Shown piece after piece: positions 1-64,000 of a DNA stretch of 64,000 nucleotides. Below the pieces are notes generated by a model. That model was not told the DNA's origin, searched no databases, and was given only the letters and a program-made list of their open reading frames with translations. Location: positions 1 to 64,000 of the forward strand of contig JAJPHN010000010.1 in assembly GCA_021325235.1 (NCBI GenBank), read 5' to 3'. Every line of letters begins with the position of its first letter. Within the stretch, counting starts at the first letter, position 1. This DNA is from Terriglobia bacterium (GTDB lineage: Bacteria; Acidobacteriota; Terriglobia; Bryobacterales; Bryobacteraceae). Both the position numbers and the translations under genes were made by a program.

Positions 1-266
1 CTCAGCCGCAGCTGGCGCAAGCCATACATCAAATCGGCACGAGTCTGATCGAGCCAGGCAGCAACGTTCATGTCGCGAGTGCTCTCTTTCTGAATCGAGT
101 AGTTGCCCAGCCTGCGTCGCGCCGCGCACACGGCGTCTTCGTGAGACATGCCCTGCGCTTCGAGACGCTCGCTGCTTTCCGCCAGATGATGCGCGAGCTC
201 GTCTCGCAGCTCGCGATCCAGCTCTTCAGACCGGAAAACGTTCCGCCAGCGCGTGAACCAGGGCAT
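1..266 (-). CDS. ADOP-type MacB-like ABC permease, N-terminal part (runs off the window)
   Basis: The first 88 residues of a permease are visible; the rest lies outside the window. The start MPWFTRWRNVF is followed by an acidic/basic helix (ELDRELRDELAHHLAES), a segment ending in AARRRLGNYS, and then WLDQTRADLMYGLRQLRL. This is the short N-terminal domain typical of acidobacterial duplicated orphan permeases (ADOP), which precedes the MacB periplasmic core and FtsX-like membrane domains. The start ATG is 264-266, 10 bases after the stop of the PadR gene, so the two are probably cotranscribed. PadR next to an orphan MacB-like permease is a recurrent acidobacterial pairing. The substrate is unknown; export of a small molecule or lipid is the usual guess. 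Confidence 0.85.
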   Translation of the reverse strand, partial: MPWFTRWRNVFRSEELDRELRDELAHHLAESSERLEAQGMSHEDAVCAARRRLGNYSIQKESTRDMNVAAWLDQTRADLMYGLRQLRL

Positions 267-276
267 AAGCGTTTCC

Positions 277-612
277 TCAGGAGTAACGCAGCACGCGCGC
301 CACGCCGCGGGTCAGCTGCGTCCATTTTTCGCACTCGGCGGCAAGCTGCTTTTCGCCGCGCGCCGTGATCGAGTACATCTTCGCTTTCCGGCCTTTGTCG
401 GTGATTTCCCACTTCGCCGAAATCCAGCCGTCCTGCTCCATTCGATGCAGCGCCGGGTAAAGCGAACCCTCTTCCACCTGCAGCAATTCGTTCGATACCG
501 CATGGATCAGCTCCAGCAGGCCGTAACCGTGCAGCGGACCGCGCGATTTGAGCATGCGCAGGATCAGCAGCGTGAGCGTGCCCTGGAGTTTGTCGTTCGG
601 ACTTTTTGGCAT
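277..612 (-). CDS. PadR family transcriptional regulator
   Basis: This 111-residue protein has the PadR winged-helix pattern. The N-terminal segment KLQGTLTLLILRML is followed by GPLHGYGLLELI, the recognition-helix region EEGSLYPALHRME, and the wing DGWISAKWEITDKGRKAKMYSIT. The C-terminal helix is short, so dimerisation probably uses only the last helix, as in subfamily-2 PadR proteins. It lies 10 bases upstream of the ADOP permease on the same strand and is expected to repress that operon and itself. A repeated TAGCTAGGTA motif sits directly before its start codon. Confidence 0.93.
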   Translation of the reverse strand: MPKSPNDKLQGTLTLLILRMLKSRGPLHGYGLLELIHAVSNELLQVEEGSLYPALHRMEQDGWISAKWEITDKGRKAKMYSITARGEKQLAAECEKWTQLTRGVARVLRYS

Positions 613-640
613 AGGTAGCTAGGTAAAGCTAGCTAGGTAT
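613..640 (-). promoter_or_regulatory. Probable PadR operator, repeated TAGCTAGGTA
   Basis: Two direct copies of TAGCTAGGTA lie at 616-625 and 630-639, 14 bases apart, with the palindrome CTAGCTAG at 629-636. They start only three bases upstream of the PadR start codon and cover its ribosome-binding region. A regulator bound here would block transcription or translation initiation of the padR-permease pair. That this is the PadR site is inferred from position and repetition. Confidence 0.6.
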
Positions 641-697
641 AGAGTAGACTCGAATCGCGGCCGTGTCAAGCGCGAGAAAATAGGCCGGGGGTTAGCC

Positions 698-1144
698 ATG
701 AAAACAGAATTTTTCGGAGTTGCTCCGCTGCTGCAGGTCTTTGACATGCCCATCGCGCTCCGCTTCTATCGCGACGTGCTCGGCTTCGCGGTTCTCCACC
801 AGTCTCAGGAAGGCGACGACGCCGACTGGTGCCATCTCTCCCGCGGCGGCACCGAAATTATGCTCAACACCATGTACGAGCGCGAGAATCGCCCGTCACA
901 GCCTGACATCGCGCGCTCGGCTGCTCACAGCGACACCGGCCTGTTCTTCGCCTGCCGCGATCTCGACGGCGCTTATCAGCATCTCCGCTCCCATGGCATC
1001 GATCTTCAGCCCCCGCGCGTGGCTCCCTACGGTATGCGTCAGCTCTGGTTCCGCGATCCAGATGGCTACGGACTCTGCTTTCAGTGGCCTTCGAACGAAC
1101 GCTGGGCGGAAGACTGGCGCAAGCGCTACGGCTTCGCTGCCTGA
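698..1144 (+). CDS. VOC (glyoxalase/bleomycin-resistance) family protein
   Basis: This 148-residue protein has one vicinal-oxygen-chelate fold. The first beta-alpha unit is LLQVFDMPIALRFYRDVLGF, and the second half carries RDLDGAYQHLRSHGI and the typical closing motif LWFRDPDGYGLCFQWP. Proteins of this kind act as small dioxygenases, isomerases or antibiotic binders, usually with a divalent metal; the substrate cannot be told from sequence. Its last 19 bases overlap the 3' end of the convergent AAA+ ATPase gene. Confidence 0.85.
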   Translation: MKTEFFGVAPLLQVFDMPIALRFYRDVLGFAVLHQSQEGDDADWCHLSRGGTEIMLNTMYERENRPSQPDIARSAAHSDTGLFFACRDLDGAYQHLRSHGIDLQPPRVAPYGMRQLWFRDPDGYGLCFQWPSNERWAEDWRKRYGFAA

Positions 1145-2505
1145 CCGGCCTCAGCGCCGAGCAGTCGACGGTTCAGCGCGCCCCCGGCAAACAACATTTC
1201 CTCCAGCGCGCGATCCACGGCCGCCGCGCTGAGAAGTGTTCCTGAATTCGAATCAGCCTCGATCTGCGATTGCGCGCAGCGCCGCATCAGCTCTTTGATA
1301 AAGGCCGCACTCACACCTTTAGTCCGTGCAACAATCGTCCCCAGCAGCTCCTCCGGAATTTCCAGCCCGCGCGTATAAAGCTTCGTCAGCCGCGCACGCC
1401 CTTCCTCGTCGGGAAGCGGAAATTCAATCGCCTGATCGATGCGCCCGGGCCGCGAAACCAGTGCCGGCTCGATCTGTTCGGGCCGGTTCGTGGTCAGGAT
1501 AAAGATCACCTCCACGTCTTCACGCAGGCCGTCCATTTCGTTCAGCAGCTTGTTCAGAAGAATCTCCTCGCCCGGGCCTCGCATCTGCGTTCGCTCGCGC
1601 GCAATCAGATCGACATCCTCGATCACCATCAGCGAAGGCTGTAGAAACCGCGCCAAACGGAAATATTCGCCGAGCAGACCCACCTGCTCGGCCGTAATCA
1701 GCAGCGTCGTGTGGCCGGGCAGCTGCGAGGCGAGATAGTGGATGGTGTGTGTCTTCCCTGTTCCCGGCGGACCGTAGAACAGCAGGCCTTTGCGCGCCTG
1801 GAAACGCAGCAACTTGAGTGCCTGCCGGGCGTTGACGAAATCGCGGATGTTCCGATCGAGCAGATCGAGTGTCTTGCGCGGAAGGATGACGTCGTCGCGC
1901 TTCACCTGCGCCAGCCGGTGCACTTTCACCATGCTGCCGCCGCCGCGCGGGTCCATCTGTGCCTCGAGCGAGATCACGCGCCCGCGATAGGTGCGGCCTT
2001 GCGCAATCAGCCGCTCGATCTCGCCCAACATCTGCTCAGAAACAGGCGCTGCGGTTTCGCCTGCGGGAAACGCGAGCTCCAGATGAACACCGGTTTGAAA
2101 GCCGAACCGTCCTCCCGGCGCAAACAGAACCGCGAACGGAACTCTTCCGGCACGCGCCAGCCACAGCGCATTCTTGAGACAGCGGGCTGGCATCGAATCC
2201 CCCACGTCGATTTCGTCGAACTGCAGCGGCCCCACGTCGATTGGGAACTGCTGGTTCGCGAGCACGTTGGCGAGCGTCGGAATTTCCATTCCGGGATGCG
2301 GCGAAACCAGTCCGAGCAGCTTCGTGCCGGAATACTTCTGAAGCAGTTCCTCGACTGCAAGCTGAACATCCAGGCGAGCCGAAAGCGGAAACTGACGAGC
2401 CGCCGTCGCAACCTCACCGGCCGGCACGCCAAAATGACTCAGCAGCTTCTTGCGCAGCTCACCGCCGCTCTGACTCGCATTGCCGAACGAGAAAACGAAT
2501 CCCAT
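1126..2505 (-). CDS. AAA+ ATPase, single AAA domain with a novel-looking N-terminal region
   Basis: A 459-residue protein whose C-terminal half is a classic AAA module: Walker A GPPGTGKT at 245-252, Walker B LMVIEDVD at 292-299, sensor-1 TTN at 338-340 and the arginine-finger segment SRPGR at 351-355. It resembles the ATPase domain of FtsH/Cdc48-type proteins but has no protease domain and no transmembrane helix. The first 200 residues match no family I recognise and may bind substrate. It is the last gene of a tightly packed minus-strand operon (11 bases after the MmcQ-like gene). A remodelling or unfolding role is likely; the target is unknown. Confidence 0.8.
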   Translation of the reverse strand: MGFVFSFGNASQSGGELRKKLLSHFGVPAGEVATAARQFPLSARLDVQLAVEELLQKYSGTKLLGLVSPHPGMEIPTLANVLANQQFPIDVGPLQFDEIDVGDSMPARCLKNALWLARAGRVPFAVLFAPGGRFGFQTGVHLELAFPAGETAAPVSEQMLGEIERLIAQGRTYRGRVISLEAQMDPRGGGSMVKVHRLAQVKRDDVILPRKTLDLLDRNIRDFVNARQALKLLRFQARKGLLFYGPPGTGKTHTIHYLASQLPGHTTLLITAEQVGLLGEYFRLARFLQPSLMVIEDVDLIARERTQMRGPGEEILLNKLLNEMDGLREDVEVIFILTTNRPEQIEPALVSRPGRIDQAIEFPLPDEEGRARLTKLYTRGLEIPEELLGTIVARTKGVSAAFIKELMRRCAQSQIEADSNSGTLLSAAAVDRALEEMLFAGGALNRRLLGAEAGQAAKP

Positions 2506-2516
2506 GTCGTAGGCGA

Positions 2517-2873
2517 TTATGGACGGCTGCGTTTCGCGTTTTTCGATTTCGTGCGGGCGCTCTTCTCAACCCGCAGTTTCCATGCCGCGTGCAGAGCGCC
2601 CGCGAGTTGATCTTCGGAAGCTCCGGCGAGCCGGATATGGGTCGCGCCATTGCGTCCCCAGCCGCCTTTTACCGGCAGAAAGATTGCGGGTGCTTCTGAA
2701 ACAAAAGCGGCCTGCTGTTCCGGATCGAGCATCAGATTGCCATAACCCTGATCAACAGCCGCAAGCGTTGCGAAAATGCGCCCTCCCACCCGAAAGTCGA
2801 CTGCGCCCATATGCGAGCCCTCTTCCGCTCCGTGAAGCGACAGCGCTAGTCGGCGAAAATCGGACGGAGTCAC
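2517..2873 (-). CDS. MmcQ/YjbR-like DNA-binding family protein
   Basis: A 118-residue protein with a GTG start. Features are the N-terminal helix DFRRLALSLHGAEEGSHMG, the strand GGRIFATLAAVD, and the closing GWGRNGATHIRL segment typical of the CyaY-like fold of the MmcQ/YjbR family. Members are small and mostly uncharacterised; some are annotated as DNA-binding from structure alone. It lies 7 bases downstream of the KimA-like gene. The basic tail (KSARTKSKNAKRSRP) would suit nucleic-acid contact. Confidence 0.75.
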   Translation of the reverse strand: MTPSDFRRLALSLHGAEEGSHMGAVDFRVGGRIFATLAAVDQGYGNLMLDPEQQAAFVSEAPAIFLPVKGGWGRNGATHIRLAGASEDQLAGALHAAWKLRVEKSARTKSKNAKRSRP

Positions 2874-2880
2874 GGCGCGT

Positions 2881-4749
2881 CTATTCGATATACCACGGCA
2901 CGTTCAGCACCGAAATGTGATTCGTGCCCTTCATGAGCAGATTCGTTTTGAGCAGCGTGGCGCGCTGGGAGTGAAGAAAATAGTTATACCAGCGCCGCTC
3001 CACAATCTCCGGAACGATCGCCACAATGCGGCAATCGGGATGCTGTTTCGCCAGTTCAAGCACGTAATCGACGATCGGCGCCACCACGAACCGGTACGGC
3101 GATTCGATGCAGACCAGCTTCGGAACCGGACGATTCGCCGCGCGCGCCGGAGCCACAACGTCCTGCTCCCATTGCTCGCGGAAATCATCGTGCTCCTCTC
3201 CCGCGCCTGAGACGTAGATCGCATGAATGTCGTCCGATATCGCGAACGCGCTGCATAGCGCGGCTTTCGCCAGGGCGCTCCAGCGCTGCATCGGCAGCAC
3301 GACACGCAGATTCGGCGTCTTCTCGATATCGAGCGGTCCGGGGCTGGCGACTTGTTCGAGTGTCTTGTCGTAATGGCTGCGTACACGATACATCAGCAAC
3401 AAAATCGCCGGAATTGTGACGACGGTGATCCAGGCGCCTTCCATGAATTTCGCCAGAATCACCACCAGCACCGTGATGCCGGTCGCCAACGCGCCCAGTC
3501 CGTTGAGGAACATGTTCGTCCTTACGCGCTGGCCGCCCTGCCGTTTCCAGTGTGCGACCATGCCCGCCTGCGACAACGTGAAAGCCAGAAACGCGCCCAC
3601 CGCATACAGCGGAATCAGCCGATCTGTAACACCGCCGAACGCAATGAGCAGCGCGGCCGTCAGGAAGGCAAGCACCAGCACGCCTTCCGAGTAGACCAGC
3701 CGCCGCCCGCGGTTGGCGAAGGAGATGGGCAGGAAGCGATCTTCGGCAATCACCCGGCACACGCGCGGAAAATCCGCGAAAGCAGTGTTTGCCGAGAAGA
3801 TCAGCACCAGCAGCACTGAGAAGATTGCTACATAGTAGAAGACGCCGCGCCCGCTGATCGCGGCGAATAACATCGAGAGCACGCTCTGGTAATTCGAGCC
3901 ATTCGGATCGGTGGCCGCGATCTTGTAGGAATGCGTCAGAAACGCGATGCCGCCCAGCATGATCACCAGACAGCCGATAATGATGCCGAGAGTGCGCTGC
4001 GCCGTTTTGGCTGTTGGCTCACGAAAAGCGCGCACGCCATTGCTCACCGCTTCCACACCCGTAAGCGCCGTGCAGCCGCTCGAAAAAGCCTTGAGCATCA
4101 GCCACGCGCTGAATGCTTCTACAGCATGAGGGGCACTCGGCGGAGCAATCACGGCCTGCGGTGCGCCGCCGCTGAGCATCGTCTTCAGCACGCCCCAGCC
4201 AATCGCTGTGAACATGGTCGCCAGGAACAAGTAGGTCGGCACCAGAAACACGCCGCCCGTCTCGCTCACACCGCGCAGATTCACAATGGTGATAATCGCC
4301 AGCGCAGCCAGGCACAGCAGCAGCGTTTTCGAATGCAGCGAGGGCACGGCTGACGTCAGCGCGCCGATGCCTGCCGAAATGCCGACCGCGGCCGTGAGCA
4401 CGTAGTCGATCAGCAGCGCCGAAGCGGCCAGCAAACCGGGAAACGTTCCCAGATTTTCGCGCGCCACTGTGTACGAACCGCCGCCTCCCGGATAAGCCGC
4501 AATCGTTTGCCGGTACGACAGGAACACGATCAACAGCAGGATGATAATCGCCGCGCTGATCGGCAGAATGTACGTTACGCCGGCAAGCCCAAGCGGGATC
4601 AGCAGCGTAAGCGCGGCTTCCGGACCGTACGCCGCCGAGCTCAGCGCATCGAGACCAAAAATTGGTATGCCTTTGGCCGTGCCAATCTGCTCCGCGCGCT
4701 CCTCGGAGCTCGCAAGCGGCCGGCCTATCAGAAAGTCGAGAAGGGACAT
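2881..4749 (-). CDS. kimA: KimA-like potassium transporter (APC/KUP superfamily)
   Basis: A 622-residue polytopic protein with about 12 membrane segments up to residue ~440 and a soluble C-terminal domain of ~180 residues. The N-terminus (FLIGRPL, then LDALSSAAYGPE), the FLSYRQTIAAYPGGGGSY segment, LLIDYVLTAAVGISAG and NLRGVSE closely match the pattern of Bacillus KimA (YdaO), a high-affinity K+/H+ symporter whose cytosolic domain binds c-di-AMP. Potassium uptake is therefore the best prediction, although databases often name such proteins amino acid permeases. It sits between a Nudix hydrolase (6-base gap) and an MmcQ-like gene. I see no c-di-AMP riboswitch upstream. Confidence 0.82.
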   Translation of the reverse strand: MSLLDFLIGRPLASSEERAEQIGTAKGIPIFGLDALSSAAYGPEAALTLLIPLGLAGVTYILPISAAIIILLLIVFLSYRQTIAAYPGGGGSYTVARENLGTFPGLLAASALLIDYVLTAAVGISAGIGALTSAVPSLHSKTLLLCLAALAIITIVNLRGVSETGGVFLVPTYLFLATMFTAIGWGVLKTMLSGGAPQAVIAPPSAPHAVEAFSAWLMLKAFSSGCTALTGVEAVSNGVRAFREPTAKTAQRTLGIIIGCLVIMLGGIAFLTHSYKIAATDPNGSNYQSVLSMLFAAISGRGVFYYVAIFSVLLVLIFSANTAFADFPRVCRVIAEDRFLPISFANRGRRLVYSEGVLVLAFLTAALLIAFGGVTDRLIPLYAVGAFLAFTLSQAGMVAHWKRQGGQRVRTNMFLNGLGALATGITVLVVILAKFMEGAWITVVTIPAILLLMYRVRSHYDKTLEQVASPGPLDIEKTPNLRVVLPMQRWSALAKAALCSAFAISDDIHAIYVSGAGEEHDDFREQWEQDVVAPARAANRPVPKLVCIESPYRFVVAPIVDYVLELAKQHPDCRIVAIVPEIVERRWYNYFLHSQRATLLKTNLLMKGTNHISVLNVPWYIE

Positions 4750-4755
4750 GCCGCT

Positions 4756-5280
4756 TCAGGACGACATCTGATCGCGCAGCGTGTAATACCCGATGATGGT
4801 TTTTCCATCCAGAATGTCGCCGCGCCGGATCATCGCGCCTACCTCCAGCCAGTCGAACCACTGGATCTGGATGCGTTCGTCGTCCATCAGCTCCTGCTTG
4901 CCGGCCGTCAGTTCTTTGGCCAGATAAATGTCCATCTTCTCGCCAACGTACCCGGGACTCGGCCAGAACGTCACCAGCTTCTTCCAGCTCGCCGCCGTGT
5001 AGCCCGTCTCTTCCCGCAGTTCGCGCCGCGCCGCTTCGAGCGAGCTCTCGCCCGGGTCGAGCCGCCCCGCCGGCAATTCCCAAAGTTCCTGTCCCGCCGG
5101 AAGCCGGAACTGCTTCACCAGCAGAATGCGCTTCCGATCGTCGAATGCGAGCATGACGGCCGAGCCGGGATGCCGCACAGTGTTGCGATGAATCTCGAAG
5201 CCGTCCGGATCGGTGGCAACTTCGTCGGTGATCGTGAAAAGCTTATTCTTGAAAACCTCTTTGGACGAGATGATCTTCAT
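4756..5280 (-). CDS. Nudix hydrolase, ADP-ribose pyrophosphatase type
   Basis: A 174-residue protein with a complete Nudix box in the middle ([20 protein letters not shown], then TGY) supplying the Mg2+-binding glutamates. The N-terminal strand pattern ([28 protein letters not shown]) and the downstream [15 protein letters not shown] loop are those of the ADP-ribose/NADH pyrophosphatase group (NudF/YqkG). It probably hydrolyses ADP-ribose to AMP and ribose 5-phosphate in the cytosol. It is embedded between two APC-type transporters with 6-base gaps on both sides, so it is cotranscribed with them. Confidence 0.9.
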
Positions 5281-5286
5281 AAGTGC

Positions 5287-7569
5287 TCAGGCGAGTCCGG
5301 CGCCATCGTCTTCCGCACGCGGCGCACCTACCGGAATTGTATTCAGATCCGGCTTCTCGCGCGAAATTTCGCGCTCCACTTCCGCCACGACCTCGGGATA
5401 CTTGCTCGAATGCAGTTGCTTCTCAAAGAGCCGCAGCGCCACACTGACCACATCGCGGTGATGCAGCCGGCCGCCGATGCCGGGCCGGTCTGCCAGCTCC
5501 TGCCAGAGCTGATGCACCAGATCGATATCGCTGGGCCACAGGCGCGGCTGATGCGGACCGAGCGAATAAATATGTGCGCTGCCATCGCGAGGCGAAATAA
5601 TTTCGAGACCCAGCGCGGGCCGCGGCGCCGGCAGATGTTCCCACGCTTCGCCAATCAACCGCGCCTGCTCATCCGGCGTCAGCATCGGCGAGAGCGCGGT
5701 CACGATACGCGAAGAGTTGAGCTGCGCCGCTGTAGAAACCAGCGCTGAGGGTTCGTCGCGCCCGGGCACGGTTAGCAGCTCGACATGTTTACCGGCTTTT
5801 TCGGCAACCGTCACCACGCGTGTAAACGCCTCCGTCTCGCGCGAGCCGCAGATCTGATCCGGCCGCAGCCGGTGCTCGCTCGAGCTGATCGGACCCAGCC
5901 GGTGAACCGCCACTGCCACCACATCCTGTTTCGCCGGGTTGATCTCTTCCAGAATCAGCCGCAAATGATCGAGGCGATTTGGATTGCTCACGTCCACCAG
6001 AATGTTGCCGGGCCGCACATGCACACCCTGCGTCGAAACCGCGCCGTGCTCCTCCAGGCGGAACTTCTCGTTATCCGGATCGGCTTCCACCGAAATCCGC
6101 CGGTTATGACGCTCCGAGAGTGCAAACGCGGTGAAAAATCCAATCGTAAAGATCGAGCCGGAAATCGTCGCTGTCTTTTTCGTGACGACATTGATCAGCG
6201 CCAACAGAAAAAGGCTGCTCGTAATGAGTATCAGCCCGAGCGGAACCTCGGTCCCCCCAATTCGGAAATTCAGCGGCACTTTCCACTCGCGCGCTTCCGG
6301 CCGTTTGTAACGCAGCACCAGCACCGACAGCGCCTTCATCGCGAAGCTCCAGATCACGCCGAATGCATACGCCTCGCCGAGCGTCTCCACATTGCCTTTG
6401 CTCAGAACGATCGTGATGATCTGCAGCAGCACCACCAGATTGATCAGCCGGTGCGTCGTGCCATATTTGCGATGCGGCTGCCGGAACCAGTCCGGCAGAA
6501 CGCCATCCTCGGCCACGCGATTCAGCACGCCGTTCGAGCCGATAATCGCCGTATTCACCGCGCCTGACAGAATCAGCGTGCCAACCAGCACCACAAAGGC
6601 ATGGAAGAGGAGTTTGAGAATCGTCGGCCCGACCAGGTAATTCGAAAGTCCGCCGATCAGGTTGTCGAGGTACTGCGCGCGCTCGCTGTCGGGAATCAGC
6701 ATCACAGCGAAAAACGAAACCAGCGAAGTGAACAGCAGGCTGTAGACAATCACCACCATGCCGGTCTTCTTGAGGTTCTTGAGCTTGGGCGCTTCGAGTT
6801 CGCGATAAACCTGCGCCAGCGTCTCAAAGCCGCTCATCGCCAGCAGCGAATGGCCCAGACCAACCAGAATCGCTACCAGTGTGATCGTCGGCGCCACCGT
6901 TCCTTCGAGCCAGCCGAGCGCATCGCTGCCGTAATGCAGGTTGGCTTTGGTCGGCAGCGGCACCGGCTGAAAACCTTTAAGCGCCATCGTGAGCCCGCAC
7001 CAGCCGATGAGCATCACCACCATAACCGTCGTCACATACATGATCCGCAGCGCTTTTTCGCTCGACTCATGGATGCCGATGATGTTCTGCCACCAGAAAT
7101 AAACGGTCACCACGAGCGCGAAACCGCCGGCGAATAGCGGCGGCTGCACGTGCAGACCAGTATGTGCATGCTGCGCCAGCTCGTTGATCAGTCCGGCCAG
7201 GTACAGTCCCGCGCTCACCGCGCTGATCGGCCCTGTGAGCACATAATCGAACATCAGCGCCGAGACGGAAAATTTCGCCAGCGTCGCGCCCATCGCTTCG
7301 TGCACCACTTTGTACACGCCGCCTCGCACAAACATGCTCGAGCTCTCGATGTAAATAGCTCGTATGGCGAAGCCGAACAGCATGATCGCCAGAATGAACC
7401 ACGGCGCCGATTTGCCGATAGCGCTTTCTGCGATGCCGCCCGCGTAATATGCCGAGGAGGCGAGGTCGCTTAAGACAATCGCGGCCGCCCGCCAGAACGA
7501 AATGAACGACAACATGACTGTTGTCGCCACAATGACTTTGGTTTTAGGAGTGATCGCCGGGGAAGACAA
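5287..7569 (-). CDS. APC superfamily permease with a C-terminal USP-like cytosolic domain
   Basis: A transporter of about 760 residues: roughly 12 membrane helices from FISFWRAAAIVLSDLASSAYY to about residue 490, then ~250 soluble residues with alternating strands and helices that look like a universal-stress or cation-transporter regulatory domain. Conserved APC features include DLASSAYY, the ESSSMFVRGGVYKVV loop and SALMFDYVLTGPISAVSAGLYL. An ATG at 7659 is in frame, but it abuts a terminator hairpin (7662-7692) and the added residues look non-coding. I prefer the TTG at 7569, preceded by AAGGA. It heads the five-gene operon. The substrate is unknown. Confidence 0.8.
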   Translation of the reverse strand: MSSPAITPKTKVIVATTVMLSFISFWRAAAIVLSDLASSAYYAGGIAESAIGKSAPWFILAIMLFGFAIRAIYIESSSMFVRGGVYKVVHEAMGATLAKFSVSALMFDYVLTGPISAVSAGLYLAGLINELAQHAHTGLHVQPPLFAGGFALVVTVYFWWQNIIGIHESSEKALRIMYVTTVMVVMLIGWCGLTMALKGFQPVPLPTKANLHYGSDALGWLEGTVAPTITLVAILVGLGHSLLAMSGFETLAQVYRELEAPKLKNLKKTGMVVIVYSLLFTSLVSFFAVMLIPDSERAQYLDNLIGGLSNYLVGPTILKLLFHAFVVLVGTLILSGAVNTAIIGSNGVLNRVAEDGVLPDWFRQPHRKYGTTHRLINLVVLLQIITIVLSKGNVETLGEAYAFGVIWSFAMKALSVLVLRYKRPEAREWKVPLNFRIGGTEVPLGLILITSSLFLLALINVVTKKTATISGSIFTIGFFTAFALSERHNRRISVEADPDNEKFRLEEHGAVSTQGVHVRPGNILVDVSNPNRLDHLRLILEEINPAKQDVVAVAVHRLGPISSSEHRLRPDQICGSRETEAFTRVVTVAEKAGKHVELLTVPGRDEPSALVSTAAQLNSSRIVTALSPMLTPDEQARLIGEAWEHLPAPRPALGLEIISPRDGSAHIYSLGPHQPRLWPSDIDLVHQLWQELADRPGIGGRLHHRDVVSVALRLFEKQLHSSKYPEVVAEVEREISREKPDLNTIPVGAPRAEDDGAGLA

Positions 7570-7661
7570 AGCTAATCCATTCCTTCGAGGAAGACCGAGG
7601 CTCCCATCCGCATACCAATTTAACTGTATCGAGTCCGAAGCAATGCTCCGGGCAAACACAA

Positions 7662-7692
7662 ACGCCGGAAGACAGCGCTGGTCTTCCGGCGT
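7662..7692 (-). terminator. Intrinsic terminator after the peptidoglycan-binding gene
   Basis: A perfect 12-bp inverted repeat (ACGCCGGAAGAC / GTCTTCCGGCGT) with a 7-base loop, followed on the minus strand by a T-rich stretch (TTGTGTTTG). It separates the gene ending at 7723 from the transporter operon starting near 7569, and argues against the transporter start at 7659. Confidence 0.8.
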
Positions 7693-7722
7693 CGCATTTC
7701 TCTCATCTGGTTAGATGCGGTG

Positions 7723-8244
7723 TTACTGCTGTGTGTCTTTCTTTTTGTCCTTGTCCGGGGTCACCGCGTTGGCTACGCCTTTGCCGACGTTCTTGGCAGC
7801 GTGGCCGGTGCCTACCGCCATCTTCTTCACGCCGCTTCCCACGCCTTTGCCAAAGCTGACCGCACCGTCGCCCACATGGCCGTCCTTGACATCGTGAGCC
7901 ATATCTTTACTGCCTTCCTTGATGTCTCTGCCGCCCGCCGGATAGCTGTTCGAAACGTTCTCACCCGAGGCTTTGAACTGCTGCTTCGGCGACGCTTCCT
8001 TCACGCCCAGACTGTCTAGCGTCTTCGCGCCGATACGCCCGTCCGCATCCAGATTCTGCGATGCCTGATACTTCTTCAGCGCACCCCGGGTTTGAGGTCC
8101 AAGGCGGCCGTCGATCGGACCCGGATCAAAGCCTTTATCCTTCAGCGCTTGCTGCACGTTCTTCACGGTCGCGGAGCTCTGCGCAAACGCTGGAACCGCG
8201 GCCAGCGAGGCTGCCAGAAACAGAGCAGCGAAACTTAATCTCAT
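7723..8244 (-). CDS. Secreted peptidoglycan-binding domain protein
   Basis: A 173-residue protein with a clear signal peptide (MRLSFAALFLAASLAAVPAFA). Residues ~27-80 form a PG_binding_1 domain: VKNVQQALKDKGFDPGPIDG, then GPQTRGALKKYQ and IGAKTLDSLGV. The remaining half is a Gly/Lys/Asp-rich low-complexity tail ending in DKDKKKDTQQ, probably unstructured. It should bind cell-wall peptidoglycan in the periplasm without any enzymatic domain of its own. It is transcribed alone and closed by the terminator at 7662-7692. Confidence 0.85.
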   Translation of the reverse strand: MRLSFAALFLAASLAAVPAFAQSSATVKNVQQALKDKGFDPGPIDGRLGPQTRGALKKYQASQNLDADGRIGAKTLDSLGVKEASPKQQFKASGENVSNSYPAGGRDIKEGSKDMAHDVKDGHVGDGAVSFGKGVGSGVKKMAVGTGHAAKNVGKGVANAVTPDKDKKKDTQQ

Positions 8245-8352
8245 TTGAGTGTCTCTCCTTTTACGTACTTCTGCGGAAAGGTTCCGGAACTTCTGGATTC
8301 TAACAAGTTGGACGGTAGTTATGGGCGGATGTGACCGATTATTAGTACATTT

Positions 8353-9003
8353 TCATGGCCCGTCCTGGCGCCGCGCCGCGATCAGCGATTTCGAAAGGCC
8401 CAGAACGCGTTCGCCGAATATCCGCGCCTCCGGAAAAAGTTCGCCCAGTGCGCGCCGGTCGAGCAGATTGAGCTCGTTCAAAAAGTGCTCCAAGTAGTAC
8501 TTGCGCTCGGCGGCGCTCGGCTTCACGATCTTCTCCCAACCCGTGAAACGATAAATCAGGGCACGCTGCCAGCGCCGCGGAAGAAAGTGGACCAGCGGGA
8601 GCATCAGATGCAGTTCAACCGGAAACCGGCGATTCGGCGTCTGTACCCAGTAGGCGCGCCCCACCCGGCGTACTTCGGCGGCGAACTGCCGCTGCTCTTC
8701 CCGGCTGCCCACGTGCTCGATCACCGAATTGCTGAAAACAATGTCGAACGACCCGTCGGCGAACGGCAATTGCAAACCGTCCGCCCCCACCTGCGGGTAG
8801 CCCAGCGCGGATCGCTCGAGAGCCGAAGGAAGATTCAGCAGCACCACCCGCGGCTGAACCCGCGCCATTCCCCAGATCGCGCTCGAGCCGCCCACATCCA
8901 GAATCCGCGTCTCGGAAGTAATCTGAAAGGTCCGTTCGAAAAGCTGCATGCGCCGCGAACGGAAATAACGAAATGCGCGGTCGAGAAAACGGGACTGGTT
9001 CAC
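8353..9003 (-). CDS. Class I SAM-dependent methyltransferase
   Basis: About 217 residues from a GTG at 9003. The SAM-binding motif I is RILDVGGSSAIWG, motif II region VVLLNLPS, then DGLQLPFADGSFDIVFSNSVIEHV, which is the DIVFS...IEHV signature of methyltransferase_11-type enzymes. The C-terminal half is basic (FLPRRWQRALIYRF, KPSAAERKYYLEHF). Such genes often modify lipids, sugars or quinones; the substrate is not predictable. The frame stays open to an ATG at 9084, but that would overlap the divergent putative lipoprotein, so the GTG is preferred; a start at the internal ATG near 8949 is also possible. Confidence 0.78.
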   Translation of the reverse strand: MNQSRFLDRAFRYFRSRRMQLFERTFQITSETRILDVGGSSAIWGMARVQPRVVLLNLPSALERSALGYPQVGADGLQLPFADGSFDIVFSNSVIEHVGSREEQRQFAAEVRRVGRAYWVQTPNRRFPVELHLMLPLVHFLPRRWQRALIYRFTGWEKIVKPSAAERKYYLEHFLNELNLLDRRALGELFPEARIFGERVLGLSKSLIAARRQDGP

Positions 9004-9012
9004 TGGCTCCAG

Positions 9013-10026
9013 ATGGCTGCTATTTTCATATTGCTGCTCGCGGGCGGCTGCGGCTCCCATCATCGTCAGCCCGAGCGCGAGCAAAAAATGCAGGCGGCCC
9101 CAGCTTCAACTCCTGCGCCAGAAGCCCGCGTTGAGCGCGACGAACAGAAGCCGTACACCATCGTCGAGGCGCGCCACGTCATCTTCCACGAAAGCTCAGG
9201 TATCCATCTGCGCGCCGAATGGCTGCAAGGCCGATTGTACCCGACGCGCAAGGATGTCGTGCCTTCGCTCGACGACCCCACCACCTTCAAAGTCGAAATC
9301 GAACAGGGGAAGACCGAAATCAGCCTCGACGATCTCGCAACTCTGCTGCGCAATACCGTTCTCAAGGATTCCCGGTTGAGCGGTATCCGGCTCAAAGCCC
9401 TCGGCCCCAACCAGATCCAAATCAATGGGAATTTGCATGAAGTCGTCCCGCTGCCCGTTCAACTCACCGGCGACATCAGCGCGACGCAAGACGGACGAGT
9501 CAGCCTCCACATCGATCGCCTGAAAGTCTTCAAGATTCCCTTCAAAGGCATGCTCGGCTTCATGCATCTGAAACCCGCCAGCCTTCTCCACACCCCCGCG
9601 CAAAAGGGCATTGAGGCGCATGGCGATTCGCTCTACCTGAGCACCGACGAACTGCTCCCGGCTCCGCGCAACACTGGCATGGTTACATCCGTCCATTGCA
9701 CTGCCGATGACAAACTCGAAGAGGACTACGGCCGCAAACCCAACGAGAAGCCAGCACTCAGCGACTGGGATCGTACGCGCTGGCGCAATTACATCCGGCT
9801 CACCGGCGGTACCATCCACTTCGGCAAGCTCACCATGCAGTCCGCCGATCTGACCCTGCTCGATTCCTCGCCCGGCGACTGGTTCGAATTCGACCTGGCT
9901 CACTATCGCCAGCAACTCGCCGCGGGCGAAATGCGCATGACGCCCACCGGCGCGCTGCATGTCTTCGTGCCGGACATCACCAAAATCCAGGCGCTGCATC
10001 ACCCAAACACCGCGGGTGCAAACTAG
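9013..10026 (+). CDS. Hypothetical protein, putative lipoprotein
   Basis: A 337-residue protein beginning with a short hydrophobic stretch ending in LLLAGGC, which looks like a lipobox with Cys13 as the lipidated residue. The n-region lacks Lys/Arg, so export is not certain. The body alternates beta-strand patterns such as TFKVEIEQGKTEISLDDLATLL and QIQINGNLHEVVPLPVQLTGDI, giving an AsmA/LolA-like beta-rich impression, but I do not recognise a family. The start codon has no obvious ribosome-binding site and lies only 9 bases from the divergent methyltransferase start. Confidence 0.65.
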   Translation: MAAIFILLLAGGCGSHHRQPEREQKMQAAPASTPAPEARVERDEQKPYTIVEARHVIFHESSGIHLRAEWLQGRLYPTRKDVVPSLDDPTTFKVEIEQGKTEISLDDLATLLRNTVLKDSRLSGIRLKALGPNQIQINGNLHEVVPLPVQLTGDISATQDGRVSLHIDRLKVFKIPFKGMLGFMHLKPASLLHTPAQKGIEAHGDSLYLSTDELLPAPRNTGMVTSVHCTADDKLEEDYGRKPNEKPALSDWDRTRWRNYIRLTGGTIHFGKLTMQSADLTLLDSSPGDWFEFDLAHYRQQLAAGEMRMTPTGALHVFVPDITKIQALHHPNTAGAN

Positions 10027-10031
10027 AGGTG

Positions 10032-10104
10032 GGATGAGCCCGCGAATCTCAGCGTGGCGAAGAGTCAAATATGGATGAGCCCGCGAATCTCAGCGTGGCG
10101 AAGA
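10032..10104 (+). repeat. 32-bp perfect direct repeat, 41-bp period
   Basis: The same 32 bases (starting GGATGAGCCCGCGAATCTCA) occur at 10032-10063 and 10073-10104. The second copy contains the in-frame region that would be the first codons of the SDR gene if it began at 10071. A recent tandem duplication of 41 bp is the simplest explanation. Confidence 0.9.
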
Positions 10105-10112
10105 TTTTAGAA

Positions 10113-10949
10113 ATGGATCGCAGACTGGTTGTCATCACAGGGGCATCGAGCGGAATCGGCGAGGCCTTTGCACGCCGTCTCGCTCCAGGTCACGACTTAC
10201 TCCTCATCGCCCGCCGCAAAGAGCGCCTGCAATCGCTCGCCGACGAGTTCCAGAACAAATTCGGCACGCAAACCGAGATCCGCGCCGCTGATCTTTCCAA
10301 CGAAAGCGATCTCGATCAGCTCGCTGCCGAGTTGCGCGCGCGCGCGGATATCGCGCTGCTCGTGAACAATGCCGGCTTCGGCACCAGGGGCCGCTTCTGG
10401 GAGACCGATCTCGATTCCCAGGAGCGCATGCACAAGCTGCACATCCTGGCCACGCTCAAGCTCACCCACGCCGTACTCGGCAACATGGTGCGCGAGGATT
10501 TCGGCGGCATCGTGAACGTCGCCTCCGTTTCCGCCTTTGTCCACAATCCCGGAACCACGAGCTATGGTGCAACCAAAGCCTGGATGACCGCCTTCACGGA
10601 AGGGCTCTATCTCGAGCTGCGCGGCGTCCGTTCGAGTGTCACAGTCCAGGCGCTTTGTCCCGGCTTCACCTACTCGGAATTCCATGACGCTCTGGGTGGG
10701 AATCGCTATCGCGCTGCCGGTCCCGCCTGGTGGCATACCGCGGAAGAAGTGGTGGAAGCCTCGCTCGAAGGCCTGCGCCGCCGCAAGCTGATCGTCGTTC
10801 CCGGCTGGCGTTACAAGCTGCTCGTTGCGATTGCTTCGAAACTGCCCATCGGCTTGCGTCTCGCTGCCGAATCCGCCACCGGCCGCGCCCGCATGCGCGA
10901 AATGCCCGTTCATATCACGCCGCCCAAAGAAATCCCGGAAGGCGACTAA
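10113..10949 (+). CDS. Short-chain dehydrogenase/reductase (SDR)
   Basis: A classical SDR of 278 residues from ATG 10113, with the cofactor motif VVITGASSGIG close to the N-terminus, LLVNNAGFGTRG, the catalytic Ser region NVASVSAF, and the active-site YGATK (Tyr-x-x-x-Lys). The Arg pair in LLIARRKERL suggests NADP(H). The family reduces ketones or aldehydes of many kinds; the substrate is unknown. An upstream ATG at 10071 would add 14 residues encoded by a tandem-repeat copy, so it is probably not the true start. Confidence 0.87.
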   Translation: MDRRLVVITGASSGIGEAFARRLAPGHDLLLIARRKERLQSLADEFQNKFGTQTEIRAADLSNESDLDQLAAELRARADIALLVNNAGFGTRGRFWETDLDSQERMHKLHILATLKLTHAVLGNMVREDFGGIVNVASVSAFVHNPGTTSYGATKAWMTAFTEGLYLELRGVRSSVTVQALCPGFTYSEFHDALGGNRYRAAGPAWWHTAEEVVEASLEGLRRRKLIVVPGWRYKLLVAIASKLPIGLRLAAESATGRARMREMPVHITPPKEIPEGD

Positions 10950-10976
10950 CAGGCCCTGCGATATTCTCGGGACTGA

Positions 10977-11528
10977 ATGCTTCGACCGCTCGCGGCCGTT
11001 TCTCTATCCATCCTTGTCTTGGCCGCGGTCTCTTATCTTATGGCCGATCAGACCCCTCCCCCACTCGCGCATCGCGACTCATTCGTTGTTGTCGGACTAG
11101 AAGCTCGAACCAGCAACGCCCGCGAAATGACCAGCGATGGCGTAATCCCGAAGCTCTGGCAACAGCTCATGGGCAAGAATCTGCTCGCGAAAATTCCCAA
11201 CCGCACGGGCAACGAAGTCATCGCGCTCTACACCGATTACCAGAGCGATAAAGACGGCGCCTATACCTACCTGCTCGGTGCGCGTGTAAGTGCGGCGGAC
11301 GCAATGCCCGATGGCATGAAGGCTCGCACTGTTCCGGCCGGCGACTACGCCGTCTTTGAGAAACACGGCAATCTCGCCAACGATGCTGTCGTCGGGCTCT
11401 GGAAACAGGTCTGGGCACTCGAAAACGAACACCAGCTTGCTCGCGCCTATCGCACCGATTACGAAGTCCATCATTTCGCGCAAACCGGCGAGACTGCCGT
11501 CGAGCTCTGCATCGGCGTAAAACATTGA
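10977..11528 (+). CDS. GyrI-like/AraC effector-binding domain protein with N-terminal signal/anchor
   Basis: A 183-residue protein: a hydrophobic N-terminal segment (AAVSLSILVLAAVSYLM), then a complete GyrI-like small-molecule-binding fold recognisable from FVVVGLEARTSN, VIPKLWQQLM, EVIALYTDYQSDKDGAYTYLLGARV, RTVPAGDYAVFEKHG, and the closing YEVHHFAQ...VELCIGVK. Stand-alone members bind hydrophobic cations or metabolites. Export or membrane anchoring of such a domain is less usual. Its stop codon overlaps the MFS start by 4 bases, implying coupled translation with the transporter. Confidence 0.82.
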   Translation: MLRPLAAVSLSILVLAAVSYLMADQTPPPLAHRDSFVVVGLEARTSNAREMTSDGVIPKLWQQLMGKNLLAKIPNRTGNEVIALYTDYQSDKDGAYTYLLGARVSAADAMPDGMKARTVPAGDYAVFEKHGNLANDAVVGLWKQVWALENEHQLARAYRTDYEVHHFAQTGETAVELCIGVKH

Positions 11529-12805
11529 CAGCCATGCAGGGGCGAAGACGCTGGCGCATTGCGCTGCTGCTCGGTATCGGCGTACTCATCAACTATTTCG
11601 ATCGCGTCAATCTTTCCGTCGCGCACGAAGCGCTTCACAAAGATTTCGGCATCACCAACGAAGGCTACGGCTACCTGCTCAGCGCCTACGTCTGGACCTA
11701 CGCCGCTCTGCAACTGCCCGTCGGCGTCATCCTCGATCGCTTCGGTGTAAAGCTCGTCGGCCGCATCAGCGCTTTTCTCTGGAGCGTGGCGTCGTTTGCC
11801 GCCGCGGCCGCCAATAGCATAGGTTCCTTCTTTGGCGCGCGTCTTCTGCTCGGCGTCGGTGAAGCACCCACCTTCCCGGCTAATGCCAAAGCCATCGGCT
11901 ACTGGTTCCCCGGACACGAACGCAGCCTCGCCACCGCCTTCTTCGACGCTGCCGCCAAGTTCGCATCCGCCATCGGTGTTCCGCTGATCGGCGCTGCTCT
12001 GATTCGCTTCGGCTGGCGCATCAGCTTCGCGCTTACCGGCGTCGTCAGCTTCCTCTTCTTCCTGCTGTTCTACTTTGTTTATCGCGATCCGCAGGACGAC
12101 AAAAAGTTAACCGCTGAAGAACTCGCGTACATCCGCCGCGCCGATCAGGAGACGCAGATCCATACCGGCTCCGGCCAGCCCGCGCCGCTTGCGTATCTCA
12201 TCGCGCAGCCTAAAGTGCTCGGACTGGTGGCTGGCTTCTTCGCGTACAACTATTGCTTCTACTTGTTTCTGACCTGGCTGCCCAGTTACTTTTCCGCGCT
12301 GCACATGAATCTGCAGCATTCCATTCTCTTCACCAGCGTGCCCTGGTTCTTCGCCACCTTCACCGATCTGCTGGTCGGCGGCTGGCTCGTCGATGCACTC
12401 ATCCGCCGCGGTCACGATCAGAGCCGCGTTCGCAAGACCGTTCTGATCGGCGGCACAGTGCTCGGGCTTGCCGTCGCGGGCGCCATGTTCACCAGCAATC
12501 CCGCTGTTGCGACACTCTGGATCAGCATCTCCCTCGGCGGACTCTCTGCGGCAGCTCCAGTCGGCTGGTCGCTACCGTCGCTCATTGCACCGAAGGACAG
12601 CGTCGGCAAGGTCGGAGGCATTCTGAATTTCGGCAATCAGCTTGCCGGCATCATCGCGCCCGTCGCCACCGGCTATTTCGCCGGACCAACCAACTCGTTT
12701 TCCCGAGCATTTGCCGCTGCCGCCATTATCCTTGTCTTCGGCATTCTCGCCTACATCTTTCTGCTCGGCCGAATCGAACCTGTTCCCGAACCTGTGAATC
12801 GCTGA
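11525..12805 (+). CDS. MFS transporter, anion:cation symporter (ACS)-like
   Basis: A 426-residue protein with 12 predicted membrane helices in two halves separated by a cytosolic loop around residues 185-225. The N-terminal NYFDRVNLSVAHEAL, the loop motif DRFGVKLVGR and the GVGEAPTFPANAKAIGYWFP segment are typical of the ACS family (hexuronate, glucarate, phthalate carriers). It likely imports an organic anion with H+ or Na+. It overlaps the GyrI-like gene by 4 bases and is followed 2 bases later by a VOC protein, so the three form an operon. Confidence 0.9.
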   Translation: MTAMQGRRRWRIALLLGIGVLINYFDRVNLSVAHEALHKDFGITNEGYGYLLSAYVWTYAALQLPVGVILDRFGVKLVGRISAFLWSVASFAAAAANSIGSFFGARLLLGVGEAPTFPANAKAIGYWFPGHERSLATAFFDAAAKFASAIGVPLIGAALIRFGWRISFALTGVVSFLFFLLFYFVYRDPQDDKKLTAEELAYIRRADQETQIHTGSGQPAPLAYLIAQPKVLGLVAGFFAYNYCFYLFLTWLPSYFSALHMNLQHSILFTSVPWFFATFTDLLVGGWLVDALIRRGHDQSRVRKTVLIGGTVLGLAVAGAMFTSNPAVATLWISISLGGLSAAAPVGWSLPSLIAPKDSVGKVGGILNFGNQLAGIIAPVATGYFAGPTNSFSRAFAAAAIILVFGILAYIFLLGRIEPVPEPVNR

Positions 12806-12807
12806 GT

Positions 12808-13221
12808 ATGTCTGAAAAAATGCACAGTCCCAGACCGATTCTCAGCTCAGTCGCGGCCCAGCTGTTTGCGCGAGACATGCAGGCTTCGATCGACTTCTTC
12901 ACAGAAAAACTCGGCTTCACGCTCGATTTCGTCTATGGCGAGCCATCTTTTTACGGACAGGTGAGCCGCGACAACGCTCGCCTCGCCATTCGCCATGTCG
13001 ATGAACCCGTGTTTACACCCGGAATCCGTGAACGCGAGCATTTGCTCTCGGCCTCGATTACGCTCGCGAGTGCCGACGAAATCGACCAGCTCTTTCGCGC
13101 CTATCAGACCGCCGGAGTACGCTTTCATCAGAGTCTTCGAATCGAGCCATGGGGAGCGAAGACATTCATCGTCAAAGATCCGGATGATAATCTGATCCTC
13201 TTCGCTGCGCCAGAAAAGTAG
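12808..13221 (+). CDS. VOC family (glyoxalase/bleomycin-resistance-like) protein
   Basis: A 137-residue single VOC module: SVAAQLFARDMQASIDFFTE, then KLGFTLDFVYGEPSFYGQV, a central LAIRHVDEP, the second unit DEIDQLFRAYQTAGVRFH and the ending FIVKDPDDNLILFA. His residues in the central strand and the DPDDN turn fit the usual metal or ligand site. It starts 2 bases after the MFS stop and closes the plus-strand operon. Enzyme versus binding protein cannot be decided. Confidence 0.82.
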   Translation: MSEKMHSPRPILSSVAAQLFARDMQASIDFFTEKLGFTLDFVYGEPSFYGQVSRDNARLAIRHVDEPVFTPGIREREHLLSASITLASADEIDQLFRAYQTAGVRFHQSLRIEPWGAKTFIVKDPDDNLILFAAPEK

Positions 13222-13236
13222 CTGGTAAATGCGAAA

Positions 13237-14022
13237 CTACTTTCTCGGCAACGCGCGCACCGCTCCGGTCGAGATGCCGCCATCCACCAGCAAAATCTGC
13301 CCCGTCACGTACCGGCTCGACTCCGCCGCCAGAAACACCACCGCGCTGTCCAGATCATTCGGCGCGCCCGGCCGCTTCACCGGAATGCGGTCGCTCAGAT
13401 ACGCCACCCATTCCTTGTCTTCGTACATGACCTTGTTTTGCTCGGTGCGAAACCATCCCGGCGCCAGACAATTCACCGTAATCCCGTGCGGACCCCAGTC
13501 GTCCGCCAGGCTCATCGTCAGCTGCTTGATACCGCCGCGGCTCGCACTGTAAGGACCGAGCCCCGCATAGCCATTCACGCTCGTCACCGAACCGATATTG
13601 ATGATGCGCCCATACTTGCGCGCCACCATGCGCTTGGCAACCGCCTGCGCCACAAAAAACGCCCCGCGCAGATTCGTGTCGAGAATCTGGTTCCAGTCGT
13701 CCCAGCTCACTTCAAGCGCCGGCTTGCGGATGTTCATGCCGGCGTTATTCACCAGGATGTCGATCTTGCCGAATTCGCACTCCGCCGCCGCCGCCATCGC
13801 TTCGATGCTCTCTAAATTCCGCACATCCAGCTCGAGCGAAAGCGTGCGCCTCCCGAGCGCTTCGACTTCTTTCGCGAATGGCGCAAGCGATTCGCGCGTG
13901 CGACTGGTCAACACGAGATCCGCGCCCGAGCGTGCCAGCGCCCGCGCGAAATACTGGCCCAGGCCGCGGCTCGTTCCGGTCACAATCGCAACCTGCCCGG
14001 ATAAATCGAATAACTCGTTCAT
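13237..14022 (-). CDS. SDR family oxidoreductase, gluconate/3-ketoacyl reductase type
   Basis: A 261-residue classical SDR from ATG 14022: cofactor motif VAIVTGTSRGLG, ILVNNAGMNIRKP, active-site Ser in NIGSVTSVNG, YSASRGG carrying the catalytic Tyr (the Lys of YxxxK is replaced by Gly in the immediate repeat YSASRGGIKQ, with a Lys slightly later), and the C-terminal YVTGQILLVDGG. Overall pattern is that of gluconate 5-dehydrogenases. The start overlaps the stop of the zinc dehydrogenase (TGATG), so the two enzymes are coupled, suggesting a sugar or polyol oxidation step. Confidence 0.88.
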   Translation of the reverse strand: MNELFDLSGQVAIVTGTSRGLGQYFARALARSGADLVLTSRTRESLAPFAKEVEALGRRTLSLELDVRNLESIEAMAAAAECEFGKIDILVNNAGMNIRKPALEVSWDDWNQILDTNLRGAFFVAQAVAKRMVARKYGRIINIGSVTSVNGYAGLGPYSASRGGIKQLTMSLADDWGPHGITVNCLAPGWFRTEQNKVMYEDKEWVAYLSDRIPVKRPGAPNDLDSAVVFLAAESSRYVTGQILLVDGGISTGAVRALPRK

Positions 14023-15065
14023 CAGCGCTTGGCTCCCGGCGTAAGAATCACCTTCATCAAATTCGCTTCCCGCGCGTGCAGCCGGTCGAACCACTCCGGC
14101 CCCTGTTCGAGCGGCGCCACCATGCTGATCAGCGGCTTCAGATTGATCTCGCCTTTCGCCAGCAGCTCGATGCACTCCGGATATTCGCCCGCCGAAGCCG
14201 CCGTCCCCTGCAATCGCAATTGCCGGCTTACGACGATCTGCAGCGGAATCTCGACGCTGGGCGCGATATTGCCGATCAGCGTCACCGTGCCTCCCCGCCG
14301 CACGCTCTCGATCGCAGTCTTCACCGTCGGCGTGCTGCCCACTGCTTCGAGCGCCACATCCACGCCCAGGCCATTGGTATGCCGCTGCACTTCCGCCACC
14401 GTATCCGACGATTTCGCGTTGATCGTGACCGTCGCACCCAGTTCCTTCGCCAACTCCAGCCGCGAATCGTCAATGTCGGAAACGAGAATACTCGTGCACC
14501 CGGCGTGCTTCAGGGCCTGCACGACCAGCAGCCCGATCATGCCCGCGCCAATCACCAGCGCGCTTCCCTTCTCCGGAAGATTCGAAAGCCGCACTGCGTG
14601 CAGTGCGACCGAAAGCGGCTCGACCATGGCCGCCTGCGCGAAATCGAGTCCCTCCGGCAGAGCGTGCACAATCCGCCGCGGCAGTACCACGTACTCGGCA
14701 AACGCCCCCTGCCGCTTGAAATCGGGCGTCGCGACCCCCAGCACCTCGCGCTTCAGACACAGATTTACATCGCCCCGCCGGCAGTACTCGCAATCCCCGC
14801 AATAAACGGTCGAGTCAAACGTAACCGGCTGTCCTTCGCGCAGATCGCTTACCCCCGCGCCCGTTGCCGCAATCACACCCGCCGCTTCGTGCCCCATGAT
14901 CAGCGGTGGAATTCGCCGCCCCGACGAACCATCGTAGCCGTGCACATCGCTGCCGCAGATGCCGCAGGCTTCCACTTTCACGAGCACTTCGCCGGCGCCG
15001 GGCCGCGGCATCGGGACATCCACCACATCCAACCGGCTGTATTCAGAGAGCAGGAGCGCCTTCAT
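14022..15065 (-). CDS. Zinc-dependent alcohol/polyol dehydrogenase (MDR family)
   Basis: A 347-residue medium-chain dehydrogenase. The catalytic zinc site is seen in CGICGSDVHGYD and GHEAAG; the structural zinc site is CGDCEYCRRGDVNLC. The Rossmann domain starts at ALVIGAGMIGLLVVQ. The pattern resembles galactitol-1-phosphate, sorbitol or threonine dehydrogenases. It probably oxidises a polyol or sugar derivative with NAD+. Translationally coupled to the downstream SDR (1-base overlap). ATG at 15065 is chosen because it begins right before the first beta strand (MKALLLSEYSRLDVVD). Confidence 0.88.
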   Translation of the reverse strand: MKALLLSEYSRLDVVDVPMPRPGAGEVLVKVEACGICGSDVHGYDGSSGRRIPPLIMGHEAAGVIAATGAGVSDLREGQPVTFDSTVYCGDCEYCRRGDVNLCLKREVLGVATPDFKRQGAFAEYVVLPRRIVHALPEGLDFAQAAMVEPLSVALHAVRLSNLPEKGSALVIGAGMIGLLVVQALKHAGCTSILVSDIDDSRLELAKELGATVTINAKSSDTVAEVQRHTNGLGVDVALEAVGSTPTVKTAIESVRRGGTVTLIGNIAPSVEIPLQIVVSRQLRLQGTAASAGEYPECIELLAKGEINLKPLISMVAPLEQGPEWFDRLHAREANLMKVILTPGAKR

Positions 15066-15121
15066 GACTGCGATGTTAGCGAACGCCGCCAGTTGATACA
15101 GTATTCGGCGAGGTATCTGCG

Positions 15122-16243
15122 ATGCTGTCTCGCCGCTTCGCTCTCCCGCTCGCCGCGCTCGCTGCCTTCGCGCTCCATGCACAGGATCTACCCAGGCCGT
15201 TTTCCAAGCGCCTGATCGCCTTCTACGGCTCGTGGAGCAAATACAACACGCCGCCCTACACCGCCGCTCAGATTCCGTATCACAAGCTCACCCACATCAT
15301 CCACGCCGGCATCAATCTCAACGAGCCGGCCGACGGATCCTTCACCATTCCCGCCTCTGGTTTCCTCGAACCCGAACTCCTCCGCAATGCGCACGCCGCC
15401 GGCGTCAAAGTACTCTTCTATGTCGGCGCGAATGACGGCAACGACTACAGCATCGTCACGGCCAGCGCCCAATACCGCCAGACCTTCATCCGTGATCTCA
15501 AGCGCGTCATCAGCCGCTACGGCTACGATGGACTCGACATCGACTGGGAATATCCCAATGGACCCGCCGATTTCAAGAACTTCGTCACCTTCATGAAGGA
15601 AATCCGCGCTGCCTTCCCTTCACCCGAGTTCCTGCTCTCAACCGATATCCCCAACTACCCGTCGAGCGGCGTCGACTTCGATCACCTCAAACTCTACGTG
15701 AGCTGGTTCAACATCATGATGTACGACTGCGCCGGACCCTGGACCAGCGAAGTGCAGATGAACTCCCCGATTTTCAGCGATCCGGCCAATCCCGATCCGC
15801 AAGGCTCCGTCGACCAGGCCGCCACCGACTTTACGGCCATCTATCATGTCCCGCCCGAACAGCTCAACATGGGGACGCCCTTCTACGGCTACGACTACAC
15901 CGGCGACAAAGAGCTTTACCAGATCTGCGATCCCTGCACGGATGAAACGGTTCCCTCGCTCAACTACGCTCAGATCGAGCCGCTGCTCAACAAGCAGGGA
16001 TGGGTGCGCCGTTGGGATCACGTACAGGATGTGCCCTACCTGGTGCGCGCGGACGGCTCCAACGGATTCATCACCTACGACGATCCCGAATCCACCTACC
16101 TGCGCATCTACTACGCCGACTGGACACGCGGACTCGGCGGCGCCTTCATGTGGGAACTTTCCGCCGATTACAACGGCCACTCGCAGCCGCTGCTCGAAGC
16201 CATGTACGCCGCCACCATCGGCGCCCGGCGCAACGTTCACTAG
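15122..16243 (+). CDS. Secreted glycoside hydrolase family 18 (chitinase-like)
   Basis: A 373-residue protein with a signal peptide (MLSRRFALPLAALAAFALHAQ). The barrel carries the GH18 active-site signature DGLDIDWE at 136-143 with catalytic Glu143, an SxGG-like strand replaced by VLFYVGAND, the substrate-binding MMYDCAGPW, and the final MWELSADY segment. Processive or endo-chitinase/N-acetylglucosaminidase activity on chitin or peptidoglycan fragments is expected in the periplasm or outside. No carbohydrate-binding module is attached. The next gene follows after 4 bases. Confidence 0.92.
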   Translation: MLSRRFALPLAALAAFALHAQDLPRPFSKRLIAFYGSWSKYNTPPYTAAQIPYHKLTHIIHAGINLNEPADGSFTIPASGFLEPELLRNAHAAGVKVLFYVGANDGNDYSIVTASAQYRQTFIRDLKRVISRYGYDGLDIDWEYPNGPADFKNFVTFMKEIRAAFPSPEFLLSTDIPNYPSSGVDFDHLKLYVSWFNIMMYDCAGPWTSEVQMNSPIFSDPANPDPQGSVDQAATDFTAIYHVPPEQLNMGTPFYGYDYTGDKELYQICDPCTDETVPSLNYAQIEPLLNKQGWVRRWDHVQDVPYLVRADGSNGFITYDDPESTYLRIYYADWTRGLGGAFMWELSADYNGHSQPLLEAMYAATIGARRNVH

Positions 16244-16247
16244 CGCC

Positions 16248-17339
16248 ATGCCGGACACAGCTTCGCTCTCGCCACTCACGCGCGCTCAGCATTTCGCGGA
16301 ACAGCTCGGCATTCATCTCCCGGTTCTGCTCGCACCCATGGCCGGCGCGTGCCCGCCCTCGCTCTCCATTGCGGTCGCCAATGCCGGCGGCCTCGGCGCC
16401 TGCGGAGCCCTCATGATGAAACCCGCCGAGATCCTCTCCTGGTGCTCGGAATTTCGCGCGCAAAGCCAGGGCGCGTTTCAGCTCAATCTCTGGATTCCGG
16501 ATCCGCCGCCGGTTCGCGATACGCAATTGGAGAATCGTCAGCGCGAATTTCTCGCCAACTGGGGACCGCCTGTTCCGCCACAAGCCGCGCAATCCGCACT
16601 GCCCGATTTCGAAAAGCAATGCGAGGCACTGTTGAGCGCCTCGCCCAAAGCGGTCTCTTCCATCATGGGCCTCTACCCGCCCCGCTTCGTGGCCGAATTG
16701 AAGGCGCGCGGCATTCTCTGGTTCGCCACGGCAACTACCGTTGAAGAAGCCAGAGCCGCTGCAGCCGCTGGCGCCGACGCCATCGTCGCGCAGGGCATGG
16801 AAGCGGGCGGCCATCGCGGAGCTTTCCGTGCCAGCGACGCCGAGTATCAGTTGGTCGGCCTCCTGGCTCTCCTCCCGCAGATCGTCGATGCCGTCGATGT
16901 ACCCGTCATCGCCACCGGCGGCATCGCGGACACGCGCGCCATCGCCGCCGCATTGCTTTTAGGTGCGAGCGCGGTCCAGATCGGAACCGGTCTGCTGCGA
17001 GCGCCCGAGTCCACCATTCATCCCGCCTACGCGGACCGCCTTGCGCGTACCGAAGCTCACGACACCATGCTCACTCGTGCCTTCAGTGGCCGCCTCGGAC
17101 GCAGCGTCGCGACTACGTATGTCCGCGCAGCAGCCAACGGTCCCGCTCCCGCGCCCTATCCCGTTCAACGCGGGCTCACCTCCGCTATGCGCGAAGCGGC
17201 CCGGCAAGCCGCCGATCCCGAACGCATGCAGCTCTGGGCTGGACAATCAGCCAAATTCGCCCAGGCCGAACCTGCCGGCGAGATCGTCCGCAGTTTGTGG
17301 GAGGGCGCCGTCCGCTTGCTCCAGCACGCCGCCAGCTAA
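16248..17339 (+). CDS. Nitronate monooxygenase family flavoprotein
   Basis: A 363-residue TIM-barrel FMN enzyme from ATG 16248. Diagnostic segments are LPVLLAPMAGACPPSLS at the N-terminus, NAGGLGACGALMM, AGADAIVAQGMEAGGHRG (FMN phosphate and active-site loop), VPVIATGGIADTRAIAAAL and GASAVQIGTGLL. These match nitronate monooxygenase/2-nitropropane dioxygenase proteins, which detoxify alkyl nitronates using O2. Enoyl-ACP reductase FabK is related but usually shorter. It lies 4 bases after the GH18 gene, probably on the same transcript. Confidence 0.9.
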   Translation: MPDTASLSPLTRAQHFAEQLGIHLPVLLAPMAGACPPSLSIAVANAGGLGACGALMMKPAEILSWCSEFRAQSQGAFQLNLWIPDPPPVRDTQLENRQREFLANWGPPVPPQAAQSALPDFEKQCEALLSASPKAVSSIMGLYPPRFVAELKARGILWFATATTVEEARAAAAAGADAIVAQGMEAGGHRGAFRASDAEYQLVGLLALLPQIVDAVDVPVIATGGIADTRAIAAALLLGASAVQIGTGLLRAPESTIHPAYADRLARTEAHDTMLTRAFSGRLGRSVATTYVRAAANGPAPAPYPVQRGLTSAMREAARQAADPERMQLWAGQSAKFAQAEPAGEIVRSLWEGAVRLLQHAAS

Positions 17340-17364
17340 ATCCGTTCATTGAGGCGAACCGCCT

Positions 17365-18015
17365 TCACGTGCTCGTAAGCCGGTGCTTCAGCTCCGCCAG
17401 CATCCGGTCCACTCGATCCGCTTTTTCCAGCTGCATGAGCTGCGCCTCGGTATCGAGTTCCTGGCCCGCAATCCGGCGCGCTTCGCCCATCATCTCCACA
17501 TCCGAAACACGCGCCTCCAGCCGCTCAAACGCCGCATCGCCATTCACCCCGTCGCCGTTCACCTTTGCGTGCAGACGCGCGCGCCTGTGCTGCGCGATCA
17601 GCACCTCCGCCCGCGTCTTCGTCTCCGCCATCTTCGTCTCCAGCCGTTGCAGCGAGTCCCGCAGCAGTTCCACCTGGTTCTTCTGATCCGCTACCTGCTC
17701 CGCAAACTTGCGCGCCGCGTTCTCGAACGTGAGCGACCGCTCCAGCGCCACGCGCGCCAGCGCCTCCTCGTTTTTCGACACGGCAATCTCTGCCTTACGC
17801 ACCCACTCCTGCTGTGCCGCCGCGTTCTCCTGCTGCTGCTTTTCGAGCTGATGCTGCCCCGCAATCGCCACCGCCACCTGCGTCTTCAACTGCAGATACT
17901 GATTCTGCATGTCCAGGAGAAGCTGCCGCAGCAGCTTCTCCGGATTCTCCGCTTTGTCCACGAGATCGTTCAGATTCGCGCGGACCAGCATCGCCACCCG
18001 ATCCAATAGCGTCAT
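17365..18015 (-). CDS. pspA: PspA/IM30 family membrane-stress protein
   Basis: A 216-residue, almost entirely helical coiled-coil protein beginning MTLLDRVAMLVRANLNDLVDK, the amphipathic helix and first coiled coil of PspA/Vipp1. It continues with LRQLLLDMQNQYLQLKTQVA and long Glu/Gln/Lys-rich helices. ESCRT-III-like PspA proteins coat damaged inner membrane. The ATG at 18015 has AAGGAG eight bases upstream; a GTG at 18024 would overlap that site. The gene follows the flotillin gene by 12 bases, so stress-membrane functions are grouped here. Confidence 0.9.
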   Translation of the reverse strand: MTLLDRVAMLVRANLNDLVDKAENPEKLLRQLLLDMQNQYLQLKTQVAVAIAGQHQLEKQQQENAAAQQEWVRKAEIAVSKNEEALARVALERSLTFENAARKFAEQVADQKNQVELLRDSLQRLETKMAETKTRAEVLIAQHRRARLHAKVNGDGVNGDAAFERLEARVSDVEMMGEARRIAGQELDTEAQLMQLEKADRVDRMLAELKHRLTST

Positions 18016-18027
18016 ACTTTGCACTCC

Positions 18028-19470
18028 TTATCCCTGCTGCGCGTCGTTGCTGCCATTCGGCCGGGCTGCTTTCGGCGCACGCTCTTTGATGGATTTGATA
18101 TTCCCGAGCAGATCCGACATCTGCATACCCGAGAGCGTCTCGAACAGCGCCGGCACCTGCGCCGCAATCTTGGTAATGTCGCCGGTAATCTTGTTTACTC
18201 CGGCCGCATTCCCATCGCCCGTCGACACAATCGTGATCTTGTCGACGTTCGCCAGCGGCGCCGCCATCGCCTTCACCACTTCCGGCAAGCCCGTGATCAG
18301 TTTGTCGACCACCGCCGCCTGGTTCCATTCCTGGTACGCCTCGGCCTTCACATTCATCGCCTTCGCCTCGGCCTCGCCCTTCTTCAAAATGATTTCCGCC
18401 TCGGCCTCGCCCTGCGCGCGGGTCGCGTAAGCGGCACCCTCGGCTTCCATCGACATCTTGCGCCGCGCCGCCTCGGCCAGCATCTCGATCCGCTGCTTCT
18501 CGATTTCGGCGTTCTTGAGCACGGTCGCGATCAGCTCTTTCTCGTGCCGCAGAATCTCGGCTTCCTGCACCTTCACTTCCTGCTCTTTTTCGATCTGCCG
18601 GACTTTCACCGCTTCCGCCGTCACCTGCTGCTGCATGATGTTGGCCTGAATGTCGTACGATTTGTCCGCCTGCGCCTGCTGGCGTTTTACCAGCTCTACA
18701 TACTGCGCTTTCTTGATCTCGAGATCACGCTGTGCCTCGGCCTGTTTGGCGAGCGATAATGCCTCGGCCAGCACACGCTCCTGATCCGCCTGCGCTTTCG
18801 CCACCGCCGCCGCGCGCATCGCTTCCGCCCGCCGGATCGCTGTGTCCCGGTCCGCTTCGGCAGCTGCCACGTCGGCATCGCGCTTGATGCGCGCAATATC
18901 GGGTCGGCCCATGTTGGTGATGTACTCGTTCTTGTCCCGAACTTCCTTGATCGTGAACGACACCACCTCGAGCCCCATCTTGCTCATATCGTCGGCGCAG
19001 GTCGCGCGCATCCGGTCGCCCACCATCTCCGGCTCTTTCACGATCTGCTCCACCGAAAGCTGGCCGATGATGCCGCGCAGATGCCCTTCCATCACCAGCC
19101 GGATCAAACCCTCGCGCGCCTGATCGGTTTTGGTCAAAAACTGCTCGGCGGCGGTCTGAATCGATTCCGGATCGCTCTTCACCTTAATCTGTGCCACGGC
19201 TTCGACCGTGACCGCCACGCCCTGCTTCGTGTAAAGATCCTGCTGCGGCGCGACATCGAACGACATCAGCTGCAGCGAAAGCTGGCGGAAGCTTTCGATC
19301 ATCGGAAATATGACCGTTCCCCGTCCCTTCACAATGCGCGTGCCCCGCATTCCGTACACGATCAGCGCCTCGTGCGGCCCGGCCTTGCGAAACAGAGTCG
19401 CCAGCGCGCTCATCAGCAGAAGCAAGACGAGCACCGCCAGCACCGCAATAATCACCACTTCTTTCGACAT
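18028..19470 (-). CDS. Flotillin family (SPFH) protein, YqiK/FloT-like
   Basis: A 480-residue protein: N-terminal membrane segment (VVIIAVLAVLVLLLLMSALATLF), an SPFH/band-7 domain (HEALIVYGMRGTRIVKGRGT through FTIKEVRDKNEYI), then a long Ala/Glu/Lys/Arg coiled coil and a Gly-rich C-terminus. Flotillins organise membrane microdomains and oligomerise on the inner membrane. ATG 19470 is preceded by AAGGAGAA eight bases upstream. It sits between an NfeD/YqiJ-like partner gene and PspA, the usual functional neighbourhood. Confidence 0.93.
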   Translation of the reverse strand: MSKEVVIIAVLAVLVLLLLMSALATLFRKAGPHEALIVYGMRGTRIVKGRGTVIFPMIESFRQLSLQLMSFDVAPQQDLYTKQGVAVTVEAVAQIKVKSDPESIQTAAEQFLTKTDQAREGLIRLVMEGHLRGIIGQLSVEQIVKEPEMVGDRMRATCADDMSKMGLEVVSFTIKEVRDKNEYITNMGRPDIARIKRDADVAAAEADRDTAIRRAEAMRAAAVAKAQADQERVLAEALSLAKQAEAQRDLEIKKAQYVELVKRQQAQADKSYDIQANIMQQQVTAEAVKVRQIEKEQEVKVQEAEILRHEKELIATVLKNAEIEKQRIEMLAEAARRKMSMEAEGAAYATRAQGEAEAEIILKKGEAEAKAMNVKAEAYQEWNQAAVVDKLITGLPEVVKAMAAPLANVDKITIVSTGDGNAAGVNKITGDITKIAAQVPALFETLSGMQMSDLLGNIKSIKERAPKAARPNGSNDAQQG

Positions 19471-19499
19471 GACATGTTCTCCTTGAATTGCGGACGCTT

Positions 19500-20147
19500 T
19501 TACTGCTCGAGCGCGCGCGTTTCGGTCCGGCTCTTCGGTTCCTCCACCAGAGCCTCCCACGTCCGCACATACGCCACGCCCTTTTCAAATCGCGTCACCA
19601 CAACCTCTGTGCCGCGCCCGATGAAACTGCCGTCCTCACTGCGCGCGCACACCGGCCTGCGCGCGCCATCCCGCACAAAAATGAGTTCTCCCACCCCATC
19701 TGGCCGGATCGGACTCGAAACCTGCCCCAGCACCCCGACCATCTCGTAATCCGCCGGATCGAGCGGCTTCTCCCGCGACTGCAGAAAACGCAGGAACGAA
19801 GCCAGCAGCCAGGCACCCGCCAGCCCAAAGGCCACCGCAATCGCCAGATCCGTCCAGAGCATCAAGCCCGTGTGCCGCGAAAGGATATAACCCACGCCGC
19901 CGAACCACGCCAGAAACACCGCCATGCTGTTCGGGTTGACCATCGCCGCCAGCCAGCCGGCCGGCTGATGCCCCGTGTGCCCGTGCGTTCCGTGCGCATG
20001 GGCTCCATGCCCATGCCCGTGAACATGCGCACCATGCACATGCGGTGCATGCCCGTGTCCCAGATGCAATCCGCCCAGCAACACCGTCGCAATGCTCCAG
20101 ACCGTTCCAATCGCAAAACACAGCAGGTAAATATCAGGCCACCTCAT
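19500..20147 (-). CDS. NfeD/YqiJ-like OB-fold membrane protein with a His-rich loop
   Basis: A 215-residue inner-membrane protein: one helix at 6-27, a loop at 28-60 containing 14 histidines in HGH/HVH repeats, two further hydrophobic segments around 72-92 and 97-118, and a soluble C-terminal OB-like domain (MVGVLGQVSSPIRPDGVGELIFV, GRGTEVVVTRFEKGVAYV). Membrane helices plus an OB domain next to flotillin is the NfeD/YqiJ pattern. The His loop is an insertion not expected in the family and could bind Ni, Zn or Co. The start overlaps the XRE regulator gene by 14 bases. Confidence 0.82.
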   Translation of the reverse strand: MRWPDIYLLCFAIGTVWSIATVLLGGLHLGHGHAPHVHGAHVHGHGHGAHAHGTHGHTGHQPAGWLAAMVNPNSMAVFLAWFGGVGYILSRHTGLMLWTDLAIAVAFGLAGAWLLASFLRFLQSREKPLDPADYEMVGVLGQVSSPIRPDGVGELIFVRDGARRPVCARSEDGSFIGRGTEVVVTRFEKGVAYVRTWEALVEEPKSRTETRALEQ

Positions 20148-20625
20148 CGCTCGCCTCCTCTTTGGGCTGCAATACCTCCCAGAGCCGGTCCACCAGTTCC
20201 GGGGTCTCGAGCACCGCCTTCAGCAGCAGCAGGCAGCGGCGCGAGTCATCGTGCCGCGCCAGCGCCAGCAACGCTTCCGCCAGCGCCGGGTCTTTCCGAA
20301 ACCGCTCCGCCCCCGCCACCAGCCAGATATCGAGCTTGTCCTCCTGCTCCCGCAGATCCGTTATCAGCTCCGTCTGATACCCCTCCGGATCATCCACCAG
20401 GTACCCCGGATGCACCTTGAAAAACTTCGCCAGCAGCAGCCGCGTCGTGTTCGTCAGATGCCGCCGCTGCCCGCTTTCAAGCTGCGATAGGTAGGGCTGG
20501 CTAATGGGCCGATCCAGCTCCTTCCGGATCGCCGCGACCACTTCTTTCTGCGTCATCTCTCGTCCCAGCCCTCGCAAGTGTCCTTCCACCAGCCGGAGGT
20601 ACCGGATTTTCTCGGCCACCGTCAT
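20134..20625 (-). CDS. XRE family transcriptional regulator of the flotillin/PspA locus
   Basis: A 163-residue protein. The N-terminal helix-turn-helix is seen in MTQKEVVAAI ... RPISQPYLSQLESGQRRHLTNTTRLLLAKFF, close to XRE domains with a slightly extended loop. The C-terminal half is helical (DKLDIWLVAGAERFRK, RRCLLLLKAVLETPELVDRLWEVL) and may sense or dimerise. It is the first gene of the minus-strand XRE-NfeD-flotillin-PspA operon, overlapping the next gene by 14 bases, so it is probably the local regulator. A palindrome-rich stretch lies immediately upstream. Confidence 0.87.
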   Translation of the reverse strand: MTVAEKIRYLRLVEGHLRGLGREMTQKEVVAAIRKELDRPISQPYLSQLESGQRRHLTNTTRLLLAKFFKVHPGYLVDDPEGYQTELITDLREQEDKLDIWLVAGAERFRKDPALAEALLALARHDDSRRCLLLLKAVLETPELVDRLWEVLQPKEEASDEVA

Positions 20626-20663
20626 ATTGCAATCTGCTATCTTTATATCGCAATTTGCAATCT
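20626..20663 (-). promoter_or_regulatory. Putative XRE operator: repeated TTGCAATCT / palindromic ATTGCAAT
   Basis: The palindrome ATTGCAAT at 20626-20633 abuts the XRE start codon. The 9-mer TTGCAATCT appears at 20627-20635 and 20655-20663, 28 bases apart, and a related TCGCAATT lies at 20648-20655. Repeated half-sites this close to a regulator gene suggest autoregulation; the assignment is positional inference. Confidence 0.5.
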
Positions 20664-20707
20664 ATGTCAAGAGGCAGCATCCTGAGCCCTCTGGTACCAT
20701 CACCGGC

Positions 20708-21211
20708 ATGTCTGCTCACCCCGACCTTCCGCTCCTCCCCGCTCTCCTCGACTCCTGGGATCGCAACAATCGCATTCTGGTGAATCTGCTCAATCTCATA
20801 CCGGAAGCTGCGCTCGACCTCCGCGCCACCCCAACCAGCGCCTCAATCGCCGGGCTTTTTGCTCACATCCACTACGTACGCCTAGTGTTCGTAGAAGAGG
20901 ATGCGCCCGAGTTCGCGAAACCCGTTCCGGAAAATGAATGGAAGGGCGAACAGGACCGCAGCCGTCTCACGCAGATGCTGAACGAGAGCGCAGAAGCCGT
21001 GCGCAATGCGGTGCGCGGCCGGCTCGAATCAGGCCGCGAGATGAACCAGCACTACGATCACCCGATCCTCTTCCTTCAGCACATGATCTGGCACGAGGGC
21101 TACCATCACGGGCAAATCAAGCTCGCGCTGAAAGCAGCCGGTCAACCGCTGTCCGACGACGAAGCCGGACCGCTCACCTGGGACATCTGGATGGATAAAG
21201 CCCAGCCCTGA
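20708..21211 (+). CDS. DinB family protein
   Basis: A 167-residue four-helix protein with the DinB metal triad: a His in SIAGLFAHIHYVR and two in MIWHEGYHHGQIKLAL. Other typical segments are LLDSWDRNNRILVNLLNLIPE and the final LTWDIWMDK. Members include bacillithiol, mycothiol or glutathione S-transferase-like enzymes and proteins of unknown function. It is transcribed divergently from the XRE-flotillin operon across an 82-base gap. Confidence 0.88.
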   Translation: MSAHPDLPLLPALLDSWDRNNRILVNLLNLIPEAALDLRATPTSASIAGLFAHIHYVRLVFVEEDAPEFAKPVPENEWKGEQDRSRLTQMLNESAEAVRNAVRGRLESGREMNQHYDHPILFLQHMIWHEGYHHGQIKLALKAAGQPLSDDEAGPLTWDIWMDKAQP

Positions 21212-21263
21212 TCACCCAGCCCGCTGCGACCGCGCACCGCGGATTTGCAGTAAGCTTAGTCGC

Positions 21264-22061
21264 ATGCCGGCTAGCAGGGCTCTGACCCTATTCCTTGTGG
21301 TTGCGAGTCTTGCGATGCCGCAGAGTCTCAGCCCTGTCACTTCGGCAGTGATCGAAAATGTCCAGGTCGATACTGCACGCGAGGCGGTGCGCTTCGATAT
21401 ACGCAACCTGAGCCCGCAGCGTATCACAGCTTTCCATGCCGTGCTCAGTGAAGTTGGCCCGAATGAACCGCCGAAGTTCTGCAACGGAGGCGGGCAGGAC
21501 ATGCTCGACTGGTCGGACCCGATGCCCGGAACGAATCTTTATGTCCACATGCATCGCACCTGGATCGAGCCGGGCACGACTCTCCGATCCGAGCGATATT
21601 GGCTTGACTGCCGAACCCTCAGAAACGCTCCCCAGCATGCCCACGTTGAACTGAAACTCATTACGTTCGAGGATGGAACCGGAGAAGGCGATCCGAACTT
21701 GCTCTATTTTTTCTTCCGCACCAGGAAATTGGTTCTCGAGGAAAGGCTCAAATGGCTGCCTCGCTTCCTCGCGCTCAGGAATAGCTCGAATCTCACTGAC
21801 GACGCCGGCCCGCTGTATCGAGATCTCACCAAAGCAAAGTATGACGCGGAATCGGATCTGGAACGATCCCGGTCCGATGGCCTTACTCGCGCGACTCTCG
21901 AACAATTGCAAGAGACCGTTCGGCAGATCGTGACGTATTCGAACGGCCACACCAGGCTTCAACCCGGAACTCCCGCCGCCTGGTTGATTACCGACCTGGA
22001 GCAGCGGACGGAACGGCTGATGCATGGGATCGGCACCGATCCTGGCCCCGCCCCGCAGTAG
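21264..22061 (+). CDS. Secreted protein of unknown function
   Basis: A 265-residue protein with a signal peptide (MPASRALTLFLVVASLAMPQS). Residues ~30-140 look like an immunoglobulin-like or copper-chaperone-like beta sandwich (AVIENVQVDTAREAVRFDIRNL, ITAFHAVLSEV, VELKLITFEDGTGEGD), followed by a helical region to the end. Cysteines occur at FCNGGG and LDCRT. I do not recognise a family. The 15-base gap to the convergent histidine-kinase gene leaves little room for a terminator. Confidence 0.7.
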   Translation: MPASRALTLFLVVASLAMPQSLSPVTSAVIENVQVDTAREAVRFDIRNLSPQRITAFHAVLSEVGPNEPPKFCNGGGQDMLDWSDPMPGTNLYVHMHRTWIEPGTTLRSERYWLDCRTLRNAPQHAHVELKLITFEDGTGEGDPNLLYFFFRTRKLVLEERLKWLPRFLALRNSSNLTDDAGPLYRDLTKAKYDAESDLERSRSDGLTRATLEQLQETVRQIVTYSNGHTRLQPGTPAAWLITDLEQRTERLMHGIGTDPGPAPQ

Positions 22062-22075
22062 AACCATTGTTCGGG

Positions 22076-22807
22076 TTAAGCCTGCGGCAGCGTGAACTTA
22101 ACCGTCGTTCCCATTTTGCCGTCGCTCTCCACCCAGATTCGCCCATCATGCGCGCCCACGATCTTCCGGCAAAGCGACAGCCCCAGACCCGAGCCCGGAA
22201 TATTTCGCCCGTGCAGCCGCTTGAATGGCAGGAAAACGGTCTCGTGATAATCCGCGTGAATGCCGCAGCCGTTATCGCGCACCGAGACCAGGTGATAATC
22301 GTCCGAGCCTTCGCTCGATACTTCGATCTCGGGTGGCTCGGCGCCGCGAAACTTGATCGCGTTCGTGATCAGGTTCTCAAACAGCGTCGTCAACTGCGCT
22401 TCGTCGCCTAATACCTCCGGCAGTTCGCGCGCCGTCACCTTCGCGCCCGAAGCCTTGATCAGCTCCGTCAGTTTGTAGATCGCGTAGTCCAACGGAACAT
22501 TCAATCGTACATAGGCGCGGTCCGCCGCCGAGGTCTGCCGCGAGTACGCCACCAGCGATGTAATGAGCGCATTCATCTGGGCCACACTCGTTTGAATCAC
22601 GCTCGTAATCTCTTTCGTGCGCTCCTGATCGGCGCACTGGCGGAGCAGCATCTGCGTGTGCGTATTGATCGCGCGCAGCGGCTGCTGCAGATCATGGCTC
22701 GCCGCGTAGACGAAGAACTGCAGCTCTTCCTGCGCGGTGCGGAGCGATTGCTCGAGCTCCTGGATTCGCTCTCGGGCTTCGGTTAATGGATCGGTCGTAC
22801 TCGTCAC
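22076..22807 (-). CDS. Small sensor-less histidine kinase
   Basis: A 243-residue kinase made of an N-terminal coiled coil, a HisKA dimerisation domain with the phosphoacceptor His38 in ASHDLQQPL, and a HATPase_c domain with N box ENLITNAIKF, G1 DNGCGI, F-box region VFLPFKRLH and G2 GSGLGLSL. There is no sensor or membrane domain, so input must come from a partner. The LQQPLRAI variant of the H box is typical of phytochrome/light-type and Rcp-partner kinases. No response regulator is adjacent; the nearest receiver is the broken gene at 42.5 kb. Confidence 0.9.
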   Translation of the reverse strand: MTSTTDPLTEARERIQELEQSLRTAQEELQFFVYAASHDLQQPLRAINTHTQMLLRQCADQERTKEITSVIQTSVAQMNALITSLVAYSRQTSAADRAYVRLNVPLDYAIYKLTELIKASGAKVTARELPEVLGDEAQLTTLFENLITNAIKFRGAEPPEIEVSSEGSDDYHLVSVRDNGCGIHADYHETVFLPFKRLHGRNIPGSGLGLSLCRKIVGAHDGRIWVESDGKMGTTVKFTLPQA

Positions 22808-22810
22808 TGC

Positions 22811-24880
22811 TCACGCGGCGGCTTCGGTCCGTAGTCCCAGCCGTTCGAGCAGCGCGCTGGCGTCCGGATCGCGTCCCATGAAATTTCGATAGAGCCGGGC
22901 CGGATCTTCAGAATCGCCCCGCTCCAGAATATGACGCCTGTATTCGCCTCCGGTTTCAGCATTAAAGATGCCCTCGCGCCGGAAACGCGTGAACGCATCC
23001 GCATCCAATACCTCGGCCCATTTATAGGAGTAGTAGCCGGCTCCATACGCCACTGGACTCGCAAATAGATGGGTAAAACTCGCCAGCATCCCGTAGTCTT
23101 TGGGCAACGGCGCAGGAGTAAACTCCGCCAGAATCTCGCGCGCATACGCCATCACATCCCCGCCCGCTGCCGGATCGAACTCGCGGTGCAGCTTGAGATC
23201 GACGATCCCGAACCCAAGCTGCCGCATCTGTAAGTTCGCCGCCCGGAACGTCCGCGCCCGCTTCATCTTCTGAAACAGCTGCTCCGGTATCGGCTCGCCC
23301 GTCTGGTAATGCCGCGCGAACAGGTTCAACGCATCGCGCTCCATCGTCCAGTTCTCCATAATCTGCGACGGCAGTTCCACAAAGTCCCACGGCACGCTCG
23401 TACCCGCCAGCGACCGCACCGGTACGCGGCTTAGCACGTGATGCACCAGATGCCCAAACTCATGAAAGATCGTCTCGACCTCGCGATGATTCAGCAGCGA
23501 CGGCGTACTCTCGGTCGGCGGCGTCAGATTGCCGCAGATCAGCCCCACATGCGGCTTGCCTGAATCCGGATCGCCCGTCACCAGCGAATCCATCCACGCC
23601 CCGCCCCGCTTGTTCTCGCGCGGAAACCAGTCCGTATAGAAATGCCCGAGCAGTATCCCCGATCCAGGGTCCTCGACCCTGTAGTACTTCACCGCCGGAT
23701 CCCACACCGGCACGCCCGGCTCTTCGATCACCCGAATGCCCAGTATCCGCGAGAAAATATCGAACATCCCCGCTTCCACCCGGCTCAGTTCGAAGTACGG
23801 CCGCAGCTCTTCTTCGTCGAAATCGTACAAAGCACGCCGCTGCTTCTCCGCGAGATAGCTCACATCCCACGGCTCAATCGTCTGATACCCCAGCTCGCGC
23901 CCGAGTTCGGCCAGGCTCGCGTTCTCCCGCTCATAATGCGCCGCCGTTTTCTCGTGCAGATCTTCCAAAAACCGTTGCGCATCCGCCCCGCTTTTGGCCA
24001 TCCGCTCTTCCAGCACCAGGTCGGCAAAGTCGCGGTACCCGAGCAGATTCGCCTTCTCCCGCCGCAGCCGCAGAATCTCGAGAATCAGCTTCCGGTTGTC
24101 CCGCTCACCCTCCGTCGCCCGCCGGTTCGTCGCCTCCCAGATCTCCTGCCGCAGCGCCCGGTCATCCAGGTACGTCATCGACGCGATGTAGCTCGGCGCC
24201 TGCAGCGTCAGCCGCCAGCCCTCCTTGCCCTTCGCCTTGGCGCTCTCTCGCGCCGCTACCAGCGCCGATTCCGGCAATCCCGCCAGCTTCGCTTCATCCG
24301 TTACAATCAGCTCCCAGGCGTTTGTCGCGTCCAGAACATTCTGCGCGAATTTCGTCGTCACCTGCGTGAGCGCCACATTCAGCGCTTCCAGCTTCTTCTT
24401 ACCCGCCGCATCCAGATCCGCACCGGCGCGCCGGAAATCGGAAACCGTCTTCTCCAGGAACCGCCGCTCCACCGGCGCCAGCGCATCCTTATTCGCCGTC
24501 TGATCTACCGCCTTGATCGCCTCCCACAAGCCCTCGTTCAGCGCGATCGAGGTGTAAAACTGACTCACCGGCCCCTGCACCGCGTTGTACGCCGCCCGCA
24601 ACTCCGGATAGGTCGTCACCGCTTCCAGATGCCGCGTCACCGCCATCGCAAAATCGAGCGGCTCCGTCATCTGATCGAGCACGGCCAGCACATCCCGATA
24701 CGTCCGCGGCACATGCGGCGCCGAGAGATCGTTCAACCGCGCCTTCATCTGCTCCAACAGCAGATGAACCGCCGGTTCCACCTGCTCGGCTTTGATCTGG
24801 TCAAATGCGATCGGCTGGCGCTCCACCAGCAACGGGTCACAGCTCTCAGAAATATTCTTCACGTCTCGATTTGCCTTCAT
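22811..24880 (-). CDS. M3 family oligopeptidase (PrlC/oligopeptidase A-like)
   Basis: A 689-residue metallopeptidase. The zinc motif HEFGH lies at 473-477 with the third ligand expected ~28 residues later in the [12 protein letters not shown] segment, as in thimet/oligopeptidase A enzymes. The length matches PrlC (~680 residues) and no signal peptide is seen, so it probably degrades short peptides in the cytosol. The ORF extends to 25039, but that 53-residue extension reads as non-coding; [11 protein letters not shown] at 24880 is chosen. It ends 4 bases before the histidine-kinase start. Confidence 0.92.
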
Positions 24881-25094
24881 TCTCAACAGCTTGTGTTCGG
24901 ACCGCTTCCCATATACCGGCCGGTTTCCCCCGGCCCGCATACTGTCGACGGGACCGCAAACCCGCCGCAAGGAAGGCCACCTGGCGTCATAAATTACGAC
25001 CGCGCTGTCACGTTGCCCGCGAAACCGAGCCGCGACCACAGGGAGCGGTCCGCCGATTTACCGCAATCGCGTTAGCGCAGTGGGGAACTCCGCC

Positions 25095-27113
25095 TCACCA
25101 CACCCGGCATCCCCTTCCCTTCGCCACATACATCTTGTCGCCCGCCTTGCACCCGAAGGCCTGGCTGAACTCCGGCATGTTCTTCACCACGCCGTCCACC
25201 CGGAACCGCCCCGGCGAATGCGGATCGTTCTGCGCCATGAAGCGCGACATCTCCGGCGTCTCGTTCTCGCACCAGTCCTGCGCATATCCAAGGAAGAACT
25301 GCTGCGCCTCGGTGTAGCCCTCCGTCTTCTCGGAGACCGGAATGCTCTTCTTCGCCAGATCGTCCATCAGCGCCATATACGCCAGCCGCACGCCGCCGTT
25401 ATCCGCTGTGTTCTCGCCCAGCGTCAGCTTGCCGTTCAGCTCCACTCCGGTCACCGGACTGAAGCTGCCGTACTCATTCACCGTGCATTCAGCCAAAGAA
25501 TTGAAACGCTCCTCATCCTGCTTCTGCCACCAGTCCTTCAGATTCCCGTCGGCGTCGAACTGCCGTCCTTCATCGTCAAAGGCATGCGTGAGCTCGTGCC
25601 CCACCACCGCTCCGATCGCGCCATAGTTCACTGCATCGTCCGCCTGGTTCGAATAGAACGGTGGCTGCAGAATGCCCGCCGGGAAATTGATATTGTTCTG
25701 CGTCGGCTCGTAATAGGCATTCACCGTCGGCGGCGTCATTTCCCATTCGCTCCGGTCCACCGGCTTGCCCATCTTGTTCAGCTCGCGCCGGTATTCAAAC
25801 TCGTTGGCCCGGTATGTGTTCCCGAAGTAGTCGCCGTCCCGAATCTCGAGCGCCGAATAGTCGCGCCACTTATCCGGATAACCAATCTTGTTCGCCACCG
25901 CATGCAGTTTCACCAGCGCCTGCTTCTTGGTCGCCGGCGTCATCCAGCTGATCGACTCGAGATCTTTGCCCATCTCCTGCTCGATCTCGTGCACCATCTC
26001 GAGCGTCCGCTGCTTGCCCTGCTCGCCGAACGTCTTCTCCACATATTTCTTGCCCAGCGCTTCGCCCAGCTCATCGTCGGTCGCCGCCACGCAGCGGCGC
26101 CAGCGCGGTTTCATCTCCTTCTGCCCGAACAGCGCCCGCCCGTAGAAATCGAAATTCGTATCCACAAACGCCTTGGTCAGCAGCGGCGAGCTGGCATGCA
26201 GATAATGCCATGCCAGATAATCCCGCAAATCACCCATCGACCGCGCCGCCACCAGCGCGCTGAACGCCTTCACGAAATCCGGCACGCTGACGTTGATCTT
26301 CTGGAGCGATGGCGCATTCACCTGCTTGAAAAAGCTTTCGAAATCGAAGTTCGGGCTGAGCTTCGCCACCTCCGCCACCGGCATCTGGTGAAACAGTTTT
26401 TGCGGATCGCGCCGCGTCGTCACATCGAGCGACGCCTTCGCCAGATCCGTCTCGATCGACATCACCGTCGCCGCTTTTTTCGCGGCTTCGTCTTTCGCCA
26501 CTCCCGCCAGCTCGAACGTCTTCGCGATCGTCCCCACATACTGCTTGCGCAGTTCCACCGACTTCGGGTCATCCCGGAAGTAGTAATCGCGCTCCGGCAA
26601 TCCGAGCCCGCCCTGATCGAGATCCGCAATCATCATCCGCGCATCCTTCAGATCGGGCGATGGCGAGAAGCGAAAGAACACGTTGATCTGCCTCTCCTGC
26701 AGCCGCGCGATCTCATCGAGCAGCGCGGCCGGCGTATCCACCTTCGCGATTCGATCCATCTCTTCCTGCAGGGGCGATGTCCCGAGCTGCTCGATCTTTG
26801 CTTCATCCATGCAGGATTGATAGAACGCGCCGATCTTCTGGTCCGTCTCGGAGCGATTCTGATTCTTGGCCGCGTCTTCCAGAATGCCGCGCAGAATGGT
26901 CTGGTTCCGCTGATTCAGCTCGTTGAAGCGTCCCCAGCGGCTCTCATCCGCCGGTATCGGATGCGCTTTCATCCATCCGCCGCACGCATATTGATAAAAA
27001 TCCTGGCAGGGATCAGCCGATTTATCGATCGCGCTCAGATCCGGCCCCTGCTGCGCAAATCCGCAACACGCAGCTCCAAACGCGATCAACAGGAGAATTG
27101 CAATTCGCTTCAT
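25095..27113 (-). CDS. M13 family (neprilysin-like) zinc endopeptidase, copy 1
   Basis: A 672-residue secreted peptidase with a signal peptide (MKRIAILLLIAFGAACCGFA). It has the M13 N-terminal hallmark DPCQDFYQYACGGW, NAYYEPTQNNINFPAGILQPPFY, the zinc site HELTH at 506-510, and the third ligand in GENTADNGG. The C-terminal CRVW ending is typical of the family. It cleaves peptides in the periplasm or outside. Its upstream neighbour (6-base gap) is a paralog of nearly the same length. Confidence 0.95.
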   Translation of the reverse strand: MKRIAILLLIAFGAACCGFAQQGPDLSAIDKSADPCQDFYQYACGGWMKAHPIPADESRWGRFNELNQRNQTILRGILEDAAKNQNRSETDQKIGAFYQSCMDEAKIEQLGTSPLQEEMDRIAKVDTPAALLDEIARLQERQINVFFRFSPSPDLKDARMMIADLDQGGLGLPERDYYFRDDPKSVELRKQYVGTIAKTFELAGVAKDEAAKKAATVMSIETDLAKASLDVTTRRDPQKLFHQMPVAEVAKLSPNFDFESFFKQVNAPSLQKINVSVPDFVKAFSALVAARSMGDLRDYLAWHYLHASSPLLTKAFVDTNFDFYGRALFGQKEMKPRWRRCVAATDDELGEALGKKYVEKTFGEQGKQRTLEMVHEIEQEMGKDLESISWMTPATKKQALVKLHAVANKIGYPDKWRDYSALEIRDGDYFGNTYRANEFEYRRELNKMGKPVDRSEWEMTPPTVNAYYEPTQNNINFPAGILQPPFYSNQADDAVNYGAIGAVVGHELTHAFDDEGRQFDADGNLKDWWQKQDEERFNSLAECTVNEYGSFSPVTGVELNGKLTLGENTADNGGVRLAYMALMDDLAKKSIPVSEKTEGYTEAQQFFLGYAQDWCENETPEMSRFMAQNDPHSPGRFRVDGVVKNMPEFSQAFGCKAGDKMYVAKGRGCRVW

Positions 27114-27119
27114 GAATCC

Positions 27120-29144
27120 TTACCAGACCCGGCAGCCCTGCGCCGCCGCCATGGGCTGTCCCGCTTTACAGCCAAACGCCTGCGCAAATTCGGGAATGTT
27201 CTGAATCACTCCGATCACGCGGAACTGTCCCGGCGAATGCGGATTCGTCCGCACATCGTTGCGCGAAAACTCCGGCCGCGCATTCTCGCACCAGATCTGC
27301 GCATAGCCCAAAAAGAAACGCTGCTCCGGCGTATACCCATCGAGCTTCTGCTTATCCACGCTGCCCTTATCGATGCCGTCCATCAGCGCCATATACGCCA
27401 GGCGAATGCCCGCGTTATCCGCCCCGTTCTCTCCGAGCGTCAGCCGCCCGTTCACATTCGCATCCGGCACCGGCTTGAACGCGGAGTATTCGTTCACCAG
27501 GCAATCGGCCCGCTTCTTGAACTCTTCGTTATCCTGCTTCTCCCACCAGTCGCGCAGATTGCCGTCCGCATCGTACCTCCGCCCCTGGTCGTCAAAGCCG
27601 TGCGTCAGCTCATGCCCGATCACGGCGCCGATCCCGCCCAGATTCGCCGCCAGATCCGCATCCGCTTTGTAAAACGGAGGCTGCAAAATGCCAGCCGGGA
27701 AATTGATGTTGTTCTGCAACGGGCTGTAATATGCGTTCACGGTCGGCGGTGTCATCCCAAACTCCGACCGGTCCACCGGCTTGCCAATCTTGTTCAGCTC
27801 GCGGTGCACCTCGAACTCGCGCGCATTCCGCACATCCGCCACCAGGTTGTTATCCGTAATCGCCACGCTCGAATAATCGCGCCACTTCTCCGGATAGCCG
27901 ATCTTGTTCGTCACGCCCTTCAGCTTCGCCAGCGCCTGCTGCTTGGTCGCACTGCTCATCCAGGTCAGCGAATCGATGTCCTTCGCCATCTCTTGCTCGA
28001 TCAGCTTCACCAGCTCCTGCGTCTTCTCTTTCGAAGCTCCGGCAAACGCCCGTTCCACATACTTCTGTCCGAGCGCCTCGCCCAGCGCCAAGTCGGTCGA
28101 CTGCACACACCGTTTCCAGCGCGGCTGCAGCTCTTTCGCGCCCGTCAGATACCGTCCGTAAAAGTTGAAGTTCTCCTCCACAAACGGCTTGCTCAGGTTT
28201 GGCGCGTAAGCCGACACGTAGTGCCACAACAAATACGTCTTCAGGTCATCCAGATTTGTCGAAGACAACGTGTTCTCGAGCGCTTTGAAAAATTCGGGGA
28301 CCGCCACGTTCAGCGTCGTAAACTTCGGCGACCCCCGTTCCGCGAAAAACGCCTGGAAATCGAAACCGGGTGTGAGCTTTTCCAGCTCCGCTTCGGTCAT
28401 CTTGTGATGCGTCAGGCTCGGATCGCGTCTTGCTACGCGATCGAGCGAGTGCTCCGCCAGCGCCGTCTCAATCGCCAGCACAGCCTTCGCATCCGCCTCC
28501 GCCTTCTCGGGAGCCTCTCCAATCAGCTGCAGCATCTTCGAGACGTGCTGCACATACTCCGCCCGCGTCTTCTCATCTTTCGGCCCGATGTAATAGCTCT
28601 TGTCCGGCAGACCCAGCCCGCCCTGATCGACATCGGCAATCGTCATGCGCGCATTGTCGGCATCCGGCGTCGAGCGAAACGCGAAGAGCGCCGTCACGCC
28701 CTGGTTCTGCAGATCCGCTACTTCGCTTGCTAGCGCCTTCTTGTCGGCCAGCGCGCGAATGCGTTCGATTCCCGGTTTGATCGGATCGTAACCGGCTTTA
28801 TCCACCGCCGCTTCGTCCATGCACGCCGCATAAAACGCCCCGATCTTCTGATCAATTGGCGAGCGGTCCTGATGCTTCGCCGAGTCTTCCAGAATGCTGC
28901 GCAGAATCTCCTGATTATGGTTCTGCAGCTCGTTAAAGCGGCCCCAGCGCGAGTACTCGGGCGGCACCGGATTCTCTTTAATCCAGTTCCCGCAGGCGTA
29001 TTGATAAAAATTCTGGCAGGGATCCACGCTCTTGTCGATCGCCTTCAGATCCACTCCCGACGCTGGCTCCGCGCCGCTTTGCTGTGCCTGAGCAGACATC
29101 GAAGCCAGGCCAAAACCAAACAGAGCGAACACAATCCAACGCAT
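27120..29144 (-). CDS. M13 family (neprilysin-like) zinc endopeptidase, copy 2
   Basis: A 674-residue paralog of the preceding gene: signal peptide ending MSAQA, DPCQNFYQYACGNW, NAYYSPLQNNINFPAGILQPPFY, HELTH at 511-515, GENGADNAG and the terminal CRVW. Both copies retain all catalytic residues, so both are probably active. The divergence between them is considerable outside the core motifs, indicating an old duplication and perhaps different substrate preference. The 6-base intergenic gap implies a single transcript with copy 2 first. Confidence 0.95.
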   Translation of the reverse strand: MRWIVFALFGFGLASMSAQAQQSGAEPASGVDLKAIDKSVDPCQNFYQYACGNWIKENPVPPEYSRWGRFNELQNHNQEILRSILEDSAKHQDRSPIDQKIGAFYAACMDEAAVDKAGYDPIKPGIERIRALADKKALASEVADLQNQGVTALFAFRSTPDADNARMTIADVDQGGLGLPDKSYYIGPKDEKTRAEYVQHVSKMLQLIGEAPEKAEADAKAVLAIETALAEHSLDRVARRDPSLTHHKMTEAELEKLTPGFDFQAFFAERGSPKFTTLNVAVPEFFKALENTLSSTNLDDLKTYLLWHYVSAYAPNLSKPFVEENFNFYGRYLTGAKELQPRWKRCVQSTDLALGEALGQKYVERAFAGASKEKTQELVKLIEQEMAKDIDSLTWMSSATKQQALAKLKGVTNKIGYPEKWRDYSSVAITDNNLVADVRNAREFEVHRELNKIGKPVDRSEFGMTPPTVNAYYSPLQNNINFPAGILQPPFYKADADLAANLGGIGAVIGHELTHGFDDQGRRYDADGNLRDWWEKQDNEEFKKRADCLVNEYSAFKPVPDANVNGRLTLGENGADNAGIRLAYMALMDGIDKGSVDKQKLDGYTPEQRFFLGYAQIWCENARPEFSRNDVRTNPHSPGQFRVIGVIQNIPEFAQAFGCKAGQPMAAAQGCRVW

Positions 29145-29177
29145 GTAACAAAAATTATCAGATGCGTTTCGAGCGGG

Positions 29178-29768
29178 TTAGCACGGTTTGCGGCGCCGCC
29201 CGAACAGCCACCACGCGACGATGAGTGCTGCGGCAATTGCACTCGCTTCGAGCGTGTACTTGTGAAACAAAGCGAAGGCGTGCTGCCAGTTCTCGCCCAC
29301 CACATAACCGAGCGTCAAAAATACGCTGCACCAAACCGCCGCGCCCGCATACGCAAACAGCGCAAAGGTGGGCCAGCGCAATTCAGTTGTACCCGCCACC
29401 AGAGCCGTGAAATGCCGCACACCCGGGATGAAATAACCAATGGCGAGCAGCCAGGGCCCGGTGCGGTCAAACCACGCGTGCACGCGGGCCAGCCGCTCCG
29501 CTGTCAAGCCGATGTATTTGCCGTATCCATAAATGACTCGATGACCATAGCTGCGCCCAAGCAGATAGCTCACCGTAATTCCGGTTGCGCTCCCGGCAAT
29601 TGCGGTCAGCAACGCCGCCGCCGGGTGCATGGTGTGTTTCCAGATCAGATAACCGCAAAACGTCAGCAGCGTTTCGTCCGGCACCGGAAGCCCGACAATC
29701 CCCAGCATGAGCAATGCAAACAGCGCCGGATACCCATAATGCGACAGCCACGCATAAACCGCTTCCAT
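29178..29768 (-). CDS. DedA family membrane protein
   Basis: A 196-residue polytopic protein. The DedA pattern is clear: GIVGLPVPDETLLTFCGYL (membrane-dipping acidic motif), GSATGITVSYLLGRSYG, and the conserved Arg/Gly-rich stretch FIPGVRHFTALVAG. DedA proteins are needed for lipid (undecaprenyl phosphate or phosphatidylethanolamine) flipping and proton-motive-force maintenance. The C-terminus is a helix plus a basic tail. It follows the M13 pair after 33 bases on the same strand. Confidence 0.9.
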   Translation of the reverse strand: MEAVYAWLSHYGYPALFALLMLGIVGLPVPDETLLTFCGYLIWKHTMHPAAALLTAIAGSATGITVSYLLGRSYGHRVIYGYGKYIGLTAERLARVHAWFDRTGPWLLAIGYFIPGVRHFTALVAGTTELRWPTFALFAYAGAAVWCSVFLTLGYVVGENWQHAFALFHKYTLEASAIAAALIVAWWLFGRRRKPC

Positions 29769-29864
29769 ATGTCAGAGCCTTTGAGCCGCGCCAGCGGCTT
29801 TTAACCGGAGGCCCGGAAACCATGAGCGAAGCGATTGGTGCTTTCACTGCGCTACGATTCCACT

Positions 29865-30176
29865 ATGGCCCAGGCGAAAGGTCACCTGTTCGAAGTCAAA
29901 TGCCCCTGCTGCGATTCCACCCTGCAGATCGACAGCGAAACCCAGCTCGTCGTTCAGCATCGCGAGGTCGAACGCAAGCCGCTCATCGAAGACCTGCACA
30001 GCGCGGTCGAGCAGCTGAAAGGCGACGCCGCGCGCCGCAACGACCTCTTTGAAAAAAGTTTCGCCAACCAGAAATCGAGCGATAAAGTTCGTGAAAAGCG
30101 CTTCGAGGAGCTGCTCAAGCAGGCCAAAGAAGATAAATCGGAAAACCTCCCTCGCCGTCCTTTCGATCTCGACTAA
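29865..30176 (+). CDS. Small hypothetical protein with a CPCC motif
   Basis: A 103-residue acidic/basic protein starting MAQAKGHLFEVKCPCCDSTLQID. The Cys cluster at 13, 15 and 16 plus adjacent strands looks like half of a zinc ribbon; no second Cys pair is present, so it may bind metal as a dimer. The rest is helical and highly charged. Its family is not recognised. ATG 29865 is preferred over an in-frame upstream start because the Cys motif then lies at the usual distance from the N-terminus. Confidence 0.65.
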   Translation: MAQAKGHLFEVKCPCCDSTLQIDSETQLVVQHREVERKPLIEDLHSAVEQLKGDAARRNDLFEKSFANQKSSDKVREKRFEELLKQAKEDKSENLPRRPFDLD

Positions 30177-30215
30177 GCTTGCATCGGGCGGCCGCGTCGT
30201 AGAATCAGCTTTGAT

Positions 30216-31184
30216 ATGAAAGCTGTCGTCGCAGACCCAGTCGGCGGACCCGAAAATCTGAAATACATCGATCGTGAGCAGCCCAGGCCCAGCCCGGGCG
30301 AAGCGCTCGTCAAACTCGAAGCCATCGGCATCAACTTCATCGACATCTATTTCCGCGCCGGCCTCTACAAAGCGCCGGAAACGCCCGTGCAGCTCGGCAG
30401 CGAAGGCGCCGGCGTCGTGACCGAAACCACGGCCGGCAGTAAATTCCAGAAAGGCGACCGCGTAGCCTTCGCCATGGCGCGCGGTTCGTATGCCGAATAC
30501 CAGGCTGTACCGGAAAAGTTTCTCGTCCGGCTTCCTGAAAACGTCAGCTTCGACGACGCCGCTGCCGTCATGCTGCAGGGCATGACCGCCCATTACCTCA
30601 CGCGCTCCACGTTTCCGCTCCAGCCGGGAAACACGTGTCTGGTGCACGCTGCCGCCGGAGGCGCCGGCCTGATGATCGTGCAGATGGCCAAGATTGCAGG
30701 AGCCACCGTAATCGGCACCTGCTCCACGGCGGAAAAAGAGAAGCTGGTCCGCGAACATGGCGCCGATCACGTCATTCGCTACACCGAGCAGGATTTTCTT
30801 CCCGAAGTCAAACGGATCACGAACAATGCGGGCGTGGAGGTCGTCTACGATTCGGTGGGCAAAGCAACCTTCGCGAAGAGCCTCGACTGCCTCAAACCGC
30901 GTGGCCTGATGGCGAGCTTCGGCCAGTCGAGCGGCCCGGTGGGCGAAATCGATCCGCTGCTGCTCTCGCAGAAGGGCTCGCTCTATCTCACGCGTCCGAG
31001 CCTGGCCAATTACATCAGCGATCCAGCCGAGCTCGACTGGCGCGCTCGCGAAATCTTCGGATGGATCGCCGCCGGCAAGCTGAAGCTGCAAATCTTTCGC
31101 AAGTACAAGCTTTCGGAAGCCGCCGAAGCGCAGCGCGATCTCGAATCCCGAAAAACGACTGGCAAACTGCTCCTGAAACCCTGA
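30216..31184 (+). CDS. qor: Quinone oxidoreductase (zeta-crystallin-like, MDR family)
   Basis: A 322-residue zinc-free medium-chain reductase. Family marks are GINFIDIYFRAGLYK, GSEGAGVV, DAAAVMLQGMTAHYL, the Rossmann glycine pattern VHAAAGGAGLMIVQMAK, and VVYDSVGKATF. It should reduce quinones with NADPH by one or two electrons. It heads a plus-strand run with the M24 peptidase (3-base gap) and accBC, which suggests common expression but no obvious shared pathway. Confidence 0.93.
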   Translation: MKAVVADPVGGPENLKYIDREQPRPSPGEALVKLEAIGINFIDIYFRAGLYKAPETPVQLGSEGAGVVTETTAGSKFQKGDRVAFAMARGSYAEYQAVPEKFLVRLPENVSFDDAAAVMLQGMTAHYLTRSTFPLQPGNTCLVHAAAGGAGLMIVQMAKIAGATVIGTCSTAEKEKLVREHGADHVIRYTEQDFLPEVKRITNNAGVEVVYDSVGKATFAKSLDCLKPRGLMASFGQSSGPVGEIDPLLLSQKGSLYLTRPSLANYISDPAELDWRAREIFGWIAAGKLKLQIFRKYKLSEAAEAQRDLESRKTTGKLLLKP

Positions 31185-31187
31185 GGA

Positions 31188-32279
31188 ATGCAGCATACGA
31201 ACGGGCATTCCGAATTCGCCGAGCGCCGCGCGCGCCTCGAACCAACGCTCGCCGAAGCGCGCGCCAATGCGTTCCTCACCACCGCCCGTCCAAACGTCCA
31301 CTACCTGAGCGGTTTCACCGGCAGCAATGGCGCCGTTCTGATTCTCCCCGGCCGCGTCATCCTGTTCACCGATCCGCGCTACGCCACCCAGGCTCCGCAG
31401 CAATCCGACTGCGAAGTGGTCGTCGCCAAAGGACCGCTGCTAGCCGAAGTCGGCAAATGGGCGCGGCGTCTCAAGCTGCGCTCGCTCGCGTTCGAGCAAA
31501 ATCGCATCAGCTTCGAAGAGTTCACGCAGCTCCGGAGCGTGCTGAAGAATGTTCGCTTGAAACCGGTGAACGGATGCGTCGAAGCGCTGCGCATGCGCAA
31601 GAGCGCCAGCGAGATCGGAACCATCAAAGCTTCCGTTCGCCTCAACTCCATCGCGCTCGAACAGGCTCTCGAACAATTCCAGCCCGATATGACCGAAGTC
31701 GATCTGGCCGCCGAGATCGAATATCGCATGCGCCTGCTTGGAGCCGACGGCACGGCTTTTGAAACCATCGTCGCTTCCGGCGAACGCACTGCGCTCCCAC
31801 ACGCGCACCCAACCAATCATCCGATACAGCGCAATCAATTACTATTAGTGGATATGGGTGCCAGCGTAGCTGGTTACGCCAGCGATATGACGCGCACTCA
31901 TGCGTTAGGCAAGCTGAACGCGAAAACCCGCCGCATGTATAAGGCGGTGCTCGAGAGTCAGCTGGCGGCTATTGAAGCAGTGAAACCGGGTGCATCCTGC
32001 ACTGCGGTCGATCGCGCCGCGCGTACCGTGTTGCGCGAATACGGTCTGGAGAAGTATTTCATTCATTCGACCGGCCACGGGCTCGGGCTTGAGATTCACG
32101 AAGGCCCGCGCGTAGGCCGTAAGGAGAAGACGAAGCTGGAACCGGGAATGGTGATCACCATCGAACCGGGCGTTTATCAGGAGGGTCTGGGTGGCATCCG
32201 GATTGAAGATACCGTGCTCGTTTCCGAGCGCGGGCACGAAGTGCTCACTCCAACCGGAAAAGAACTCGTGGTACTCTAA
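31188..32279 (+). CDS. M24 family Xaa-Pro aminopeptidase/dipeptidase
   Basis: A 363-residue enzyme with a creatinase-like N-terminal domain (VHYLSGFTGSNGAVLI) and a pita-bread C-terminal domain. Metal ligands appear in LLVDMGASVAGYASDMTRT (two Asp), HSTGHGLGLEIHEGP (His), TIEPGVY (Glu) and GIRIEDTVLV (Glu). It removes N-terminal residues preceding proline or cleaves Xaa-Pro dipeptides. In many bacteria this gene precedes efp or accBC, and here accB follows after 27 bases. Confidence 0.93.
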   Translation: MQHTNGHSEFAERRARLEPTLAEARANAFLTTARPNVHYLSGFTGSNGAVLILPGRVILFTDPRYATQAPQQSDCEVVVAKGPLLAEVGKWARRLKLRSLAFEQNRISFEEFTQLRSVLKNVRLKPVNGCVEALRMRKSASEIGTIKASVRLNSIALEQALEQFQPDMTEVDLAAEIEYRMRLLGADGTAFETIVASGERTALPHAHPTNHPIQRNQLLLVDMGASVAGYASDMTRTHALGKLNAKTRRMYKAVLESQLAAIEAVKPGASCTAVDRAARTVLREYGLEKYFIHSTGHGLGLEIHEGPRVGRKEKTKLEPGMVITIEPGVYQEGLGGIRIEDTVLVSERGHEVLTPTGKELVVL

Positions 32280-32306
32280 GCCGCAGTTTTTGCTTCGAGC
32301 CGCACG

Positions 32307-32822
32307 ATGAATAGCAACGACGGCCAAACAATGACAATAGACGAAATCAGAAAGTTAATCGACGTGGTGCGCGAGACCGGTATCTCCGAGCTCGAAGTGC
32401 AGCTGGCCGAGAGCCGCGTGCGAATCACCGTTCACAAGCCAACCAGCCAGGAGATTGTGATTCCGCCCGTCGTCCCGCTAACCGTAGCCTCGACCCTTGC
32501 AACCGCGGTTCCGCAAAGCGCGCCCGCCGCTCCCGCCGAAGCTGCGGCGCCAGAAAGCAGCGCGCCTAAGCCCGACGAACCCTCGACGGTCGTAAAATCA
32601 CCGATTGTGGGGACTTATTACGACGCGCCCACACCGGGAGCGGCGCCCTTCGTCAAAGTAGGCGATCGCGTCGAGCCCAAGCAGGTTTTGTGCATCATCG
32701 AATCGATGAAGCTCATGAACGAGATTGAAGCCGAAGTGGCCGGCATCGTGGTTGCAAAGCACGTCGAGAATGGTCGTCCCGTAGAATACGGCGAATCGCT
32801 CTTCACGCTGCGGCCGCTCTAG
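32307..32822 (+). CDS. accB: Acetyl-CoA carboxylase biotin carboxyl carrier protein
   Basis: The biotinylated subunit of acetyl-CoA carboxylase, first committed step of fatty-acid synthesis. Up to 171 residues: N-terminal [21 protein letters not shown], a Pro/Ala-rich linker at ~55-92, and a biotinyl domain with the modification site ESMKLM (Lys135) and the thumb-like insert region [14 protein letters not shown] second ATG at 32331 gives the more usual N-terminus MTIDEIRK and may be the real start. It is followed by accC after 14 bases. Confidence 0.96.
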
Positions 32823-32836
32823 AAAGTTATTCGAGA

Positions 32837-34198
32837 ATGTTTCGAAAAATCCTGATCGCCAACCGGGGCGAAATCGCGCTCCGGGTCATTTGCGCGTGCA
32901 AGGACCTTGGCATCAAAACTGTCGCCGTTTACTCGGAAGCCGACCGCCACTCGCTGCACGTTCGCTTTGCCGATGAAGCCATCTGCATCGGCCCGGCAAA
33001 GAGCACGCTCAGCTATCTCAATATCCCGGCCGTGATCAGCGCGGCCGAAATCACCAATGTCGACGCGGTGCATCCGGGCTACGGTTTTCTGAGCGAAAAT
33101 CCGGACTTCGCCGAAGTCTGCGAGCTGTCCGGTATCAAATTCATCGGGCCGCGTCCCGATGTGATCCGCGACATGGGTCTCAAGCAGCGCGCGCGAACCA
33201 TCATGGCCAAAGCCGGAGTGCCGATTCTGCCGGGCTCGGAAGGCGTGCTCGCAAGCGCGGAAGAAGCGCTGGCGCTGGCGTCGCAGATCGGCTATCCGGT
33301 GATGCTCAAAGCTGCTGCCGGCGGCGGCGGTCGCGGCATGCGCGTCGTGCGTTCTGAAAATGATCTCCCATCCCTGCTCGCGCAGGCGCAGAGCGAAGCG
33401 GCAGCGGCATTCTCCTGCGGCGATGTTTACATGGAGAAGCTGATCGAAGCGCCGCGGCACATTGAGTTTCAGGTGCTTGCCGACGAGCACGGAAACGTCG
33501 AAATTCTAGGCGAGCGCGAGTGCTCCATTCAGCGCCGGCACCAGAAACTGCTCGAAGAATCTCCGTCCCCATCTGTTTCGCCCGAGCTTCGCAAGAACAT
33601 CTCCGATCGTCTGCGGGTGGCGATGAAGTCGGTCGGCTACACGAATGCCGGAACCGTCGAATTCCTGATGGATGAAAACCGCAACCTCTACTTCATCGAA
33701 GTAAACGCGCGCATTCAGGTCGAGCATCCCGTCACGGAATTTGTCACCGGCGTCGATCTGGTGAAAGCGCAGATTCGCATCGCATCGGGCGAGGAGCTTG
33801 GCAGCATTTTCCGCACGCCGGTCACGCTCACCGGTCACGCCATCGAATGCCGCATCAACGCCGAAGATCCACGTACGTTCGGGCCCTCGCCCGGCCGCAT
33901 CACCGGGCTCAACATACCGGGCGGGATCGGCGTACGAGTCGACACGGCCGCCTATACGGACGGTTTCATTCCGCCGTACTACGATTCGCTCGTTGCCAAG
34001 CTGATCACCTACGGCAAAGATCGCGATGAGGCGATCTTACGCATGCGCCGCGCACTCAGCATGTTCGTCGTCGAAGGCATTCACACCACGACTTCGCTTC
34101 ACGACCGCATTTTGTGCGATGAGAATTTTGTCTCGGGCAATTTCGACACGACGTTCCTGACGAAATTCCCGTTCAGCGGCAACGGCACCGGCCACTGA
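32837..34198 (+). CDS. accC: Acetyl-CoA carboxylase, biotin carboxylase subunit
   Basis: A 453-residue ATP-grasp enzyme that carboxylates biotin on AccB. The start [18 protein letters not shown], the glycine-rich ATP loop [43 protein letters not shown] and [16 protein letters not shown] are diagnostic. Length matches the family. It is the last intact gene of the accBC unit; immediately after its stop a truncated ADOP permease sequence begins, so a rearrangement has occurred right at its 3' end without damaging it. Confidence 0.97.
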
Positions 34199-34202
34199 TT
34201 TT

Positions 34203-34718
34203 CAAAATCGCTCAGCTCTCAAGCCGCTCCCCTATCCGAAATCGGACCGCCTGGTACTGATCTGGGAAAGCGATCCGAAGGACGGCATCAAACGCGAAGG
34301 TCCGTCCGGGCCGAATTTCCTCGACTGGCGCGAGCAAAGCCGCTCCTTCGAAGACATGGCGCTGCTCGAGATCGGCACCGCAACACTGAAATACCAAGGG
34401 CTGCCCGAACAGGTAACAGGCCTGCGCGTCACCACGAATTTTTTGCCGCTGTTTGGCGCGCGCACCATCCAGGGACGCGGCTTTACAGCCGAAGATGGAG
34501 CGGGCGCGGCGCGCCTTCCGGCGATGGTCCTGACAAACGCATTCTGGAAGAGCCGCTTCGGCGGCGATCCGAATATCGTAGGCCGGAAACTGGAGTGCAA
34601 CGGCGAACTATACACCGTCATCGGCGTGCTCACGCCCGAGTTCCAGCAGCCGCTGCCCGCCGATCTGTATGTGCCGTGGCCGCTCGCAGAGCGGCCCGAG
34701 CGGTGGCCTGAGCGCTAA
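34203..34718 (+). pseudogene. ADOP/MacB-like permease remnant
   Basis: An open segment without a proper start. Beginning right after accC, the frame reads LKPLPYPKSDRLVLIWESD, GPNFLDWREQSRSFEDMAL, VTTNFLPLFGARTIQGRGF, LTNAFWKSRFGG and DLYVPWPLAERPER, then stops. This is the MacB periplasmic core domain found in ADOP permeases. The N-terminal ADOP domain, the first membrane helix and all later FtsX domains are absent. It is best read as a decayed fragment of a permease of the kind that starts at the left edge of this window. Confidence 0.82.
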
Positions 34719-34761
34719 GGTAAGGCTTCCATCTTTGCGAATCGGGCGAACGTGTTACTGT

Positions 34762-36381
34762 CTACCGTCCCGAGCTCTTAACTTCCGGATCGCCATGTGC
34801 CTGCCCAAGATCGAGCGAGGTATCTAATTTCGAGTACGAACCCGTAATCTTGAACGGAACCATTTTCTGCTTGTGTTTCCTCTTGAAAAAAGGAGTGATC
34901 ACCTTTACCATCAGGGATTTGAATCCAGTCGTTGCACTTGAAGGACTCCCTGTGGTTAACAAAGTTCCGTGCAGATCCACCTTATAGTCGATCAAACCGT
35001 AAGTACCGTGCATCCAGGCCTTCGCACCGGGAATCGTGAACGAAACGTCCGAGAGTCTCGCAACTCCGCTCACCGCATCGCCGTGTCCTTTCAGGTCTGA
35101 GACTACATTGCGGCCTGGCTGCTCGGCGTCGTCCTTTTCGGCCTTTTGCGCACTCTCGCTTAGGCGTGTTAGTTCCCGTTCGGTATCGGCATTCGCGAAT
35201 TTCCCTCGGCTCACTCCGAAATCCGCGCTCATCCGGATCCTCTGCAGGAATGGCTCCGGTCCTGTCGGAATATCCACGTGAGCCGAAAGCGCGAACACAC
35301 CGCTCATGGGCGCGTTCTGACCGGAAATGAAGAGCCGCAGAATGTCTTCTAACCGCGCGCTATCGGTCCAGATGTCAATGGAAGCGGTCTTCCCAGCGCG
35401 ATTGTCGCTTTTCGCGATCGTTCCTCGAAATTCGGCCGTTGTGTGATCGAAGGTCGCCGCCACTTGTTCGAGTTTCGTATCGCCATTGGTCGCATCCACG
35501 ATTGCGCGATACGCGGCCTGAAGCCGGCGCTCGTGGCTCGTATCGTAAACCTTAAAATCGGGCACGTCCGCGCGTCCCTCGATCGCAATCTGACGCAAAA
35601 TTCCCCTGAATTTTCCCCCCGAAGATAGCGTTCCTGAGATGCCATGGAATGCCGCGAGATTTGCATTCTCAAAGGTATAATCTCCGTGCAAAAGGGTACT
35701 GCCCGGATCCTTCGGATTCCAGACCCCGAACGTGCCGCTCGAGTGGATCTTGCCCGGCGGCTTTTCGATCGAAATCGATGTCCGGTACGACATCGGCACG
35801 TTATTCCCCACCCCATCCAAAGTCAATTTGTCGATGCCCAGCCGGTATCGCTTCTCGCCCGTCTTCGTGACGAACTCGAGAACCGCGCCGTCCGCAACAA
35901 TGCGATCTATCTTGATAGACGGCTTGGACGTGCTATAAGTCAGTGGCATCACCGGATTCGGCTGTCCCGGAATGCTCGGCGGAACTGTCACATGCATGTC
36001 CACCACGCGCACCACGGAGAGATGCTCCTGAAGCGTCAGAATCTTCGCGTAGGTCGTGACCAGAACAAGTTGCCGCACTCGAATCAGCGGCATCTTCTCC
36101 TTGTGCTTACGATGCAGAAAGCGGATATCCTCCACGACACATCCAGGCGGGAAATAGGTTCGATGGAACTGCCCGACGGTAACCGTCCGCAGCGATCTCT
36201 GCTCCAGCTCGTGGACGATACGCTTCTGGGTAAACGGCCAGTTGCAGGCAATGACCACAAAATAAATAAGGGCCGCCCCTGCCAGTACGGCCGGGATCCA
36301 GCGTTTCCAAGTAGAGTGTTGGAGGCGTGGTATGAGCGCGCCTTCGGCCGATGCGTCGGTGGTATCGGTAAGGTACGCCAT
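34762..36381 (-). CDS. AsmA-like inner-membrane protein
   Basis: About 539 residues from ATG 36381: a membrane anchor (IPAVLAGAALIYFVVIACNW) followed by a long beta-rich domain with repeated AsmA-type strands, ending in the C-terminal pattern VSGVARLSDVSFTIPGAKAWMHGTYGLIDYKVDLHG split over several strands. AsmA-like proteins are now seen as bridge-type lipid transporters between membranes. It is the downstream-most gene of the envelope cluster, but 374 bases separate it from cdsA, so it may have its own promoter. A further 38 residues upstream are open but look non-coding. Confidence 0.78.
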   Translation of the reverse strand: MAYLTDTTDASAEGALIPRLQHSTWKRWIPAVLAGAALIYFVVIACNWPFTQKRIVHELEQRSLRTVTVGQFHRTYFPPGCVVEDIRFLHRKHKEKMPLIRVRQLVLVTTYAKILTLQEHLSVVRVVDMHVTVPPSIPGQPNPVMPLTYSTSKPSIKIDRIVADGAVLEFVTKTGEKRYRLGIDKLTLDGVGNNVPMSYRTSISIEKPPGKIHSSGTFGVWNPKDPGSTLLHGDYTFENANLAAFHGISGTLSSGGKFRGILRQIAIEGRADVPDFKVYDTSHERRLQAAYRAIVDATNGDTKLEQVAATFDHTTAEFRGTIAKSDNRAGKTASIDIWTDSARLEDILRLFISGQNAPMSGVFALSAHVDIPTGPEPFLQRIRMSADFGVSRGKFANADTERELTRLSESAQKAEKDDAEQPGRNVVSDLKGHGDAVSGVARLSDVSFTIPGAKAWMHGTYGLIDYKVDLHGTLLTTGSPSSATTGFKSLMVKVITPFFKRKHKQKMVPFKITGSYSKLDTSLDLGQAHGDPEVKSSGR

Positions 36382-36755
36382 CTGTTCGCTGATCCAGGTC
36401 AGCTCCTTTGTTTCGACTACCGCGCAGTCCCCAATGTTTCTCGCGCGACGGCTACAAGCGGGTAATAGCGTTCCATAACCCAGGAGTACTGACAAGAGCT
36501 CTCGGTAGCGTTTTGTCGATCGAGCGTACGGTGAGTGGTATGTGCCAGCGTGGCATGATTCTCACTTCGTTTCCGGTTGGGAGGGCGCGGAAGTGAAACG
36601 TAGAGCCCGCATCCCAAGTACGTTTGCCATTATCTCCGTTATCAGGGGTCCGGACAAGGCTCGTGGGCGGCCAAAAGACAAGTAGTCGCGGTGTGTTTAG
36701 CAATTCCGGATTGGACAGGTTGGCATGAAAGCTCCTGGAGCAGCGCCGGCGGAAG
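36382..36755. other. 374-bp stretch without a supported gene
   Basis: All open frames here are short, overlap each other and lack family features or ribosome-binding sites. I see no tRNA, hairpin with T-tract or obvious repeat. It probably contains the promoter of the AsmA-like gene and the end of the cdsA transcript. Confidence 0.5.
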
Positions 36756-37541
36756 TTACCGCAGCGAATTGTAGATGAGCAACACGACCGGCAGCGCGAA
36801 GAGGCTGCTGTCGAGCCGGTCCAAGATACCGCCGTGTCCCGGGAGTAAGTTGCCGCTATCCTTTACGCCCGCGCCGCGCTTGATGGCAGATTCGGCCAGG
36901 TCGCCGAATTGGCCGGCGATGTTGCCCAGAACGGCCATCGTGATCACTTCCCACATTGGTATGCGCGGCGTGAAGTAGCCGAGATAGAGCGCGCCGAACA
37001 CAACCGAACCGGCGACGGAGGCGGCCGCGCCTTCCCAGCTCTTCTTCGGACTGATAACCGGCGCGAGGGGATGTTTGCCGAAGCTGCGGCCAATATAATA
37101 GGCGGCCGTATCGCCCGCCCAGTTGAGTGCCAGCGCAAAGAAGAGCAGGTGCACACTTGCCGCGCGCAGATCGATGGCAAAGCGCCAGGGCGCGAACGTG
37201 TACAGAGCGCCGAACAGAGCGCAGGCCGCGTACAGAAGTATGTCTTTGAGTGCCGAAAGCCGCAGACCGGCGATACAGAGCACGATCAATCCCAGCGAAA
37301 GGCCGAGCAGCACGTTTGCGGATCCCGCCGGCAGCAGTGGAGCAAAGAGAACAAAGATCCCGGTCAGCGCGCCCAGGATGCCGGGCCGCGGGATTCCCTG
37401 CGCGGCAACCAGCGCGTCGTATTCGCGATAGCAGAGAAGGCCGGTGACGAGCGCCGCGATCACAAAACCGACTGAGCCGACGATGAAGATGAGATAGAAC
37501 GCGAGCAGAAGAAGCGCAACCGCGGTGAGCACGCGCTTCAT
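36756..37541 (-). CDS. cdsA: Phosphatidate cytidylyltransferase (CDP-diglyceride synthase)
   Basis: A 261-residue polytopic enzyme making CDP-diacylglycerol from phosphatidate and CTP. The signature is seen in SPKKSWEGAAASVAGSVVFG and the C-terminal KRGAGVKDSGNLLPGHGGILDRLDS, which carries the metal-binding Asp residues. Six to eight membrane helices are predicted. It follows uppS by 74 bases, the conserved order in many bacteria; the usual next genes dxr and rseP are absent. Confidence 0.96.
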   Translation of the reverse strand: MKRVLTAVALLLLAFYLIFIVGSVGFVIAALVTGLLCYREYDALVAAQGIPRPGILGALTGIFVLFAPLLPAGSANVLLGLSLGLIVLCIAGLRLSALKDILLYAACALFGALYTFAPWRFAIDLRAASVHLLFFALALNWAGDTAAYYIGRSFGKHPLAPVISPKKSWEGAAASVAGSVVFGALYLGYFTPRIPMWEVITMAVLGNIAGQFGDLAESAIKRGAGVKDSGNLLPGHGGILDRLDSSLFALPVVLLIYNSLR

Positions 37542-37615
37542 AGAGGAAGTAGTCCGAAGTCAGGCGAAGGTTGAGTGCGCAATGCTGCCTTTATAACATT
37601 CGCGCGCTCGAAAGC

Positions 37616-38461
37616 TTACGCGAGCGGCAGTTCCAGCAGTTCTTCTTCGAAACTGTACGGGCTCGGCTCGAGAGCCGTATGCGCGGTGCGCGCCAGGCCG
37701 CCGAAACGGCGTTCGCGATTCTGGTAATCCGCAATGGCCTCGAGCAGTTCGCGGCGGGTGAAATCGGGCCAGAGCGTGTCGGTGACGTATAGCTCGGCGT
37801 AGGCAATCTGCCACAGGAGAAAGTTGCTGATGCGCATCTCGCCGGAGGTGCGAATCAGCAGATCGGGATCTTTCAGACCGGCCGTGTAGAGATGCGCCGA
37901 GATGGCTTCTTCAGTGATTTCGAGCGCATCGAGATTGCCCTCGTTCCGCGCGTTCTCGATCATGGCATTCACCGCATCCACCAGCTCGGTGCGGCCGCCG
38001 TAATTGATGGCAAGATTGAGACGCATGCCTCGATTCTGCGCGGTCTTGTCCATCACATGCCGCAACTCAGCCTGCACATTCGCGGGCAGCGATTCGATCC
38101 GGCCAATAGCGGCCAGCTGAATGTCGTTGCGCATGAGATTCGGAAGCTCGCGCCGCAGATAGATACGCAGCAGACGCCACAGCCCCTCGATTTCATGCCG
38201 CGGCCGCTTCCAGTTTTCTACGGAAAAGGCATACAGCGTGAGCGCTTCGAGGCCGAGCTGCGCGCAGGTTTCCACCGTGGTGCGCACGGGGTCAATTCCG
38301 GCTTTATGGCCCAGAATGCGCGGGTAGTTGCGCTGGCGGGCCCAACGGCCGTTGCCATCCATGATCACGGCGATGTGCGCCGGAATGCGTTTGGGATCGA
38401 GTTGAGTAGCGATTCGCCACTCGATGTCGCCGGGCGTGAGGGCATCGAGCAATTGCTTCAT
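37616..38461 (-). CDS. uppS: Isoprenyl transferase (undecaprenyl diphosphate synthase)
   Basis: A 281-residue cis-prenyltransferase making the C55 carrier lipid for peptidoglycan and polysaccharides. Signature segments are HIAVIMDGNGRWARQR (catalytic Asp), LTLYAFSVENWKRP, NLAINYGGRTELVDA, and DLLIRTSGEMRISNFLLWQ with FTRRELLEAI. The start ATG 38461 gives ~20 extra residues before the catalytic region compared with short homologues, still within range. Same strand as prepilin peptidase, 11 bases downstream of it. Confidence 0.96.
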   Translation of the reverse strand: MKQLLDALTPGDIEWRIATQLDPKRIPAHIAVIMDGNGRWARQRNYPRILGHKAGIDPVRTTVETCAQLGLEALTLYAFSVENWKRPRHEIEGLWRLLRIYLRRELPNLMRNDIQLAAIGRIESLPANVQAELRHVMDKTAQNRGMRLNLAINYGGRTELVDAVNAMIENARNEGNLDALEITEEAISAHLYTAGLKDPDLLIRTSGEMRISNFLLWQIAYAELYVTDTLWPDFTRRELLEAIADYQNRERRFGGLARTAHTALEPSPYSFEEELLELPLA

Positions 38462-38472
38462 AGCGCAAAGCT

Positions 38473-39288
38473 CTATGGTACACCAAGAAGACCGCCTGCC
38501 GGAGCGCGCAGCAACACGACCACGATAGCAGCCGCACACAGAAAGCAGCCAAACGGCAGCTCGTACGTCCGTATCGACTGGCGTTTCCAGAGCGCGGCCG
38601 CGACCCCGGTAATGGCACCGGCAACGGAGGCGATCATCAGCGCGAAAATGCCGTTTTCCAGTCCGAGAAAAATGCCGATCAGCGCGAGTAACTTGACGTC
38701 GCCGAAGCCGAGCGCTTCGCGTTTGCGCAGACGGCTCCAGAGTGCGCCAATGCCCCAGATGGGAACGGCCAGGACGAAGGCTCCGAGTGCGGCATTCAGC
38801 AGAGATTGCACGGCTAGCCTTTGGCCGGGCAGAAGATACTGACCGAAGACGCTGGGAACGACAACGAACAGCGCAAGAATCAACCCGGCGATGGAACCGC
38901 CGAGCGTACATTCATCGGGCAAAAGACGCTCTTCGAGATCGGTCGAAAACAGCACGATCAGAAGCGCGCAAAAGAGAGCCCATTTGAGTGCGGTCCAATC
39001 CGGGCCGAAGCGCCAGGCGATGAGCGTAAAGAGGATGGCGGTGGCGAGTTCGACCAGCGGGTAGCGAAGAGAGATACGATTCCCACAACGGGCGCAATGG
39101 CCGCGCAGCCATAGATAGCTCAGTATGGGAATGTTGTGGTGCCAGGCAATCGGCGCCTCGCAGCCGGGACAGAAGCTGCGCGGAGCGACGACCGACAGAT
39201 CGCGCGGGATGCGGTAGATGCAGACGTTGAGAAAACTGCCGATCAGCAGGCCGGCGAGAAAGGCGAGTGCGAGCAGCAAGATCGTCAT
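38473..39288 (-). CDS. pilD: Prepilin peptidase / N-methyltransferase (A24)
   Basis: A 271-residue membrane enzyme that cleaves and methylates type IV prepilins and pseudopilins. It has the N-terminal GSFLNVCIYRIPRDLSVV segment, the zinc-type CPGCEAPI ... CARCGNRIS motif of the methyltransferase domain, and the two aspartates in STDLEERLLPDECTLGG and GFGDVKLLALIG. Its presence implies type IV pili or a type II secretion system elsewhere in the genome. It overlaps the glycosyltransferase gene by 4 bases. Confidence 0.95.
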   Translation of the reverse strand: MTILLLALAFLAGLLIGSFLNVCIYRIPRDLSVVAPRSFCPGCEAPIAWHHNIPILSYLWLRGHCARCGNRISLRYPLVELATAILFTLIAWRFGPDWTALKWALFCALLIVLFSTDLEERLLPDECTLGGSIAGLILALFVVVPSVFGQYLLPGQRLAVQSLLNAALGAFVLAVPIWGIGALWSRLRKREALGFGDVKLLALIGIFLGLENGIFALMIASVAGAITGVAAALWKRQSIRTYELPFGCFLCAAAIVVVLLRAPAGGLLGVP

Positions 39289-40175
39289 CGCAGATAGGCC
39301 GCAAGCATGCGCTCAACCATTTGGTCCGCCATGAAATCACGTTCAATGCGGAGGCGGGCCGCATGCCCCATCTCGCGGCGTGTTTCAGGACTGTCCTGAA
39401 GCTGTTTCATGGCCTCGGCGAAGGATTCCGGACGATTCTCGACAAGCAGTCCAGTCACTCGGTTCTCGATAATCTCGGGCAGCCCTCCAACGCGGCTGGC
39501 AATCACCGGAATTTCTAAGCTCATGGCGAAAAGCGCAGCCGAGCCGAGTCCTTCGGACTTGGTCGCATACAAAAAGACGGACGCTGCGGGAAGATCGCGC
39601 TCCAGATCGTTTGAAAATTGCACCGGAATGCCCGCCAGCCGTGCGGCTTCGGAGATAATCGCGCGGCCTTTGAGCGGATCAGACGAATCGAGCGCGACAA
39701 ATTTGCACTCGCTTCGTGGCGCGGGATGGGCCCTCTGCTCGACGCCATCATAAACAACTTCGATCCTGTACTCCGGTACTCCGGCTGCGATCAACTCGCC
39801 CGCTACAAAATGCGAGACCGCCAGATACCGGCAAGCGCGCGCATACTTCCAGCGCGAGAACCTACCGCGCTTCACCGGAAAAGCCACGCGCCGCGAGACC
39901 ACGAATCTCCGGCGTGAAGCGAGAGCCGCCAGCGTATGTGCATGAGCATCGTGCGCATGCACAATATTCACGTCCGCCGAATGCTTCCGCACATTCCACA
40001 ATGTCGCCGAAGCCACCGGAAACTGAAGCGAAACGGCTTCCCTCCACAGCGGCGCATCCGGGCGCGCGAGCAACTCGCAGTCATGGCCACGCTCGCGCAG
40101 ACCGCGCATCAGCAGCAACACCTGCCGCTGACCGCCGCGCAGTTCCCTGCCCGTGTCTATGTGCAAAATGCGCAC
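39285..40175 (-). CDS. Family 4 glycosyltransferase (GT-B fold)
   Basis: A 296-residue glycosyltransferase with a GTG start. The GT4 pattern includes the N-terminal GGQRQVLLLMRGLRERGHD, NIVHAHDAHAHTLAAL, and the donor-binding motif SEGLGSAALFAMSLEIPVIASRVGGLPEII with the EX7E-like acidic pair. It is on the short side for GT4 because the N-terminal domain is compact. It is coupled to the prepilin peptidase and lies 1 base from a GT2 gene, suggesting lipopolysaccharide or exopolysaccharide assembly. Confidence 0.9.
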   Translation of the reverse strand: MRILHIDTGRELRGGQRQVLLLMRGLRERGHDCELLARPDAPLWREAVSLQFPVASATLWNVRKHSADVNIVHAHDAHAHTLAALASRRRFVVSRRVAFPVKRGRFSRWKYARACRYLAVSHFVAGELIAAGVPEYRIEVVYDGVEQRAHPAPRSECKFVALDSSDPLKGRAIISEAARLAGIPVQFSNDLERDLPAASVFLYATKSEGLGSAALFAMSLEIPVIASRVGGLPEIIENRVTGLLVENRPESFAEAMKQLQDSPETRREMGHAARLRIERDFMADQMVERMLAAYLR

Positions 40176-40176
40176 G

Positions 40177-40929
40177 TCAAAGTTTTCGTCCCGGAGCCAT
40201 CAGACGCGCTTTGGTGTACTTGGCGAAATTGTAGAAGGCGGCCATGTAGGCAATCGCCAGCCCTTCTACGCCGTCCAGATAGCCGCGCTTCAATACGTAG
40301 CTCTTGAAGAAAGCATATGGCGGATCGCACAGCAGCCGCGCGAGCGAAACAGTGCGGCCGCGGGCGGCAATCTCCTGCGCCGCGAGAGTGGTGTAGCGGT
40401 CCATCGTGCGGAAATGCTCGCTCAAAGAATTGCAGGTAAAGTGCAGCAGATTCGATTCGAGATGACCCACCGTTCCTTCCACCGTCACCGACTCATGCAC
40501 GAAATCGCCGACCCACTTCGCCTTCCTACGATCAAACAGCCGCACTTTGCGATCCGGATACCAGCCGCTGTGCAGAATCCAGCGTCCGAGATACTGCGCG
40601 AGGCGCGGCATGGTGTAGCCATCGTACGCAGGACCAGCTTTCTTGATGTGCCAGATTTCGGCTTCGAGCGCTTCGCTTAAACTCTCGTCGGCGTCGAGCG
40701 AAAGCACCCAGTCGTAGGCAGCAAGTTCAGCCGCAATATTCTTCTGTGCCGCATAGCCGTGCCAGGAGGCTTCCTCGACGCGGGCGCCGAGCTTGCGCGC
40801 AATCTCGACGGTGCGGTCGTTGGAGCCGCTGTCGAGCACCAGAATTTCGTCGCAGCAGCGAAGGCTCTCGATCACCCGCGCGATGTTTCGCTCCTCGTTG
40901 AAGGTGATGATCGTGGCCGAGATTTTCAT
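40177..40929 (-). CDS. Family 2 glycosyltransferase (WaaE/KdtX-like)
   Basis: A 250-residue GT-A enzyme: N-terminal ISATIITFNEERNIARVIESL, ILVLDSGSNDRTVEIA, and the DXD-like WVLSLDADESLS. The RKVRLFDRRKAKWVGDFVHE segment is typical of the WaaE/KdtX subgroup, which adds glucose to the lipopolysaccharide inner core. It is adjacent to the GT4 gene (1-base gap) and to a site-2 protease gene (6-base gap), supporting an envelope-glycan role. Confidence 0.92.
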   Translation of the reverse strand: MKISATIITFNEERNIARVIESLRCCDEILVLDSGSNDRTVEIARKLGARVEEASWHGYAAQKNIAAELAAYDWVLSLDADESLSEALEAEIWHIKKAGPAYDGYTMPRLAQYLGRWILHSGWYPDRKVRLFDRRKAKWVGDFVHESVTVEGTVGHLESNLLHFTCNSLSEHFRTMDRYTTLAAQEIAARGRTVSLARLLCDPPYAFFKSYVLKRGYLDGVEGLAIAYMAAFYNFAKYTKARLMAPGRKL

Positions 40930-40935
40930 TCCGGA

Positions 40936-41886
40936 TCAGAGGCCGTGCACGGGAACGATGGTGGCGCAAAGGATGAAAATCAGGAGCGCTGCGGCCGCGA
41001 GCATCAGGCGGCTGCGCGAGACGGGCGTGGAATCGTAGATCAGAACGTGGCGCCGGCCGAAGAAGAACATCACGACGCCCCAGATCCACCACGGCCAATA
41101 GAAGAAACCGCCGATGGCGAGCACGAGCACCATCGCGAGCCCGACGCGGCGATGCCACCAGCTGCCGCCGATGGCGTAGAGGATGTGACCGCCATCGAGC
41201 TGGCCGATGGGGAGCAGATTGAGCGCTGTCGCAAACAGGCCCACCCATGCTGCCATGGCTGCCGGATGAAGCAGAATGCGGCTTGTGGAGACGCCGGGAA
41301 AACGGAGATGCTCGAACAACTGCAGAATCAGAGGCGAGCCGAACCCGACCACCCCGCTGCCGTTTTCGCCTGGAATGATTTTCGACAGCGCAACGCCTCC
41401 GATGAGAAATGGAAGCAGCGCCGCAAATCCGGCCAGCGGTCCTCGGATGCCGATATCGAAAAGAGCCTCGCGGCTATAGATGGGCGAGCGTATGCGGATG
41501 AACGCTCCGAAGGTTCCGAACATGAGCGGCGAAGGGAGGAAATAGGGCAAGCTGGCATCCACACCGCCCCGCCGGCATTCGAGGTAATGGCCGAGCTCAT
41601 GCGCCAGCAGGATGAGCAGCAGGGGCACCGAAAAGAGCAGCCCGGACCAGATCGCGCGATCCAGATGCAGCAGGCGGAGAAAGCTTTCCACCAGCAGATC
41701 CGGATTCATCGGGCGGCTCAGCCGGAAATTTTCGACCAGGCCCGCACCGAAACTCGTGGCCGTGAGGAAGGTGAGGAGGAACAGAGTGCCGTGCAGCAGC
41801 CAGGCGCGAAGCGAGATGGAAGAGCTGCGGGCGATTGGCACGGCCATCGCATCAAAGGCGCCGGGACTGATTCCGGAGTCACGCAC
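40936..41886 (-). CDS. Site-2 protease family (M50) membrane metalloprotease
   Basis: Up to 316 residues with about seven membrane segments. The zinc motif is HELGH in LLILLAHELGHYLECRR, and the second-domain motif is LNLLPIGQLDGGH with the catalytic Asp. No PDZ domain is seen, so it is not RseP; it resembles soluble-substrate S2P proteins with a C-terminal membrane tail. It probably cleaves a membrane-anchored regulator. The GTG at 41886 and the ATG at 41847 are both plausible starts; neither has a strong ribosome-binding site. Confidence 0.88.
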   Translation of the reverse strand: MRDSGISPGAFDAMAVPIARSSSISLRAWLLHGTLFLLTFLTATSFGAGLVENFRLSRPMNPDLLVESFLRLLHLDRAIWSGLLFSVPLLLILLAHELGHYLECRRGGVDASLPYFLPSPLMFGTFGAFIRIRSPIYSREALFDIGIRGPLAGFAALLPFLIGGVALSKIIPGENGSGVVGFGSPLILQLFEHLRFPGVSTSRILLHPAAMAAWVGLFATALNLLPIGQLDGGHILYAIGGSWWHRRVGLAMVLVLAIGGFFYWPWWIWGVVMFFFGRRHVLIYDSTPVSRSRLMLAAAALLIFILCATIVPVHGL

Positions 41887-41915
41887 AGCGGAGAGCCGAG
41901 ATGGAACCTGCGGCC

Positions 41916-42182
41916 TTATAAGCTCTGCAGTTCTTTGCCGGGCTTGAAGCGGACCGCCTTGCCGGGCGGAATCGCCACCTCCGCGCCGGTCCGCGGATTA
42001 CGGCCGATACCGGTCTTCCGCGGGCGCACGTTGAAGATCCCAAACCCGCGCAGTTCGATGCGGTCGCCTTCCGTCAGCGCCTTTTTCATGGTTTCAAACA
42101 CCGTTTCGACAGCCATTTCGGCTTTCGTTTTGGTGATGCCCGTCCGGTTAACGACCTCGTTGATGATGTCCAGCTTGATCAA
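41916..42182 (-). CDS. HU/IHF family DNA-binding protein
   Basis: An 88-residue histone-like protein with the family core KAEMAVETVFETMKKAL, IELRGFGIFNVRPRKTGIGR, NPRTGAEVAIPP and AVRFKPGKEL. It bends DNA non-specifically (HU) or at sites (IHF). The reading frame begins with TTG at 42182, which has GGAG five bases upstream, so this is very likely the true start. A near-consensus sigma-70 promoter lies 40-68 bases upstream. Confidence 0.95.
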   Translation of the reverse strand: MIKLDIINEVVNRTGITKTKAEMAVETVFETMKKALTEGDRIELRGFGIFNVRPRKTGIGRNPRTGAEVAIPPGKAVRFKPGKELQSL

Positions 42183-42221
42183 GGGTTCTCCAGGGCCGAC
42201 TCTCGCATGCCAGCAATGTTC

Positions 42222-42250
42222 ATGATATGAAAGAGTTTAGCGGCTGTCAA
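42222..42250 (-). promoter_or_regulatory. Near-consensus sigma-70 promoter of the HU gene
   Basis: On the minus strand TTGACA (42245-42250) and TATCAT (42222-42227) are separated by exactly 17 bases. The predicted transcription start near 42214 leaves a leader of about 32 bases before the TTG start codon, with GGAG in place. Confidence 0.75.
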
Positions 42251-42451
42251 TCGAGCCTGCCGGAAGCCGGGCGATGCAGCCGGGGGCGAAAGGGGGGCAA
42301 AATTTTCCGGCTTGTCAGAAAGAGCTTCGTCCTTCTTACGCAATTTCACATACGAAGAAGGGCTCAATCTGTGCAAAATATGGTTCTGACTTTCACCCGC
42401 GTGTATGGTCTCAAAAGTGCAAGCGCTTAGAATGTAGTTCTAGGAATTCCC

Positions 42452-42927
42452 ATGAAGAACTTGGAAATTCTGCTGGTTGAGGACTCTCCGAGCGACGTGA
42501 GGCTGATTCGCGAAGCGATCCGGGAAGCTGGTGTGTCCATCGCGTTGAGCGTTGCCCGCGATGGCCTGGAAGCGTTGCATTATCTCGCTGGCTGCGAGCA
42601 GGGCCGATCGAGCCGGCCGGATTTGATTTTGCTCGACTGGCATTTGCCGCGCATGAATGGGCGCGAGGTGCTGGCTGAAATTAATCTTCGGCGCGCTTGT
42701 GCCACATTCCGGTACTGGTGCTGACCAGTTCAGCGAGGGATGAAGATATCTCTGATGCTTATTCGCTCAAAGCCAACTCTTTCATCACCAAACCGGGCGA
42801 TTTGAACTCGTATCTGCGAATGATACGGTCGATCGATTCCTTCTGGGGAAGGACCGCCACGCTGCCTTCGGCGCCCACTCGTTTCAGCCGGGCAAATTCA
42901 AGCGGGCGAGAAGCGATACCGGCGTAA
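42452..42927 (+). pseudogene. Response-regulator receiver protein (Rcp1-like), frameshifted
   Basis: The first 90 residues read as a receiver domain: acidic pocket LLVEDSPSDVRL and phosphoacceptor Asp62 in LILLDWHLPRMNG. At about 42680-42690 the frame breaks and reading stops at 42724. The second half continues in another frame as CHIPVLVLTSSARD (conserved Thr/Ser) and SFITKPGDLNSYLRMI (conserved Lys). Restoring one base in the A/T-rich run near 42683 rejoins EI and the following SSARLCHIPV, giving a normal stand-alone receiver of ~155 residues. Either a recent mutation or a sequencing error. Confidence 0.85.
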
Positions 42928-42933
42928 GCGGCT

Positions 42934-43443
42934 TTATCGAACGGCAGCCAGAGCTGCTTCGTAGTCCGGGTGATCGCTGACTTGCCGAACGTACTCCACA
43001 TGACGGAGTACGTTATCGCCATCCACCACGAAAATCGCACGGCTTTCGATCCGTAAGTCCGGGATGAGCGTGCCGTAGTTCCTGCCGAACGAACCGGTGC
43101 GGTGGTCCGAGAGCATGTTGACGTTCTTGACGCCGAAATTGCCGCAGAAACGCTTCTGCGCAAACGGCAGATCCATGCTGACGGTGTAGATTTTCACGTT
43201 TTTCAGTTCAGCCGCGGCTTCCTCGAAGCGTTTGGTTTGAGCATCGCAGACGGGGGTGTCGAGAGACGGAACCACGCTGAAAATGCGGGTTCCGGATCCG
43301 GTCTTGGCCAGGTTCACAGGCTGCAGAGAATCGTCCACGACATCAAAATCGGGCGCCTTGTCACCGACCTGCAACTCCGGCCCATCCAGTTCGAAGTGCT
43401 TGCCTTGCAGAATGGTACTCCGGGTGGTTATGGCGTTGGGCAT
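42934..43443 (-). CDS. tpx: Thiol peroxidase (atypical 2-Cys peroxiredoxin)
   Basis: A 169-residue periplasmic/cytosolic peroxidase that reduces H2O2 and alkyl peroxides via thioredoxin. The peroxidatic Cys66 lies in PSLDTPVCDAQT and the resolving Cys100 in AQKRFCGNFGV; the 34-residue spacing equals that of E. coli Tpx (61/95). LQVGDKAPDFDVVD and the C-terminal VLRHVEYVRQVSDHPDYEAAL complete the family pattern. ATG 43443 is used; a GTG at 43470 is also in frame. Convergent with the broken receiver gene, with only 6 bases between. Confidence 0.95.
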   Translation of the reverse strand: MPNAITTRSTILQGKHFELDGPELQVGDKAPDFDVVDDSLQPVNLAKTGSGTRIFSVVPSLDTPVCDAQTKRFEEAAAELKNVKIYTVSMDLPFAQKRFCGNFGVKNVNMLSDHRTGSFGRNYGTLIPDLRIESRAIFVVDGDNVLRHVEYVRQVSDHPDYEAALAAVR

Positions 43444-43491
43444 CGGCCTCAAGTTTACCAAAACGTGCACGTTTCGGAACTAGCCGAAATA

Positions 43492-45216
43492 TCAGGTCTT
43501 GATCAAATCTATGAAATTTAGAAGCGGTAAGGTATTCACCACATCGTTAGCTGTGAGCCAGCCGCGCCGGGCGGTCGTAATCCCATAACGAATGTTGTTC
43601 AGATGTGCGGGGCGATGGGCATCGGTCGAGATGGTGAAGCGGCAGCCGAGCCGTTTGGCCGAACGAACCAGGTGCGAGGGAAGGTCGAGGCGCTCGGGGC
43701 TGGCATTGATCTCGAAGAAGACGTTGCGGCGAGCGGCTTCGCGGGCAACGCGCTCGAAATCGAAGCTGTAGGAATCGCGCTCGAGCAGTCGGCGGCCGGT
43801 GGCATGGCCTAGAATGCGAAGGCTGGGCGATTCGAGCGCGCGCAGAAGACGGTCGGTCATCTCGGCGGGCTCGAGCGTCATGTGGCTGTGGATGCTGCCG
43901 ATCACCAGGTCGAGTTCGGCCAGAGCGTCTTCGGCCAGATCCATGCTGCCGTCGCGCAGAATGTCGCATTCAATGCCGGAAAAGACCCGCAGCGGCAACC
44001 CTTGTCGATTCAGCTCGCGCACTTCACGCGCAAATTCGACAACGCGTTGCTCGTCGAGACCGTTGGCCATAGCGAGCGCCTTGGAGTGGTCGGTGATGGC
44101 GATGTATTCGTAGCCGAGCGCGGCGGCGGCTTCGGCCATTTCGCGGATGGTGGCTTTGCCGTCAGTGGCGACGGTATGCATGTGCAGATCGCCATGCAGA
44201 TCGCGCGCTTCAATCAGGTTCGGAAGGGTGCCGTCGAGCGCGGCTTCGAGCTCGCCGGAATTTTCGCGCAGCTCGGGCGGAATCCAGGCGTAACCGAGGC
44301 GCTGGTAAATTTCCTCTTCGGTTTCGCCGGCCACGCGCCGATTGCCCTCGAGCGTGAACAGGCCGTATTCATTGAGCGTGTAGCCCTGCTTGATGGCGGC
44401 CGTGCGGAGCGCGACATTATGTTCCTTGCTACCGGTGAAGTATTGCAGCGCCGCGCCGAAGCTCTCGTGCGGTAGCGCGCGCACATCCACCTGCAGACGC
44501 TCGACGCCGAAGCTGACGCTGGCTTTGTTCTCACCCTGCCCGAGCACTTCCTGCGTTTTGTAGTGGCTGACGATGTGCGAAAGAGCGGCCGTTGCGTTTG
44601 GACCCGTTACCAGCAGATCGAGATCGCCGAGCGTCTCGCGGCCGCGGCGAAGGCTGCCGGCGGGCTCGACGCGTTCCATTCCACCGAGCGCAAGAAATTC
44701 GGTGGCAAGCTCGTCCGCGACACGGCGGCCAAAGCTCAGCAGGAATCGTCCCGCGCTCTTGCGATAAGCCTCGATCGAGCGCAGTACTTTTTCCTCGAGC
44801 TTCGCCCCCATGCGCGGCAGATCGCGTAATTTGTGTTCACGGCAGACGCGTTCGAGATCGTCGACCGATTTGACGCCGTGGTGCTCATACAGCAGAGCGA
44901 TGCTCTTCGGGCCAAGTCCCTGAATCTTTAGCAGCTCTAGGGCCGAGGCGGGATACTTTTTGAGCATCTCGTCGCGGCGATCGAACGAACCGCGCAGGCA
45001 GATTTCCCCCAGCACGAAAGCCAAGCCTTTGCCGATTCCGGGGATCTCGGTGACCTTGCGTTCCGGGTTGCAGACAATATCGGCGACGCGCTCGGGATAA
45101 CCGGCGATAACGGCGGCTCCGTTGCGGTAGCTGCGAATGCGGAAGGCGTCGTCTCCGGCGACTTCCATCAGGTCCGCCGTCTCATAGAGCAGGCGGGCGA
45201 TTTCCTTATTTTCCAT
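43492..45216 (-). CDS. polX: DNA polymerase/3'-5' exonuclease PolX
   Basis: A 574-residue protein with three parts: helix-hairpin-helix plus fingers ([36 protein letters not shown]), the X-family palm ([18 protein letters not shown] with the catalytic Asp pair and a third Asp in VDVRALP), and a C-terminal PHP phosphoesterase domain ([34 protein letters not shown]-like [11 protein letters not shown]). It fills gaps in base-excision repair. The ATG at 45216 lies inside the 3' end of the CDF gene (11-base overlap). Confidence 0.95.
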
Positions 45217-46159
45217 GAATACGTTCGCGCTGGGCGCGAGTGGGGAGCGCGTTCGACACCAGCGGCGACGGCTCAACGTGCACCAGCACATCAGCCACCC
45301 AGGGCAGGTCACGTTTGATGGCGAAGCGCACTTCGGTGGCGATCTCGTGAGACTGCCGCACGGTCATGTCGGGATCGACTTCAAGATGCAGATCGACGTG
45401 ATAGCGCATCCCGCTGCGGCGCGCATAGCACTTCTCGATACCGAGGCTGCCCTTGACGCTGAGCGCGGAGCGGCGAATCTGAGCCATCTTGCCCGGCTCC
45501 GGCATGGTGTCGACCAGCTGATCCATGGTCTGCCGCGTAACCCGCGCCGAAAGAAAGAGAATGACGATGCCGATGATGATGCTGCCGACGCGGTCGGCGC
45601 CACCGAAACGCGCCGGATCGATGAGAGTCAGGATCACGGCGAAAAGGGCGATACCGGTAGAGAGAAGATCGGTCAGATCGTGCCAGGCATCGGCACGCAG
45701 AGCCGTGCTGGCGATACGAGAGCCGATACGCAGCTTGGCAGCCGCCAACCCGACTTTCAGGAGGATCGAGGCAAACAGCGGATAAAGCGTGTAGAACGGC
45801 AGACTCCTGGCGGGTTCCGAACTGGTAACCCCATGCCACAGGATGGCGGCGCCGGTGAGCAGCAGCATCGCGCCGACTGCCAGGCCGGAGAGCGTTTCAT
45901 AACGCCCGTGCCCGTAGGGATGTTCGGCGTCCGGAGGTTTGCTGGCAATCCAGAGTCCGAGGAAGACTACGCAGGAGGAGAGGACATCGCCGGCCGCTTC
46001 AAGACCGTCGGACAAAACAGCGTGGGACTGGGCTCGGAGACCAACGTAAATTTTGGCAGCCGCGAGCAGCACGCCCACGGCAACGCTCGAGATGGCAAGC
46101 CGACGCCCCAGCGATTCTTCGCGATTGAGCGTGGTTTGCGCCAGAGGCTCAGCGGGCAT
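45206..46159 (-). CDS. Cation diffusion facilitator (CDF) metal transporter
   Basis: A 317-residue protein with six membrane helices and a cytosolic C-terminal domain. Metal-site motifs are LSDGLEAAGD in helix 2 and ALRADAWHDLTDLLST (HxxxD) in helix 5, of the Zn/Fe/Cd FieF-type group. The cytosolic domain shows the ferredoxin-like fold (KCYARRSGMRYHVDLHLEVDP). It exports divalent metal using protons. It overlaps the PolX start by 11 bases, so the two are cotranscribed, a linkage of transport and DNA repair that may be fortuitous. Confidence 0.93.
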   Translation of the reverse strand: MPAEPLAQTTLNREESLGRRLAISSVAVGVLLAAAKIYVGLRAQSHAVLSDGLEAAGDVLSSCVVFLGLWIASKPPDAEHPYGHGRYETLSGLAVGAMLLLTGAAILWHGVTSSEPARSLPFYTLYPLFASILLKVGLAAAKLRIGSRIASTALRADAWHDLTDLLSTGIALFAVILTLIDPARFGGADRVGSIIIGIVILFLSARVTRQTMDQLVDTMPEPGKMAQIRRSALSVKGSLGIEKCYARRSGMRYHVDLHLEVDPDMTVRQSHEIATEVRFAIKRDLPWVADVLVHVEPSPLVSNALPTRAQRERIHGK

Positions 46160-46180
46160 ACCACCCGAGCATAACTCGGA

Positions 46181-46387
46181 TCAGATGCCGGGCAATGGCT
46201 CCGGCTGATCGTCTGTCTCTTTGACGTCGGCGTTGTCGGGATCGAGGGGCGTCTGCACCTCGGATTCGGACTCTGTTCCCCGATTATCCTTTTTGGCGAG
46301 ACGTTTGGCCAGTTTCTCCTGACGGCGCTCCTTTCTTTCCTGCTCTTTTTGACGCTTTTTGAAGGTCTGCGGACCACGTCCGGGCAT
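46181..46387 (-). CDS. Small highly charged hypothetical protein
   Basis: A 68-residue protein: a strongly basic first half (KKRQKEQERKERRQEKLAKRL) predicted to be one long helix, then an acidic Pro/Asp-rich tail. Similar short proteins near RNA-binding or ribosomal genes are common in bacteria but unnamed. It starts just after the terminator hairpin of the RRM gene (46404-46436) and lies 21 bases upstream of the CDF gene, so it may be the first gene of that operon. Confidence 0.6.
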   Translation of the reverse strand: MPGRGPQTFKKRQKEQERKERRQEKLAKRLAKKDNRGTESESEVQTPLDPDNADVKETDDQPEPLPGI

Positions 46388-46403
46388 AGTTCTCCTGATG
46401 GGT

Positions 46404-46436
46404 AAAAAGCTGCCGGACTCTACGAGCGCCGGCAGC
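46404..46436 (-). terminator. Intrinsic terminator of the RRM gene
   Basis: An 8-bp stem (GCTGCCGG / CCGGCAGC, 46409-46416 and 46429-46436) with a 12-base loop, followed on the minus strand by five T residues. It lies 39 bases after the RRM stop codon. Confidence 0.78.
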
Positions 46437-46474
46437 CGTCTGGTTACTTAAACAGCAGAAACGAAGCCGGTTTG

Positions 46475-46807
46475 TTACCAGCGCGAGTTGCCGCGGCCAC
46501 GACCGGAATCGCGTCCGCCGAAACCGCCACGCTTCTGACCGCCACCGAAGCCACCGCCGGCCGGTTTGGGGCGGGCTTCGTTCACGTTCATAGCGCGTCC
46601 GCGCAGCTCAGCGCCATTCAGGGCGTTGATCGCGTTCTGGGCGGCGTTCGCATCCGTCATTTCAACGAAGGCGAAGCCGCGCGGCTGACCGGTTTCACGG
46701 TCGGTCACGATGTTGACGCGCTCCACGGCGCCGTACTGCTCAAAAGCGGCCTGGATGTCAGCGGAAGTAGCCTGATAGCTCAGATTTCCGACAAAAATGT
46801 TGGTCAT
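46475..46807 (-). CDS. RNA-binding protein with one RRM and a Gly/Arg-rich tail
   Basis: A 110-residue protein with a complete RRM: RNP-2 NIFVGNLSY at the N-terminus and RNP-1 RGFAFVEM in the middle, plus the connecting DRETGQPRGF loop. The last ~30 residues are Gly/Arg-rich (GGGFGGGQKRGGFGGRD), as in cyanobacterial and acidobacterial Rbp proteins induced by cold. It is transcribed alone. AGGAG lies eight bases before the ATG, and the gene ends before an intrinsic terminator. A 5' leader of up to ~200 bases is available for cold-shock-type control. Confidence 0.93.
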   Translation of the reverse strand: MTNIFVGNLSYQATSADIQAAFEQYGAVERVNIVTDRETGQPRGFAFVEMTDANAAQNAINALNGAELRGRAMNVNEARPKPAGGGFGGGQKRGGFGGRDSGRGRGNSRW

Positions 46808-47010
46808 TGAAAAAACTCCTGGGAGGTGAAATTATCTTTGTCAGACTGCTGAACTGTTCGCGAGGGATGCACACTTACGCATACCCGACTGATGGAAGGA
46901 AGAACTAGCGGCCGGAGGGCACTCGAATAAAACACGGATGCGGGCAAAGACTCTTTTACTGTAGCAGATTTCTGAGGCGCATGAACCCATCCCGAGACCG
47001 TAGAAAGGAA

Positions 47011-47041
47011 AAAAGCCCCGCTGCGGACCAGCGGGGCTTTT
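47011..47041 (-). terminator. Strong intrinsic terminator after the S8 protease
   Basis: A perfect 12-bp inverted repeat AAAAGCCCCGCT / AGCGGGGCTTTT with a 7-base loop, followed on the minus strand by a T-rich run (TTCCTTTCT). Its A and T flanks are symmetrical, so it can stop transcription in both directions, separating the protease from the RRM gene. Confidence 0.9.
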
Positions 47042-47066
47042 CACGCGTGCAGACCTGGGCCCGAGC

Positions 47067-48860
47067 TTACTGCTCGCCCGTAATCGCTACGCTCGCTCCC
47101 CACATGCTGCGGTTCGCGTCGGTGGTGTTCGCGCCCCACATGGAACGGCTGCCCCAGATGGCGCTGGAGCCGGAGGTCGAACTGGCGCCCCACATGGAAC
47201 GGGTGTCCCAGATGATCTGGTTGGTATCGGTCAGCGACGCGCCCCACATGAAGCGCGTACCGAAAACGGAGTTGGCGCCCCACATGAAGCGGCTGCTCCA
47301 TATCGAGGACGGATCGAAGACAAGCGAGACGTTGCCCGTGGTGGGATCCATCTGCGCGACCGGAGACATGGCGGTGCCGGCCGGAACCGCCGTATTCACC
47401 GATGCCAGCGCCGCGCCTAGATCGAGATAGCCGGCGCCCACAGTGAAAACGTCGTAGTAATCCACAAACGTCTGGCCGCTGCCCGGATCCGTCACGGAAC
47501 TCGAGTCGGGGAAGGTCTTGTAGGCTGTCTGCATCAGGATGGCTTTCACCTGATCCGGGGTCAGTTTCGGGTTAGCCTGCAGCAGATCGGCCACAGCGGC
47601 GCTGACCACCGGAGTCGCCATGCTGGTGCCGCTGAGCGTGAAATAGGTGTTGGAAACCTTGGTGGCATTGTTTCCGCTGACGTTCTGATAATAGGACATC
47701 ACCACGGCATTACCGGGATTCTGTTTCACCAGCGTGCTGTTGTTGGCCAGCAGCGAGACGACCAGATTGCCAGGCGCGACCAGATCGGGTTTAACGATAT
47801 GGTCCACCGCAGTTGGACCTTTCGAGCTGTAGCTGGCGACGAGATCGTCGCTGCGGGTGGGCGTGCCTTCTGCCTTCATCGCGCCGACCGTGATCACGTA
47901 GGGATCGTTGCCGGGCGCGTTGATCGTGCCGTAGCCCTGTTCGCCGTAGGTATTGTCGCGGCCATCATTACCGGCCGCCGCCACCACCACGATTCCCGCA
48001 TTCCAGGCCGCTTCCACCGCCTGGCAGAGCGGATCCTGCGTGTAGCTCTCGTACACCGGGCGCCCCACCGACAGATTGATCACGCGAATGTTGTAGACGT
48101 TTTTCAGCGCGATGGCCGTATCGATGGCAAGAATGACGTTGCTGTCGGTACCCTGCCCGTTCGCATCGAGAACTTTCAGATCGATCAGGTTGACACCATA
48201 CGCCACGCCTTTAAACGTGCGCTTGCAGGTGTTGCAGGACGACGAAACGCCATTGGAAGCGATGATGCCGGCGACATGCTGGCCATGGCCGAACTGGTCG
48301 GGCGCGGGAATGCCGTTGATGCCCTTAGAGTTGGCTGGGAGCGGAGCAGTGATATTCGCCAGAACCGCGGCGGCGGCCTGAGCAGCAGCGGTTTGGGTAA
48401 AGTCATAGCTGAAGACCGGCGCTTTACCGTTTCCGAGGTTCGGATCGGTATTGACGCCGCTGTCGATTACGGCCACGCCGATGCCGGAGCCGGTAAAGCC
48501 CGCGCCCCAGGCAGCAGCCGCATTGATTGCCCCCGCCGTGTTATCCAGATGGGCATGAATCGGCCGGTCGGGCGAGATGTAGGCCACCTCGGGGTCATTG
48601 GCCAGAGCCTGCACAGCGGAAGCAGATAAGTGGTAGAGCCCGGCCTTTGCACTATGAAGCCGCCCCGCGGTAGTGCCGCCCAGAGCAGCGATTTTGGCTT
48701 CATGCTGGGCGCCCGGGGTATGTTTCCATTGCACAATGACGGGCAGGTTGCCGTTTGAATTCAGGGCCGTAGCGCGGAATTCGTGAGCGAGTTTGGGGTG
48801 ACCGGCAGGGCCCGCAAAAGCGCCCGCCGCCACCAAGAACAGAGAAAGATATTTCCTCAC
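47067..48860 (-). CDS. Secreted subtilisin-like (S8) serine protease with C-terminal RxMWGA repeats
   Basis: About 597 residues from GTG 48860 (AGGAG five bases upstream; the GTG at 48866 would overlap it). Signal peptide VRKYLSLFLVAAGAFA, an I9-type propeptide, then the catalytic triad Asp133 (VAVIDSG), His192 (FGHGQHVAG, with Gln replacing the usual Thr) and Ser413 (SGTSMATP), and the oxyanion Asn in AAAGND. A Cys pair occurs in SSSCNTCKR. After the protease domain, residues 519-590 hold five RxMWGA repeats. The repeats may anchor the protein on the cell surface. A terminator follows the stop codon. Confidence 0.93.
   Translation of the reverse strand: MRKYLSLFLVAAGAFAGPAGHPKLAHEFRATALNSNGNLPVIVQWKHTPGAQHEAKIAALGGTTAGRLHSAKAGLYHLSASAVQALANDPEVAYISPDRPIHAHLDNTAGAINAAAAWGAGFTGSGIGVAVIDSGVNTDPNLGNGKAPVFSYDFTQTAAAQAAAAVLANITAPLPANSKGINGIPAPDQFGHGQHVAGIIASNGVSSSCNTCKRTFKGVAYGVNLIDLKVLDANGQGTDSNVILAIDTAIALKNVYNIRVINLSVGRPVYESYTQDPLCQAVEAAWNAGIVVVAAAGNDGRDNTYGEQGYGTINAPGNDPYVITVGAMKAEGTPTRSDDLVASYSSKGPTAVDHIVKPDLVAPGNLVVSLLANNSTLVKQNPGNAVVMSYYQNVSGNNATKVSNTYFTLSGTSMATPVVSAAVADLLQANPKLTPDQVKAILMQTAYKTFPDSSSVTDPGSGQTFVDYYDVFTVGAGYLDLGAALASVNTAVPAGTAMSPVAQMDPTTGNVSLVFDPSSIWSSRFMWGANSVFGTRFMWGASLTDTNQIIWDTRSMWGASSTSGSSAIWGSRSMWGANTTDANRSMWGASVAITGEQ
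47094..47291 (-). repeat. Five phased RxMWGA repeats in the S8 protease tail
   Basis: The hexapeptide R-[F/S]-M-W-G-A occurs at protease residues 524, 536, 554, 572 and 584. Spacings are 12, 18, 18 and 12 residues, all multiples of six. Three copies are preceded by an IWxx element. At DNA level the repeated CCCCACATG core can look like a short repeat array but is coding. Confidence 0.85.
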
Positions 48861-49094
48861 GTACACTCCTGGTTTCTTCTAAAAGCGGCGGACGTGACAC
48901 TTGGCTGGTTCCGCACGCATTCAAAGCACTCATCGGACGATTCCAGCCGTTTCGATAACCGCCCGTATCTCTAACTCTTTGAAAAAGCGCGACACCGGGG
49001 CATTTTCTGAGGAGGCGTATCTGTACGGGTTATAGCCTGTTACGGGCGACAGGGCTTTGCTCGCCTGGCGCGCGAATGCATAGAATGAGCAGAA

Positions 49095-50723
49095 ATGGTC
49101 TCGGCTGAGCTGTTACAGGAGCTCCGCGGATGCATCGAGGAGCGCCGGATCGAACACGGGATACGGCTGCTTGAGCGCGAACGGGAGCGTTTCGAGCAGA
49201 TCGCACCCGGGCTCGCGGGCGCTGGGCTGGCGATCGGCTATCTGGCGGAATGGGTGGATCTGGGCTTTGAGGACGACGGTCTGCTGACGTCCATTCTGGC
49301 GAGATTCGATGCACGTTCGCGTCAGGCGCTGCCGTTATCCGAATACCTGCACATCCGGCTGGCGGAAGCACTCATTGCCATGCGCCAGGAAGAACTGCCC
49401 GAGGCGCTGCGTCATCTGAATGCCGTGCTGGCGCTCGGAGATGAGACTTCGCGATCAGAAATTTCGCTGATTGCGACGCTGTGGAAAGCGCGCTCCCTGC
49501 GCAAGGCGGGCGAATACCGGCAGGCACTCGAACTGACGCGGCAGGGAATGCAGATGGCGGCCGGTCTGCAACTCTGGCCCATGAAAGCCGTCATGCAGAC
49601 GCTTGAAAGCTGGATCGTCTTTCAGAATGGCGATGCCAAAGAGGCGGTCCGCATTCTGCAGGAAGCAGAGAACGTCCTGCGCGACACCGACGACTACATC
49701 ACGCTCGGCAACATTCAATCGGCCTACGGGCGGATTGCGTTGCGCGAGGGACGCTACGATCACGCGCTCAAGTATTTCGAGCTGTCCATCGGGTATTTCA
49801 AAAAGCGTGAGTCGCTGGCGGGCTATCTGGCGCGCTCGCTCACCAATATGGCGCAGGCCAAACGCTTTCTGGCTTTACAGCTGCGCCGGAGCATGGATGC
49901 GCGCTGGGAACGGCAGCGGCGCACGGGCCAGGGCACGAACGGGCAGAACGGGTCGGCCAAATCGGGCCAGCTCGAGCGCATGTACGATCTGCTGCGCAGC
50001 GCGCAATCGGATCTGGCGGAAGCGGAGCGCATCTATCGCGGAGCGCAGAATTATCACGGCGCCGGCAATGTGGACGTCAATCTGGCGCAGATTCATCTCG
50101 ACCTGAGCAATCTGGAAGAGGCCGAGCAGCGCGCCGGCGAAGCCTTCGAGCTGGGCGCGACCAAGGCCGATTACCTGTTGATGTGCCGCGCGCGAATGGT
50201 GCAGGCCTCGATTGCCAATGCGCGCTTTGAAGACGAGATCGGCGAGGGCGAAGAAGACCCGAGCCGCTTTGCGCAGCTGGCGCACGATTGCGCGAAAGAA
50301 GCGATTGATTATGCGGAACGAACCCAGAGCCGCCGTCTGCTGGCTCAGGCGCACATCTGCCGCGGACTCACGCTGGTGAATGGCTTTTTCCACGAAAGCG
50401 AGGCCGCGCGCGCCTGCTGCGACCGCGCCGAATCGTATCTGGGGCATGATCGCCACGATGCACTCTGGCAGGAGATCGAAATTCTACGCGAACGCATTCT
50501 GCACGGCGGGGTCGAGGAACCCAATCTACGTGCCTGGTCGCAGGGTGCGGTGGGCAACAAGTCGCTCCAGGCGGTCGTGGCGGAATTCGAAGAACTGGTA
50601 ATTCGCAAAGTCTGGGAGCACGAGGGCCGTAAAGTGGCGCGAGTGGCGCAGCGGCTGGCGGTGTCGCCCAAGAAAGTGCGCCGGGTGCTCCGCCATCTGG
50701 GCGTGCTGAGCGAGGACCGATAA
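49095..50723 (+). CDS. TPR-repeat protein with C-terminal Fis-like HTH
   Basis: A 542-residue soluble protein. Residues ~90-470 are tetratricopeptide-like helical repeats, for example LWKARSLRKAGEYRQALELT, QSAYGRIALREGRYDHALKYF and VNLAQIHLDLSNLEEAEQRA. The C-terminal 45 residues form a Fis-type helix-turn-helix (FEELVIRKVWEHEGRKVARVAQ, then RLAVSPKKVRRVLRHLGVL). This combination suggests a MalT-like or enhancer-type transcription regulator controlled by protein binding at the TPRs, but without ATPase domain. It is divergent from the S8 protease gene across 234 bases. Confidence 0.78.
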   Translation: MVSAELLQELRGCIEERRIEHGIRLLERERERFEQIAPGLAGAGLAIGYLAEWVDLGFEDDGLLTSILARFDARSRQALPLSEYLHIRLAEALIAMRQEELPEALRHLNAVLALGDETSRSEISLIATLWKARSLRKAGEYRQALELTRQGMQMAAGLQLWPMKAVMQTLESWIVFQNGDAKEAVRILQEAENVLRDTDDYITLGNIQSAYGRIALREGRYDHALKYFELSIGYFKKRESLAGYLARSLTNMAQAKRFLALQLRRSMDARWERQRRTGQGTNGQNGSAKSGQLERMYDLLRSAQSDLAEAERIYRGAQNYHGAGNVDVNLAQIHLDLSNLEEAEQRAGEAFELGATKADYLLMCRARMVQASIANARFEDEIGEGEEDPSRFAQLAHDCAKEAIDYAERTQSRRLLAQAHICRGLTLVNGFFHESEAARACCDRAESYLGHDRHDALWQEIEILRERILHGGVEEPNLRAWSQGAVGNKSLQAVVAEFEELVIRKVWEHEGRKVARVAQRLAVSPKKVRRVLRHLGVLSEDR

Positions 50724-50749
50724 CACCCGGTCTTGAAAAACCAGCCCCG

Positions 50750-51553
50750 CTACTTGACCGGATCACTCCCGCCGTAGCCAATCGTGCTCTCAACCGTTGC
50801 GCGGCGAAAATTTACGTTTTCGGCTGATTCGGTAACGGTGCGATTCAACAGGAACAGTGCGCGAAGGTCGAATTCCGTGCCGAAAGCTTCCGGAAACCAG
50901 ATGTCTTTATCCACCCGTTTGTATCGGATGCTGTAACCCAGGCCATGAATGTCGGTGCCGAACATGATCCGCACTGCCGCAGGTAATTTGCGGGCCAGCC
51001 GAGTATAAATGACGATCGGTTGCAGCTCTTCTTTATCGATGGTCGCTTCGCCCTTCCAGCCCAGATCTGAAGGGTCAATGGGCTCAAACCCGATTCGATA
51101 GACGGATCGACCCTGCGCTGTACCCTCGCCCAGGAGAGAGAATCGGTACTTTTTCTGTTCTGCGGTGGTAAGAGGGAAAAGATCGCTGTCGATGCCGTCA
51201 CGCGTATTCGTCTCGTTGTCGTCATCGAACGTGATCTCCACTGCACCATTTTTTGGGACGGGCTCCCCCTCAAAAGGAATGTATTTGCCTTTGTGCCAGT
51301 AGCGCCCTCGCACCGATACCAGCTTCCTCTCTGTACCCTTCGAACTTGGAGTCATAGCGTATGTCCAGAATTCTTCGCGGAGGAGTCTCCCGTCCTTACC
51401 CCGATACGTGCGGTGCATCTTTTGCTCGTAGACAAACTCGTTACGAGCGCGCTGCTCTCGATCCTGATTCGTCGCCACCTTGCTCATGATTTCCTCCGCT
51501 TTGAGCGGCGCAAGCGTTTGAAACGCAAGCAGGGTCACAAGACTGATGAGCAT
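50750..51553 (-). CDS. Secreted protein of unknown function, possibly LolA-like
   Basis: A 267-residue protein with a signal peptide (MLISLVTLLAFQTLAPLKA). The mature part alternates strands: NEFVYEQKMHRTYRGKDG, EEFWTYAMTPSSKGTE, YRFSLLGEGTAQGRSVYRIGFEPID, and LPAAVRIMFGTDIHGLGYSIRYKRVDKDIWFPEAFG split over sheets, which recalls outer-membrane lipoprotein-sorting (LolA/DUF-type) folds. I cannot assign a family with certainty. Nothing in the neighbourhood identifies its role. Confidence 0.65.
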   Translation of the reverse strand: MLISLVTLLAFQTLAPLKAEEIMSKVATNQDREQRARNEFVYEQKMHRTYRGKDGRLLREEFWTYAMTPSSKGTERKLVSVRGRYWHKGKYIPFEGEPVPKNGAVEITFDDDNETNTRDGIDSDLFPLTTAEQKKYRFSLLGEGTAQGRSVYRIGFEPIDPSDLGWKGEATIDKEELQPIVIYTRLARKLPAAVRIMFGTDIHGLGYSIRYKRVDKDIWFPEAFGTEFDLRALFLLNRTVTESAENVNFRRATVESTIGYGGSDPVK

Positions 51554-51699
51554 AAGAAAATGTACCTTTCGCGCAGCGCTGAAGCTTGCTACGCAGGAAG
51601 ACTGGGAAATAATTCAAAATTTCCAAACCCTACCCGCATTAGAAGCAAAATCGTAAACGGCGAAGCAGCTCCGTCCCACAGCCCACGTCACAACGAATT

Positions 51700-52200
51700 T
51701 CAGGGTAGGTCGTTCAGGTTTATCGAGACAGGCGAGCCTTCCACCTTGAGGATGCCGTCCGTCACGTCGATGTAGCGGTCGCGCATGTAGATGTGAGCGC
51801 GGCGGGTCTGCGGGTCGATGACCCAGACGGTATGGACGCCGAAGGCGAGGTAATCGTCGATGCGCTCCTGCATTCCGGCCATCCGGTCGTCGGGCGACAG
51901 AATCTCAATGCAGAGCAGCGGCGGTTCCGTAACCATGCCGGTTTGCGGACGCTCGAGCAGAACTGTCACATCCGGGATACGGAACCGGCGCGGCTTCACT
52001 TGAACCCGCTGCTCGGTGACAACAATGATGCCCCATTCCTTTTCCTTGTTCAAAAGGAAACCGCTCACCAGAATTTGCAGCCGGCTATGATCGAATTCCC
52101 CAACATTCCGCTCCAGCAGTTCGCCATCGACATAATCGCGATCCGGCCGGTAGCTCGTGTTCAGATATTCGCTGACGGAAATGGTGGTTGCGCTCGCCAC
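51700..52200 (-). CDS. Uma2 family (PD-(D/E)XK) endonuclease
   Basis: A 166-residue protein with the Uma2/DUF820 core: N-terminal YRPDRDYVDGELLERN, then RRFRIPDVTVLL and PLLCIEILSPDDRMAGM with the conserved Asp and Glu of a PD-(D/E)XK nuclease, and the final GVHTVWVIDPQTRRAHIY. Such genes are highly multiplied in Cyanobacteria and Acidobacteria; their biological role is unresolved. It lies 31 bases after the secreted unknown at 52232-53023 on the same strand, though they probably act independently. Confidence 0.88.
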   Translation of the reverse strand: MASATTISVSEYLNTSYRPDRDYVDGELLERNVGEFDHSRLQILVSGFLLNKEKEWGIIVVTEQRVQVKPRRFRIPDVTVLLERPQTGMVTEPPLLCIEILSPDDRMAGMQERIDDYLAFGVHTVWVIDPQTRRAHIYMRDRYIDVTDGILKVEGSPVSINLNDLP

Positions 52201-52231
52201 GGCAAAGCTCTCCGACGCTCCATGATCCCAG

Positions 52232-53023
52232 CTATTTGTTCTTCTTGAAGAGCTTGTGCGAAACGTCGGGCCAGAACTCGAGGAATATCGCTCCGAACGC
52301 GCCCTCGGCTGTGACCGTAAAGGCTCGCTCGAACGTCAGGCCTGCGCCGCGATCGGTGGATGGATAGTATAAGTTCGCAATTCCGCCCGCTGCCAGATTG
52401 CCGAGTACGTTAGAGTAGTTCGGCTGCCAGCGGCCATTGTCGCCTCTACAGCGGAACGTGGTCGAGGCGGCGTACCACAGGCGGCTTCCAATCGAGCCGG
52501 TTCCCTTGCGGAAGTAGCGCGGGTCCTGATGCAGCAGCGTTGGGAAAAGAGCATTCCCCAGCATGTCGCCGTCGAACGTATCGGCATACGAGGCGCCCCA
52601 GCGTTTGAAGTAACCCTGTGCACCCTGGCCGTAGCCTTTGTAGTCGTTCTCAAATTGGCTGACACCCGCATCCACACCCGCAATGACAAACGTTACCGGA
52701 TCGGTTGCAGACTTAAACGCCAGCTGAAACTTCTGCTTCGGGGTCATCGCCACGGCGTCCGGAATATTGGAAACATTGAAGCTGGGGAAGACGCCGAGGA
52801 CGCGCTGATGCTCCTGCGCCTTCACCTGTTCGGCCGCAATCTGCTCTTTGGTCTTGCCGGGCTGGGGCGGCTTATTCTCCTGCTCGGGCGGGTTCTGGGT
52901 TGCGTTTGGCTCGGGAGCGGGCGTAGTGCGATCGGTGCTCTGAGCCGGCGCAAGGCAGGAAAAACTCGCCAGAAGCCCCGGAATCAGGCACAGAAGGAGT
53001 TTGCGGCCGTGGAAAATTTGCAA
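52232..53023 (-). CDS. Secreted protein of unknown function, Pro-rich N-terminus
   Basis: A 263-residue protein: signal peptide ending in SFSCLAPAQS, a low-complexity Pro/Gln/Glu segment at ~30-70, then a globular domain starting LGVFPSFNVSN and containing LLHQDPRYFRKGTGSIG and the aromatic GNLAAGGIANLYYPSTD. Acidobacterial proteins of this type recur in genomes without known function; an outer-membrane or periplasmic location is likely. No catalytic motif is evident. Confidence 0.68.
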   Translation of the reverse strand: MQIFHGRKLLLCLIPGLLASFSCLAPAQSTDRTTPAPEPNATQNPPEQENKPPQPGKTKEQIAAEQVKAQEHQRVLGVFPSFNVSNIPDAVAMTPKQKFQLAFKSATDPVTFVIAGVDAGVSQFENDYKGYGQGAQGYFKRWGASYADTFDGDMLGNALFPTLLHQDPRYFRKGTGSIGSRLWYAASTTFRCRGDNGRWQPNYSNVLGNLAAGGIANLYYPSTDRGAGLTFERAFTVTAEGAFGAIFLEFWPDVSHKLFKKNK

Positions 53024-53126
53024 AACGATTAAACCGTAAAAACTAGGGTAGCGGACCTACATCGACCCCCGACGCGGCCACATAAAGGTATACGCCGGCC
53101 AGGGCGGCAAAGTTACCCGTCCTGTC

Positions 53127-54986
53127 ATGATAGGTTCAGAACTGCGGACCCGTTCTATGCGACCCTCCACGTTCGAAGCCTCCTCGGTGCCGCTCAGCAC
53201 CAACAAACATCTGTTGCGCTGGGTGGAGAAAATGGCCGAGCTGACCCGCCCGGCGGCTATCCATTGGGTCGACGGCTCCGAAGAGGAATATCAGGCGCTG
53301 TGCAGCGAAATGGTTGCACGAGGCACCTTTACCAGGCTGAACCAGGATCTCTGGCCGGGCTGTTTTCTGGCGCGCTCGGACCCGAGCGATGTGGCGCGGG
53401 TCGAGGATCGCACGTTTATCTGCTCGCTTTCCAAAGACAACGCCGGTCCGACGAATAACTGGGTCGATCCGTTCGAGATGCGGCGAAAACTCAAATCGCT
53501 GTTTCGCGGATGCATGCGCGGCCGCACCATGTACGTGCTGCCCTTCAGCATGGGGCCGATCGAATCGCCCTTTTCCCGCATCGGCGTCGAGCTCACCGAC
53601 TCGCCGTACGTGGTGGTGAATATGCGCATCATGGCGCGTATCGGGCTGCGCGTTTTTCAGGAGATCGATAAGGACATCAAGCGTGTGGTGCCCTGTATGC
53701 ACTCGGTGGGCGTGCCGCTTGGACCGGGCGCCAGGGACGTACCCTGGCCCTGCAACAGCGAAAAGTACATCGTGCATTTTCCGGAGACGCGCGAGATCTG
53801 GTCCTACGGATCCGGCTATGGCGGCAACGCGCTGCTCGGCAAGAAATGCTTCGCGCTGCGGATCGCTTCGAATATCGCGCGCGACGAAGGCTGGATGGCC
53901 GAGCACATGCTCATTCTGGGCGTCGAAAATCCGCAGGGTGAAAAGACCTACGTCGCAGCGGCCTTTCCGAGCGCCTGCGGCAAGACGAATTTCGCCATGA
54001 TGATTCCGCCGGCCGGATTCGAAGGCTGGAAGATCTGGACGGTCGGCGACGATATCGCCTGGATCCGCGCGGATGAAACCGGACATCTGCGCGCGATCAA
54101 TCCCGAAGCTGGCTTTTTCGGCGTGGCGCCGGGAACATCGCCCAAAACCAACCCCAATGCCATTGCAACACTTTCGCGCAATACGATTTTTACCAATGTG
54201 GCTTTGACGCCCGAGGGCGGTGTGTGGTGGGAGGGGCTCACCGATACGCCCCCGGCCGAGTGCGAAGACTGGCAGGGCCAACGCTGGACACCCGAGATCG
54301 GCAAAGAAACCGGACGCAAGGCCGCGCACCCCAACGCGCGCTTCACGGCACCCGCCTCGCAATGCCCGTGCATCGATCCCAAGTGGGACGATCCGGAAGG
54401 CGTGCCGATCAGCGCCTTTATTTTTGGCGGCCGGCGCGCGCGAACCATTCCGCTCGTTTTTCAGGCATTCAACTGGAGCGCGGGGGTCTATGTCGGCGCG
54501 ACCATGGGCTCCGAAACCACCGCTGCCGCTACCGGCGCAGTGGGTAAAGTGCGGCGCGATCCCATGGCCATGCTGCCCTTCTGCGGCTATCACATGGGTG
54601 ATTACTTCCGGCACTGGCTCAAAATGCAGCGCGGCCTGAGCGCGACGCCGAAAATCTTCCACGTGAACTGGTTCCGCAAAGATGAAGACGGCAATTTCCT
54701 CTGGCCGGGCTTCAGCCAGAACATGCGCGTGCTCAAGTGGATCGTGGATCGCGTGCACAGCCGCGCGGCGGGTAAAGAAACGCCCATCGGCTGGGTGCCG
54801 CGCTACGAGGACATCTGCTGGGATGGGCTGACTTATTCACGCGAGCAGTTTGAAGCAGTCGAAGAGTTCAGCCGCACGGCCTGGCGCAGTGAGGTGATCG
54901 GCCACGAGGAGCTCTTTATCGAGCTGCACGATCATCTGCCGCCCGAAATGGTCTACGAGCGCGAACTGCTGATCTGCCGCTTGTGA
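53127..54986 (+). CDS. pckG: Phosphoenolpyruvate carboxykinase (GTP)
   Basis: A 619-residue gluconeogenic enzyme converting oxaloacetate and GTP to PEP, CO2 and GDP. The P-loop with the mobile Cys is [13 protein letters not shown] at about residues 281-293; metal and substrate segments are VMMRIMAR-like [15 protein letters not shown], and [16 protein letters not shown] near the C-terminus, all typical of the GTP-dependent (vertebrate-like) class. Length fits the family. Two in-frame ATGs (53127, 53157) are both possible; the second is a little closer to homologue starts. Transcribed alone. Confidence 0.95.
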
Positions 54987-54998
54987 GGCGAGCCGCCG

Positions 54999-56249
54999 CT
55001 ACTTAAGACTCGACGTCTCGCCGGCTCCCGCGTTGACCCCTGCCATTTCGCGACGGCGCAGCACCGGGCTGCGAGCAAGCAAAACCTGCGCCAGCATACG
55101 GCCAATCACGTCATTGCCGAGAGCATTGAAGTGGCCGGTATTGAAACCTGTATTGAAAAAACCGTGCAGTGCGACCTGGTGCGCGGCGGCGTAGTCAGCG
55201 AGTTGCGGAGAAAGAAGCGCGACCTCGATGCCGCGCCGGCTCGCCATATCGGCCAGGCGCTGATCCGTCAACAAAAGCGAGGGAAGCCCGAGCCGGCGCT
55301 CCTCGGTGCGGCGGCTCTCAGGATTGGGATTGTCGGTATACGGATCGGAAAGAATCGTCAGCCAGAACTCGGCGCCATGCTGTTTGCACGTCTCGTTCAT
55401 CTTTTCGAGCAGCGCGTCCGCGATCTCCCAGGATTTTCGTAACTTCGGATTGTCGGGATTGTGCACCTGCTCGAGCAGCGAGAGCGAGTGCGGCTGTTTG
55501 GTGGCGGCCATCACGGGATGAAAATCCAGCCGCAGTTTGCGTATGTTTTCGGGCAGGCCGTTGCGCAGATCATCAATGGCCAGCAGGATCTGGCTCCGGT
55601 TCACAACCGAAGCCAAAGCATCTTTCAAGCGAAGCTTCGCCGCGGAAGGAGCGCGGAAGCTGCGCGTCAGGCGGTCCGGCACTGCTTCGCCGTTCTCGAC
55701 GTCGTAAAACGGCGTGGTGCTGACCATGGGCGGAAAAAGCTCGCGGGTATTGCGCGTGAGCATGGCCGGCATGGCAGCAAACATCACAATGTCGGGCTGA
55801 TACTTCCAGACCTGATCGCGTATCGTCAGGTAATCCTGCGCCTGGTTGTAACCGTCCACACCGAAATTGATCACCTCCGCCTGATACCCGGCAGGGCGGA
55901 GCGCGTCATTGAGATGCTTCTCGAGTACCGATTCGAAGGTCTTTTCGAGCGGCACCTGCTGCGCGGCTACTTCCGAAGATCCGATCACTGCGATACGAAG
56001 CGTGCGCGGCGGTTTCGCCAGGGAGCGCTCTCTGTCGCGCAAGCCGTCGCTGTTGATGCGAACGTAATTTTCGCCTTCAACCACCGCCCAGCCTTCCGCA
56101 CGTGGACGCCAGGCGTAGCCGCGAGCTCCGTCCGAGGTGAAGAGCTGCGCTTCAAACTTCACACCCGCAAGCCGTAACGCGAGTTCGAGGATGCAGAACA
56201 CGGCCGCCGCGACCAGAGCGGCAACAAGCAGATCACGAATCAGGCGCAC
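54999..56249 (-). CDS. SGNH/GDSL-hydrolase family protein with N-terminal membrane anchor
   Basis: A 416-residue protein: an N-terminal transmembrane segment (LLVAALVAAAVFCILELAL), then an SGNH fold with the nucleophile region IAVIGSSEVAA, block-II NFGVDGYNQAQD, and a C-terminal TGHFNALGND carrying the catalytic His. These enzymes are often O-acetyl transferases or esterases acting on cell-wall or polysaccharide acetyl groups. It is convergent with pckG (12-base gap). Confidence 0.83.
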   Translation of the reverse strand: MRLIRDLLVAALVAAAVFCILELALRLAGVKFEAQLFTSDGARGYAWRPRAEGWAVVEGENYVRINSDGLRDRERSLAKPPRTLRIAVIGSSEVAAQQVPLEKTFESVLEKHLNDALRPAGYQAEVINFGVDGYNQAQDYLTIRDQVWKYQPDIVMFAAMPAMLTRNTRELFPPMVSTTPFYDVENGEAVPDRLTRSFRAPSAAKLRLKDALASVVNRSQILLAIDDLRNGLPENIRKLRLDFHPVMAATKQPHSLSLLEQVHNPDNPKLRKSWEIADALLEKMNETCKQHGAEFWLTILSDPYTDNPNPESRRTEERRLGLPSLLLTDQRLADMASRRGIEVALLSPQLADYAAAHQVALHGFFNTGFNTGHFNALGNDVIGRMLAQVLLARSPVLRRREMAGVNAGAGETSSLK

Positions 56250-56500
56250 AGGTAAATCCGCAAAGCTCTGGCCGGCTCGGCGCGTTTCATGACGTTTCGA
56301 TTACGGACGGCGCGCAGTCCGCGAAAATTGCCGGCACACAATTTCCCGAGGACTCTTTGAGCGGTTAAACGCATGAAGTACTTCTATCCGGTGCAGCAGA
56401 AACAGAGAACGTTTCTGCGTACGTACGGCACTAGTATCCATACTCACATATCAACCGGCCCGGGGTCATCGCGGCCCCATCCGGTGCAGAGAGCGTGCGC

Positions 56501-57466
56501 TCAGCCTGTCTTCTGAAACAAAAACGTATTGGAAATCCAGTCGTGCCAGCCGAGGCAATCATCCGGCTCGACTTCGAGCAAGCGGCAATGCTGCTTCTCA
56601 GCCAGCGCAAAAATATGCTGCTGCGGCAACAGGTGCATTTCGAATCCCGGCGGAAGAGGCTCAGCCAGATACTGGCGTGCATCGAAGGTGTAGCGCGCCG
56701 AGTAGGTAGGCACCTGCAGCAATGCGACGCCACCCGGCTTCAGCCAGGCGAAGAACTGCTCCACCAGCAGCGCGATCACCGGCGGTGGATTGTGCTGCAG
56801 CACGATGCGGCAGAAGACCACATCCACAGGTTCTACGGCGGGCGGAGGCGCGAGCGATTCCACAACGATAAAACGAGCATTCGAGAGTCCGGCGCGTAGC
56901 ACGTGGTCGCGGGCCAGCCCGATATGCGGTGCGGAGACATCGAGCGCCGTGACATGCGAAAACTGTTCCGCGAGCCAGCGTGTCACCCGCCCCGTGCCGC
57001 AGCCGTATTCAATGCAGCTATGCGCTTTCCCAAACGGACCGGCATGATTGCGGGCCAGCCAGCGGTTCAGAAATTCCACATCGGACCGGCCGGAATTCCA
57101 GTAAATCTGCGCGTTTTCCGCGAAGTTCTCGCCCCGAAATCGTTCCGCGCTCAGCACGGACCAGAACGGATCCGTTTCGCCGAGCCGGCTCCAGGTCTCT
57201 TTGATGCGCTCGAGCATCTGCTCGAGAATGCCGGGTTCCACTTGCCACTCAACGGAAATGGGCGGCCCCGGCTCAAGGCGAGACATGATGCCGGCGAAAC
57301 GTTCAGCCAGAAATTTCTGCAGGAACTCCTCCGAACTGAGCAGTCCGCGGCACAAGGATTCAAAGCCCGGCGCGTGGCGCAGCCAGTTCGCCACAATTTC
57401 CTGATTCTCCGGTTCACGCCCGAGCAGTGCGCGGTACGCGACTACGACCTGATCCTCAGTGAGCAT
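56501..57466 (-). CDS. SAM-dependent methyltransferase with N-terminal DUF4214-like domain
   Basis: A 321-residue two-part protein. Residues ~1-60 (VVVAYRALLGREPENQEIVANWL, then LLSSEEFLQKFL) fit DUF4214, a domain usually found in surface glycoproteins and glycan-modifying fusions. The rest is a class I methyltransferase: SCIEYGCGTGRVTRWLAEQF (motif I), TALDVSAPHIGLAR, and VDVVFCRIVLQHNPPP. Such fusions typically sit with glycosyltransferases and may methylate sugars on a glycan; here no glycosyltransferase is adjacent. It lies 11 bases upstream of the epimerase stop. Confidence 0.82.
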   Translation of the reverse strand: MLTEDQVVVAYRALLGREPENQEIVANWLRHAPGFESLCRGLLSSEEFLQKFLAERFAGIMSRLEPGPPISVEWQVEPGILEQMLERIKETWSRLGETDPFWSVLSAERFRGENFAENAQIYWNSGRSDVEFLNRWLARNHAGPFGKAHSCIEYGCGTGRVTRWLAEQFSHVTALDVSAPHIGLARDHVLRAGLSNARFIVVESLAPPPAVEPVDVVFCRIVLQHNPPPVIALLVEQFFAWLKPGGVALLQVPTYSARYTFDARQYLAEPLPPGFEMHLLPQQHIFALAEKQHCRLLEVEPDDCLGWHDWISNTFLFQKTG

Positions 57467-57477
57467 CCATTCGCGTC

Positions 57478-58416
57478 TCAGGCAGAGGCGGCGAGGGCCT
57501 GCTTACAATACTCGAAGCACTTCGCAACTTCCTGGACCGAGCTGTTCTTCCCCTCGTATTCGTATTCAATTTCGGCCGGCATCTTGTAGCGCTTCCCCTT
57601 GAGCAGTTGCAGCACTTGCTTGATCGGCGTGTCGCCTTCACCCCAGGGCACGTTCGGGCCCTCGTCTTTCTTACGGTCTTTGAGATGCAGGACCACGATG
57701 GATTCGTGATGCGCCTGAATATAATCGAGCGGATCGTAGCCGGCCGCGACAAAATGACCGATGTCGAGGTTAATGCGATATTGCTTCGACATTGCGAGCG
57801 CCTTGGCAAATGTCTCCGGAGTGGAGAACTGCTCGGGATCCTTCACGTCCGAATGGCCATGGAACGCCACGATCAGCTTGTGTTTGTCCGCGAAAGGAAC
57901 CAGGCGCTTGGCCATCGAGAGCGTGGTGGAAGAGGTCATAATATCCACGCCGAGCGCTTTGGTCATCTCGAAGCCGCGATCGATCTCTTCGTCCGTAGCG
58001 CCCATACCGAGGCTGAGATTGTAGGCGTAAAGTCGGACGCCCGCATCGTCGAACTTCTTGCGAATGCCGTGAAAATAGGTAAGCGGAACGGTGAGCCGCC
58101 ATTGCCGCAATTTGGTTTCGTGTTCTTCGAAGGCCGCCTTCATCTGCTCGCGGCTCATGCCATGGAAGGAAGCGAACTGCTTCTCCGGCGCTTCCGTATC
58201 GCCGCCTTCGATGTGCGGCGAGAAGAGCTCGCATTCCCCCAGGCCATCGGTCACCATGGCCTGAATCGCCTGGTCGAGCGGCAGATCGCGGAAGCTGTAG
58301 GATTGCACCCCAATCTGCACGCCGTCGATTCTCGAATCGATGGTCTTGCCGAGCGCGCGCGCAGCAGGAAGCGCAGCGGCGGCCAGTTTGCCGAAATCGC
58401 GTCTGGAAATTTGCAT
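57478..58416 (-). CDS. Sugar phosphate isomerase/epimerase with Tat signal
   Basis: A 312-residue TIM-barrel protein of the xylose-isomerase-like AP-endonuclease-2 superfamily. The N-terminus [18 protein letters not shown] is a twin-arginine signal, so the folded enzyme is exported to the periplasm. Metal-ligand regions include [43 protein letters not shown] and AEIEYEYEG. Many acidobacterial and planctomycetal homologues take part in sugar catabolism, but the exact reaction is unknown. Confidence 0.86.
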
Positions 58417-58479
58417 CTCGGGTAACAGCTTATCGAATCAGGAATCCCGGACGGATAGGAACGGGGCCGCACCTCGCCG

Positions 58480-59085
58480 CTATTTGCTCGCCGCGGCGGC
58501 TGGTCGCGAGTGGAACACCGAACTTGCAGGGAGTAATGCTCTCCAGATAGCCTGCGCTTTTGCTTTCTCCTCCAAAGGTACGCCGAGATGTCGGAGGCCT
58601 TCAAACGCTCCACTTCCTTCGAAACTTCCAGACAGACTCGGCATGTTCTTGATCAGCTCATCGTTTTCAAACACTGCGAGTCCGTGTACGTCGAAGTCAT
58701 TTGAAAATGCTGAGTACACTACATAACTGAATTTCCCGTTTCGGATGCGAATAAATTCGTCCTCCTCACCGCTGTCGCCGCCCCCAGACTCCTCGAGTGT
58801 GACAAAACGGCGAAACTCGATCGGTCTCTGCGGAAGCGAAAGCTCAATCTTTCGATCGGATGTGCCGTAGCGATAGACAAGATAGCCGGACGTGTACGAA
58901 ACGTCGGAAGATGTACAAATCGATGCCAATTTGTTGTTAAGAAATCCCGAAGTGAAATAGACTTCTTCCTGCTTCGTACACAAGCTGGGCTTTGATCGGG
59001 ATGGCGCGGAAGAGCCTTGGAGAGATGAGACGGACAGAAGTACAGGAAACGCAAAAACAATCAGAATCGGCCGCATTGACCTCAT
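58480..59085 (-). CDS. Small exported protein, candidate immunity protein (copy B)
   Basis: A 201-residue protein with a hydrophobic N-terminal export signal (MRPILIVFAFPVLLSVSSLQG). The core contains LCTKQEE, KLASICTSSD, SGYLVYRYG, IELSLPQRP, and the C-terminal ALLPASSVFHSR, all shared with the protein encoded at 59422-60012. Two Cys in the LCT and ICT segments probably form a disulfide in the periplasm. The compact beta-rich pattern recalls periplasmic lysozyme-inhibitor folds, but no family is confidently matched. Its start overlaps the stop of the truncated hydrolase copy by 4 bases. Confidence 0.72.
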   Translation of the reverse strand: MRSMRPILIVFAFPVLLSVSSLQGSSAPSRSKPSLCTKQEEVYFTSGFLNNKLASICTSSDVSYTSGYLVYRYGTSDRKIELSLPQRPIEFRRFVTLEESGGGDSGEEDEFIRIRNGKFSYVVYSAFSNDFDVHGLAVFENDELIKNMPSLSGSFEGSGAFEGLRHLGVPLEEKAKAQAIWRALLPASSVFHSRPAAAASK

Positions 59086-59429
59086 TGGTTAGTTATCGAT
59101 CTCATCCGGGTAAGCGCGTCATTCGCGATCTGGGTTCGCAGAAAGACACGCCCGTCGTTTACAGCCTTTTGAAACGCGTCAAAGTCATGGTTTCCACCGT
59201 TCACAGATCGGCGAGCCATTCTCAGGTCGTTTCTGCGAAGTGCCTCGCGAATGCGGCTTTCGTGCGCCTTCAAGAATTTGGCGAGCAACACCGCTGCGCC
59301 CCACGAATCATTGGCCAATGCGGGCTGCTCGACCAAAGGCCATCCAAGATCCTTCCCGAAACTCGCGTAATTCGATCGGCCCGTGAGTTGCACGAATCCG
59401 CGCCCCTTGAAAGTTGCTCCGTCAACGCC
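59082..59429 (-). pseudogene. Truncated GH19-type hydrolase copy (catalytic half missing)
   Basis: The last ~115 residues of a GH19-like hydrolase: FKGRGFVQLTGRSNYASFGK, LANDSWGAAVLLAKFLKAHE, and ARRSVNGGNHDFDAF, closely paralleling the intact protein at 60024-61034. The two catalytic glutamates and the whole N-terminal ~220 residues are absent. The open frame extends upstream to 59561, but that part lies over the 3' end of the copy-A exported-protein gene in a different frame and is unlikely to be translated. Expected to be inactive, possibly still binding cell wall or partner protein. Confidence 0.78.
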
Positions 59430-60012
59430 CCGCAGCACGTCGGCGCGAGTGAACGGCTGAACTTGCGGGCAGCAAGGCTTTCCAGATGCGCTGCTCCGTC
59501 GTTTCGTCCTCATATGGAATGCCCAAATCCAATAGGCCGTTGAGCGCCAAACTTGTATCAAACGTGCCCGGCACGCTTGGAATCGCCTTAACCAGCTTCT
59601 CGCCCTTAAATACCGCGAGACCGCTTAAGTGTAAATTTGCTCCAATTGCGTAATAAATCACGTAGCTAAAATCGCCATTGCGGAAGCGCACAAACTCCGC
59701 ATCGTTAAGATTCGCATCATTCGTACGTTCAGCTACCGTTACAAACTGGCGAAATTCTGTGGGCCTCTTCGGGATAGAGAGCTCGATGGAATTGATTTTT
59801 TCGCCATACCGATACACGAAGTATCCTGACTTTTGGGATAAGTCGGTCGAAGCGCATACGGATGCGATCTTCTTATTGACCAGCAGCGTAGTGAAAAGGG
59901 TGTTTTCTTGCTCCGTACACAATTCAAGCTGGCCCTCGCCGGAGGACGCGCGACACAACTGAACGAGTAGAAGAGCGAGCGTGCCGAGATGGCGGGCAGG
60001 GCTAGGGATCAC
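59422..60012 (-). CDS. Small exported protein, candidate immunity protein (copy A)
   Basis: A 196-residue paralog of the protein at 58480-59085: hydrophobic export signal (LGTLALLLVQLCRASS), LCTEQEN, KIASVCASTD, SGYFVYRYG, IELSIPKRP, SYVIYYA and the C-terminal ALLPASSAVHSR. It starts 11 bases after the stop of the intact GH19-like gene, so the two are cotranscribed, the typical arrangement of a periplasm-acting toxin and its immunity protein. Function inferred from context and size only; a match to lysozyme-inhibitor families should be tested. Confidence 0.72.
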   Translation of the reverse strand: MIPSPARHLGTLALLLVQLCRASSGEGQLELCTEQENTLFTTLLVNKKIASVCASTDLSQKSGYFVYRYGEKINSIELSIPKRPTEFRQFVTVAERTNDANLNDAEFVRFRNGDFSYVIYYAIGANLHLSGLAVFKGEKLVKAIPSVPGTFDTSLALNGLLDLGIPYEDETTEQRIWKALLPASSAVHSRRRAAGR

Positions 60013-60023
60013 GTGCTTCTCAT

Positions 60024-61034
60024 CTATCGATCGGTAGCGTTTGACGTGACTCGCGCGAGTGCATCATTCGCGATGCGACATCTCAAGAAAGATCGGCCGT
60101 CGTTCATCGCCTTACTAAATGCTTCAAGTCCATGCCTCCCCCCGTTCACCGCTCGGCGTGCGCCATCCAAATCGCCTCGCCGAAGTGCGTCGCGAATCTG
60201 GGTTTCATGCGCTTTCAAAAACCGCGCGAGCAAAACCGCCGCTACCCACGAATCGTTGGCAAGTTCGGGGCGCTTCACCAACGGCCATCCCAGATCTTTC
60301 CCGAATCGGGTGTAATTGGATCGGCCGGTGAGTTGGACGAATCCACGCCCGCGGTACACGGCACCGTCTGGTGCGCCAACATTTCCGAGACTATCGCGAT
60401 TGTCGTACAAATCAAACAGGTGTGTTCCCTTTTGATGCCGTAGAGCACGCGGTGAAGAGTTCCAGAGCGATGGTCCCTCAGAAATAGGCCTCACCGTAAG
60501 CGTTTCGGCGCGAATCGTCGCCAGCGCCATAAGCACCATCTCGGTATCCGCAAGCCCGTTGTGCGCCAGCGCCTGCAGTATGTACGGCAAATACAGCGCA
60601 AGGCTGCCCGATTTAACTCCGGCCGGGAGCATCACCTTCGCCAATTGATACATCAGCGGCGAATAGTGCCGCGCCAGGTCTGCATTTCCTGCCGCCAGAT
60701 GCACCAGAAAAACAAACAACGGGCTGCCGTTTGCCACGATCCGCTGCCCGAACGGACTCGCCATCCCCGACAAAAACTTGCCTTCGATAGCTCCTATCGC
60801 ATGGTCCACCGCAGGATCCCAGCTGCCGGTCTCCATAAGGCGCGTGGCCGCCTGGTCCTCCAGATAGCCGTTGTCGATCACGATATTGACAATCTGCTGC
60901 ACCAGCAGAACATCATCGGGGAAATTCGGCTGCTGCCAGCCTACTGACGAGGCGAGCATCGGGGGCTCATAGAGCCACTCGGAAGCATCGCCGGGCAGGC
61001 TACGGTATGGACTGAACAGACTGAACGCGGACAA
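60024..61034 (-). CDS. GH19-type glycoside hydrolase (endolysin/chitinase-like), candidate secreted effector
   Basis: A 336-residue protein from TTG 61034, which has AGGAGG seven bases upstream. The C-terminal ~170 residues form a GH19/lysozyme-like domain: catalytic-type Glu177 (IRAET) and Glu186 (ISEG), nine residues apart as in phage GH19 endolysins, and the strongly conserved YRGRGFVQLTGRSNY at 227-241. The first ~150 residues are a helical region of unknown family with no signal peptide, so export would need a dedicated system. Followed by the exported-protein gene and divergent from a tube-like gene. It probably cleaves peptidoglycan or chitin. Confidence 0.83.
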   Translation of the reverse strand: MSAFSLFSPYRSLPGDASEWLYEPPMLASSVGWQQPNFPDDVLLVQQIVNIVIDNGYLEDQAATRLMETGSWDPAVDHAIGAIEGKFLSGMASPFGQRIVANGSPLFVFLVHLAAGNADLARHYSPLMYQLAKVMLPAGVKSGSLALYLPYILQALAHNGLADTEMVLMALATIRAETLTVRPISEGPSLWNSSPRALRHQKGTHLFDLYDNRDSLGNVGAPDGAVYRGRGFVQLTGRSNYTRFGKDLGWPLVKRPELANDSWVAAVLLARFLKAHETQIRDALRRGDLDGARRAVNGGRHGLEAFSKAMNDGRSFLRCRIANDALARVTSNATDR

Positions 61035-61089
61035 GCGTGAGCCTCCTCCGTGAAGCGCTCGTCTCGGATTCTAGCATCGCTCAGACTTG

Positions 61090-61095
61090 TATAAT
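61090..61095 (+). promoter_or_regulatory. Consensus -10 element (TATAAT) of the tube-like gene
   Basis: TATAAT preceded directly by TTG, in the 89-base gap between the divergent GH19-like gene (start 61034) and the tube-like gene (start 61124). No clear -35 box is present at 17-bp spacing. The predicted transcript would begin near 61102, just ahead of the AGGAGG site. Confidence 0.5.
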
Positions 61096-61123
61096 TATCA
61101 GGCAAGTTCATCAGGAGGGCGCA

Positions 61124-61585
61124 TTGGCAACCCAGGCTTTCGTCAATCAAGGGCTCGGCATGACCGGTCAGAATCTAAGCCCTGTGACCGTGACCATCGG
61201 CGATCTGAAAATCGACGCTTACTCCGCTCACGCCGGCATCGGGGCGCTTCCATCGGAATACGCCGGCATGCCGCAGATGGGCAGCGTTGAAGCCAACATC
61301 TCCTTCCAGATAGATCTCAACAACATTACCCAGACCGATTCCTTTACCGTCGTTAAAACTTTGTTCGATTTATGCAACCGGCCCGGGAAGGCAGATATCC
61401 GGCCCATCAAAATCGACTTCTGGAAGGATCAGAGTCGTCAGGACGTTCATCTCAGCATGAAGTTCGATGGCTGGATCAGTTCGTGGCACGTCTCGAGCGG
61501 ATATGGACACAATCACGTGCTCGCTGTCTCGCTGCAGCCCAAGCTAGACCCGCAGCATTTCATCAAAGTCGATCTCAGCAACTAA
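61124..61585 (+). CDS. Small beta-rich protein, possibly Hcp/tail-tube-like
   Basis: A 153-residue protein from TTG 61124, with AGGAGG five bases upstream (the ATG-like upstream frame start lacks this). The sequence shows two beta-rich halves, SVEANISFQIDLNNI and PIKIDFWKDQSRQDVHLSMKF, ending in DGWISSWHV and HNHVLAVSLQPKLDP, broadly like the Hcp/phage tail-tube fold of type VI secretion or related contractile systems. No signal peptide. It is divergent from the GH19-like gene. The Hcp/tube assignment is tentative, because no sheath, baseplate or ATPase gene lies in the window. Confidence 0.45.
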   Translation: MATQAFVNQGLGMTGQNLSPVTVTIGDLKIDAYSAHAGIGALPSEYAGMPQMGSVEANISFQIDLNNITQTDSFTVVKTLFDLCNRPGKADIRPIKIDFWKDQSRQDVHLSMKFDGWISSWHVSSGYGHNHVLAVSLQPKLDPQHFIKVDLSN

Positions 61586-61616
61586 AATTCGCTCGTAAAC
61601 GAACCGCGGGAATCGA

Positions 61617-61922
61617 TCAGCGCGCGCGCTCCACGAACAGCGACTTGATCTGCTTAATGGCCTCGCCGAGAGCAATGAACACGTCGAGCAATCCCAGCCC
61701 GCTCACTACTCCACGAAAATAAGGGCTCATCCATAGCGCGGCGAACCGTCTTGAATGTACCGGAATCCAGTTCATGCTCCAGGCCGGGTGCCAGGGAAAC
61801 ACAATCAGAAACAGCCCGATCTCAAAAGCAAGAACCATCAGGCAGATGCCGAGCAGACGCCGATGCCAGCGCATCGCTTTGGGCGGCTCAATTGGCGGCG
61901 GCGCTGCCACAGGCGTACTCAT
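61617..61922 (-). CDS. Small two-helix membrane protein
   Basis: A 101-residue protein from ATG 61922: a Pro-rich N-terminus (STPVAAPPPIEPP), a basic patch, one hydrophobic helix (LLGICLMVLAFEIGLFLIVF) and a second at GVVSGLGLLDVFIALGEAI, ending in a basic tail. The family is unrecognised. The start lies inside the 3' end of rnhB (4-base overlap), so it is cotranscribed with the rimM-trmD-rplS-rnhB group, occupying the position where yraN is often found. Confidence 0.72.
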   Translation of the reverse strand: MSTPVAAPPPIEPPKAMRWHRRLLGICLMVLAFEIGLFLIVFPWHPAWSMNWIPVHSRRFAALWMSPYFRGVVSGLGLLDVFIALGEAIKQIKSLFVERAR

Positions 61923-62656
61923 GCCAGCGCCCCTACCGCTGCCAGCTGCGCGCTTTCCTCGGAAAAGAGTTCGCCCTGCGCGGCGGCCCGCGTAAGATAA
62001 CCGGTCCAATGCGTGCGAGTGCAGTTCGCGCGCACCGGTTCAAAACTGAAGCGATGCATCAGCGTCGGGCCATGCTCGCGCAGCGCGCGCTTGTGATCCG
62101 GCGTCGAATAGCCCTTGTTGGCCGCGAGATTGTATTGCGGGAAGATTTCGGCCCATTGCGCGATAATCGCGTCGCGGTGCTCTTTGGCAAGAATCGAAGC
62201 CGCCGCAATCGCACGGCAGCGCGCATCGCCATCGATCAGCGCCATCTGCACAATCGGCAGGTCGAGTTTCAGCGCATCGATGAGCAGATAATCGGGCTGA
62301 ATGGGAAGAGCCTCGACGGCGCGCCGCATCGCCAGCCGTGACGCCTGGTAAATATTCAACTGATCGATCTCGTAAACATCCGCCGCCCCGACCGCGAAGG
62401 CAATCGAGCGCGCTCGAATGTGCCGTGCCAGCCGCGCGCGTTCCGCGGCCTCCACGATCTTGCTGTCTCGAACGTACTTGATTGGCTTATCCGGATCGAG
62501 AATGACAGCCGCAGCCACCACCGGGCCAAACAAACAGCCTCGGCCCACTTCGTCTACTCCGGCGATGCGAGTGAACCCGAGTTCCCGCGCGCGCCGCTCG
62601 AAGCTGGTGACGCAGCGGATGGAAGGAGATGTCTTCGGCTTGGCCCCCGCGCCCAC
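61919..62656 (-). CDS. rnhB: Ribonuclease HII
   Basis: A 245-residue enzyme that nicks RNA-DNA hybrids and excises single ribonucleotides. Signature: IAGVDEVGRGCLFGPVVAAAV (catalytic Asp/Glu), the metal-binding DALKLDLPIVQMALIDGDARC, and the C-terminal ANKGYSTPDHKRALREHGP. The C-terminal ~30 residues extend beyond the core. A GTG at 62656 is taken as the start, 23 bases after rplS. Directly upstream gene order rimM-trmD-rplS-rnhB is widely conserved. Confidence 0.95.
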   Translation of the reverse strand: MGAGAKPKTSPSIRCVTSFERRARELGFTRIAGVDEVGRGCLFGPVVAAAVILDPDKPIKYVRDSKIVEAAERARLARHIRARSIAFAVGAADVYEIDQLNIYQASRLAMRRAVEALPIQPDYLLIDALKLDLPIVQMALIDGDARCRAIAAASILAKEHRDAIIAQWAEIFPQYNLAANKGYSTPDHKRALREHGPTLMHRFSFEPVRANCTRTHWTGYLTRAAAQGELFSEESAQLAAVGALA

Positions 62657-62679
62657 AGTGAAACAGCTTGTCGAGAAAC

Positions 62680-63030
62680 TTAGACGCGCTCCCGCAACCG
62701 TGCCGCTTTGCCCTTCAGCCCGCGCAAGTAATACAGCTTGGCGCGGCGCACGCGTCCCGTGCGCACCAGATCGATATGGTCGATCACCGGCGCATGTACC
62801 GGGAAGATGCGCTCCACGCCCTGGCCGAAGCTGACCTTGCGCACCGTAATGGTCTCGCCCATACCGGTGTTCTTGCGCGCAATCACGGTGCCTTCGAAAG
62901 CCTGCAAACGCTCCTTGTCGCCTTCCTTAATCTTCACGTGCACGCGGATCGTGTCGCCCGGACGAAACTCCGGATGCGCCTTGGCGCGCTGATGCTTGCT
63001 GATGAACTTCGAAACAAGTGCGTTCTGCAT
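62680..63030 (-). CDS. rplS: 50S ribosomal protein L19
   Basis: A 116-residue ribosomal protein of the 30S-50S interface. The L19 pattern is clear: [67 protein letters not shown] and [22 protein letters not shown]. It starts one base before the end of trmD's stop and is followed by rnhB, in the classic trmD operon. Confidence 0.98.
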
Positions 63031-63031
63031 A

Positions 63032-63730
63032 TTAGCTCTGAATATCGCCCACTAAGTCCGGCCGCAGCCGGAGCGTTTTCTCTCGCGCGGCAGCCCGGCG
63101 CCAGCGCTTGATCTCCTCATGATTTCCGCCCAGCAGCACCTCGGGCACTCGCCAGCCGCGAAACTCCGCCGGCCGTGTGTACTGCGGACAATCCAACACA
63201 AACTCATCCTCTCCGCTGAAACTCTCGTTCCGCGAAGAATCTTCATTGCCAAGCACGCCCGGTGTCAGACGGCTCACGACATCCACCACCATCGCCGCCG
63301 CCAGTTCACCGCCCGACAGCACGAAATCTCCGACCGAAAGCTCTTCATCCGCCAGATGCTCGGCCACGCGCTCATCCACGCCTTCGTACCGGCCGCAGAT
63401 CAGCACGATCCGCTCGATCGCCGCATACTCGCGCGCGACGTTCTGATCGAAACGCCGGCCCTGCGCCGAGAGTAAAACCACTCGCGTACCCGGACCGCGC
63501 TCCGGTGCGATCGCCTCCACCGCCGCAAACAACGGCTCCGGCTTGAGCAGCATCCCTTCCCCGCCGCCAAACGGCCGGTCGTCTACAGTCCGATGACGAT
63601 CGTATGTCCAGTTTCGCAGATCGTGAACCTGAATATTCACCAATCCGCGATTCCGCGCCCGCGCCACCACCCCATGCGCCAGCGGCGACGCGAAAAAATC
63701 CGGAAAGATCGTGACGATATCGAACTTCAA
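63032..63730 (-). CDS. trmD: tRNA (guanine-N1)-methyltransferase
   Basis: A 232-residue SPOUT-class enzyme methylating G37 of tRNAs to prevent frameshifting. Motifs: [11 protein letters not shown] at the N-terminus, [17 protein letters not shown], the knot and SAM-binding [35 protein letters not shown], and [20 protein letters not shown]. The start is TTG at 63730, which overlaps the rimM stop by 3 bases (TTGA), giving the usual N-terminus; longer open-frame starts are inside rimM and are rejected. Confidence 0.96.
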
Positions 63731-64000
63731 AGGTCCAGCAACCCTTCCGGCAAGTTCGCCCGGATCACCCGCTCGCCTAAATCCACCCGGCACTCGGACG
63801 CCACAAACGGAATCAGCCGCGTCTCTTCGCCCAACCGTACTTCCATCAGCGGCGCCGCCCCGCCATATTGCTGCCAGCCTTCGACAACGCCGATTTCCGC
63901 CTCGTCTCCGGCGTTCACCACCCGGCACCCGATCAGATCGGACCGGAAAAACTCACCCTCGCCGAGCCGCGCCCGGTCTTCGAAACGAACCCATAGGTCC
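63727..64000 (-). CDS. rimM: Ribosome maturation factor RimM, C-terminal part (runs off the window)
   Basis: The last ~90 residues are visible: RFEDRARLGEGEFFRSDLIG with GCRVV, then EIGVVEGWQQYGGAAPLMEVR, RLIPFVASECRVDLGERVI and [10 protein letters not shown]. The FF.SDLIGC.V and IPF...V.VD pattern is the PRC-barrel end of RimM, a 30S maturation factor that binds S19. Its stop overlaps the trmD start, in line with the conserved order rpsP-rimM-trmD-rplS. Confidence 0.93.
   Translation of the reverse strand, partial: DLWVRFEDRARLGEGEFFRSDLIGCRVVNAGDEAEIGVVEGWQQYGGAAPLMEVRLGEETRLIPFVASECRVDLGERVIRANLPEGLLDL

Follow-up and report, generated by a model that had tools for sequence, protein, structure and literature searches.

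A tryptophan-based hexad tail on subtilisin-like proteases of Acidobacteriota and its gene linkage to MASE9-type sensors

Subtilases (peptidase family S8) have in common with the protease described here a catalytic domain and its active-site residues. The nearest solved sequences found in a PDB search were 9ues and 3afg, each entitled 'Subtilisin-like serine protease', and the alignments to these two best matches stop at residue 474, leaving a C-terminal tail of six-residue units (hexads) uncovered. The best NCBIfam match, which came from the S8 domain, was to the type VII secretion mycosins (TIGR03921) at 113 bits against a cut-off of 278.75, and the protein is not a member; mycosin and anti-phage IteS membership were both rejected, with scores far below cut-off. 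For the tail the closest described system is the left-handed beta-helix, in which one coil takes 18 residues, or three hexads, and the hexapeptide repeat has an aliphatic residue at position i and a residue at i+5 that is usually exposed. Like that repeat, the tail has a six-residue unit, Gly after i, a small or branched residue at i+4 and a three-hexad superperiod; unlike it, the tail has Trp in place of Leu, Ile or Val at i, a hydrophobic residue at i+5 and polar variant hexads. The third described element is the membrane-associated sensor domain MASE9 (PF20972), whose cut-off is passed by a gene neighbouring the protease of one relative (L074; handles of this form denote loci of this analysis). 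In the loci described here the MASE9 gene adjoins one for a protease, and in some cases it encodes the domain by itself, in about 260 aa.

The window, that is the whole 64,000-nucleotide stretch of Terriglobia DNA analysed, carries an S8 (subtilisin-like) protease gene on the minus strand at 47067..48866 (Pfam PF00082, E 8.4e-49), with its stop codon at 47067-47069. There are two start candidates, a GTG at 48866 giving 599 aa and a GTG at 48860 giving 597 aa, and as read from the sequence an AGGAG is better placed ahead of the latter. Residue numbers below start from the GTG at 48866, so that the 597-aa numbering of a preliminary description of this locus runs two lower. A putative signal peptide (VRKYLSLFLVAAGAFAG...; 48801..48860, minus strand) was likewise read from the sequence, and with this signal-peptide-like start we describe the protease of this soil bacterium as putatively secreted. 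The Peptidase_S8 catalytic domain spans residues 126-450 (47517..48491, minus strand; Pfam and an 18-row alignment), scoring 166.8 bits against the PF00082 cut-off of 21.8, which places the protein in family S8, and ahead of it lie weak Pfam matches to protease prodomain families that are below their cut-offs. Asp135, His194, Asn300 and Ser415 are invariant in the 18-row alignment; we take Asp135, His194 and Ser415 to be the triad and Asn300 the oxyanion residue of subtilisin. Going by these residues, the gene encodes an S8 protease with its active-site residues intact. A terminator-like hairpin (GCCCCGCTG...CAGCGGGGC and then a T run) was read from the sequence at 47014..47038 on the same strand.

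The catalytic His was found, as first described, within HGQHVAG (H194, residue 192 in the earlier count). The departure from HGTHVAG is real, yet it is an ordinary variant common to congeners and not special to this protein: HGQHVAG occurs in L001 and in L040-L042, and HGEHVAG in three more, in a tally in which 59 of 199 ORFs were unmatched by the search pattern. We rejected it as a functional novelty, and it leaves the catalytic His intact.

The tail opens with a conserved segment, TAMSPVAQMDPTTGNVSLVFDP (residues 498-519; 47310..47375, minus strand), predicted from models and alignment to be a beta-hairpin, in which S501 and P502 are invariant in the alignments. An array of twelve hexads follows (residues 520-591; 47094..47309, minus strand; delimited from the sequence and homologous tails), reading SSIWSS, RFMWGA, NSVFGT, RFMWGA, SLTDTN and QIIWDT from residue 520 and then RSMWGA, SSTSGS, SAIWGS, RSMWGA, NTTDAN and RSMWGA. 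The protein closes with SVAITGEQ (47070..47093, minus strand), G[DE] in the last four residues being recurrent in the family. The five R[FS]MWGA copies originally reported at distances of 12, 18, 18 and 12 residues were confirmed in the protein sequence, as RFMWGA at residues 526-531 (47274..47291) and 538-543 (47238..47255) and as RSMWGA at residues 556-561 (47184..47201), 574-579 (47130..47147) and 586-591 (47094..47111), all on the minus strand. That first account missed those Trp hexads that have no Arg, and also that the non-Trp hexads are regularly placed. All eight tail Trp residues (523, 529, 541, 553, 559, 571, 577 and 589) equal 1 modulo 6, a phase in which none of the body Trp residues (47, 120 and 288) falls. 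For eight independent Trp residues the chance of a single phase would be about (1/6)^7, a figure that is no test of structure because the repeats come from duplication. Trp is absent from four of the twelve hexads, as is also normal in the family, and the variant hexads at 547, 565 and 583 are 18 residues apart. Recent tandem duplication of the DNA was rejected, Tandem Repeats Finder reporting a single array at 47131-47200 of 3.9 x 18 bp with 64% matches, and it is also opposed by pooled synonymous differences between adjacent hexads of 0.548 per site.

Sought literally, R[FS]MWGA was present in one of 199 pooled ORFs, that of the window; the hexad behind it is widespread in relatives, for which reason we rejected a motif unique to the window protein. 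Compared across these sequences, RxMWGA is the local form of the hexad that the family shares, W-[GS]-[DTSN]-[SG]-[VAI]-[VLI]. The form R.[MVL]WGA is also found in the congeners L040 and L041 (RALWGA or RSVWGA-like) and once in L072, and is absent from L042, and other spellings in relatives include SVVWGT, NIVWGN, TAVWGD and SNALWG. Most of the Acidobacteriota subtilase relatives that were read carry a hexad tail at the same position, with looser or aliphatic forms elsewhere. Among the named relatives (80 loci of GTDB genomes) are Bryobacteraceae, Candidatus Solibacter and Acidobacteriaceae; tails that are looser or lack Trp occur in L019 and L024 and in MAGs labelled Armatimonadetes, Gammaproteobacteria, Chloroflexi and Burkholderiales. 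Protein searches were positive in 92 of 297 genomes at the level of the phylum (E 1e-30) and in 92 of 399 at that of the class (E 1e-80). The order found in the window, from hairpin segment through W-hexad array to G[DE] near the C-terminus, is that of its Acidobacteriota relatives, and the protease belongs to what we define in this analysis as the hexad-tail S8 branch of Acidobacteriota. Searches of open-licence PMC papers yielded no report of the motif or of the protease-sensor pairing described below.

From the 199 ORFs with a Ser motif, 184 ended inside their locus and 168 of these had a tail of at least 30 residues; tails with four or more W[GSADN] were called W-type (n=137, in 112 distinct architectures, both sets being phylogenetically non-independent and containing at least one false positive, the long actinobacterial protein L146, and a few loose W-rich tails such as L019 and L020). 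The consensus of the W type (612 hexads, 89 proteins) is W, G (0.79), D/T/S, S/G, V/A/I, V/L/I, with V, L or I at i+5 in most hexads, and that of the aliphatic type (151 hexads, 18 proteins) is L/V/I, S/G, D/E, G, V/I/L, L/V/I. Set in the same register, tails of other lineages have L, I or V in place of the W. Polar or small residues predominate at the W position of variant hexads (n=136; S 37, A 18, D 15, Q 11). Trp-free hexad tails (VLSEGV, GVLIGD) were seen on S8 proteases of Burkholderiales and relatives (L112, L116, L119, L122, L134) and of Pyrinomonadaceae and Blastocatellia (L111, L115), and the C-termini of L112, L119 and L122 consist of GE plus one residue, like that of the window protein. 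Some hexad-tail S8 genes also form tandem groups of two or three (L043, L052, L059, L065, L078, L243), and the HLLSDG/VVLGDG tail of L189 weakly matches Pfam LED_rpt (24.9 bits against a cut-off of 59).

A general tag on other kinds of protein was considered and rejected, the true hexad ORFs that were read being S8 tails except for L168, a hexad ORF of 131 aa that lies at the edge of a contig and lacks its front. These came from a hexad pattern search of the phylum that matched 62 of 297 genomes, with 30 loci read (L148-L177); L169 has no Ser pattern, yet by our own reading its ORF contains an S8 domain, and the rest of these 30 loci have Gly-rich or spurious ORFs. In the window's genome none of six two-hexad DNA matches had three WG hexads in a row, a weak test since the window locus has none either.

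The strict multiple-of-six register that had been proposed does not hold as a rule. Spacings between successive Trp residues (n=1115) are most often 6 (699) or 12 (132), followed by 11 (42), 10 (41) and 13 (39), with spacings of 10-11 residues in some lineages; all spacings are multiples of six in 37 of the 137 W-type tails, that of the window included, and its strictness is thus one outcome of a looser rule. Two congeners break register, with W[GS] spacings of 6,13,6,12,6,24 in L040 and 6,6,6,13,6,17,6 in L041. The departures are themselves patterned: the final W spacings are 13,6,12,6 in 13 of the 137 tails, and the 13- and 12-residue spacers have recurring residues (NVF..G and GF). Tails coded as W and non-W (o) hexads take forms such as WWWoWWoWW, with oWWoW in 53 of 137. 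Non-W hexads are three hexads apart in 68 cases, a fraction of 0.221 compared with 0.104 +/- 0.017 in 500 shuffles; with each of the 112 distinct architectures taken once the count is 53 versus 28.0 +/- 4.8, a value reached in 0 of 1000 shuffles in a test that still counts related architectures separately. Read from these tails, the variant hexads have an 18-residue (three-hexad) superperiod above chance, to which the window conforms. Between adjacent six-spaced hexads dN/dS is 0.23 (705 pairs from 131 proteins, 52 pairs being DNA-identical), and it is still 0.23 without the W codon and the next codon, both of which were selected by the search pattern. The protein repeat is preserved while its DNA diverges, and adjacent hexads are under purifying selection.

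How near this register comes to that of a left-handed beta-helix was gauged with the Pfam model Hexapep (PF00132, cut-off 27 bits). Fragments of four aliphatic sister tails scored 38.1 and 59.2 bits, which pass, and 17.2 and 18.2, which fail; as whole proteins L112 scored 15.6 bits and L111 gave no match. Searched against the PDB, an 84-residue aliphatic fragment matched hexapeptide-repeat transferases with a best E of 9.8e-12, among them LpxD-type acyltransferases (3eh0), which have the left-handed beta-helix fold. Unmodified, the tails of the window, L069 and L100 had no Pfam match and thus fall outside PF00132, and the W-type tails tried against the PDB gave nothing credible, the window tail having one match at E 0.41. 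With Trp (and Phe535 in the window) changed to Ile, in copies that are diagnostic only, Hexapep scores became 27.5 bits for the window, 47.2 for L100 and 55.7 for L069, with L097 below cut-off at 22.4. Hexapep matched none of the controls (4 reversed, 5 hand-made shuffles and 10 computed shuffles with the Ile register kept), and reversed L097 weakly matched another left-handed-helix model, LbH_EIF2B, at 14.5 bits against a cut-off of 54. As the Trp-to-Ile copies score and the reversed or shuffled copies do not, the register of the tail is near that of the hexapeptide repeat, apart from the Trp. Three hexads per coil are present as a sequence period, in the variant hexads of the window and in the family excess, with no coil seen; an aliphatic residue at i is missing from the window tail, where Trp stands, and L/V/I occur there only in the aliphatic sister tails.

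Structure prediction gave a different picture. In the AlphaFold2 model of the window protein (24 sequences) pLDDT was below 50 over residues 530-599, and in that of the L069 tail (28 sequences) the repeats stood at 34-50 per block and only the preceding segment was confident; both alignments are shallow, and the repeats align poorly. The window model has strands at 503-506 and 513-516, in blocks at pLDDT 73 and 67, and the same pre-repeat hairpin stands at 75-86 in the L069 model. The preliminary description had proposed a regular tail, such as a short beta-solenoid, in place of an ordinary linker. Regularity is upheld by the conserved position, the dN/dS value and the superperiod, while the beta-solenoid is possible from the sequence and was not predicted. 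Of the two outcomes named beforehand as counting against the proposal, restriction of the motif to this protein is false for the hexad. The other, variable spacing in orthologues or predicted disorder, is partly borne out: the spacing does vary and the repeats are of low confidence in AlphaFold2. The solenoid idea thus gains support from sequence and none from the models, and we would rate such a fold as at best an even prospect.

A recurrent group of ORFs around the tail-bearing genes includes MASE9-type membrane proteins. Three were scanned with PF20972 (cut-off 24.3): the neighbour of L074 passed at 29.4 bits, and the other two were below at 22.1 and 14.8. Next to L069, Pfam placed a MASE9 domain ahead of HD and GAF domains. 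At L071, L074, L076 and L086 the MASE9-type proteins are stand-alone, about 250 aa long and encoded directly downstream of the protease gene, those of L071 and L074 showing no output domain in Pfam scans. A profile built from ten MASE9-type neighbours matched 76 loci, some places having been fetched twice. A MASE9-type gene was present within 500 nt of 57 of 153 hexad-tail genes (and absent from that distance in 96) versus 1 of 25 tail-less S8 genes, in a tally with automatic classes, a required flank of 700 nt on one side, and a tail-less control mostly from other phyla whose one partnered gene (L035) has a loose W-rich tail. When 700 nt were required on both sides the counts were 37/90 versus 0/20 (Fisher 1.3e-4), with phylum as a confounder. 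Within six genomes, all chosen in the knowledge that they hold MASE9-type genes, such a neighbour was found per gene for 12 of 29 hexad-tail genes versus 0 of 20 complete tail-less S8 genes (25 tail-less rows in all, 0/25 partnered, 16 of the 20 complete ones having 700 nt downstream), and per locus for 12/31 versus 0/19 (Fisher 0.0015; some loci overlap). Among the 59 partnered places (57 hexad-tail, 1 tail-less and 1 with too little flank) the gene lies downstream on the same strand in 46. Translational coupling was rejected: of 46 stop codons, 14 lie in ATGA or GTGA, but 14 of 25 TGA stops is about chance, and the downstream starts are putative. The adjacency of S8 and MASE9 genes is gene linkage, not proof of function.

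Other signalling genes, without MASE9, neighbour some of the proteases. At L096 they encode a receiver-kinase and a sigma-54 regulator, at L097 an OmpR-type regulator, at L100 a propeller histidine kinase and at L102 a propeller-GGDEF protein; the genes scanned with Pfam next to L072, L090 and L120 are not sensors. In the gammaproteobacterial MAGs L102, L103 and L104, S8 tails of the LWADGY/LWSDGY kind lie next to sensor genes, that of L102 being propeller-Y_Y_Y-GGDEF by Pfam and those of L103 and the partial L104 alike by our own reading.

No MASE9-type gene was found in the window or in its genome (95.72% complete). A 24-row MASE9 profile found none in nine genomes of the genus (the window's and eight congeners), and in the same search 9 of 11 genomes of other genera were positive; the Pfam MASE9 model by itself, which is insensitive on this branch, gave no match in 17 genomes of the genus. 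With no such sensor gene found in its genome, the window protease looks like an orphan of the pair whose tail has diverged. Divergent from it lies a gene for a TPR protein (49095..50723, plus strand; TPR_12) with a possible C-terminal helix-turn-helix by our own reading; a TPR gene adjoins the protease in L040 and L041 as well (tblastn) and is a candidate regulator. The block of PolX, CDF transporter, protease and TPR gene was seen in L041 and partly in L040 and L042.

Several explanations of the tail were weighed. The superperiod, together with the two aliphatic sister tails that pass Hexapep, is a pointer to a left-handed-beta-helix-like module. Our leading explanation, which we hold tentatively and would place a little short of probable, is that the tail is an extracytoplasmic docking or retention module of this kind. 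It would form about one turn per 18 residues with Trp at the core position, and as a non-catalytic domain would keep mature protease attached to the envelope or to a matrix. Where a MASE9 partner exists the tail would link the protease to the membrane sensor, and in the window's genus it would work without one and have drifted (Arg at i+3, Met at i+5). Speaking against this explanation are the low AlphaFold2 confidence, the absence of Pfam matches for unmodified W-type tails, the aliphatic tails that fail Hexapep, the mostly polar or small residues at the W position of variant hexads, the hydrophobic i+5, the 10-11 residue spacings in some lineages and the 96 hexad-tail genes with no MASE9-type gene nearby. 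The repeats could instead be flexible and 'sticky', duplicated hexads whose aromatic Trp-Gly units bind polysaccharide, membrane or substrate with no fixed fold, as would suit the low AlphaFold2 confidence in both runs, the variable copy number and spacing of the hexads and the Asp-rich units of about 10 residues in some proteins (L033, L039). The recurring spacer places and residues, the superperiod and the low dN/dS amount to more regularity than a free tail would require, and this alternative seems to us possible but doubtful. Decay is a further option, the tail being the neutral residue of an ancestral domain whose partner was lost in this genus. Such a history accords with the distribution of MASE9-type genes inside and outside the genus and with the four window hexads that have no Trp, though such hexads are normal in the family; set against it, the window tail retains a single register and the C-terminal motif, L040 and L041 retain their tails (ending in TGEK and TGEQ), and perfect hexads can exist without a partner, as in L073 and L100. 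We hold neutral decay to be very improbable.

The ends of the protein bear on one more alternative, also raised in the preliminary description, in which tail and terminal G[DE] together serve as a signal for export, sorting or maturation that the secretion process cleaves off or recognises. G[DE] falls within the last four residues of 75 of 137 W-type tails versus 5 of 31 other tails. It is found with a MASE9-type gene near (31/51) and without one (43/85), and was on that account rejected as a by-product of the downstream start codon. Immediately ahead of the hydrophobic signal-peptide core, a WG motif was seen in 19 of 112 W-type proteases with a start accepted by our filter (for example RHSAAWGKR, RRKAVWGPR and TTTWGAR; loci include L014, L028, L033, L039, L049, L063, L071, L076, L081 and L094), at a body WG density of 0.00076 per residue. 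Both features are in keeping with a signal. Hexad tails nevertheless extend across presumably different envelopes, for example to Anaerolineales (L118) and Gammaproteobacteria (L102-L104), all MAGs, and the transport-like groups that recur in 38 neighbourhoods are small (one with an outer-membrane-barrel protein in 4 and an ABC-type ATPase in 3, identified partly by our own reading). We consider a signal decidedly unlikely. As for the docking module, a broader version would make hexad-tail subtilases and MASE9 sensors a widespread pair in Acidobacteriota and scattered phyla, the exported protease docking onto the sensor by a left-handed beta-helix of Trp-core type and extracytoplasmic proteolysis, or the state of the tail, feeding into HD-GYP/GGDEF (c-di-GMP) signalling, with the window as an orphan whose tail has diverged; in this full form we think it rather unlikely.

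The literal R[FS]MWGA finding is modest, and the hexad-tail branch with its sensor linkage is the better story. Acidobacteriota can hold many subtilases (28 PF00082 matches in one genome), and many of these bear a tail for which Pfam has no named model, resembling a Trp version of the classical solenoid repeat. If the tail folds, the left-handed beta-helix would be seen to have a further, new code. If the pairing with MASE9 is functional, it would give these sensor domains a testable partner and link secreted proteolysis to c-di-GMP signalling.
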